36,394 bases of DNA from Planctomicrobium sp. Its GTDB lineage: Bacteria > Planctomycetota > Planctomycetia > Planctomycetales > Planctomycetaceae. The position numbers and the translations under genes were made by a program. The notes below the pieces were generated by a model that did not search any database, was not told the DNA's origin, and worked only from the letters and a program-made list of their open reading frames with translations. Positions 1 through 36,394 of this stretch are shown here, piece by piece (within the stretch, counting starts at the first letter, position 1; the number at the start of each line of letters is the position of its first letter). The DNA lies in contig DAOUPA010000006.1 of assembly GCA_030626405.1 (NCBI GenBank), forward strand, positions 1-36,394, given 5' to 3'.

Positions 1-83
1 ACGTTGAGGTCCGAGTCAATGACCGCTGCTGCGGTCTCGTCGCAAGACGATTCAATCGCGAGCAGAATTTGAGCGGGCATCAT
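1..83 (-). CDS. tsaD: tRNA N6-adenosine threonylcarbamoyltransferase TsaD, 5' end only
   Basis: Only the first 27 or so codons lie in the window; the gene runs off the left edge. They translate to M-M-P-A-Q followed by ILLAIESSCDETAAAVIDSD. The segment AIESSCDETAAAV is the N-terminal signature of the Kae1/TsaD/Gcp family, the ASKHA-fold ATPase that transfers threonylcarbamoyl to A37 of ANN-decoding tRNAs together with TsaB and TsaE. Two ATGs are adjacent (83 and 80) and neither has a clear Shine-Dalgarno sequence; the region just upstream is a C-rich repeat. The S41 protease gene lies 140 bp upstream on the same strand. The call rests on the short but highly diagnostic N-terminus. Confidence 0.87.
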   Translation of the reverse strand, partial: MMPAQILLAIESSCDETAAAVIDSDLN

Positions 84-85
84 GG

Positions 86-120
86 GGATCGCGGGGCAAG
101 GGATCGAGGGTCAAGGGACG
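86..120 (-). repeat. C-rich repeat with 7-8 nt period in the tsaD leader
   Basis: Read on the minus strand, this stretch is a run of related units: CCCTTGA, CCCTCGAT, CCCTTGCC, CCGCGATC. It lies directly before the tsaD start. Units of the same kind (CCCTCAAT, CCCTCTC, CCCTTGAC) recur at 23739-23769 upstream of metK, so this looks like a dispersed intergenic repeat, not a tsaD-specific signal. Its function is unknown. Confidence 0.5.
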
Positions 121-223
121 CAACAATGCGACGAGCGAGCGCTGGAAGCCAAGATTGCATTTCAGCCGTGCGAACACCGACAGATTGGCGCGTCGCAACG
201 CACCTTACTATTCAGTCTTTCCT

Positions 224-1690
224 CTAGCCGATGTTACTTTTTTTAGGGACAACGAGGTAAGGAACGCGGTACACGGCTTCTTTTTCTTCGGCCTTCTTTT
301 CAGGTGCTTCCTCTTTGGGAGGCTCATCCGTTGCTGGTTTTTCCTCTTTGTCAGCCGCTGATTTCTCTTCGCTCAATTCATCTGACAGATATTCCAATGC
401 TCTGTCGAGTTGTGAATCTTCGAATTCACTTTCGAAAGGAATCTCTTGATAGTGATTGTCTCGCAAGTATCGATCCGTTTGCAGCGCGCGGCTCTCTACT
501 CGTGAATACTTGACTTCAAAACCATCGTTCGGGGTCACACCCCAAACATCGGATTCCTTTGAATCCGGAAAACGATGAATATTCTCGCCGCTGGGGCGTT
601 GGTAGCTGGCGGTTGTCAGCTTGAGAGCACTACTTCCGTTTTCCAGATCGATGACGTTTTGAACGCTCCCTTTGCCCCAGCTTCGTTCTCCGATCACGAC
701 TGCACGTTCATGGTCTTGCAGGCAGGCACTGACAATCTCACTCGCGGAGGCACTGTAGCGGTTGACCAAAATCGCCATAGGAAATCCGGTGAAAGTACCA
801 AATCGCTTGGCAGCCCAGGTTCGTGGTCGCTTGTTACGGCCTTCAACAGAGACGATCTTGCCTTCCTCGATAAAGAGGTCTGAGGTGTCAATTGCTGCCT
901 GAAGTGATCCACCGGGATCGAATCGCAGATCCAGAATGAATGCCTTCATGCCATCCTTGCGAAGTGACTTGAGGACTTTGCGAAGTTCCGCAGCACTACG
1001 ATCTGTAAAGTGAGTTAAGCGAGCGAAACCAATTTTATTTTCAGGATCGATCATGAAATTCCATGATGAATCAGGATTGTGTGAGTAACCCAGAACTGTT
1101 TCGAGTTCGATGATAGCTCGCACCAAAGTCATCCGATCTTCGTTCTTGGAGTCGGCACGTCGAACGACGACCTCTACTTCCTCTCCCGGATCACCTCGCA
1201 ACAGTTCGATGGCGGTGTTCATTTCTTCATCATTCGGGAAATCCTTGACCAGTTTTCCGGAGATTTCAATAATCCGATCGCCGGCATGAATGCCAGCCTT
1301 GTATGCGGGGCTGCCAGCAATGGGAGAAATGATTTCGATTGCACGCATTTTGTCATCGAAGTTGACGCGAATTCCGACGCCGCCGAACTTCTGCGTGATT
1401 GCTTCAGTGAAAAGGTCTTTTTTGTCAGGAGCGATGTAGTTCGAGTAGGGGTCGAGTTCTGAAAGCATTCCTCGAATCGCAGCGTCGACGAGTTTGCGTT
1501 TGTCGACCTCTTTGACATAGTTGCGGTCGATTTGCTGGAAGGTGTCGACGAAGACCCGCATCAACTCGTAGTACTCGTCATCGTCACTCTGTGCTTTTGC
1601 GACTCCGGTTGAAATCGTCGCCATGAAAATGGCAGCAGTCAGAAGTGCGGACGTCGCCGCCCAGAGGATGGATTCGGATCGGTATTTCAT
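224..1690 (-). CDS. Exported S41 family carboxyl-terminal processing protease (CtpA-like)
   Basis: A 488-residue serine protease of the tail-specific protease family, expected to cleave proteins near their C-termini in the periplasm. The N-terminus has a Sec signal peptide (hydrophobic 8-30, then AKA-QS). A PDZ domain spans about 98-185 (FGGVGIRV, SPAYKAGIHAGDRI). The S41 core follows at 215-370: strand GFARLTHF, ILDLRFDPGG, then RYSASASEI with the likely nucleophile Ser315, and GERSWGKGSVQ with the general base Lys340. The 25-residue Ser-Lys spacing matches E. coli Prc and plant CtpA. Residues 437-472 are a Glu/Lys/Pro-rich low-complexity tail, followed by a short hydrophobic end (YRVPYLVVP). 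The ATG at 1690 has AAGG a few bases upstream, inside the palindrome GAAGGCCTTC (1692-1701). tsaD lies downstream. The family is clear; the substrate is unknown. Confidence 0.93.
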   Translation of the reverse strand: MKYRSESILWAATSALLTAAIFMATISTGVAKAQSDDDEYYELMRVFVDTFQQIDRNYVKEVDKRKLVDAAIRGMLSELDPYSNYIAPDKKDLFTEAITQKFGGVGIRVNFDDKMRAIEIISPIAGSPAYKAGIHAGDRIIEISGKLVKDFPNDEEMNTAIELLRGDPGEEVEVVVRRADSKNEDRMTLVRAIIELETVLGYSHNPDSSWNFMIDPENKIGFARLTHFTDRSAAELRKVLKSLRKDGMKAFILDLRFDPGGSLQAAIDTSDLFIEEGKIVSVEGRNKRPRTWAAKRFGTFTGFPMAILVNRYSASASEIVSACLQDHERAVVIGERSWGKGSVQNVIDLENGSSALKLTTASYQRPSGENIHRFPDSKESDVWGVTPNDGFEVKYSRVESRALQTDRYLRDNHYQEIPFESEFEDSQLDRALEYLSDELSEEKSAADKEEKPATDEPPKEEAPEKKAEEKEAVYRVPYLVVPKKSNIG

Positions 1691-1812
1691 AGAAGGCCTT
1701 CCTCGACCAATGTTTTCGCTTGATATCTATAAAGATTGTAGATGTGGTGCGACTTCTCAGCAAGATGGTTCAGTGAACATCAACTGCCATCCGCGGTTTT
1801 TAGAACGAAAAC

Positions 1813-1840
1813 AGGCCGATATCAGAGTTGATATCGGCCT
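1813..1840 (-). terminator. Rho-independent-type terminator of the 1920-4607 gene
   Basis: A perfect 11-bp inverted repeat, AGGCCGATATC / GATATCGGCCT, has a 6-nt loop. On the minus strand it is followed by TGTTTTCGTTCT. It lies 80 bp after the stop codon of the PVC-type fusion gene and 120 bp before the S41 protease start, so it should separate these two transcripts. The T-run is short (four T) but the stem is strong. Confidence 0.7.
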
Positions 1841-1919
1841 GGAATTAGAGTGAAAAAGAGTGAATTGTGCGGGTTATCTAGCACAACTGCTCAGTTTCGA
1901 CCACGATGAGCGGAAGCCC

Positions 1920-4607
1920 TTACTTTGTAACACTTTGCGAAACCACTTTGGCTTTTGCATCGATGCGGTTTTGCAGAGTTTCCATCGTTTCCTTTAGTGC
2001 GTATTCCAGATAAACATCCTGATCGTAAATCAACGATTCCACAGCAATATCGAGGGCAGCTTGATTATCAAAAAAACTCAAAGCTCGCACAGCTTCCAGG
2101 CGAACACGCGGGTGTTCATCGTGGATCGCAGTTTGAATTTTTCCGAGCGGTTCCTCGACTCGATTCTGCCAGTAGCAAAGAACACGCACTGCTGCCGCAC
2201 GTGCGCGTGCATCTTTTGAAGCAAGAATTCGATCCAACAGTCCAACATCAATTGCATCGTGATGTTGCTTGACCCAAAGCAATTCGAGCAACAAGTGCTG
2301 GTCCGCTTCGCTTTCACTTTTCGAGGCTGCGATGGCATTATCGACGGCAGCGATCACTTCGCTTTTGTCTCGTGCTCCGAGTTCTCTTCGTGCCTGGAAG
2401 CGAGTGCGGTCTTCGTAAATTTTCAACAATGCCACCAAGTCATCCGTTGACTGAAGTGCTGGCTTAGAAGGCTTGAGCAAGTCCTTGCCTTTGTACGTGA
2501 TTTTCCAAATGCGGCCGTGCGATTTGTCTCGGTTAGGATCTCGTACATTGTGCTGCATGTGACCGACCAGAGGATTGAACCAGTCGAGGACATACAACGC
2601 ACCATCGGGGCCAAACTGCAAATCGACCGGGCGGAAGTTTGGGTCGGAAGATCGGAGCAGCGGTTCGACTGGCTCGGCAAAGAACCCTGAACCTTCATCT
2701 TTGAATCGATACTGCAACACTCCTTGGAAACCGATGTCGTTATTCAACAAATAGTTCCCTTGCATTTCTTCCGGGAAGTGACGACTGGAAACGATTTCAC
2801 AACCGCAAGTCGGTCGCCACTGCTTGACAAGGAATTGTTTGAGGCCTGGATGCTTGCGAGGATGGTCGAGGTCACCAGAGAATGCGGCTCCGACATAGTT
2901 TGCACCGCCTGAGGCATCAGCAACGAAGTTTTGCCCCCATTTATCGAAGCAGTGTCCCCACGGGTTGGCGAAGTTATAGGAAACAAAAACGTCCAGCCGT
3001 TCTGAGCGTGGCTCGTATCGAAACACAGCGGCGTTCGCAACTTGTTCGAGACCGTTCGGAGTTTCCATTTGCGAGTGATGGAATGTTCCTTCCTGGAAAT
3101 ACAACTCCCCGCCCGGTCCGAGTTCGAAGGCACTGATCGAGTGATGAGAATCAGCAGAATCAAAACCGTGCAAACGCAATTGATATTCGTCGGCAACGTC
3201 GTCGCCATCTGTATCTTTAATGAACATCAGGTTCGGTTGTTGGGCGACGTACGCTCCGCCATTTGCGAGTTCAATTCCAGTAGGAACATGCAACCCGCGC
3301 GCGAAGATCTTTTCAGAATCGGCTTTTCCATCCCCATTTGTATCTTCAAGAATCAAAATTTTATCATCGACCGGAACGCCGGGGAGATACATCGGGTAAG
3401 ATGGCATGGTCGTTAGGTACAATCGGCCTTTGCCATCGAACGTAAACTGAACTGGGTTTTCGAGATTGGGGAAATCTTCTTCGGAAGCCCATAAGCTGAT
3501 TTCGAAACCTTCTGAAAGAGTAAACGACTCCGCCGCTTCCTCTGGCGGAGTGACATAAACTTCGTTTTTGAAATTCGTTTGAATTTCTGCAAAGTTACCG
3601 GTTCCAGAATCATTAATTTTCTTGGGGACAGATTCCCCTTGAGCAACATTCCAGATGCGCTCGTCACGGACAGCGATCATCTTGCGCAGCTTTTCGAATT
3701 CAGCCGGGAAATTCACGACACCAAAAGGTTCTTTGCGACCGCCGTAAATGTAGAAGCCATTCACGGCACGGTAGTCGTAAAAGAATTGCAGGTTTTTCTC
3801 TGCCACTTCTGCGTGGAGTTTTTTTGTGTTGATCTTCGAGTCGGTGGCTTTCCCGAAGAGTCGGTGATCAAGAATCCTTGCGAGTTTCTGGTAGCCTGTT
3901 TCATCAAGATGAATGCCGTTGATTGTGAGCGGCTCTTCGGTTTCGGCGAACAACTTTTTGGTAGGCGTGAAGAGATCAACGAACCGAACGCTTTTCTTCT
4001 TTGCGGCACGTTCGATGGCAGCGGTATAGAGAGCAAGGTTGGCGTTGTTGTCGGTGCCAGCGGAAATCCCGCGACTGGTGACATCTTCACTCGCAATCGG
4101 TGAGACGAGGACCAGTTGAAATTGTCCGCTGGCTTCTCCCTCTTTGTCCTGAAGGATCGGTTCGTACGATCCTCGCTTGTAACTTTTGCTGGGGTATTTC
4201 AATGCACGCAAGTCATCGACAAATTTGCCCAATCGCTCTTCAAACGCAGCGACTCCTGATTCTCCGGCGAAGGACTCATTGTAGCCGAACATTGCTAGAA
4301 CGAGGTTGGGCTGATGGTCGACAAGTGTGTGCCCATGGTCCTGGAAATCTTGTGAACGAAGGCGTGAACCAATCGTATCTCCAGACCAACCCAGGTTGCG
4401 GACGACCAGTTTTTTCTGAGGAAAACGGCTGTGCAGCAGGGTCTCCCAGTGGTTGAAATACTGCATTCGCTCGGCAAGTGTGTTTCCTAGAATGATGACT
4501 TTATCACTCGCTTGAACAGTCACATTGTCCTGCGAAGTCGCTGGCTGACGTAGTGTCAAAACAACGAGAAATGCGAGAAGAAATTGCGATGTTTTACTTT
4601 TTGTCAT
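1920..4607 (-). CDS. Secreted fusion: SGNH/GDSL-like domain + PVC-type dehydrogenase beta-propeller + HEAT repeats
   Basis: An 895-residue protein; start set at the ATG at 4607 because it opens a signal peptide (MTKSKTSQFLLAFLVVLTLR...ATSQ). The frame is open back to 4673 but that would bury the signal. Residues ~35-255 resemble an SGNH/GDSL hydrolase: block II NLGWSGDT, block III FGYNES, block V NGIHLDETGY. Block I reads ILGNTLAER where active enzymes have GDS, so activity is doubtful. Residues ~365-710 match the planctomycete 'putative membrane-bound dehydrogenase' beta-propeller (LENPVQFTFDGKGRLYL, FARGLHVPTGIELANGG, PVDLQFGPDGALYVLDW), with Asp-rich, Ca-like loops DTNGDGKAD and DTDGDDVAD. 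Residues ~725-890 look like HEAT repeats. The C-terminal CxxCH haem motif common in relatives is absent. It probably acts outside the cytoplasm, perhaps on carbohydrate; substrate unknown. Confidence 0.8.
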   Translation of the reverse strand: MTKSKTSQFLLAFLVVLTLRQPATSQDNVTVQASDKVIILGNTLAERMQYFNHWETLLHSRFPQKKLVVRNLGWSGDTIGSRLRSQDFQDHGHTLVDHQPNLVLAMFGYNESFAGESGVAAFEERLGKFVDDLRALKYPSKSYKRGSYEPILQDKEGEASGQFQLVLVSPIASEDVTSRGISAGTDNNANLALYTAAIERAAKKKSVRFVDLFTPTKKLFAETEEPLTINGIHLDETGYQKLARILDHRLFGKATDSKINTKKLHAEVAEKNLQFFYDYRAVNGFYIYGGRKEPFGVVNFPAEFEKLRKMIAVRDERIWNVAQGESVPKKINDSGTGNFAEIQTNFKNEVYVTPPEEAAESFTLSEGFEISLWASEEDFPNLENPVQFTFDGKGRLYLTTMPSYPMYLPGVPVDDKILILEDTNGDGKADSEKIFARGLHVPTGIELANGGAYVAQQPNLMFIKDTDGDDVADEYQLRLHGFDSADSHHSISAFELGPGGELYFQEGTFHHSQMETPNGLEQVANAAVFRYEPRSERLDVFVSYNFANPWGHCFDKWGQNFVADASGGANYVGAAFSGDLDHPRKHPGLKQFLVKQWRPTCGCEIVSSRHFPEEMQGNYLLNNDIGFQGVLQYRFKDEGSGFFAEPVEPLLRSSDPNFRPVDLQFGPDGALYVLDWFNPLVGHMQHNVRDPNRDKSHGRIWKITYKGKDLLKPSKPALQSTDDLVALLKIYEDRTRFQARRELGARDKSEVIAAVDNAIAASKSESEADQHLLLELLWVKQHHDAIDVGLLDRILASKDARARAAAVRVLCYWQNRVEEPLGKIQTAIHDEHPRVRLEAVRALSFFDNQAALDIAVESLIYDQDVYLEYALKETMETLQNRIDAKAKVVSQSVTK

Positions 4608-4899
4608 GTTTTTCTCTGTGATTCCGAAATCTTTTACCTGTCGATTCGAATAAAAGGCAGGCTGGATTTTCAATATTTCATGTATTCAATACTGGCGTCT
4701 TGCGGTACGATTGTAAACTGACCACCTCTATCAGAGATGGAGTTTGAATCGTGGCTTCAGGGAAGAGTGCCAGGCGCCTCACATGATAGTTCAGAAAGCA
4801 AAATGTATTTTTGTGCGAGAGTGGAATGACTTTAGAACATCAACAATCGGTTGACAGACAAAGGAACGGCGAGAGCGAATCGCGTACGGTGAGAGTGAA
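4608..4899. other. Divergent intergenic region
   Basis: This 292-bp gap separates the minus-strand fusion gene from the plus-strand small membrane protein, so it must hold promoters for both. It contains an imperfect hairpin (CCACCTCT / AGAGATGG, 4722-4740, one mismatch). I cannot assign a convincing -35/-10 pair. No small ORF of merit was found. Confidence 0.4.
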
Positions 4900-5502
4900 A
4901 TGAGTCACACTGAAAACGAAAATCCGGAATCCAAGACACCGCCACCTTCTCGGTCGGTATCTAAAAAGACTTTGCTCCTACTCTTCGTCAGTAGCGTCGT
5001 CGGAGTGACTCTTTGGAAGGCTGGAGTTTCTGAGATGCCTTACCCTTCGGCAAGTCAGTCAGGAATCATCGAAATGAGTCTTTCTGGAGATATTCAGATG
5101 ATATCGGGAGAGGAGACGGAGCACATCAGTACAACTGCAACTCCTGCGAAAGCGACCAACGATCTGATATTGGGAACATGGACTTTCAGTGACAGTGATG
5201 CCGGTCGTGTGATCGTCAACCGTGACGATGGGACAGCCACCATCGATGTGACTTTCGGTTTCTTGGCGTCGTTTTTGTACGGCTCCACTCTACAGCTTGA
5301 TCTGGAATGGACCCTGGAAAATAACGTCCTTACTCACACGATTGTGGGAGGTTCTCCTGAGTCTGGCAAGAAAGCACTCATTCGGGATTACGGAACTAAG
5401 ACTGCCTACAAAATTCTCAAGCTCACGGATGAGAAAATGCACTTGATGGAATTTGGTGACGCCGCAGACGATTATCTCTGGAAGCGGTCTGCCGAAGAGT
5501 GA
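4900..5502 (+). CDS. Hypothetical membrane-anchored protein
   Basis: A 200-residue protein I do not recognise. The ATG at 4900 is preceded by GGTGAGAG, a fair Shine-Dalgarno. Residues 1-22 are polar and Pro-rich and 23-38 form one hydrophobic segment (TLLLLFVSSVVGVTLW), so it is probably an N-in anchored or signal-anchored protein. The remainder (85-195) begins ILGTWTFSDSDAG and alternates polar and hydrophobic residues (ATIDVTFGF, TLQLDLEWTL), then ends MEFGDAADDYLWKR. 'LGTW' at the start of a small all-beta domain is reminiscent of lipocalin-like folds, but this is only an impression. It converges on the kinase gene with a 15-bp gap and no room for separate terminators. Confidence 0.75.
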   Translation: MSHTENENPESKTPPPSRSVSKKTLLLLFVSSVVGVTLWKAGVSEMPYPSASQSGIIEMSLSGDIQMISGEETEHISTTATPAKATNDLILGTWTFSDSDAGRVIVNRDDGTATIDVTFGFLASFLYGSTLQLDLEWTLENNVLTHTIVGGSPESGKKALIRDYGTKTAYKILKLTDEKMHLMEFGDAADDYLWKRSAEE

Positions 5503-5517
5503 CGTGCCGATGACGAA

Positions 5518-8500
5518 TTAAAATCCGACCGGTTTGTTACCTGATCGAGTGCGTTTTGGAGTTGCAGGCCTGTCATCGATAGTCTGTGGGCCAATTTTCG
5601 AAATTCTCGCTCCAATCGATTTGCCGTCATCAGCCCAAACGGCGGCCTGGCAGCTTCCGGAGACAATAAAATCCTTGATGTCCAGATGGTCGATGTCTTC
5701 GATTTCACGAGACATCACGACTGCACGAGTTCCATCGAGAAGGTCGTAAATTCGGTGGCTTCCCCAAAAAGAGCTCCAGGCCGTTTTGAACCCACCAATT
5801 GGTCCTTTTGCAGTGACCGAAATGCCAGTCGGGATTTTGTAGTTGTATCCACATGACGACTCCCACCAGTCAATCGTTTCGCGGATTTTATCCGCAGATT
5901 CGCCACGAATAATTGACGCTTGTTGAGATGATTTCGGGGGTGAAGCGAACAAGCAGTTGTTGGCAAATGAGGTGATCGGTGCGTTTGAACCTTTGCTATA
6001 AAGCGCTGCTTTGTTCTGACTAAACGTACATCGATTGAGCGAGAGAAACCCTGGGTTTTTATTCGCCGAGACGGTAAGAGAATCTGACCCGGAAGCGAAA
6101 ATGACGTTGCTCAGGTCCAGGGACTGATGGGTGGCGTCCCATTCAATCAATGGACCGGAACCAGAAATCATTGAATTCGCGATGGAGACAACGTTTGGAC
6201 GTTTCGCAGGCCCAAGTGTGATCATGCTTGCATTGACAGGAGCATCGAGCGGTTGCGAAATTTGAGTCTGAATTAAATTGATGACTGCCCCATTTTTTGA
6301 CTCGAGGAACAATGCCGTCACTTTCTCGGCGTTCGGTTTTCGGATTTCAAATCGCCCCTGTTCGATAGTGAACTCTCCTCCATCAATGACAAACATGGTC
6401 GTGAATGATTGATTGTCAGCAGGTTCGATTCTTAGTGGGTTTCCTTTGGCTTGCTCAAATTTCAATCGCAGTTTTCGGTTTTTTAGAACGATTGGCGGAA
6501 TCCTTCGAATTCCAGAACCAAAGCATATCACTGTTGTTCCATTCGGGCATTTGTTACTTGCTAGAAAACTTGGTAGACCATTTCCTTGAACTAAATCAAA
6601 CCGGACAGTTTTGCCTGACCAACGAGATTGACTTTGCGAACTTTTTCGTTGAAGAATTTTGTTAAGTGTCAATTGACGCTTGATCGCTGCTGCATCAACG
6701 GTAGCGACCTTCGCTGGGTCTGCACCAAGCAAAGATCGTTCGCCGACTCCGGGGTGAGCGATATCTTCCAGAGCTTGGCTGGTACTAATGGAAGTGATAA
6801 GAGACGCTTGATTCAGTTGGTTTTCGACGTTTTCCAGGTGGATGAGATCATCGCTGGGTAGGGTCTCTCCCCAAAAGTTCAGCCATTGAGCTGAATCTGA
6901 GACAGTCTGTTTCGTTTCGTTTTTGTCAACAACCGTTGTCAGTTGAGTAATGTTCACGAAGCGTACATGCTGCATTTTAAGATTGATGTTTTGTCTGCTC
7001 GCCTCTGCCTCCGTTTTTTGATTGTCACCAAGCAGTGATAATTGAATTGCAGAGGTGTTCTTCGATGGAATGCCAATCAGTAGAGAGCGATTCAAAGTGA
7101 ATTCGCAGGTGCTCTGACTTTCCTTGTTTTCGTTTTTGCTGAGATGCAAATTTGACTGACCACCGATCAACGTGCAATTTGAGATTTGGAAACTCTGGTG
7201 AATGTTGGTCGGTCCGAGCGAAAGACGAAAGAGATCGTTTTCGCGTGATGCGAAAAAGGAGTTCTCGCAGTAAATGTTGCACGGGACATTGACTGCGTTG
7301 ATCGCAGAAATGTTTTCTCCGCGTATGAGGCAGTTTTCGATATGAATTCGATTTCCGTTCGCAGATTTACCGCCTATTTCAATGCATGTGGCAGGCGAAC
7401 TATCAATCGTCGTAAACGTACAGTTGCGCAAAACGAGGTCGGTGCCATTCAGCTTCAGAAATTCAATCTCTCCTTCTGTTGAATTGCTGATAACGAAGTG
7501 CAAACCCACGAGTTCCAACGTTCCACCTGTGACATTGAGCCATGAGTGGAGTCCTTTTTTGATACCGTTTTCATCAAGGTGAAACGTCAAGATTGGTTTC
7601 GAGCGAGTCGCTCGGATTGTGAGTCGATCTTTGAGTTTCAGTTCGGTCGAATGAATTTCCTGGGATGCCACTGCAGAGAGGTCGATCACCGTTGAGCGTG
7701 ATTGAACCGCTGCCAACGATTCTTCCAAGCTTTGAAATGTGTCGCGCCCCCTCTTGCCTCTCTGTACTTCGAACTGATCTTGTTGTCGTTGATTTGGGCG
7801 ATTGTTTTCAATCACAACCCATCTGGGAGGGACGATTTTTCCGTCGGATTGGGAAGCGACCTGCTTGCGATTCGAACGGCCCGTGTTTTGACTTTTCTGT
7901 TGAGCTTCTTTTTCCGACAGGCTTTTCTTAGTAAGGGATCCATCTTGAGCATCAATTGTTGACTTAGATTTCTGACCGGCGTTTTCTCCATACGGGTTAA
8001 TGTCTGGAGCGATTGAATCAACAGAAAATTTAGAAATTCCCCACCAGATGAAGCCAATGGTGAGAATGAAAATGACAATAAATAATCCCGCCTTAGCCCA
8101 ATCGATGTCGATCTTGGAGTCGGAACTCAGGTCAACAGGTGAAAGCGAGGATTGTTTTTGAGGCTCCTTTTTGGGCGGTGCAGCTTTGCCAGTTTTCGTT
8201 TTTTGTCTCGATTCGAATGGTCTCTCTTTTTTAGACTTCGAGGGTATGTTTTTTTTCTTTGTTTGCTTGTCGCTGCGAGTTTCTTTGAGATTCGGTTTTT
8301 GAACGAGTCGTGGGGACTGCTGCGGAACATCAGTGGCAAACTCAGGCTCGTTGAGTTCTTCGGCAGTCCTCGCTCGTTTTAACGGTTTTCGAATCACCGG
8401 TCGGTCAGCAGATTGATTCTCCTCGATTGCTTCGTCGTTCTTCTGTGCTTCGGTCTTGGGGCGTTGTTTCTGCTTCTTTTCTGGTTTTCGTCGCTGTGTT

Positions 8501-9552
8501 TTTTTAGAGAGGCTGGGAGTTCTTGATGGGGGTTTTTCTGTTTTAGTCTTCCCCAGGAGTTTGGATTGTGATTCATCCTGAACTTCAATCTCGACCGAAT
8601 CGTTACTGGCAACGAACGCAGTTCCGTCTTCCTCCTCCGCAAGAAGCGTTGCGAGGAGATGACTGGAATCGTCAGCGAGGTTTGATGAATTATTCAACTC
8701 ATCTAAGAGCTCCTGAGGGTTTTGATATCGATCCTGTTTTTTCTTCGCCATCATGCGGTGCATGATGGCGACAATGCTATCAGTCACACGATTGTTCGCC
8801 TCGCGCGGATCTGGAATTGGGTTTTCTGCATGCGCGCGAAGCTTGTTGGTCATGTCTCCTTCTGGAAACGGTGGCGATCCCGTCAACATGTGATACCACG
8901 TGCATCCCAGCGAATAGATGTCGCTACGGATGTCAGCGTGCTTACTGTGAGCTGCCTGCTCTGGAGACATGTAATCCACTGTGCCGACAGTCGTACCGAC
9001 CCGAGTGATTGTTGTGTCGAGAGTTTCGTCAACCGATCTCGCCAGTCCCAGGTCCGCGAGCTTCGCGGTCCCGTCTTTGGCGATCATGATATTGGCGGGT
9101 TTGATATCTCGATGCACGAGTTTCTTTGAGTGAGCATGCTTCAGCGCTTCCGCCATCTGCTTGATGATGCCAATCGACCGCTTGATCGGAATCGTTTCGC
9201 GTTTTCTCAACCACTCTTGAAGATCAATCCCGTCAATATACTCAAGAGCAATGTACAGGTATCCATCTGCCTGACCTGCATCGTAAACTCCCACAATGTT
9301 TTTATGAGTGAGTTGTGCTGACGCGCGCGCTTCGGATTGAAATCGACGTACAAGAATTGGGTTTTCGGCACGATCCTTTGGAAGAACTTTTAGAGCAACG
9401 GTTCGTTTTAAGAGAGTATCTTCTGCGAGATAGACCGTACCCATCCCGCCGGCCCCGATTCTACGAAGAATCCGGTACTTGCCGAGCTGTTTCAGATCAG
9501 CTTGGACATCACCTGTCAATTTCGAATTGGGCGGCTGTAAATCGGAACTCAT
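5518..9552 (-). CDS. Receptor-like Ser/Thr protein kinase with extracytoplasmic parallel beta-helix domains
   Basis: A 1344-residue protein with a Hanks-type kinase domain at ~26-287: glycine loop IGAGGMGTVY, Lys55 (VALKV), Glu74, catalytic loop HRDIKPAN (Asp149), metal-binding DLG at 167-169 in place of DFG, and an APE-equivalent SPEQA. All catalytic residues are present, so it should be active. Residues 290-480 are a Lys/Glu/Pro-rich cytoplasmic linker. One transmembrane helix lies at 488-507 (AGLFIVIFILTIGFIWW). The outer part, 511-1344, contains two blocks (about 605-870 and 975-1205) of short repeats with an N-C-x-hydrophobic signature (NCTFTTI, NCLIRG, NCTLIGG, NSMISGSG, NCLFASP), as in pectate-lyase/NosD right-handed beta-helices. 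I infer a sensor that binds a polysaccharide or other wall ligand. Start ATG at 9552 lacks a Shine-Dalgarno. Confidence 0.9.
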   Translation of the reverse strand: MSSDLQPPNSKLTGDVQADLKQLGKYRILRRIGAGGMGTVYLAEDTLLKRTVALKVLPKDRAENPILVRRFQSEARASAQLTHKNIVGVYDAGQADGYLYIALEYIDGIDLQEWLRKRETIPIKRSIGIIKQMAEALKHAHSKKLVHRDIKPANIMIAKDGTAKLADLGLARSVDETLDTTITRVGTTVGTVDYMSPEQAAHSKHADIRSDIYSLGCTWYHMLTGSPPFPEGDMTNKLRAHAENPIPDPREANNRVTDSIVAIMHRMMAKKKQDRYQNPQELLDELNNSSNLADDSSHLLATLLAEEEDGTAFVASNDSVEIEVQDESQSKLLGKTKTEKPPSRTPSLSKKTQRRKPEKKQKQRPKTEAQKNDEAIEENQSADRPVIRKPLKRARTAEELNEPEFATDVPQQSPRLVQKPNLKETRSDKQTKKKNIPSKSKKERPFESRQKTKTGKAAPPKKEPQKQSSLSPVDLSSDSKIDIDWAKAGLFIVIFILTIGFIWWGISKFSVDSIAPDINPYGENAGQKSKSTIDAQDGSLTKKSLSEKEAQQKSQNTGRSNRKQVASQSDGKIVPPRWVVIENNRPNQRQQDQFEVQRGKRGRDTFQSLEESLAAVQSRSTVIDLSAVASQEIHSTELKLKDRLTIRATRSKPILTFHLDENGIKKGLHSWLNVTGGTLELVGLHFVISNSTEGEIEFLKLNGTDLVLRNCTFTTIDSSPATCIEIGGKSANGNRIHIENCLIRGENISAINAVNVPCNIYCENSFFASRENDLFRLSLGPTNIHQSFQISNCTLIGGQSNLHLSKNENKESQSTCEFTLNRSLLIGIPSKNTSAIQLSLLGDNQKTEAEASRQNINLKMQHVRFVNITQLTTVVDKNETKQTVSDSAQWLNFWGETLPSDDLIHLENVENQLNQASLITSISTSQALEDIAHPGVGERSLLGADPAKVATVDAAAIKRQLTLNKILQRKSSQSQSRWSGKTVRFDLVQGNGLPSFLASNKCPNGTTVICFGSGIRRIPPIVLKNRKLRLKFEQAKGNPLRIEPADNQSFTTMFVIDGGEFTIEQGRFEIRKPNAEKVTALFLESKNGAVINLIQTQISQPLDAPVNASMITLGPAKRPNVVSIANSMISGSGPLIEWDATHQSLDLSNVIFASGSDSLTVSANKNPGFLSLNRCTFSQNKAALYSKGSNAPITSFANNCLFASPPKSSQQASIIRGESADKIRETIDWWESSCGYNYKIPTGISVTAKGPIGGFKTAWSSFWGSHRIYDLLDGTRAVVMSREIEDIDHLDIKDFIVSGSCQAAVWADDGKSIGARISKIGPQTIDDRPATPKRTRSGNKPVGF

Positions 9553-9947
9553 AGGACATCATCAAGCGACCGCGCGAGAAAGTGTTGAGTGAAAAGCACG
9601 CTCAGGTGTACCAAAACCCTGATATGCCAACACTGCCATCCCTCGACTATACGATGTTTGTGAAGAGACCGTCAAAGGTCTTCTCTTGTTCTGCGCAATT
9701 TCGCGACTTCAAACAGGAAAAATGATGCAAAAACAGAACATTTGTCTGTCAGTGATAGCATTCTTCAGATTGGCACCCGCATTTTGCCTCGAAGAAGTCG
9801 ACAGTGACGCTGGTAGGAATAATTTTATTTCGGGCAGGGGAACGAGCAATCTACTCTATCACACCACCCGGTCAATTTCTGATTTGAACCACGATCCTCG
9901 TTCGCTTTCGCGACTTGTGTGATTGGTTCCCGATGAAGATGTCGCTG
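9553..9947. other. Intergenic region, kinase promoter side
   Basis: A 395-bp gap between two minus-strand genes. It should carry the kinase promoter but I see no clear consensus. It holds a weak hairpin AGACC/GGTCT (9666-9681) followed on the plus strand by a T-rich stretch, and one possible small plus-strand gene (9722-9922, listed separately). Confidence 0.4.
9722..9922 (+). CDS. Doubtful small secreted peptide
   Basis: A 66-codon frame starting at ATG 9722 with AGGA five bases upstream. The first 22 residues look like a signal peptide (MMQKQNICLSVIAFFRLAPA), followed by a polar Asn/Ser/Arg-rich tail without recognisable features. It converges on the five-repeat lipoprotein gene, whose stop is 26 bp away. 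Only the start context and the signal-like N-terminus argue for it; it could easily be chance. Confidence 0.2.
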   Translation: MMQKQNICLSVIAFFRLAPAFCLEEVDSDAGRNNFISGRGTSNLLYHTTRSISDLNHDPRSLSRLV

Positions 9948-11882
9948 TCATCGACTGTAGACTGCTGGCGAGATCGGCTCGAAGGCAGAGGGGTGAACGT
10001 TCGAATCGGCTTGAGGTTGTGCGATCGTCCCGGAAGCTTGGATGACGGGGTATTGCTTTGCTCCCTTTGGAAGAAGCTGACCAGCGGCGATCAATTGTCG
10101 AACGCTTTGCAGGAACCGAAATTGCTTGCTCGGAGAGGCTTCGTTGACTAGGGAAACGTCGTGAACAACATAGAGGTCAGCTTCACGAGTCATCGTGATT
10201 TCTGAAGAGATCATGCCATCACTTGTGTGAACGATCACTCCCGATTCTCCGAGACGTACTCGAATGACTTCGCTCATCAATGGTCGAACGAGTTCTCGTG
10301 AAATCTCCGGAATGTAATTCAGTTGTCGCCAGATCATTTGATCAAGACCGCGTGCCGAATATCGAGCGACTTCATTGACATCACCTCGATTGATTCCTGA
10401 AGCGAAGCCATGTATTGGCAGAATGAGTTCCAGGTTCGACTTGAGTGATACTGGACGATCATGCGCTGGCATCAAGACATCATCGACCACCATCCAGCCC
10501 TCACTTAATCGCAGTACCATTGTCATGGGAGTGTTGCCCTGTGCAACTGTGATTTCAGTGATATCCCCACGGAACACAGTTGAAATGACTTCCGTTTCAC
10601 CTGGGTCAATTTGCGGGTAAGGCATAATTTTGAAGTATTTTGCCGCATCTGTTCTCCAGACACGATCGTTGAAATCGTTACTGGACATGGAGCGAATTTT
10701 TTCGAGATCGCGTGTCCGCAAAGCTTCGATGTATATGTCGACGACGGAACTCGAAAGCAGCATCGCTGAGACTTTCTTAACTTCTGAACCATCGGGTTCG
10801 AAGATCGTTAATTCGTCCACGCGAGGTTCCGACAGACCGGCTGTTCCATCTTCACTCGGAAGATCGACTGTCCGTACTGTCAGCATATACATTGCGCCGT
10901 TTGACTCCAGAAGGAGTTCTGTGCGATCTTGATATTGGTTGGCTTCGTAATCGTCGGCGATCAACATTGCCACTGGAAGTGTAATGGTACTTAAATCACC
11001 ACTGACTAATGACTGCGAATAAAAGTCAGGGGAAGCGTGGTTCGCTATTTGTTCGGTATCATTATCTGCAAAGCTGGTCAAGAATTTTGCGGAGTGGTTG
11101 AGCGTTTGTGCCAAGGTCAGTAGAGAGCGAACTCCTGTTTCACTGTCGTTTCGTGGCTCAATAGCGACATTCTGGACTTTCCAGTGATTGCGTTCTTTAC
11201 GAAATTCTACGAACAAACTTCCATCAGGGTGAGGAGCGACGACAACAGCATGATCTCCATTAAGTCTCGCCTCGGGACGGTAAGTGATACTTCGGCCTGT
11301 CCCGACAGTTTGCTCGGTTAACAGTTTGAACCAATTGGGAGGAAGTGTGGAAAGTTGTGCATGCAACTCATTTGTACAGTGCTGTAATTTGACGGTCCGT
11401 GGTGCTGATTCCCAATCCTTAAGAAGTTCGCGACAGCTGAGTAGCAAATCCATTTGATCGGTGACGGAGCGGCGAATTTCCTGTCCAGTTGTATCGTCTT
11501 GACTCAAAATGACATCGTCGACAACCCAGCGTCCTGATTCACGATCCAGCGTCAGGCGATAATCGACGACCTGAATATGTTCTCCTTCCCCAATTTCAAC
11601 CGTCGCTAATTTGGTGTCGTCGTCGATGGCTTCCAAGGTCACGACGCGAACGTCGCCTTTGGGGAATCGAAGAAGTTTCAGATCTGAAAGTGCTTCTGGC
11701 TGACGAAGCGCCTTTGATTCAAAGTTGTTCGATGTTGCCACTCGAATTTGGTCAAAGTCCTGAGACTCCAAGCCATCTGCAAAATCAAGAATCGCACGTC
11801 GTGCCATAAAACTGGTACAGCCATGAGTCAGCAGACCGGTCAGCAAGAGCAAAAAGAAAGCGAAACGTGGGCGGAACATCAT
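9948..11882 (-). CDS. Lipoprotein of five tandem ~105-residue repeats
   Basis: A 644-residue protein of no family I can name. The N-terminus is a lipoprotein signal with lipobox LTHGC (Cys22; Cys21 if the second of two tandem ATGs is used). The mature chain falls into five repeats, roughly 27-128, 136-244, 248-365, 369-474 and 476-582. Each starts with an amphipathic helix (ARRAILDFADGLESQDFDQI; LTSFADNDTEQIANHASPDF; VDIYIEALRTRDLEKIRSMS; GFASGINRGDVNEVARYSA) and ends in a strand of type VVDDVILSQDD, VQNVAIEPRND, VDELTIFEPDG, VVDDVLMPAHD or VVHDVSLVNEA. Helix-then-sheet with 'WxVxDV' at the end suggests NTF2/SnoaL-like cone folds, which is inference. Repeats 4 and 5 are most alike. It lies upstream of the kinase gene on the same strand, 395 bp apart. 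Confidence 0.85.
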   Translation of the reverse strand: MMFRPRFAFFLLLLTGLLTHGCTSFMARRAILDFADGLESQDFDQIRVATSNNFESKALRQPEALSDLKLLRFPKGDVRVVTLEAIDDDTKLATVEIGEGEHIQVVDYRLTLDRESGRWVVDDVILSQDDTTGQEIRRSVTDQMDLLLSCRELLKDWESAPRTVKLQHCTNELHAQLSTLPPNWFKLLTEQTVGTGRSITYRPEARLNGDHAVVVAPHPDGSLFVEFRKERNHWKVQNVAIEPRNDSETGVRSLLTLAQTLNHSAKFLTSFADNDTEQIANHASPDFYSQSLVSGDLSTITLPVAMLIADDYEANQYQDRTELLLESNGAMYMLTVRTVDLPSEDGTAGLSEPRVDELTIFEPDGSEVKKVSAMLLSSSVVDIYIEALRTRDLEKIRSMSSNDFNDRVWRTDAAKYFKIMPYPQIDPGETEVISTVFRGDITEITVAQGNTPMTMVLRLSEGWMVVDDVLMPAHDRPVSLKSNLELILPIHGFASGINRGDVNEVARYSARGLDQMIWRQLNYIPEISRELVRPLMSEVIRVRLGESGVIVHTSDGMISSEITMTREADLYVVHDVSLVNEASPSKQFRFLQSVRQLIAAGQLLPKGAKQYPVIQASGTIAQPQADSNVHPSAFEPISPAVYSR

Positions 11883-12099
11883 GTTCGATCCCGTAATGAA
11901 GGGTTGAGGATCAATTGGACGACTTCGGAATTGAAATCGAGGAACAATTGAGAATTGGAGGTTGTGATGTGAACCGCGTTCTCTCAGATGATGCGAATGA
12001 TCGTCAAGTCAGAGTTCGATGCGAATGACAGCCCAAAAGCGTGATTCACACAGGTTTTCTTGAAGGATTCTTCGCTTACAGCCATTTTTACTGAATAAA

Positions 12100-12108
12100 T
12101 GCTATAGA
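12100..12108 (+). promoter_or_regulatory. Possible extended -10 element of the 12311 lipoprotein gene
   Basis: TGCTATAGA matches the extended -10 form TGnTATAAT with two differences in the hexamer. There is no well-spaced -35. If used, transcription would start near 12115 and leave a leader of about 195 nt that includes both downstream hairpins. Confidence 0.25.
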
Positions 12109-12116
12109 CACATTCT

Positions 12117-12154
12117 TGCCGGTCGAGGTACAACTCGCTCACAAGTGACCGGCA
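12117..12154 (+). other. Inverted repeat at the leader start
   Basis: TGCCGGTC (12117-12124) and GACCGGCA (12147-12154) form a perfect 8-bp stem around 22 nt, with a small GAG/CTC stem inside. It could be an operator or the base of a leader stem-loop. Confidence 0.4.
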
Positions 12155-12258
12155 GGATTGGCCGGATTGTGGAATTCAGGTTCCCGTATGGAGGCGAGTC
12201 ACCTGACATCCCAAACCACCAGGTTGGTCTCTTCCCCTCGTTTTGCCCTTCTCGTTGT

Positions 12259-12277
12259 TCAGAGAATCCTTCTCTGA
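12259..12277 (+). other. Leader hairpin upstream of the 12311 gene
   Basis: TCAGAGAA-TCC-TTCTCTGA is a perfect 8-bp stem with a 3-nt loop, ending 33 nt before the start codon. No U-run follows, so it is not a standard terminator; a role in mRNA stability or translation is possible. Confidence 0.4.
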
Positions 12278-12310
12278 GAAACCTTCCCTCCATGACCGAG
12301 GATTTCGATC

Positions 12311-13366
12311 ATGCGATCGGTCAATAAAAATCTGATTGTTCTGTGCAGTTTACTCTCTATTGCACTGACTGGCTGCACATATGGCCCACGCCCCTACGGT
12401 GGCGGATATGGGGCCAATCCCTATGGAGCGTCTCCTTATGGGGCAACTTATCCAGGCTATCAAGGTGGAATACAGACGTTGCCGCCCGGTCAGCAATTCG
12501 TTCCTGGCGGAAGCGTCGTCCCTCAGGGTGTCAGCCCTGGAGGAACTCCAACCTACCAAAATAATGGTGGCTTGAATCCGATTCCGAGTCCCGGCGCGAG
12601 CACAAGTGCACCCCCATACTCTGGGAGTGGCAGCAGTAACCTTGTTCCGGAACCTTCGAATCCCGGTGGTGGGCCGTTTTACAACAACAGTGGGCCGACG
12701 ACAAACAACAGTAGTCCCGGCACATTCGTACCGCCTCTTAAGAAGAACTCAATTCAGCCAGCGACTCATAGCAAGGAGCCGCTACCTGCCTTCCCCAATG
12801 GCTTAAGAGAATCGAATGCGAGTTCCAGTCCGACTGCGGCGTATAGCCCGGAGCCTATCCAATCAATTCCGAGCCCGATGGGAGATGCAATCGATATCAA
12901 TAAATCGAATATCCCTTCGATGCCTTTACCGATTTCTTCGCCAAAATTTGACGACCCATTCGACGCTCCCGCTCCCGCTCCTGCACCAACCCAACCAAAC
13001 CCTGCGGCGGCCGCACCAGCCTTTCCTGCGAATTCCGGGATTTATAAATCACAAAAGATCATCAACGACCAAGCCGAACCGTTCGCCCATCACGCGAAGT
13101 ACGAATGGATTCGTGGAGTCGTCAGCAAAGATGAACCGACCGGCACCTGGAGCGTTGTTTATTCGGACAACCCAAAAGCATCAGACAAGTTCGCCGGTCA
13201 CATTTCGCTTGCATCCAGTCCTTATCTGAAAAACCTCAAAGACGGCGACGTCATTGAAGTGAAAGGTGAAGTCGACCCGGTTATCAAAGACCCGCTCGGC
13301 AAGTCGGTCTATCTGGTTTCTCACCTCAACACAATTACCAAAGCTCCGACGCAAGAATCAAAATAG
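12311..13366 (+). CDS. Gly/Pro-rich lipoprotein with C-terminal OB-like domain
   Basis: A 351-residue protein. The ATG at 12311 has GAGGA eight bases upstream. A lipoprotein signal ends in LTGC (Cys22). Residues 23-250 are low complexity: first PYGGGYG/NPYGASPYGA-type Gly-Tyr repeats, then Pro/Ser/Asn-rich sequence and an Ala-Pro run (PAPAPAPTQPNPAAAAP), typical of extended surface linkers. Residues ~262-345 are the only folded-looking part: YEWIRGVVSKDEPTGTW, then FAGHISLAS, LKDGDVIEVKGEV and SVYLVSHLNTI, a beta-rich pattern ending in a 'DGDxIEVxGxV' strand as in OB-fold proteins. It is probably anchored in a membrane with a long flexible arm. Function unknown. It converges on the EEP gene 65 bp away. 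Confidence 0.85.
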   Translation: MRSVNKNLIVLCSLLSIALTGCTYGPRPYGGGYGANPYGASPYGATYPGYQGGIQTLPPGQQFVPGGSVVPQGVSPGGTPTYQNNGGLNPIPSPGASTSAPPYSGSGSSNLVPEPSNPGGGPFYNNSGPTTNNSSPGTFVPPLKKNSIQPATHSKEPLPAFPNGLRESNASSSPTAAYSPEPIQSIPSPMGDAIDINKSNIPSMPLPISSPKFDDPFDAPAPAPAPTQPNPAAAAPAFPANSGIYKSQKIINDQAEPFAHHAKYEWIRGVVSKDEPTGTWSVVYSDNPKASDKFAGHISLASSPYLKNLKDGDVIEVKGEVDPVIKDPLGKSVYLVSHLNTITKAPTQESK

Positions 13367-13431
13367 GTTCCGCTCTGCGGACCCTACGGTTGTTGCACAC
13401 GTCATTTATCTCAGTGATACAGACGGCGCGT

Positions 13432-14460
13432 TCATTCGTCGGCAATGCTAAAGTCAACGATCACAGGATAATGATCGCTGCCAACATTGCTCCCGATACG
13501 TCGGTCGTGAATGTGGATATTCTCGCTGACAAGGACGTGATCAATGGGTATTCGAAGGATTGGATTTCCAGTTGACCAGGTTGCCTGAATACCGAAACTT
13601 CTGCGGCTGTCGCGTAGCTTTGAAGTTTGTAGAACATCTGCAAAACGTGGTGCCCAAGGGGTAACGTTCAGGTCACCGAGCAGCAGGACGGACCCTTTTG
13701 AACTGCCTGCCAATTCCGAAATGGAGACCAGTTGTTCATTCCGCCACTTTGTTTGCCGAGGACTACCGGGCGGGAGTGGATGTGTTCCCAAGATCGTAAG
13801 GAAATGTTCGCCACCAGCTTGAACACGAGCAAAAACTGACGGCAACTTGTGTTCACCGAGAGTCAAGATTTCTTCGTCGACTAATGGAAGCTTACTGAAC
13901 AAAGCAATTCCAAAATTGTCTTGTCGAGAGAACGAAACTGTGTGCGGGTAGTCGCTTCTCAACACTTCAAGTGACTTCATCCAGGCAGCATTGACTTCCA
14001 TTACCAAGAAGAAGTCCGGGTTTTCTTTCTCGATGAACTCAATGAACTTCGCGTGTTTCTGATTCTTTGACCAGACATTCGCCACCACAACGCGGAAGGT
14101 TCGATTTCCTGCTGGCGGTTGAGTGACCGGAATGAAGGCCGGCGAAATCGACACAAGATTGTAAACCAACACCAGCATCGGCAACGCAGCCAACTTCCAC
14201 CGACGCCCCCACAAAAATAACAACACAATTGGAATCAGAACAATCACATACTGAACCCGAAAACAGGTCAGTAAATCAAGCATCCAATGTTTTCGAGCAC
14301 CAAGAGAAAGAAGAGTGGCGAGGATCGGGGAGAGCGTCAGGATGATTGCCAACCGCCAAAGGTGGTGACGAGTGAGAAACTCGTCCACAGCGGATAGTCG
14401 AGTGGGTGCAATCGATTCTTGTGGACTCGTACTCTGGGAATCATTCAACTTCGGTCTCAC
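13432..14460 (-). CDS. Membrane-anchored endonuclease/exonuclease/phosphatase family protein
   Basis: A 342-residue protein. Three hydrophobic segments at ~36-53, 68-84 and 90-108 precede an EEP (DNase I-like) domain at ~121-340. The metal and catalytic residues are in place: Asn128 (VVANVW), Glu155 (LVMEVN), His227 (LGTHPLPP), Asp263/Asn265 (LLGDLNVTPW), Asp307-His308 (PIDHVLVS), and Asp329-His330 (GSDHYPVIVDF). It should hydrolyse a phosphodiester or phosphate ester, with the active site probably on the outer face; the substrate cannot be read from sequence. The start is a GTG that overlaps the purK stop (GTGA), so translation is likely coupled to purK. It is the last gene of the argS-purE-purK cluster; a link to purine metabolism is only positional. 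Confidence 0.88.
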   Translation of the reverse strand: MRPKLNDSQSTSPQESIAPTRLSAVDEFLTRHHLWRLAIILTLSPILATLLSLGARKHWMLDLLTCFRVQYVIVLIPIVLLFLWGRRWKLAALPMLVLVYNLVSISPAFIPVTQPPAGNRTFRVVVANVWSKNQKHAKFIEFIEKENPDFFLVMEVNAAWMKSLEVLRSDYPHTVSFSRQDNFGIALFSKLPLVDEEILTLGEHKLPSVFARVQAGGEHFLTILGTHPLPPGSPRQTKWRNEQLVSISELAGSSKGSVLLLGDLNVTPWAPRFADVLQTSKLRDSRRSFGIQATWSTGNPILRIPIDHVLVSENIHIHDRRIGSNVGSDHYPVIVDFSIADE

Positions 14461-15599
14461 AACAAAAGTGATTGACGAGCATTCCTGACAAACGTCTCCG
14501 CAGTATCAACACTCTCTGCCAGGGCTGTGAGGTGTCCCATTTTTCGGCCTGGTTTGGCTTCTTTCTTGCCGTACAAGTGGAGCTTGATCTCAGGGACGGC
14601 AAGCACTTTGGACCAGTTGGGCTCACCGGTTGCAGGCCAGAGATCGCCGAGTAGGTTCGCCATCGCGGCGGGTTGCCGGAGCTTTGTCGAACCGAGTGGC
14701 AGGTTGCAAATCGCTCGGACTTGTTGAGCGAACTGACAACAATAATGTGCATCGATGGTGAGGTGAGCAGAATTGTGTGGGCGGGGAGCGATTTCGTTGA
14801 TTAGCAAATCGCCAGTGCTCGTCTGAAAGAGTTCAACACATAACACTCCTACCGCATCGAGTGATTCCATTACGGTGCGCACAATGTCGCGGGCTGCCTG
14901 AATTGTCTTCGACTCAAATAACCCTGGACCAGCAAGAGACACGTCAAGAATGTGATTCGCATGGACGTTAACAATCGGATCGAAGCAATCGAAGTTCCCG
15001 TTTGCATCTCGGATTCCGAGGATTGAAAGTTCGCGCGTAAAGTCGACGAAGCCTTCCAGGATCGTTTCGGCATCGGCATAGCTTTCCCAGACGGAAGCGA
15101 GGTCGTCGTCGCTGGTGACCATCTGCTGCCCTTTTCCATCGTACCCCCAGCTGGCGGTCTTCAGAATTCCTTTTCCACCGAATTCGTTTAGTTTGGATTT
15201 CAGTGTTTCAAGGGAATCAATCGCAGCGAAAGGAGCGGTTGGCAGCCCGAAACTTTGCATCGCTGACTTCTCTCGAAGGCGATTCTGAGCGACTTCAAGA
15301 ACCTTCGAACCAGGGCGCACTGGCGTCTTTTTTTCGATGCGATTGAGCGCCTCGGTCGAAATGTTTTCAAACTCAAGAGTGACAACATCGACACTGCGCG
15401 CGAATTCATCGAGAGCATCGAAGTCATCGTAAGCAGCAGACCACTCCCGGTCCGCGACCGCACCCGTCGGAGTGTTTTGATCTGGGGAGAAGACATGCAC
15501 TCCATACCCCAATCGGCGAGCCTCGATGGCAAACATCCGTCCCAACTGTCCACTACCGAGGATTCCCAGCGTCGCTCCCGGAGCAATCTGCTTCAACAT
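14457..15599 (-). CDS. purK: 5-(carboxyamino)imidazole ribonucleotide synthase PurK
   Basis: A 380-residue ATP-grasp enzyme that makes N5-CAIR from AIR, bicarbonate and ATP in purine synthesis; PurE then rearranges N5-CAIR to CAIR. The N-terminal motif [11 protein letters not shown] (12-22) is diagnostic. The ATP-grasp region shows [15 protein letters not shown] (144-158) and the metal-binding segment [17 protein letters not shown] (268-284). The C-terminal lobe has [10 protein letters not shown] (349-358). Length is normal for the family (355-390). The start ATG at 15599 overlaps the end of purE by 7 nt, and its stop overlaps the GTG of the EEP gene, so the three are translationally coupled. 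Confidence 0.97.
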
Positions 15600-16087
15600 A
15601 AATCTGAGTTCTCCAGAACTTTGTCAGTTTGCTCTTTTTGGAACGCATGCAGTTTCTCACGAAGTTCTGGTCGAGTGTTCGCCAGAATTCGAATCGCCAG
15701 TAGTGCCGCGTTTTTACTCCCTGATTCCCCAATCGCCAACGTTCCAACCGGAACACCGCCCGGCATCTGTACAATCGAAAGCAACGAATCGAGACCATTG
15801 AGTGCTCGGCTTTTGACCGGCACTCCCAACACAGGCAACACCGTTTGTGCAGCGACCATGCCTGGCAGATGAGCCGCTCCGCCGGCACCTGCGATAATGA
15901 CTTCCAGCCCACGACCTTCGGCAGTCTTGGCGTATTCGTTCATCCAGTCAGGAGTCCGATGAGCCGAAACAACTTTGCATTCATGCTCAATACCGAACTC
16001 TTTGAGAATGTCCGCAGCCGGCTGCATCGTCTCCCAATCGGATGTGCTTCCCATAATAACACCGACGAGCGGATCGTTTTTTGCCAT
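15593..16087 (-). CDS. purE: N5-carboxyaminoimidazole ribonucleotide mutase PurE (class I)
   Basis: A 164-residue enzyme that converts N5-CAIR to CAIR. The class I signature is intact: [10 protein letters not shown] (9-18), [10 protein letters not shown] (39-48) and [16 protein letters not shown] (65-80), followed by [19 protein letters not shown]. The active-site His (SAHRTP) is present. The presence of purK next to it supports the two-enzyme bacterial route over a single class II PurE. It begins 47 bp after the argS stop with no terminator between them. Confidence 0.97.
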
Positions 16088-16134
16088 GACTCATTCCTGG
16101 TAGATTCTAGTCTCAAATACCCATCGACTTGGCA

Positions 16135-18111
16135 TTACATCTTCTCACAGACTTCAATTCCCAACAATTCCAGACCCTGTTTGATCACTCTGCCGGAGAG
16201 GTCAATCAACTTCAGGCGACTTTGTTTGGTCGTTTCGTTATCCGCTTTGAGAACATTGCACTCACCGTAGAACGTGGTGAGTTCACCTGCAAGTTCGAAG
16301 AGGTACTGTGTGAGTAGGTTCGGGCGATATTCGCTCACAACAGCGTCGAGAGCTTCTCCGAATCGGCAGAGCTTCAAGGCCAGTGCGCGCTCCGCAGGGT
16401 CGTCGAGATGAACTCGGAAATTGCTCTTGCGAAGTTCGGTGAGATCGATCTCACCTCTGCGGAAGATGCCTTGAATGCGAGCGTAGGCGTACTGCATGTA
16501 CGTTGCGGTATCACCTGTTTTGGCGAGCATTTTGCCCCAATCGAAGACGTAATCGCTTTCCCGGTTGTGGTGCAGATCGGCGTATTTAATACCGCCGATC
16601 CCGACGATCAGAGCGATTTCATCACGGGTGGTTTCGTCGAGTTCCGGAGCCGGATTGCCGTCGGCATCTGTTTTCTCATCGTCATTGCTGGCGACGATTT
16701 CTCGTGCTTTGCGAACTGCTTCATCCAGCAAACTTTCCAGTCCGACGTTATCACCGGAGCGAGTCTTGAAAGGTCGGCGGTCTTCGCCCATCACCGTTCC
16801 AAAACTGACATGCTGCAAGTTGATGTCCGTGTCCAACCAAAGCTTGACGGTTTCTACGAGCAGTTTGAAGTGTTCGCTCTGTCGGGCATCGACAACGTAT
16901 AACGCCGTCTCTGCTTTGAACTCTTTAATACGGTACTGAACCGTCGCCAGATCGGTCGTCGCATAGGTGTAAGCACCATCGGCTTTCTGCACGATAAACG
17001 GAGCCGAATTGCCTTCGATGAAAACACACTTGGCGCCATCGCTTTCTTTCGCGATTCCTTTTTCCTCCAGGTCAGCGACCACTTTTTCCAGCATCGAATT
17101 GTAGAAACTCTCGCCGAGCATTTTGTCGAAATGAACGTCGAGCAGATCGTAAATGCCTTGCAAGGCTGCCACACAATGCGGCATGAATTGCCCCCACATG
17201 AGCTGGTTTTCGACATCACCAGCATGCAGTTTGGCTGTTTCTTCGCGTGCCAATCGAGCGATGTCCGGGTGTCCGTCGGCGAGCTTCTTCAACTCTTCGT
17301 GTTGTTCAACAAACGCTCGCTTGGCTTCGAATTTCTGCAACGATTCTTTGGCAGAGTTGACGCCCGCTCGCTGTTTCTTGAGGGCTTTCTTCTGCTTCTT
17401 GTCGTCTGGATCAGCGTCGGTTTCAGATTTTTCCAGTGCCGAGGCGAGAGTTTCGATGCGTGCTTCTTCGACAGGAATCATCGCGACCGCAGAATGATAG
17501 TCACTGATCGTGTTGACCAACCGATACAGTCTCGCCAGTTCGCCAACGGCGTTTTGGTCAAAAGCATTCTTGTCAACAAAATGTTTGTACCCGTAGATGA
17601 TCATCCCGAACTGTGTGCCCCAGTCACCAATGTGATTGTCGCTGATCACATTGTGTCCCAGGAACCGCAAAGTCCGTTGCAGCGAATCCCCAATGACGGA
17701 ACTTCGCAGATGCCCGACATGCATCGGCTTGGCGACGTTCGGTGAGGAGAAATCGATCACAATCGTCTTTGGAGTTTCAACAGGATAGATACCGACCAAG
17801 CCATGGCTGGAAGCATCGTTGGCTCGCTCCTCAAGAACATCATCTCGCAAGCGCAAGTTGATAAATCCCGGACCTGCAATTTCCGGTGGATCGCACAGGT
17901 CGCTGACATCCAGTTTCTCAACAATACTGGCTGCGAGATCGCGAGGGTTCACGCCATTCCGCTTCCCAAGCGGCATCGCACAGTTTGCCTGAAAATCTCC
18001 AAAGCGCGTGTCTTGCGATGGTTTGACCATCTCCGCAAATGGCTGTGGGTCTTCTGTGAAGTCACTTAAAACGTGAGCAAATCGGGACTGGAGTTCGCGA
18101 AGAATGTTCAT
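16135..18111 (-). CDS. argS: Arginine--tRNA ligase
   Basis: A 658-residue class I aminoacyl-tRNA synthetase charging tRNA-Arg in the cytoplasm. It has the ArgS N-terminal Add-1 domain (1-110), the HIGH motif as HVGHLRS (131-137) after FSSPNVAKPM, and the dimer/active-site segment NHIGDWGTQFGM (159-170). Where KMSKS would be there is KTRSG (449-453), as in many ArgS. The DALR anticodon-binding domain ends in the typical LLGIEVCEKM. It is about 80 residues longer than E. coli ArgS, largely due to a Lys/Ala/Glu-rich insertion at ~225-282 (ALEKSETDADPDDKKQKKA...) that looks like a coiled coil, and a polar loop near 476-495. The start ATG is at 18111. It is first in argS-purE-purK-EEP and follows a terminator after rsfS. 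Confidence 0.97.
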   Translation of the reverse strand: MNILRELQSRFAHVLSDFTEDPQPFAEMVKPSQDTRFGDFQANCAMPLGKRNGVNPRDLAASIVEKLDVSDLCDPPEIAGPGFINLRLRDDVLEERANDASSHGLVGIYPVETPKTIVIDFSSPNVAKPMHVGHLRSSVIGDSLQRTLRFLGHNVISDNHIGDWGTQFGMIIYGYKHFVDKNAFDQNAVGELARLYRLVNTISDYHSAVAMIPVEEARIETLASALEKSETDADPDDKKQKKALKKQRAGVNSAKESLQKFEAKRAFVEQHEELKKLADGHPDIARLAREETAKLHAGDVENQLMWGQFMPHCVAALQGIYDLLDVHFDKMLGESFYNSMLEKVVADLEEKGIAKESDGAKCVFIEGNSAPFIVQKADGAYTYATTDLATVQYRIKEFKAETALYVVDARQSEHFKLLVETVKLWLDTDINLQHVSFGTVMGEDRRPFKTRSGDNVGLESLLDEAVRKAREIVASNDDEKTDADGNPAPELDETTRDEIALIVGIGGIKYADLHHNRESDYVFDWGKMLAKTGDTATYMQYAYARIQGIFRRGEIDLTELRKSNFRVHLDDPAERALALKLCRFGEALDAVVSEYRPNLLTQYLFELAGELTTFYGECNVLKADNETTKQSRLKLIDLSGRVIKQGLELLGIEVCEKM

Positions 18112-18153
18112 GAATAGTTTCAGAGTTCTCAGAGACGTGTGTAAAAAAACTTA

Positions 18154-18176
18154 GCCGCACACTGAAAGTGTGCGGC
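18154..18176 (-). terminator. Rho-independent terminator after rsfS
   Basis: A perfect 10-bp stem, GCCGCACACT / AGTGTGCGGC, with a 3-nt loop. On the minus strand it is followed by TAAG and seven T. It lies 45 bp after the rsfS stop and 43 bp before the argS start, so argS needs its own promoter in the short gap. On the plus strand it is followed by six A, so it is directional. Confidence 0.88.
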
Positions 18177-18220
18177 AAAAAAGTTCAAGCAATTTCGAAG
18201 ACTGTTTCAGCGAGCGCGAT

Positions 18221-18640
18221 CTACGCTTCCGATTCGACAACGGCTTGCCAGTCGACTCTTGGAGCATCTGCCCAGAGGTTTTCGAGGTCGTAGAGTTGCC
18301 GGGCATCAGGAGAAAAAACGTGAAGAACCACGTCGCCGTAGTCCTGGCAAATCCACTCGGAATCGTAGCCAGCAGTGCTGCGTCGGTTCGAGCCGGATTC
18401 ATCAGCCATGACATCGTCTGCGTGATCGGAAATCGCGTGCAGTTGCCTACGGCTCTTGCCTGTCGCGATGACGAAGTAATCAAAGAGCGGCGTGATTTGA
18501 GTCAAATCGAGAACGACAACATCCAGCCCACGATATTCATCACAGACCGAGGCGACCCGGCGGGCATTTTCCAGAGCGCGCTGAACCACCTCAATCCGGC
18601 GGATGCCTGTCACCTGACCGTCAGTCTTGCTGACTCGCAT
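18221..18640 (-). CDS. rsfS: Ribosomal silencing factor RsfS
   Basis: A 139-residue protein of the Iojap/RsfS (DUF143) family, which binds uL14 on the 50S subunit and blocks subunit joining in starvation. The family core is clear: [46 protein letters not shown] and the C-terminal [11 protein letters not shown]. The frame is open to a TTG at 18739, but I take the ATG at 18640 because the extra 33 residues are polar and unlike the family, and the ATG gives a normal length. Neither start has a good Shine-Dalgarno. hppA ends 104 bp upstream on the same strand; a terminator follows. There is no nadD or proA neighbour, which is the usual partner elsewhere. Confidence 0.93.
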
Positions 18641-18744
18641 TTCAGTTACGTTCGTCAATTCGTTTTCCTCGTCGCTCGTTCTGCCCGCTTTCCCCAATTC
18701 TACGCATTCACGGTCAGGATACGAGGGAGAAAACGACAATTTGA

Positions 18745-21339
18745 TCAGAAATACAGTGCATATCGGACGATCAGACCGGCAAAGACCACGCTGACCATAC
18801 TCATCAGTTTAATGAGGATATTCAAACTCGGTCCGGAGGTGTCCTTAAACGGGTCACCAACCGTATCTCCGACGATCGCGGCTTTGTGGGCATCAGTCCC
18901 TTTTCCGCCGTGAGCACCTGATTCAATGTATTTCTTCGCATTATCCCAGGCACCACCAGCGTTCGACATCATGACTGCGACGGCGAAACCGGAAGTTAAA
19001 CCTCCAGCCAACATTCCCATTACGCCCCCGACGCCGAGGATTAAACCGACAACAACCGGAACGATCAGCCCTAACATCGCCGGACCGATCATTTCCCGCT
19101 GAGCGGCAACCGTACTGATATCGACACATGCTGCGTAGTCAGGTTCGGCTGTCCCTTCCATGATTCCGGCGATCTCATTGAATTGCCGGCGGACTTCTTC
19201 CACCATTGCTCTGGCAGAATTCCCGACTGCTTTCATCGTCATGGCGCAGAAGACGAAGGCGAGCATCACTCCCATGAACATTCCCACCAGCACTCGGGGA
19301 TTCATGATTGTGATATCGTAATACCGGACAAAATCCGGCATTCGAGCTTTCGAGGCATCGACAAGGATTCCGCGGTTCGCCAGTTCTTCGAGATTCAGTG
19401 TCACCGTCTCGCCGACCTTTGCGTCTTTTCCGATAATATCTCTCGACTGTTCCATGTGGTATTTGGAAAGGGGCGGGAAGACGAGGTAGGCACGTGCGTT
19501 TTCATTGCCGGATTCGCGTACTGCCAGAACACTCGGTCTGACGACCATCGCCGTCGCATTTGACAGATCTTCAGATTCAATCACTTCAACGTGTTCGACC
19601 CAGCGTTCAAAGCCAACACGCACTTCTTCGACATAAGCTGCCATCAGAGCGAGAGCTGTCAGTGCTGCTGATCCAATGGCAAACCCTTTCCCAGTCGCTG
19701 CGGTGGTGTTTCCCAGGCTGTCGAGTGCGTCGGTTCGTTGCCGGACGATCGGGTCGAGCTTGCTCATTTCCGCGTTCCCACCAGCATTGTCAGCGATCGG
19801 TCCGTAAGCGTCGGTTGCCAGTGTGATACCAAGCGTGCTCAGCATCCCAACGGCGGCAATCGCAACACCATACAACCCCATTGTAAACAGAGTTGAATCT
19901 CCAAACTGGAACCCGGTGCATGCACCAAAGGAAAGCATGATCGCACTGCCAACAACAACGATAGGAACCCAGACGCTATAAAAACCTTCAGCAATGCCTG
20001 CGATGATGACCGTCGCCGGACCCGTTGATGTTTGATCGGCGATGCGTTTCGTAGGAGCGTAAACATCGCTCGTTGAGTATTCCGTCCACCAACCGATGAT
20101 GACTCCGGAAAGGAGACCGATCACGACTGACGCGAAAACACCAAACAGTTGAGTGCCGTGTCGTAATCCATCGGCTGCGAGTTCCTCCGCCATCCCTGTG
20201 GAAGGTCTGACGAGCATGATATACACGACGATTGCCGCGATGATCGCAACACCAAGACTGCTGCCTTTGATGCCGGTTCCGAGTGCGTGCAGTAGTTTCT
20301 TTTGATCTGCGTTCTCGTCGGTACGGACGAGGAAGACACCCATCACCGAAAGCCCAATGCCGAGTCCGGCGAGGACCATCGGCAAGAGAAGCATCATCAA
20401 CTGCATTTTGATGTGCCCCTGATACGCCGCGACTCCAATCGCGGCAGATGCGAGAATCGATCCGCAATATGATTCGTAGAGATCCGCACCCATTCCGGCG
20501 ACATCTCCGACGTTGTCACCAACGTTGTCTGCGATGGTTGCCGGGTTGCGAGGATCGTCTTCAGGAATTCCAGCTTCAACTTTTCCAACCAGGTCAGCAC
20601 CGACATCCGCTGCTTTCGTGAAAATCCCTCCTCCGACACGAGCAAAAAGAGCCTGACTACTCGCTCCCATTCCGAAGCAAAGCATCGTCACGGTGATTTC
20701 TTCGAGAGAAAGCGCATCCCCGAAGAGTGGGAATATCCAATACAGAACAGCAAACCAGAGACAGATATCAAGAAGTCCCAAACCAACGACCGTCAGCCCC
20801 ATCACAGCACCACTTCGGAATGCAACTTGCAGACCATCGTTGAGACTGGTTTTGCATGCCTGTGCTGTTCGGGAACTGGCAAGCGTGGCTGTTTTCATCC
20901 CACACCAACCTGCCAGGGCTGAGAAAAATCCACCAGAAAGAAACGCAATCGGAACCAGAGTTGACTGAGCCTTAAAGACAAAGGCAACGAGGAGGAGGAA
21001 TGCACACGTGATCGCAAAGAAAATTCCGACAACACGATACTGTCGCCAAAGATACGCATCAGCCCCGTCACGGACATGCCCGGCGATTTTGACCATCAGG
21101 TCGTCGCCTTCGTCCTGTTCCACCATCCACTTGAAAAATTTGTATGCAAAGAACAGCGCCACGCAGGCGCCTGAAATCGCAATCAGCCAACCGATGAAGA
21201 CTCCCACGACCGGAGCTTCTGCGCTTGATTCTGCCGCAAGAAGTGGTGTTGTGATGAACACCATTGCAAGGCTCACCAGCCCCATTCGAAATCGTTTCGA
21301 GAAATCCATTCTGGTCGAAGCAGTCTCACGGGTGTCCAT
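18745..21339 (-). CDS. hppA: Membrane-bound, K+-dependent-type ion-translocating pyrophosphatase
   Basis: An 864-residue integral membrane enzyme that couples PPi hydrolysis to H+ and/or Na+ export. PPi/Mg ligands are intact: [19 protein letters not shown] (261-279), [19 protein letters not shown] (507-525) and [15 protein letters not shown] (824-838). The subclass site reads [10 protein letters not shown] (543-552), with Ala547 and Gly550, the pattern of K+-dependent enzymes; K+-independent ones have Lys and Thr there. Whether Na+ or H+ is pumped cannot be settled here. The N-terminus carries an extra signal-like hydrophobic stretch (19-36). A soluble insertion of ~110 residues (570-680) sits between two late transmembrane helices, where most relatives have a short loop. 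Start ATG 21339 has AAGGAG ten bases upstream. Confidence 0.95.
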
Positions 21340-21849
21340 CTAGCTCTCGCTCCTTGATTCCGGTAGGTCTTCAAACTCGATATCAACGAAAATTGCAAAT
21401 AAACTCAGAACAATTTGTTAGAGGAGTTCTGGTCATACAACCAACGCCCCTCCTAAAATGAAAATATCCTGAAAAACAAACATTTTATGACTCGTTCCAG
21501 TCAGCCTGTTCTTCAAGAGACATATCTTTTGCGCGGAGTCTAGTGGGGTTGAAATTAGACTGTCAATGCGGTCAGCCGAGATAGCGGCAGGCAGGAATCG
21601 TCAAATTGGATGATGGCTCGAAGTGAGAGTCAATTTCGACATTTCCCCATTGAATTTGACGGGGATATCGTATTTCAAGTGTTCTTCGATTCGAATCGCT
21701 TGATCGCCGAATTTCACGGATGAAAAATTGTGAATGGAGCCTTTATGCGTGAGGGGCTTCAGTCACCCGCCCCAAAAAAAGTCTGGGCACAAATGACGTG
21801 AGAGTCGCTACGAGGAACTGTCAATTCTTTTCCCGAGAGGTCATTCAAG
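21340..21849. other. Intergenic region with possible hppA leader ORF
   Basis: A 510-bp gap between divergent genes. On the minus strand, AGGAGG (21449-21454) precedes a 17-codon frame (21383-21436, beginning MTRTPLTN) 43 bp upstream of hppA. AGGAG there can pair with CTCCT at 21422-21426, and TGGT/ACCA can pair inside. The rest (21460-21840) shows no recognisable element. Confidence 0.35.
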
Positions 21850-21987
21850 ATGGTAGAGGAAGACTCCGAGTATGATTTCTTCAGTTGCCATCCACACCCC
21901 GTTTTTCTGAACAATTTTGTGGCTGTGTGGATGGCCTTGATGGCGTATTCCTCATTCATCTACGACCAGTGGATTGTCTGGTGGTGA
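21850..21987 (+). CDS. N-terminal part of a small membrane protein, ending at an in-frame TGA
   Basis: A 45-codon frame starting at ATG 21850 with GAGAGG nine bases upstream. It encodes a polar start (MVEEDSEYDFFSCHPHP) and one hydrophobic stretch (FVAVWMALMAYSSFIY...WIVWW). The frame stops at TGA 21985-21987, yet the following 15 codons in the same frame (YASYAFLASIAAIFR) have no start codon and are strongly membrane-like, and they run straight into the ORF at 22033. The two parts therefore look like one gene of 136 codons broken by a TGA after TGG-TGG. Either it is a recent nonsense mutation, a sequencing error, or a recoded stop. Confidence 0.45.
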   Translation: MVEEDSEYDFFSCHPHPVFLNNFVAVWMALMAYSSFIYDQWIVWW

Positions 21988-22032
21988 TATGCCAGCTATG
22001 CGTTTCTTGCGTCAATAGCGGCGATCTTTCGC

Positions 22033-22260
22033 ATGGGGTGGTTCATCGCCTGTACGATTCTTGGGATCATGTCGGGGTTTTTCTTCATGCCAGTCGTTGG
22101 AAATGGTGTGAACCTAGCCCAAGACTTAGATGTTTTCGTTTTTGTACTCTGTGGCACAATACTTGGAGTCGGCACCGGTCTTGCGAACGATTTGTCGTTG
22201 ACTTCAAACTCACCTGACGAGCCAAAGTCAATGGAGACAGAGTCTCCGAATCTGGAATAA
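22033..22260 (+). CDS. C-terminal part of the same small membrane protein, or a separate 75-residue one
   Basis: Seventy-five codons from ATG 22033. They contain two hydrophobic segments (WFIACTILGIMSGFFFMPVVG and FVFVLCGTILGVGTGL) and a polar Asn/Ser/Pro/Glu tail. The ATG has no Shine-Dalgarno, and it lies in frame with the ORF at 21850 across one TGA, so it may not be a true start. I do not recognise the family. It converges with metK, sharing the terminator at 22258-22289 with its own stop codon. Confidence 0.5.
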   Translation: MGWFIACTILGIMSGFFFMPVVGNGVNLAQDLDVFVFVLCGTILGVGTGLANDLSLTSNSPDEPKSMETESPNLE

Positions 22261-22289
22261 AAAAAGCCCCTCAGTATTCGAGGAGCTTT
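22258..22289 (-). terminator. Rho-independent terminator of metK
   Basis: On the minus strand AAAGCTCCTC and GAGGGGCTTT form a 10-bp stem with one mismatch and a 7-nt loop, extended into seven T. It begins 23 bp after the metK stop. The A-run on the other side overlaps the stop codon of the small plus-strand gene, so the hairpin could work poorly in that direction. Confidence 0.85.
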
Positions 22290-22311
22290 GATCGGTTTGC
22301 CTGGTCCGGGC

Positions 22312-23454
22312 TTAACTGACAGCACTCTTTAAAGCTTCTGCTTTGTCGGTGTTTTCCCATGTGAAGGCGTCGCCTGTTCGACCGAAGTGGCCGCCGGATG
22401 CTGTTATGCGGAAGACAGGTCGGCGAAGTTTCAGGTGCTCGATGATCCCTTTGGGGTTGAGCGGGAAGACTTCGCTGACGGCAGCTTCTAGTTTGCTTTC
22501 GTCGACGGTCGCGGTGCCGTTCGTATCAACACGGATGCTGACTGGATTCGCGACACCAATCGCGTAGGCAAGTTGAACTTCACACTCGGTTGCCAAGCCG
22601 GCGGCGACGATATTCTTCGCGACGTACCGAGCCATGTAAGCTGCCGAGCGGTCGACTTTTGTGGAGTCTTTTCCACTGAATGCTCCACCACCATGTCGTC
22701 CCCAACCGCCGTAGGTATCGACGATGATCTTGCGACCGGTCAAGCCACAGTCTCCGTGAGGTCCACCGATGATGAACTGACCTGTCGGATTGATATGGTA
22801 CTGAGTCTTATCGGTCAGCAATTCCGCAGGGACAGTCGAGGGCAGGACGTTTTCGCGAACGTATTCTTGGATTTGTTTTTGATTGACCGATTCACGATGC
22901 TGTGTTGAAAGAACAACAGCCGTAATTCCGACAGGCTTTCCATCTTCATATTGAATTGAAACCTGACTTTTGCTGTCTGGCAGCAACCAGTCGACGTCGT
23001 TTTTCAGGCGAAGGTTGGTGAGGTGATTCAAAATGCGATGTGCCAGAGAGATTGGCAGCGGCATCAGTTCTTCTGTTTGATCGCAGGCGTATCCAAACAT
23101 CAAACCCTGATCGCCTGCACCATCGGTATCGACACCCATCGCGATGTCCGCACTCTGTTGATGCAATCGGATGGCGACTTCGCAAGTATCGGCATTGAAT
23201 CCGATATCGTCGCTGGTGTAGCCGATCTCTCGGATAGCGTTACGGGCGACTGCTTCGAAATCGACATCTGCATTCGTCCGAATTTCGCCAGCGAGCATCA
23301 AAAAGTCAGTTGTGCAAAGTGTTTCGCAAGCACAATGGGAGTTCGGATCTTGCTCAAGCAGAGCGTCGAGAACACCATCGGAGACCTGATCCGAAACCTT
23401 GTCCGGATGGCCCATGCTGACCGATTCGCTGGTGAAGATAAAATTGTTTGCCAT
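22312..23454 (-). CDS. metK: S-adenosylmethionine synthase MetK
   Basis: A 380-residue enzyme forming S-adenosylmethionine from methionine and ATP. Start placed at ATG 23454 ([19 protein letters not shown]), since the family begins there; the open frame upstream to 23586 encodes a polar, non-conserved 44 residues. Diagnostic segments are present: [17 protein letters not shown] (ATP site), [32 protein letters not shown] and the P-loop-like [10 protein letters not shown]-terminal [12 protein letters not shown]-type end ([19 protein letters not shown]) is normal. GAGG lies 13 bases before the ATG, rather far. A strong terminator follows. I searched the 368-bp leader for a SAM riboswitch and did not recognise one. 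Confidence 0.97.
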
Positions 23455-23822
23455 GGTCGTTCGTTGTCCTCGTGTTTGGTCTTCCCTCGCGACTGATTGA
23501 TCGTCTTTCTGAGGAAGGGAGCGAATCCTGGAGTCCGTTGCAACGGTGACAGGATCAATAAAGCTCTCATCTGAGTTCAGTTCCAAAGTCCGTCAGACCT
23601 CGGAGAAAGCGGGATTTTAGTGTCGTCCAAACGGGAAAACTACCCTCGCGCAGCAATTGCCTCAAAGAACCTGTAAATGGGAGACGTGTCGCGGCCTGAG
23701 CGTCGACATCAAAGAAAAAGCAACTTCCAGGCCGCTTGGTCAAGGGGAGAGGGATTGAGGGGCAAGGAATGAAACTGTCCTCCTAGGGAGGCTGTAACAC
23801 TCACGTCGACAAGCCTTTAGGG
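23455..23822 (-). other. metK leader region
   Basis: These 368 bp separate metK from the upstream kinase-fold gene on the same strand. They hold a hairpin CCTCC-TAG-GGAGG (23779-23791), which has no T-run, and the C-rich repeat at 23739-23769. I see no conserved SAM-I, SAM-II or SAM-IV core. Confidence 0.4.
23739..23769 (-). repeat. C-rich repeat with 7-8 nt period, second copy
   Basis: On the minus strand the units are CCTTGC, CCCTCAAT, CCCTCTC and CCCTTGAC, the same vocabulary as the copy at 86-120 before tsaD. It lies about 290 bp upstream of metK, after the stop of the preceding gene. Confidence 0.5.
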
Positions 23823-24422
23823 TCACCACGACTCAAGGTGAAGGTCCTTGTCTCGGAGATTGCACCAACTTAAATGTTGCAGACTATCAGCAACGACAGG
23901 GAAGTAACCATCAACCAAACCAAGATTCGCGGCCTCGGACAATGAGGGAGAATCAGCGAGTGGAACAGATTTAACAAGGACCAGTTGTGAATCTTTGTGA
24001 AGCGAACAGATCCACGCAGCAATTGAATCACTCGTGACATCCCAGGATGCAGGGAGTGGAGAATGCTGGAGCGTCAGTTCCGCGACATCAAGCACCGGCA
24101 ACAGATCTGCCTCCCAATTTGACGAGAGTTGATCAGGAGAAGTCGCCAACTGAAACCGAGGTGAGAGTCCCGCCACGAGGCGTGCTGTGAGCGAAAGCGT
24201 TCGCACTCCTAACTCGTGAGCGAGGGGATTTCCCAGACCGCAAAGATCATCCAATCGCCGAACCTCATCCGCAAATCGTCCTCCACCAGGAAGAATGATC
24301 GGTCGCGCGAACGCCTGTTCATCCAGAAAGCTCAATAGCCGCGACTCCAAATCAGGCAGGTCGAAGAGACTTCCACCTAATTTAATGACGGTCACAGGTA
24401 TTTCATGAAGGATGCTAAGCAT
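23823..24422 (-). CDS. Amino-acid-kinase-fold protein, MfnE-like
   Basis: A 199-residue protein of the aspartate/glutamate/uridylate kinase superfamily. The ATP/phosphate segments are visible: VTVIKLGGSLF near the start, PIILPGGGRFADEVRRLDD, and DSIAAWICSLHKDSQLVLVKSV. It is shorter than aspartokinase, glutamate 5-kinase or UMP kinase, and matches in size and motif order the archaeal COG2054 type, whose characterised member MfnE phosphorylates an aminomethylfuran in methanofuran synthesis. Planctomycetes carry methanopterin/methanofuran-linked C1 genes, so that role is plausible, but no other such gene lies in the window. I place the start at ATG 24422; a GTG at 24455 would add 11 residues. 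Neither has a Shine-Dalgarno. It lies 84 bp after the SulP gene. Confidence 0.75.
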   Translation of the reverse strand: MLSILHEIPVTVIKLGGSLFDLPDLESRLLSFLDEQAFARPIILPGGGRFADEVRRLDDLCGLGNPLAHELGVRTLSLTARLVAGLSPRFQLATSPDQLSSNWEADLLPVLDVAELTLQHSPLPASWDVTSDSIAAWICSLHKDSQLVLVKSVPLADSPSLSEAANLGLVDGYFPVVADSLQHLSWCNLRDKDLHLESW

Positions 24423-24506
24423 GTTCGGGTTGATAGTCGACAGGTCAAGTGCCACTCAAACTCGAGAGAATTCAACCCACACACTCTATCAGTTTGCGTT
24501 GGCTCG

Positions 24507-26231
24507 TTAAGCCAATCGGTCGGTGGCGACGTGGTAATGAGGGTCTTCTGAGATGTTAATTTCTACAAGATCGCCAGCCTGATCCAGTAATCTGCGGCAT
24601 TCCGCACTGAGGTGTGTGATGTGTAATCTCTTGCCGCCGCTTTGGTATTTCTCGGCAAGCCAGTTAATCGCTTCCAGGCCGGATTGGTCGTACACTCGTG
24701 TGTAATAGAAATCGATGACGACGTCGTCGGAATCGCCAGCGACATCGAACATCTCTTTGAACGATGAAACCGACGCAAAGAATAAAGGTCCGTGAAGCTG
24801 ATAAATTTTGCTTCCGTGTTCGTTGTGCTTAATGTCGACCGCGATGTGAGTGGCGTGCTGCCAGGCGAAAACCAGGGCGGAGACGATCACGCCCAAGATG
24901 ACAGCTGTCGCCAAGTCGTGCATAAACACTGTATACCCAGCGACGAGGACCATCACAAAAACGTCACTTTTCGGCATCCGGCGAAACATGCTCAGTGAGG
25001 CCCATTCGAAAGTTCCGACGACAACCATGAACATCACACCGACTAGCGCCGCCATTGGGATCATCTCAATGACAGGAGCCAGGAACAATACAAATAACAA
25101 CAGGCAAACTGCCGCCGTGATTCCGGACAATCGGCCTCGACCTCCTGAGTTCACGTTGATCAGCGATTGCCCAATCATTGCGCAACCGCCCATTCCACCA
25201 AACAGACCGCAGACGATATTAGCAGCTCCTTGTCCGATACATTCGCGATTTCCTTTGCCGCGAGTTTCTGTAATTTCATCGATCAGAGTGAGCGTCATCA
25301 GCGATTCGATCAGTCCCACACCACAAAGAATAATTGCGAACGGGAAGATGATTTTCAAAGTCCCCCATGTCAGCGGGACCATCGAGTATTGAGTGAAGAA
25401 CAATTGCGGCAGACCGCCGCTGATACTGCCAGTGGAGGCATCTGCGACACTTGTGCTTGATGCTTTCGTCTTCTCTGCATCAGCAGTTTCAGTGGAAGCT
25501 ACAACCGGTGGTGCTGTACTTTCTTCAACTGTTCCATGATGCGAATTAAGCGAACCATTCGCGGCAGCCTGCGTATTCATGCTCAGCATGTCACCAACGG
25601 TCGCCAGCATGTTTTCACCCCGAGAAGTGTCGTACGATTGGTTAATCCCGATGGATATCAGCGTGACCGTCAGAATGGCGACAAGTGAAGCTGGGACAGC
25701 TTCAGTCAGTTTCGGCAGCAGCCAGATGATGAGCATCGTGATGAAGACGAGGATCAGCATGAGCATCAATGGTGTTCCAGAGAGATAGACGAGTGTTTTC
25801 TCAGGTGAAAGGGTTTTGAAACTGCCTAGCTGAGCCAGGCCGATGACGATTGCCAAACCATTCACGAAACCGAGCATCACCGAGTGAGGAACCATTCGGA
25901 TCAATTTTCCTAGCCGTCCGAGTCCAATCGCGACCTGCAACAGTCCACAAAGAATCACGGTCGGAAACAAGTATTCCACACCATGCTCAGCCACGAGTGC
26001 AACGACGACAACTGCCATCGCACCGGTCGCTCCAGAGATCATCCCGGGACGCCCTCCGAAGATGGCTGTGATCAGCCCGATGAAGAATGCTGAATAAAGT
26101 CCGATCAGTGGGGAGAGACCAGCGACGAAGGCAAAAGCAATCGCTTCAGGGACTAAAGCCAAGGCAACAGTAAGGCCCGAGAGGACGTCGTCTTTAGCTG
26201 ACGCTGATTGTTGACGAAAGAAGTTGAGCAT
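24507..26231 (-). CDS. SulP family anion transporter with STAS domain
   Basis: A 574-residue inner-membrane transporter of the SLC26/SulP family, importing an anion such as bicarbonate or sulfate. The N-terminal signature is clear ([35 protein letters not shown]) and is followed by about a dozen hydrophobic segments. The TM10-side motif [19 protein letters not shown] (328-346) is typical of the bicarbonate/sulfate SulP branch. A STAS domain lies at ~465-570 ([31 protein letters not shown]). An unusual Ser/Thr/Ala/Glu-rich insertion of ~55 residues (218-271) interrupts the membrane domain. Substrate cannot be fixed from sequence. The stop codon lies within a short hairpin TTGGCT/AGCCAA (24499-24515) with no T-run. 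No Shine-Dalgarno at ATG 26231. Confidence 0.92.
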
Positions 26232-26663
26232 GTTTTTGGGGGGATGTGAGTTCCTTTTACAAGGAGACGCAGCAACCGATTTTGGGTTTCAAGGCGGGAG
26301 CACTGAGTAGATTTCCAGTCAGTGCCAAACGGAGAGAGATTGAGCGTTTCATGCTGCCAGCGGTGAATGTTGAAACATCATTAACAGTTTCAACCAGCGA
26401 GGCAAAACGTCCCAATACTGATCGTGACGGGTATATCTCAGGTCCCTGCAGACAAGTCAACCAATAAGTGGCACTGAGAATTGTTCCACTCAACATTCGT
26501 CTGATATCAACGAACGCATGTGCATGAATGAAAGAATTGTGCAGAAAATAGCCCGTTTCACCCTTGCGATTTTCACGCAGGAGTCATTCTTGATGTCAAT
26601 CATCATAGAACGGAAATCAGGTTTTTCCGAGTGGTGCAGTAGTTGGAGTGACTCCGGTCCTGC
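26232..26663. other. Intergenic region between SulP and a secreted protein
   Basis: A 432-bp gap, both flanking genes on the minus strand. It contains an inverted repeat GCACTGA/TCAGTGC (26300-26325, 12-nt spacer) and a small GGAG-TGA-CTCC hairpin (26645-26655) just after the stop of the secreted-protein gene. I could not find a credible gene; frames on both strands lack start signals and family features. Confidence 0.4.
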
Positions 26664-27413
26664 TTAACGTCGAAAATTTGGAGCAGGAAGACTTGGTCCC
26701 TGAAGATTGCCTGGGCTCTGCACAGGTTGAGAAAAACGTTGATAAGGTTTTGAGTTCTGATACTGTGCCGGGGCGATTGGGACCGACTGTCTCACAGGCT
26801 GAAAGAGTTGCGAATAATTCTGATTCTGTGATCGTGGTGACGTAGAATGGAGGCTGAGGCCATCTCCCGCTGAATTTTGATAGGGCGACATGAGTTGAGC
26901 ACTTGGCTGAGTTGGCAAGGCCGCTTCGTTGATCGGCTTCGGGAGGTGATCATTTTTTTTGACAGGTGGTGCGCTTGGGAAGACAGGTTCATGATTCCCC
27001 TGCGAGAGATCCGCCATGCGCTCGTAGCGATGCCAGAACTGCTGTGAGTATGGCATGACAGGAGACATTCCGAACCCTTGTGCAGTTGTCGATTGGCTGA
27101 AGACATGGTGGTAATTGTAAGGGCGGAACGAATGGAAGCCGTGGTAATACGGCATGATTTTGATGTAGCCGTGCTTCCACGTCTCCTGGTCGTCATAAGT
27201 GAAGAGTTGTTCGCTGCTTCCAACTGAACCGGCTCCAAAGAACTGCCCCTCATCTCCAGCGAACTCACCTTCGCCTCCAACATAACTTCCCTGAGGAATT
27301 TCTTGCTGGACGTATCCCTGCTGTGCGTAATCCTGCTGAACGTAACCTTCTTGAGCGGAGACGGATGTTCCTGTGAAGACGACAGAAAACAGGATCCAAA
27401 ACTTACGTTTCAT
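26664..27413 (-). CDS. Secreted Gln/Tyr/His-rich hypothetical protein
   Basis: A 249-residue protein with a clear signal peptide (MKRKFWILFSVVFTGTSVSA, cleavage before QEG). ATG 27413 has AGGAG eight bases upstream. The mature N-terminus repeats the unit GYVQQ/DYAQQ/GYVQQ, then a Gly/Glu stretch. The middle (~76-135) is aromatic- and His-rich: WKHGYIKIMPYYHGFHSFRPYNYHHVFSQS, followed by MPYSQQFWHRYERMADLSQG; this has the look of the conserved part. The C-terminus is Pro/Gln/Ser-rich and disordered-looking. I do not recognise a family. It is divergent from another small secreted protein (27702-28304) with a similarly aromatic/Arg-rich end. Confidence 0.82.
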   Translation of the reverse strand: MKRKFWILFSVVFTGTSVSAQEGYVQQDYAQQGYVQQEIPQGSYVGGEGEFAGDEGQFFGAGSVGSSEQLFTYDDQETWKHGYIKIMPYYHGFHSFRPYNYHHVFSQSTTAQGFGMSPVMPYSQQFWHRYERMADLSQGNHEPVFPSAPPVKKNDHLPKPINEAALPTQPSAQLMSPYQNSAGDGLSLHSTSPRSQNQNYSQLFQPVRQSVPIAPAQYQNSKPYQRFSQPVQSPGNLQGPSLPAPNFRR

Positions 27414-27701
27414 CGATTTTCTCCTACCGATTCTTAGACACGTGACTCGGAACGAGTCGACACAATCAGGCGCAACACTCCTCTATTCAGGTTGATCGGC
27501 ACCGATACTGTGGAACTGCGGGAATTTGCCGGTTTTGAGGAGATGTTTCTCTATGGCGTCGGTTAATTGTTACAGGCCGTTCAAACTGTGATCTCTTCGG
27601 TAGAGTCCGTCGTTTTTCTTCAAGTCATCTCTACATCGGTCCAGCGACGTTTTAACGTCTTGGCAACCTCTTCTTAGATGAATATTGACCGGAGTACATC
27701 G

Positions 27702-28304
27702 ATGAAAACCTTACTTTTTAGTGTGCTTTTGATGACGTTTATGGCATCCGTGAGCTTTGCGCAAGGTCCAACTTTGCCAAAGCGGAGCGACCTTCCTGAA
27801 CTTCCCATTCCTCCACAGGCCCCTCTGGTCAACCCACCTTCAACTACAATTCAGTCCGATTCGGCACCCAAGCCAGCAGCCCCAGTGTCATCTCCGACCC
27901 TGAACGTTCCGCCACCACCGGTTCCGCACATTCCAGAATCGGTAGAGAAAATTCCTGATCAGCCAGCAACTTCTCCTGATGAGCCAGTCGCTCCTCTCAA
28001 TTCGAATACGAATGATCTTCACGCTCCAGCGAGCGTGGTCCCCCCGCAATCACCTGCGAACTCTTCCTCCATAGATCAACAGTCAACAGTTCGGTCTGAT
28101 CAGGCCCCTCGACGTATTATCTATCATGCGTCACCCTGGAATGTTCCGTTTAACGGCTACGGCGTCAACCCAGCAGGGGCGGAAGGCGTGTTCGTGGGAC
28201 CATCGTGGGCAGGTCGTCTGCATGTTCGTTTTCCCTACTACAGTTATCGACGACCTTGGTATACTCGTGGGCCTGCTAGTTTGAATGTTGATATCATCTG
28301 GTAA
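27702..28304 (+). CDS. Secreted Pro-rich hypothetical protein
   Basis: A 200-residue protein. I choose ATG 27702 because it has GGAG eight bases upstream and opens directly into a signal peptide (MKTLLFSVLLMTFMASVSFA-QG); an earlier ATG at 27678 would add eight polar residues. Residues 20-145 are Pro/Ser/Val-rich linker. The last ~55 residues look folded and conserved: WNVPFNGYGVNPAGAEGVFV, PSWAGRLHVRFPYYSYRRPW, ending SLNVDIIW. It may be a wall- or surface-exposed protein. Function unknown. The WYL regulator begins 62 bp downstream on the same strand and could be co-transcribed. Confidence 0.8.
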   Translation: MKTLLFSVLLMTFMASVSFAQGPTLPKRSDLPELPIPPQAPLVNPPSTTIQSDSAPKPAAPVSSPTLNVPPPPVPHIPESVEKIPDQPATSPDEPVAPLNSNTNDLHAPASVVPPQSPANSSSIDQQSTVRSDQAPRRIIYHASPWNVPFNGYGVNPAGAEGVFVGPSWAGRLHVRFPYYSYRRPWYTRGPASLNVDIIW

Positions 28305-28366
28305 TTGATGTGACGGTGCGGGCATGGCTGTTTCAGCGAAAAACGCATAGCGAAGAGATGGAGTGA

Positions 28367-29392
28367 ATGAGTTCAATTGGAAAGATCCGCCGCCTGTTGC
28401 ATCTTCTCGAGCGTCTGCAATCAGGGCGAATTTACAATGCCAAAGAGCTCGCGGATTTTTGCAATGTGAGTCGTAGAACAATTTTCCGCGACATGAAAAC
28501 GTTACAGGATTCTGGAATCCCTGTCCTCTATGATTCCAGCAAAAGCGGCTACTGGATCACTACTGGAGCCTACCTTCCTCCCACCGATTTGACGCTGGCA
28601 GAAACTCTTTCGCTGATGCTTTTGGCTCAAGAGATGGGCAGCAAGCAGAGGGGGATTCCATTTCATGGAATTGCTCGCGATGCCGCTCTGAAACTGCAAA
28701 GTAATCTTCCAAACCACCTTCGGCAGTATGTGGGGGAACTGAGTGAGGGCATTCAAATCGATGCAGAGCCACACGCCGATTTGGAAGACCACCAGCTTCA
28801 CTACGAAAGAACTCTGGAAGCGCTGACGTCTCGTAAGAAAATTCGTTTGCGATACAATAGTTTGTATGAGCGGAAAGTGATTCGAACTCTCGTTAGCCCT
28901 TACCGTCTGCTCTTTCAACGTCGGTCCTGGTACATCATCGGGCGATCTTCATTGCATCGGGCTGTAAGGACGTTCCACGTTGGGCGTATTCAAGATTCAG
29001 AATTGACCGAAGACGATTTCACACCTCCACCGCGATTTAGCTTGCAACGGTATTTGGGCAATGCCTGGAATATGGTTCGCGAACGTGGTGATCGATGCGA
29101 AGTGGTCATCCGCTTTCAACCGCTCGTTGCGAACAATGTCGCCGAAGTTGCCTGGCACAAAACGCAACGCTCTATCTGGAACTCAGATGGAACAATGGAC
29201 TTCGAGGTCACCGTCGATGGTGTCAATGAAATCTCCTGGTGGATCATGGGCTACGGCGATCAGGCAGAGGTTCTCAGACCTCAAAAACTTGTCGATCTCA
29301 TCGCCAGACGTGTCGAACGAATGGCAGAGACCTACCAAATCGGTCACACGAAAAAGAAAGCATCCAGAAAGCGCAAGCCTCCAAAGGGCTGA
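28367..29392 (+). CDS. YafY-type transcriptional regulator (HTH + WYL)
   Basis: A 341-residue DNA-binding regulator. Residues 1-65 form a winged HTH of the HTH_11/DeoR-like type (IGKIRRLLHLLERLQSG, AKELADFCNVSRRTIFRDMKTL). Residues ~140-215 are the WYL domain (KIRLRYNS..., RRSWYIIGRSSLHRAVRTF HVGRI), which in relatives senses nucleic-acid or nucleotide ligands. The C-terminal WCX part is 240-322 (CEVVIRFQPLVANNVAEVAW, WIMGYGDQAEVLRP). A basic tail (KKKASRKRKPPKG) ends it. ATG 28367 has GGAG just four bases away. No operator can be proposed, but the divergent promoters at 27414-27701 are natural targets to test. Confidence 0.92.
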   Translation: MSSIGKIRRLLHLLERLQSGRIYNAKELADFCNVSRRTIFRDMKTLQDSGIPVLYDSSKSGYWITTGAYLPPTDLTLAETLSLMLLAQEMGSKQRGIPFHGIARDAALKLQSNLPNHLRQYVGELSEGIQIDAEPHADLEDHQLHYERTLEALTSRKKIRLRYNSLYERKVIRTLVSPYRLLFQRRSWYIIGRSSLHRAVRTFHVGRIQDSELTEDDFTPPPRFSLQRYLGNAWNMVRERGDRCEVVIRFQPLVANNVAEVAWHKTQRSIWNSDGTMDFEVTVDGVNEISWWIMGYGDQAEVLRPQKLVDLIARRVERMAETYQIGHTKKKASRKRKPPKG

Positions 29393-29433
29393 GAAGAGTA
29401 ATTTAGCCCCGTGGACACCGCCTAGTTTGCCCA

Positions 29434-29455
29434 ATCGCCCGAGAGTCAGGGCGAT
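29434..29455 (+). terminator. Weak hairpin after the WYL regulator
   Basis: ATCGCCC / GGGCGAT, 7 bp with an 8-nt loop, extendable by three pairs (CAA/TTG) with one bulged G. It lies 42 bp after the stop. No T-run follows, so termination is uncertain. Confidence 0.35.
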
Positions 29456-29591
29456 GTTGCCGAGTCAAAATCGATATTGGCACAAAACGCCTCTTGAGCT
29501 AGATTCCCGCCTCATTTCCCTCACCTCCGGTTTCCCATTTCCTCTCAATTCCTGGTCCCTGACCAATTTCCACATGCTGGGAAGGATTCCC

Positions 29592-29798
29592 ATGCGTCGT
29601 TTTTTACTTTTTGCTACCTGTCTGACTTGCCTGACAAGCGGTTGCACGATGTTGGAGTGGGTTCGGCCCCATCAATTGTGGAAGTTGAACCGTCAGCCGG
29701 CAATGTCGCGTGACGATGCCTACTTCAACATTCCTGCTCAACCTGTTGCCGATGAAAACAAATCCACCGCTGGCGAGAAAAATGTCCGTCCATTTTGA
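29592..29798 (+). CDS. Small lipoprotein
   Basis: A 68-residue protein. ATG 29592 has AAGGA five bases upstream. The N-terminus is a lipoprotein signal ending LTSGC (Cys18), then MLEWVRPHQLWKLNRQPAMS and a polar tail ending in KNVRPF. Such short lipoproteins are common in planctomycetes; I know no function. The frame is open upstream to 29061, but that part overlaps the WYL regulator in another frame and is not coding. The Shine-Dalgarno sits in the loop of a tight hairpin GGGAA-GGA-TTCCC (29579-29591). It is followed 125 bp later by the L,D-transpeptidase gene. Confidence 0.65.
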   Translation: MRRFLLFATCLTCLTSGCTMLEWVRPHQLWKLNRQPAMSRDDAYFNIPAQPVADENKSTAGEKNVRPF

Positions 29799-29922
29799 CG
29801 TCGTGGGTTGTTGACTCGAACTCGTTGAATTCCAGTCGAGGATCACTCTTTGCAGCATTAGTCGTGTTTTGAAGGATCACCATATTTGACGAGCACGACA
29901 GTGGAGTGCGGAGTTTGTATTG

Positions 29923-31134
29923 ATGGTCCTTCAATCGAGGCCTGATAAGACACTGATTATGTTCGAATATCAACCACGTCGCCATCCGCTGCAATCGTTC
30001 CAGTTCTGGTTCACTATTCTGGTCTGTGCTGTCGGTGTTTTTGTCTGGCGGTCGGGCGTTCTTACCCAAAATTCTCAAGCTGTTGTGATTACTCCCACCA
30101 TTGAGGAAGAGGACATGCCGCTTCCTCCTCAGGCTGAGGAGGAGTTCTCCACCGACGATTCGAGTTCAACGCTTGCGGACGTGACACTTGCTCCACTTCA
30201 ATCCGAGGAACCGTTCTCAGAACAGCGATCCACTGAAGATGCTCATTTTCCGAACGGCGAAACGATGAGTGATGATCAGCTGAAAACGGCAGATGGAGTG
30301 CATGATGGTGACCCGAACAACGAATCCCTGACAGTTCAACGGACAAGTCTTGAGTCACCGTCGGCCGATTCTTCAATTCAATCACCGAGCCTTGGTTTTG
30401 GGGAAGCATTGACTTCTCGCCAAGTGACTCCTCAAGCTCTCGACTTCACGGAGATTGATAGACAGATTGCTGTAGGTGACGATGTCGCAGCACTGAGGGC
30501 ACTCTCAACCTTGTACTGGCAGCACCCAGAGAAACGACGCCAACTCGCCACTCGTCTGGACCAACTCTCACGACGAGTATACTTTCAACAACTGCCGCAT
30601 TATGTGGATCCCTATGAGGTCCAGTTCGGGGATCGGATGGAAACGATTGCGAAAAAATATCAAGTCTCGTGGAACTATCTTGCAAAGATCAATCACGTCG
30701 ATCCGCAGAGAATTCGTGCAGGACAAAAACTAAAAGTGATTCAAGGGCCGTTCGATGTTGTCGTTGACTTAAGCGACTTTGAACTGACTGTTCACGCCCA
30801 CGGATATTTCGTCGTCCGGATGCCTGTCGGAATTGGTCAAGATGAATCCACTCCCATCGGGACCTTTAGAGTGACAGACAAAGTTGTCGATCCCATTTAT
30901 TATGGACCCGATGGTGTCATTAAAAACGATGATCCTGCGAATCCGCTCGGGGAACGCTGGCTTGCAATCAGCGATGCCGCCGGAACAGTTCAGGGGTATG
31001 GTTTGCACGGGACAATCGATCCGTCATCCATCGGGAAAGCAGAATCTCGCGGCTGCATTCGGTTGTACGATCAGGATGTTGCCGACCTCTATGACCTGCT
31101 GACGATTGGTTCGAAGGTCATCATTCGGCGTTAG
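29923..31134 (+). CDS. Membrane-anchored LysM and L,D-transpeptidase (YkuD) protein
   Basis: A 403-residue cell-wall enzyme. ATG 29923 has CGGAG about ten bases upstream; a later ATG at 29959 would remove 12 residues. One transmembrane segment lies at ~28-47 (FWFTILVCAVGVFVW). Residues 50-170 are an acidic Ser/Glu linker. LysM is at ~227-273 (YEVQFGDRMETIAKKYQVSW, INHVDPQRIRAGQKLKV). The YkuD catalytic domain is at ~277-402, with VVRMPVGIGQDESTPIGTF and the active-site motif HGT...IGKAESRGCIRL (His362, Cys378). It would form 3-3 cross-links or attach proteins to peptidoglycan, which planctomycetes are now known to have. Its 3' end overlaps the glycosyltransferase on the opposite strand by 14 bp. 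Confidence 0.94.
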   Translation: MVLQSRPDKTLIMFEYQPRRHPLQSFQFWFTILVCAVGVFVWRSGVLTQNSQAVVITPTIEEEDMPLPPQAEEEFSTDDSSSTLADVTLAPLQSEEPFSEQRSTEDAHFPNGETMSDDQLKTADGVHDGDPNNESLTVQRTSLESPSADSSIQSPSLGFGEALTSRQVTPQALDFTEIDRQIAVGDDVAALRALSTLYWQHPEKRRQLATRLDQLSRRVYFQQLPHYVDPYEVQFGDRMETIAKKYQVSWNYLAKINHVDPQRIRAGQKLKVIQGPFDVVVDLSDFELTVHAHGYFVVRMPVGIGQDESTPIGTFRVTDKVVDPIYYGPDGVIKNDDPANPLGERWLAISDAAGTVQGYGLHGTIDPSSIGKAESRGCIRLYDQDVADLYDLLTIGSKVIIRR

Positions 31135-32257
31135 AACATTTTTCGATGTCGTCATCCATCTTGTTAATGATCGAAGGCCACTCAAATCTTTGAGATAGTC
31201 GGACTGCTATTTCCTGACGACTCACGATTTGGGAACGATCATTCTGCTTCCAGTCAGCAAGTTGCTGCAAATTGCTGACAAGGTCTGCGGTTGTTCCATC
31301 GTACAGAAAATTTGCGTCCTTCTGGACTAACTCTGGATACGCAAGGCGATCCGGGAGCAATGGGATGCAGCCAGCGTTCATGGCTTCGATGATCGCGATG
31401 CCAAAAAATTCATGCACAGCCGTCGAGACCACCACATCCGACTGTCGCAAAATCTTTTGGTACTCTGCTCGCGATTCTGCATATCCCCAGTGGAAGATTT
31501 GGTCGGCGAATTCTGTCTTTGCGTTTTCAAAACAGACAGGTGACTGACGATAAGATTCCCCCAAAACCGAGAACCGAAAGTCCCCACCATTTTCCTGAAA
31601 GCGTTTGAGAGCGTCAAAGAACTGCTCAGGGTTTTTATCGTGTTCCCATCGACCGACCCAAACGATGCGAAGTGGATAGTCTGTTGGTTTTCCCGAAGGA
31701 CAGGCTTCGATACCAGGGGAATGGATTCGTGATTTCTCCTTTGCGATATTCAACATTTGATCCCAGCGTTGCTGGTCATCCTGCAAAAGCCTCGGCATTT
31801 TTTTGAGAGCGTTTGAAGCATGGTCGAAAATATTTTCGCGATGAAAGTTTGAATTGAACCAGACTTGATCGGCGGCGAACAATGAAATGAAATTCGTGAA
31901 GGCGAAGTGGAAGTCCCGTTTTGCTTCGTCGCTTCGTCGTTGTGTTGGATACTCAAATTGGTTTTCATGGAAATAGAGAACTGTCGGAATCGACCGCATT
32001 TCATCAGGCAGAAGCCCTCGCAATTCCGCCAGATTGAGCATGTCGGTCGTGAAGATCACGTCTGGTCGTTGCCCGTTGTCTGCAATGATTTCACGAATTT
32101 GTAAAGCGAACGAAGTTGCGGCGTGTCTCATTCGCCATTTCCAATGAGTCCCTGGTAGCGTCAACACCGTGAACTCATGCCGACTGTTCCTCTGCCAACC
32201 TTCAAGAAATGCTTGATGACTTCCAGTATGAAACGGGTTGAGCGCGAGAATGTGCAT
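31121..32257 (-). CDS. Glycosyltransferase resembling tRNA-queuosine alpha-mannosyltransferase (DUF3524)
   Basis: A 378-residue GT-B enzyme. The N-terminal ~165 residues carry the DUF3524 signature: MHILALNPFHTGSHQAFLEG, GTHWKWRMRHAA, TTDMLNLAELRGLLP and VLYFHENQFEYP. In animals this domain (GTDC1/QTMAN) mannosylates queuosine-34 of tRNA-Asp. The C-terminal part is a GT4-type lobe (RIVWVGRWEHDKNPEQFFDAL, HEFFGIAIIEAMNAGCIPLLP). I choose ATG 32257, the family's N-terminus; a GTG at 32281 would add eight residues. Neither has a Shine-Dalgarno. The family assignment is fairly sure; that the substrate is queuosine tRNA in this bacterium is inference. It ends within the L,D-transpeptidase 3' end (14-bp overlap). 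The gene upstream is another glycosyltransferase beyond a repeat. Confidence 0.82.
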   Translation of the reverse strand: MHILALNPFHTGSHQAFLEGWQRNSRHEFTVLTLPGTHWKWRMRHAATSFALQIREIIADNGQRPDVIFTTDMLNLAELRGLLPDEMRSIPTVLYFHENQFEYPTQRRSDEAKRDFHFAFTNFISLFAADQVWFNSNFHRENIFDHASNALKKMPRLLQDDQQRWDQMLNIAKEKSRIHSPGIEACPSGKPTDYPLRIVWVGRWEHDKNPEQFFDALKRFQENGGDFRFSVLGESYRQSPVCFENAKTEFADQIFHWGYAESRAEYQKILRQSDVVVSTAVHEFFGIAIIEAMNAGCIPLLPDRLAYPELVQKDANFLYDGTTADLVSNLQQLADWKQNDRSQIVSRQEIAVRLSQRFEWPSIINKMDDDIEKCSNAE

Positions 32258-32367
32258 GAACTTTGGTTCGTAACTGTCCACAGGTTGACGCTATTTGAAG
32301 CAACTTTGAACGGGTGTGAGCAGAATTGTGAATGCGTTGGTGGTGTTTAGGAAAAAGGAAAAAGATG

Positions 32368-32540
32368 GAAACACAGAGGCACAGAGTTCACTGAGAGGAA
32401 GAAAGACCTGTTCACCGTGGGGATGGAGGTTCTGTTGACAACCGTTCTTAATCTTATTCTTTTCTTAATCCTAATCACCAAGAGGAAGATGAGCCGGAGA
32501 GTACCTGACCTTCTCCGTGTCCTCTGTGCCTCTGTGTTTC
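32368..32540. repeat. Palindromic intergenic element with CACAGAGGCACAGAG arms
   Basis: GAAACACAGAGGCACAGAG at 32368-32386 is repeated exactly in inverse orientation at 32522-32540. The arms extend imperfectly inward (CACTGAGAG... / CACGGAGA...). The 135 bp between them include a short T-rich direct repeat, TCTTAATC-TTATTCTTT-TCTTAATC, on the plus strand. It lies between the two glycosyltransferase genes. Elements with 'CTCTGTG/CACAGAG' arms and TTAATC-rich centres recur in many bacterial genomes to my knowledge; I can see only one copy here. Confidence 0.7.
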
Positions 32541-32553
32541 AATTTCTTAAGAA

Positions 32554-33669
32554 TTACACAACGCTCTCCCATGTCGTGGCGAGAAGTTGTGCGTTCTGCT
32601 GGATGTTGAATTTTTCAATGATGACTCTTCGAGCGTTTCTTGCAAGTTGGTCCCCCAAACTCGGTGACTTCACAAGTTGCTTGATCGCACCCGCAAGTAG
32701 CTCAGGTTCTGCTGGCGGGATAAGCAATGCACTCTCTCCATCTCGGAAAATCTCTGGTGATCCACCAACGTTCGTTGCGATAATCGGAACTCCGCTCGCC
32801 GCCGCTTCGAGCAGCACTCTTCCGAGCGGTTCCTGGCGAGCCGGGTGAATGACCAAGTCAACTTCGTTTAGAAGCGAAGCAATATCGGATCGATATCCCA
32901 GCCGATGCAGCCGCTCCGGCATTCCCACCGCCTCGAAAACTTCACCGATGGCTGCTTCGAATTCAATCGTCTCTTGCTTTGTGGAATGCCTCTCACCGAT
33001 CAATAGGTAATGCAAGTTCGGGCACTCTTCTTTGAGAAGGACGGCTGCTTGAGCGAGATCGTTTTGAGCTTTGCGTAAGCAAATTTGCCCAATCGTCGCC
33101 GAAAGGATTGCGTCTTCGGGAAGGCCGAATTCGTCTCGCAGGGAGCTCGTCACCGTTCGTGGCTGGAATTGATCACAGTCGATCCCGTTGTAAACCGCGA
33201 CAATCTTCTCTGCGTCAACACCTTGCTGAATATGAAACTCACGCGTGGCAAGAGAAACTGCGATGAGTAGACGATGCTGGTTCAGATCGTTCACAGCCGC
33301 ATTGCTGAGCGACATGATATCTCGAATGTGGCTCGTCGTCGGGACACTCAATTGATCAGCAACGGCTCCCAGGTGTCGTCCCATTGCTAAGCTGTTCGCA
33401 TGGACAATATCGAGGCTGTGGGTTTGAATACAAGCTTCTAACCGCTCAGCAAGTTCTTCTTTCGGGAGGCGTTGTCCATCGGGATTTCGAAGAGTGAACT
33501 CTTGCACTGGCAACGAACGACGTTTGAATTCACCGTAGAGAGGTCCCTCAGTTGGGGCTATTGCGACGAATTCACAATGTTGCGATTGCAACTGGTCGAC
33601 AGCCGCTAATATCGAATGCTCACCTCCATTGAGGGTTGAATACTCGAAGAGCAAACCGATACGAATCAC
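32554..33669 (-). CDS. GT4 family glycosyltransferase
   Basis: A 371-residue GT-B enzyme, presumably retaining and using a nucleotide sugar. The N-lobe opens MIRIGLLFEYSTLNGGEHSI, with the Gly-Gly loop of the acceptor side; IVHANSLAMGRHLGAV follows. The C-lobe has IGQICLRKAQNDLAQA and the EX7E motif at Glu280 and Glu288 (QEPLGRVLLEAAASGVPIIATNVGG). It is probably involved in surface polysaccharide or glycolipid synthesis; acceptor and sugar are unknown. The start is GTG 33669, only 11 bp after the glnD stop, so the two are probably co-transcribed. No Shine-Dalgarno is visible. A palindromic repeat follows its stop. Confidence 0.9.
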   Translation of the reverse strand: MIRIGLLFEYSTLNGGEHSILAAVDQLQSQHCEFVAIAPTEGPLYGEFKRRSLPVQEFTLRNPDGQRLPKEELAERLEACIQTHSLDIVHANSLAMGRHLGAVADQLSVPTTSHIRDIMSLSNAAVNDLNQHRLLIAVSLATREFHIQQGVDAEKIVAVYNGIDCDQFQPRTVTSSLRDEFGLPEDAILSATIGQICLRKAQNDLAQAAVLLKEECPNLHYLLIGERHSTKQETIEFEAAIGEVFEAVGMPERLHRLGYRSDIASLLNEVDLVIHPARQEPLGRVLLEAAASGVPIIATNVGGSPEIFRDGESALLIPPAEPELLAGAIKQLVKSPSLGDQLARNARRVIIEKFNIQQNAQLLATTWESVV

Positions 33670-33680
33670 AGAACAACCGA

Positions 33681-36389
33681 TTAATTGGAGAAGCTTGAAT
33701 CGCGAGCAAAAAGCAGATGATCTTCACTATGGAAATCGTCAAGCGCCTGTTGCAAACCGACTCGAATCTGTTCGAGTCGCTCTCCGCCTCGCACTCGTGT
33801 TCCATCCTGTTCCTGAAGGTAGAAGACATCGATCACCTGATCGAGATGCGTCGAAATTTTTGCCATGTCAATCGAGACGTTCATGTCGAACAAGGCTTTT
33901 GTCAGGATGTAGAGCAACCCTGGTCGGTCCATGGCAAAGACATCAAAGATCGTTCGGGTGTCCGATGAGTCGTTATCGATTTGAACTCGCGGAGGTAAAT
34001 TCGTGGAAGACTCTGCAGGCGGAGGAGAACCGAATCGACTGTTTTTCTGAAAGAGTTGCTCGACTGATATCTCTCCCTTCAACACTGAACGAAGTGCGGT
34101 CGCAATTTCATCGATCCGTTCTTGAGGCGGTTCGCAATCGTAGTCGGAATCTAAAACTCGATAGCTGTCGATGATGACTCCGTCTGATGTCGTATTGATT
34201 TCTGCCGAAAGGATACTCAGTCGTTTTGCAGACAAGACCCCAGTCATTTTATGAAAACAGCCAGATTGAAATTCCGTGTTGCCTGTCACGACCCGGTATT
34301 CCGTCGACTTTGTTTCAGGATCCCAACTGGCGATGACTTCGACATTTTTCTTGCCAAGTTCCTGAATCACCTGAAGGTCGTCTGCAATTTGTCCAGGGGG
34401 TGTACAGGTGAGATAGTATGCAGAAAAACCGATGAGTTGTTGACCAACCCAGTCGAGAGACTTTGAATCACCATCACGCTCGCTCAGGCAAGTTGTGACA
34501 GCTTTTTTCGTGTCCTTGATTCGCTGCTGTTCGTGGTAGGCTTGTTTTTTTCCGCTCAAAGTTTCGATGCAGCGGTCAAAAAACTCTGTTAGCAAGTTGG
34601 CTTTCCAATTCGTCCATGTGCCTGGACCGACTGCGGAAACATCCGCCACGGTGAGTGTGTAGAGCATCCGTAGGACATCGGGTGAGCCAACTTGGCGACT
34701 GAATTTCACAATGAGGTCAGGGTCAGTGAAGTCTCGACGAAACGCGATGTCTGCCATCACGAGGTGTAATTTGACGAGCAACCAGATTTGTTCAATTTGA
34801 TAGTTTGGAAGAGACAAGCGTTGCCCGACTTCAAGGGCAATGTCCGCACCGATTTCGCTATGGTCGCCTCCCATGCCTTTCCCGATATCGTGCAGCAAGA
34901 CTGCTAGATGCAACACTTCTTTGTGTCGAATTTCCTGGTATGCCGCACCGATTGGCCCGTCGTCGTTTTCGAAACTGGTCACCTTCTCGACGGCGCGGAG
35001 TGTGTGTTCGTCGACGGTGAAGTGATGATACTGATTGAACTGCAAAAGATTACGAATGTGGGTCACTTGCGGGATCACAATATCCAGCAGCCCGGTTTGG
35101 AACATGCTTCGCAAAGTCGGCCCCAAAGCCGATGTGCATTTGAAGATTTCAATGAAGGCACTCGAAGCTTTAGTGGAAATTGTCGGCGGAGGTTCGGCGA
35201 GACTCTTCTTGATCGTCTCAGCAACCTTAGGAGAGGGAATCACCCCATACAACGCGGCGGCTTTGTAGAGTTGCAACATCGACTCAGGGGACTCACAGAC
35301 CTCCTTCAGATAGCGGTCGGCAACTTCAATTCGATCTGCTCCGACGTAAAACATCCCTTCAGCCCGGTGTCCGATCACGACATCCCGAGTCTTCTCGGCG
35401 AAAGACCTCGGTCGTTCCATGGCGACAAATCGTCGCGTGATCGTCGCCAACTCTGAACTGTGATGGAAAAACTCCTGCATAAACTGTTCGACGGGACGTT
35501 GACGATCATTCCCAGGGAACTCTCGTTCTTCGGCAATGCGAAGTTGCTCGTCTTTCGTTAAGCGGTCTTGCGCCCCTTCATCATTAAGATGCAAATCGAT
35601 TCGAAGTTTCGTGAGAAATTCCCAGGCTCGCTTCAATGTTTTCGCATCTTCTTTCGTGAGCGCTCCTTTGAGTCGGAGGGAGTCGATATCTTTAACGCCA
35701 TAACGGGTATATCCGACCCAGCGGATTAAATGCAGGTCGCGCAAGCCTCCAGAGGAAGACTTGATGTCCGGTTCCAATTCCTGAGCAGGCGGGCCATATT
35801 CCGACCAACCTTCTTCTCTTGCTTCAAGACAATCTTCGATAAATTTTCGTCGTCGGGAAAACACGACACGCCGTTTAAACTGCGTGACAAGCCGATTGTG
35901 CATCCCTTCATTTCCCCACAGGTATCGAGCTTCAATGAGAGGAGTTGCAATCTGTGGGTCTTGTCGTGCCAATGAAATACATGTGGCAATATCGCGAGTC
36001 GAACTTCCCAGTTTGATCTTCGAGTCCCAGCAGTTTTGAACAAACGCATCAACAAACTGACTGAATTCCGGCGAAACGTTTTTTTCGTGAAGGAACAATA
36101 AGTCGATATCCGAGTACGGCGCCATGTCGCCGCGACCTGTGCCACCAATCGCAATAATGGCTCCCTGCTGTGGGATCAGTTTGGCATCATCTTCTGAAAA
36201 CTGAGCGATGGTTTCTTCAACCAGCGAACTTAAGAAGTCATCGAATCCATAACAAATCGCAGATGCGATCTGAATGCCAGGCGTGCCATTTTCAAAGAGT
36301 ACCTTCGCTTTCGTGCGAATTGCGTCAATCTGAGATTTACGCCGCGAGATGATATCGCTGAACTGATTGGATTGTTCGGTTGTAGACAT
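33681..36389 (-). CDS. glnD: Bifunctional uridylyltransferase/uridylyl-removing enzyme GlnD
   Basis: A 902-residue nitrogen sensor that uridylylates PII when glutamine is low and removes UMP when glutamine is high. Domains in order: nucleotidyltransferase with GGTGRGDMAPYSDID (82-96) and the family segment DIKSSSGGLRDLH (208-220); HD hydrolase with HTLRAVEKV (462-470) and HLAVLLHDIGKGMGGDHSE (494-512, His500-Asp501); two ACT domains for glutamine at ~698-775 and ~812-885 (FDVFAMDRPGLLYILTKAL). All catalytic motifs are intact and the length is normal (850-940). Start ATG 36389 lies five bases from the window edge, so its Shine-Dalgarno cannot be judged. The GT4 gene follows after 11 bp. No PII or glutamine synthetase gene is in the window. 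Confidence 0.96.
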   Translation of the reverse strand: MSTTEQSNQFSDIISRRKSQIDAIRTKAKVLFENGTPGIQIASAICYGFDDFLSSLVEETIAQFSEDDAKLIPQQGAIIAIGGTGRGDMAPYSDIDLLFLHEKNVSPEFSQFVDAFVQNCWDSKIKLGSSTRDIATCISLARQDPQIATPLIEARYLWGNEGMHNRLVTQFKRRVVFSRRRKFIEDCLEAREEGWSEYGPPAQELEPDIKSSSGGLRDLHLIRWVGYTRYGVKDIDSLRLKGALTKEDAKTLKRAWEFLTKLRIDLHLNDEGAQDRLTKDEQLRIAEEREFPGNDRQRPVEQFMQEFFHHSSELATITRRFVAMERPRSFAEKTRDVVIGHRAEGMFYVGADRIEVADRYLKEVCESPESMLQLYKAAALYGVIPSPKVAETIKKSLAEPPPTISTKASSAFIEIFKCTSALGPTLRSMFQTGLLDIVIPQVTHIRNLLQFNQYHHFTVDEHTLRAVEKVTSFENDDGPIGAAYQEIRHKEVLHLAVLLHDIGKGMGGDHSEIGADIALEVGQRLSLPNYQIEQIWLLVKLHLVMADIAFRRDFTDPDLIVKFSRQVGSPDVLRMLYTLTVADVSAVGPGTWTNWKANLLTEFFDRCIETLSGKKQAYHEQQRIKDTKKAVTTCLSERDGDSKSLDWVGQQLIGFSAYYLTCTPPGQIADDLQVIQELGKKNVEVIASWDPETKSTEYRVVTGNTEFQSGCFHKMTGVLSAKRLSILSAEINTTSDGVIIDSYRVLDSDYDCEPPQERIDEIATALRSVLKGEISVEQLFQKNSRFGSPPPAESSTNLPPRVQIDNDSSDTRTIFDVFAMDRPGLLYILTKALFDMNVSIDMAKISTHLDQVIDVFYLQEQDGTRVRGGERLEQIRVGLQQALDDFHSEDHLLFARDSSFSN

Positions 36390-36394
36390 TGGAA

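Follow-up and report, generated by a model that had tools for sequence, protein, structure and literature searches.

GluQRS acts on tRNA-Asp, on the diol of queuosine (Q), and Zhao et al. 2023 is said to be the founding paper on QTMAN, the tRNA-queuosine alpha-mannosyltransferase of animals. In the available part of PMC12548931, GluQRS is listed for GluQ34 in E. coli. The characterised members of the QTMAN family use mannose and the animal enzyme acts on Q-tRNA, according to the available part of PMC12518689, where the purpose of queuosine sugars is given as unknown. The modified nucleoside manQ has also been described on tRNA-Tyr in a mosquito (PMC11705514, available in part). No report of bacterial hexosyl-Q or of a working bacterial QTMAN was found in the open-access literature searched, as far as the available text extends. 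Here a bacterial member of this family, encoded by Planctomicrobium sp., was analysed together with its relatives in Planctomycetota and other phyla.

Family membership of the window gene

In the window (the whole 36,394-nucleotide stretch of contig DAOUPA010000006.1 analysed here), a QTMAN-family glycosyltransferase CDS lies at 31121..32257 on the minus strand and encodes 378 aa from an ATG at 32257. The open reading frame extends to a GTG at 32281 (31121..32281, minus strand), giving a 386-aa reading that is 8 residues longer, and the ATG is the start that matches those of most relatives in the alignment. The G+C content of the gene is 0.478 versus 0.50 for the window. The N-terminal QTMAN_N domain (PF12038; 31781..32251, minus strand) scored 174.5 bits in the genome search and 172.6 bits (8.2e-51; residues 11–167 of the 386-aa reading) in the Pfam search, against a cut-off of 25, and is followed by a GT4 C-terminal domain (Glycos_transf_1; 31277..31669, minus strand; 5.4e-17; residues 205–335 of the 386-aa reading). 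The latter contains the EX7E motif, EFFGIAIIE (31385..31411, minus strand; residues 283–291 of the 378-aa protein).

The sequence-only reading had recognised a strong DUF3524 signature, DUF3524 being presumably the former name of PF12038, and both of its elements are present, GSHQAFLEGW from residue 12 and HENQFEYP from residue 97 of the 378-aa protein, along with HWKWRMRH. Among 47 aligned sequences from the phylum sample, the window's protein included, S21, H22, W47, R50, H105, E106, Q108, Y111, P112 and E299 (386-aa numbering) were invariant, so that the second Glu of the EX7E motif is kept in 47/47, and its first Glu, E291, is kept in 46/47. The gene was the sole PF12038 match at E <= 0.001 across the 7.13 Mb assembly, none of 14 control genomes gave a PF12038 match, and a scan of viral contigs with the single protein gave no match. 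Ten NCBIfam families of polysaccharide, thiol and selenosugar GT4 enzymes were matched, and the protein falls below the curated cut-off of each (best 36.3 bits versus 400).

An AlphaFold2 model built from a 26-sequence alignment (A1) had a mean pLDDT of 93.3 and a pTM of 0.91, and resembled retaining GT-B enzymes of family GT4 along its whole length (Foldseek, VIA-align). The structures compared were sucrose-phosphate synthase (6kih, Z 33.5), methylmannose polysaccharide mannosyltransferase (7qsg, Z 32.1), MshA (3c4q, Z 32.0), PimB' with GDP-Man (3oka, Z 28.1) and PimA with GDP-Man (2gej, Z 26.8). The window protein alone matched no PDB sequence at E <= 0.001, and a profile search reached PimA, PimB' and 7qsg mainly in their C-terminal part. 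A retaining mechanism would fit the alpha-linked mannose of manQ (PMC12518689, available in part); the sugar itself is not fixed by the predicted fold. Membership of the window gene in the QTMAN (PF12038) family is thus well supported by domain, EX7E motif and GT-B fold, which together back the homology to tRNA-queuosine mannosyltransferase proposed from the sequence. Pfam's PF12038 family already includes bacteria, the window gene being a further bacterial member, and it is the Pfam model that points to a putative orthology with animal QTMAN.

Gene neighbourhood

Upstream of the QTMAN-family gene and on the same (minus) strand are an ordinary GT4 glycosyltransferase gene (32554..33669; Glycos_transf_1, 4.1e-29 in Pfam) and glnD, encoding PII uridylyltransferase (33681..36389, minus strand; TIGR01693, 618.6 bits, cut-off 519.4). 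On the other side, a convergent LysM/L,D-transpeptidase (YkuD) gene (29920..31134, plus strand) overlaps it by 14 nt at the 3' ends. The order glnD, GT4, QTMAN-family gene with the convergent L,D-transpeptidase gene is common to four same-genus genomes, including G167, although the QTMAN-family gene itself is broken there. Elsewhere in the window, a minus-strand gene for a GDSL lipase, DUF7133 and HEAT protein (1920-4673) and a minus-strand gene for a 1344-aa protein kinase with no further Pfam domain at E <= 1e-5 (5518-9552) were observed.

Neighbouring genes were clustered over 130 stretches plus the window, several of these being one locus fetched twice. Among the clustered stretches the gene order was not conserved outside the genus, and no neighbour family besides the PF12038 family recurred in more than seven. 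Neither a conserved context with Q genes nor a conserved polysaccharide cluster was found beside the QTMAN-family gene in this set, and queA adjoined it in none of the stretches. In a single stretch, from Roseimaritima sediminicola (L155; 1692-2783, 5974-7116), tgt lies about 3.2 kb away in divergent orientation. The sequence-only reading had held that the neighbours do not decide the target, and the immediate neighbours are indeed uninformative here; gene context is neither for nor against a queuosine role.

Several recurring neighbours were also recorded. A gene for a GmhA-like SIS-domain protein, below the family cut-offs, abuts the QTMAN-family gene in two stretches (L052, 5327-6007; L158, 5275-5982). 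A U32 gene resembling TrhP adjoins in two others (L076 and L109), where it scored 294.8 and 310.1 bits, below the TrhP cut-off of 534, and these cases were judged too few. LpxD-like genes near the QTMAN-family gene in seven genomes, of which the one scanned was identified as LpxD by Pfam, were set aside as convergent by coordinates in the six adjoining cases.

Queuosine genes in the same genome

The sequence-only reading had made its proposal depend on the presence of tgt and queA, and the genome contains queA (G000:C414:533-1570; 394 bits, cut-off 267.45), queG (G000:C715:25373-26368; 354 bits, cut-off 200) and a tgt that is truncated by the end of its 3372-base contig (G000:C533:2641-3369). 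The tgt fragment scored 306.5 bits, or 306.8 with its frame neighbours, versus a cut-off of 306.75, and its partial product shares 86% identity with a same-genus Tgt over 245 residues. In queuine-salvaging TGTs the GGLAVG of the E. coli enzyme is typically replaced by GG[LS][AS]G (PMC11570991, available in part). The pocket of this Tgt reads GGLSVGE, so that the window's organism does not have the salvage layout of a GG[LS][AS]G pocket with no queA. Given this pocket and the Q genes, the organism should make Q de novo, and preQ1 is the base that its Tgt would probably insert, judged from the pocket. No GluQRS over cut-off was found in this genome (best 7.3e-56), in an assembly given as 92.4% complete.

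Distribution in Planctomycetota and comparison with GluQRS

PF12038 was present in 50/244 genomes of a sample regarded as Planctomycetota, with a patchy distribution that extended to close relatives. All 50 carriers had tgt over cut-off and 48 had a queA match. Over cut-off, queG was found in 42 carriers and queH in seven, all seven being without queG, so that the last Q step (queG or queH) was covered in 49/50, all but G029 (90% complete). The two carriers with tgt and queG and no queA match, G067 (L055, L086) and G189 (L071, L089), belong to one planctomycetal family and are 99% and 97% complete, respectively, which implies an unrecognised QueA or an assembly gap in both. Since a queA match was found in 234/244 genomes, queA has no discriminating power in this phylum, and Chloroflexota were therefore used (see below).

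In some carriers the gene was broken: G112 has it in two frames, G194 retains a remnant interrupted by two stops, and the halves of the G167 copy lie on different contigs (L036, 5956-6489; L037, 5485-6596), where an open reading frame past the break, part of which reads N, is presumably transposase-like. The QTMAN-family gene is an accessory function.

Two features of planctomycetal Tgts were noted in passing. In G067, G202, G149 and G189 (L086–L089), some 20 to 45 extra residues are inserted directly after the DDC motif in the active-site region. The non-carrier planctomycete G109 (L184) has no queA match and a Gly-type pocket, GGSLG, and may salvage queuine.

If the QTMAN-family enzyme and GluQRS cap the same diol, a tendency towards mutual exclusion is expected. 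GluQRS was found in 14/50 carriers and 93/194 non-carriers (p = 0.016), and within the window's own family in 0/11 carriers and 5/10 non-carriers (p = 0.012), counts that depend on the rule used and would shift under another, with statistics that ignore kinship. Applied to the matches listed (at least about 224 bits), the rule accepted scores of at least 262 bits or open frames no longer than 460 aa; GltX also matches the GluQRS model, and 23 listed genomes called GltX-like were counted as without GluQRS. The trend is as predicted, and coexistence is common.

Distribution beyond Planctomycetota

A scan of genome contigs gave at least 568 loci encoding the PF12038 family. The titles among the best 80 of these at least 568 loci included Planctomycetota, Zixibacteria, Acidobacteria, Deltaproteobacteria, Desulfobacterales, Bacteroidota, Balneolaceae, Chloroflexota, Nitrospiraceae, Polyangiaceae and Lentisphaeria, among others. 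From these 80, 35 carriers were examined, all except L109, L123 and L155 having been picked as non-Planctomycetota by title or being unnamed. Their genomes, for which completeness was not stated in the source, contained tgt in 32 cases, queA in 31 and either gene in 34; G253 had neither, and G264 and G272 had queA without tgt.

A sample of 301 Chloroflexota genomes centred on G275 (the genome of L166) contained PF12038 in 32, a queA match in 185 and tgt in 239. The family was carried by 0/62 genomes without tgt and by 32/239 with tgt (Fisher p = 7e-4). Among genomes having tgt and lacking a queA match, 21/56 were carriers, as were 11/183 of those with both. Within the queA-less genomes, tgt was present in 21/21 carriers versus 35/95 non-carriers (Fisher p = 2e-8), and queA itself was negatively associated with carriage (11/32 carriers versus 174/269 others, p = 0.0017); the queA-less carriers form mostly one clade, so that the counts are not independent and all three of these p-values are too small. 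Two carriers, G476 and G539, had scores of about 55 bits with the full-length profile and fell far outside in the tree, and their exclusion left tgt in 30/30 and queA in 9/30. In a quick tree without bootstrap, 16 of the 20 queA-less Chloroflexota carriers included formed a single clade next to a Chloroflexaceae sequence, and the queA label needed five changes, of which starred branches force three.

In all, tgt accompanied the family in 50/50 carriers from Planctomycetota, 32/32 from Chloroflexota and 32/35 from mostly other phyla. This suggests that the bacterial family follows Q insertion (tgt) and not de novo synthesis (queA), the simplest account being a requirement of the enzyme for Q in tRNA, be it synthesised or salvaged. 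As acceptor, queuosine-tRNA is favoured over something unrelated by the joint occurrence with tgt in Chloroflexota, and the link to queuosine is well supported.

Tgt pockets were read among the matches listed; the Tgts of a further 20 queA-less Chloroflexota carriers from the sample of 301 genomes scored below these. Val occupied the pocket site in 12/12 Tgts read from queA-positive carriers. The six Tgts read from queA-less carriers had a Val pocket in G067, G189, G251 and G263 and a Gly pocket in the Chloroflexota G269 and G358, where the sequence GGSLG contains the Gly and fits GG[LS][AS]G inexactly. Among the Tgts read from queA-less non-carriers, Gly was found in 1/11 (G109). Absence of queA therefore fails as a general sign of salvage, as four of the six queA-less carriers have a Val-type Tgt. 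A salvage-type group is likely within Chloroflexota, where the queuine-type Gly is present in both Tgts read from queA-less carriers.

Proposed function and alternatives

In our best reading, to which we give a probability of about 0.7, the window gene encodes a bacterial QTMAN-family GT4 enzyme that glycosylates Q34 of tRNA, most likely with alpha-mannose from GDP-mannose. Tgt would insert a 7-deazaguanine (preQ1 in this organism) into tRNA, QueA and QueG would complete Q on the tRNA, and the QTMAN-family enzyme would then move a sugar onto the cyclopentenediol of Q34, where the cap would stand in place of the glutamate added by GluQRS in some other bacteria. We infer the sugar, the donor, the attacked hydroxyl, the target tRNA and the product of the window enzyme, with tRNA-Asp proposed by analogy. 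A version of this reading that we consider possible, though clearly less probable, keeps Q34 as the acceptor with another sugar (manno-heptose, glucose or galactose) or another tRNA (-Tyr, -His or -Asn) than in vertebrate QTMAN. UDP-, GDP- and ADP-sugars all serve as donors for GT4 enzymes with this fold, the mosquito manQ is on tRNA-Tyr (PMC11705514, available in part), and a gene for a GmhA-like sugar-phosphate isomerase, below cut-offs, adjoins in the two stretches mentioned above; these two are, however, too few to carry meaning, and the only characterised family members described in the available part of PMC12518689 use mannose.

It is doubtful that the protein is a GT4 enzyme of surface polysaccharide, lipid or small-molecule synthesis unrelated to tRNA, with QTMAN_N reflecting shared ancestry of the acceptor domain only. 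The high variability of GT4 acceptor specificity, the second GT4 gene adjoining in the genus and the patchiness of carriers among close relatives would all suit such an enzyme, but it reaches none of the NCBIfam cut-offs, no polysaccharide cluster is conserved alongside, and the lack of the family in all 62 Chloroflexota without tgt is not predicted for a surface enzyme. Action on free queuine, queuosine or a Q precursor, in salvage, storage or export, would account for the enrichment of carriers among those Chloroflexota that have tgt and lack a queA match (21/56 versus 11/183) and for the Gly type of the two Tgts read there. We regard it as very improbable, given that Q-tRNA is the substrate of the enzyme known from animals (PMC12518689, available in part) and that late Q genes occur in nearly all planctomycetal carriers (queA in 48/50, queG or queH in 49/50), so that salvage cannot be the common task.

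Glycosylation of Q34 in tRNA, our preferred reading, can be extended to the wider family. We lean slightly towards the view that a patchy, broad set of bacteria (Planctomycetota, Chloroflexota, Zixibacteria, Acidobacteriota, Bacteroidota and others) uses this enzyme to place a hexose on Q34, as an alternative to the glutamate of GluQRS, and that a Chloroflexota group pairs the family with a tgt that is at least sometimes queuine-type, without QueA, in the Tgt-plus-QTMAN layout of animals. The new finding is that tgt, and not queA, is what the family follows in bacteria, along with a group that is likely of the salvage type, and the link to tgt predicts which bacteria to examine for sugar-modified Q. 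If the reading is true, bacterial tRNA has a sugar-modified wobble base described, in the literature searched, from animals only, and the queA-less Chloroflexota would parallel animals in depending on salvaged queuine. Some carriers are cultivable and perhaps mutable, so that the purpose of queuosine sugars would become testable in a simple bacterial system.

Comparison with known systems

Among the GDP-mannose-dependent GT4 enzymes, PimA, PimB' and the mannosyltransferase 7qsg share the GT-B fold with the window protein along its entire length (Z 26.8 to 32.1), at 13 to 18% identity. GluQRS (YadB) makes glutamyl-Q34 and so modifies the same base as is predicted for the window enzyme, but it is a relative of aminoacyl-tRNA synthetases with no sequence relation to the window protein. 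With animal QTMAN (GTDC1) the window protein shares a QTMAN_N domain, in its own case far over the cut-off, followed by a GT4 domain. The animal enzyme needs Q in tRNA, a modification that the window's genome should make. The two differ in the source of this Q, as animals salvage queuine (PMC9406330, available in part) whereas the window's organism should make Q de novo.
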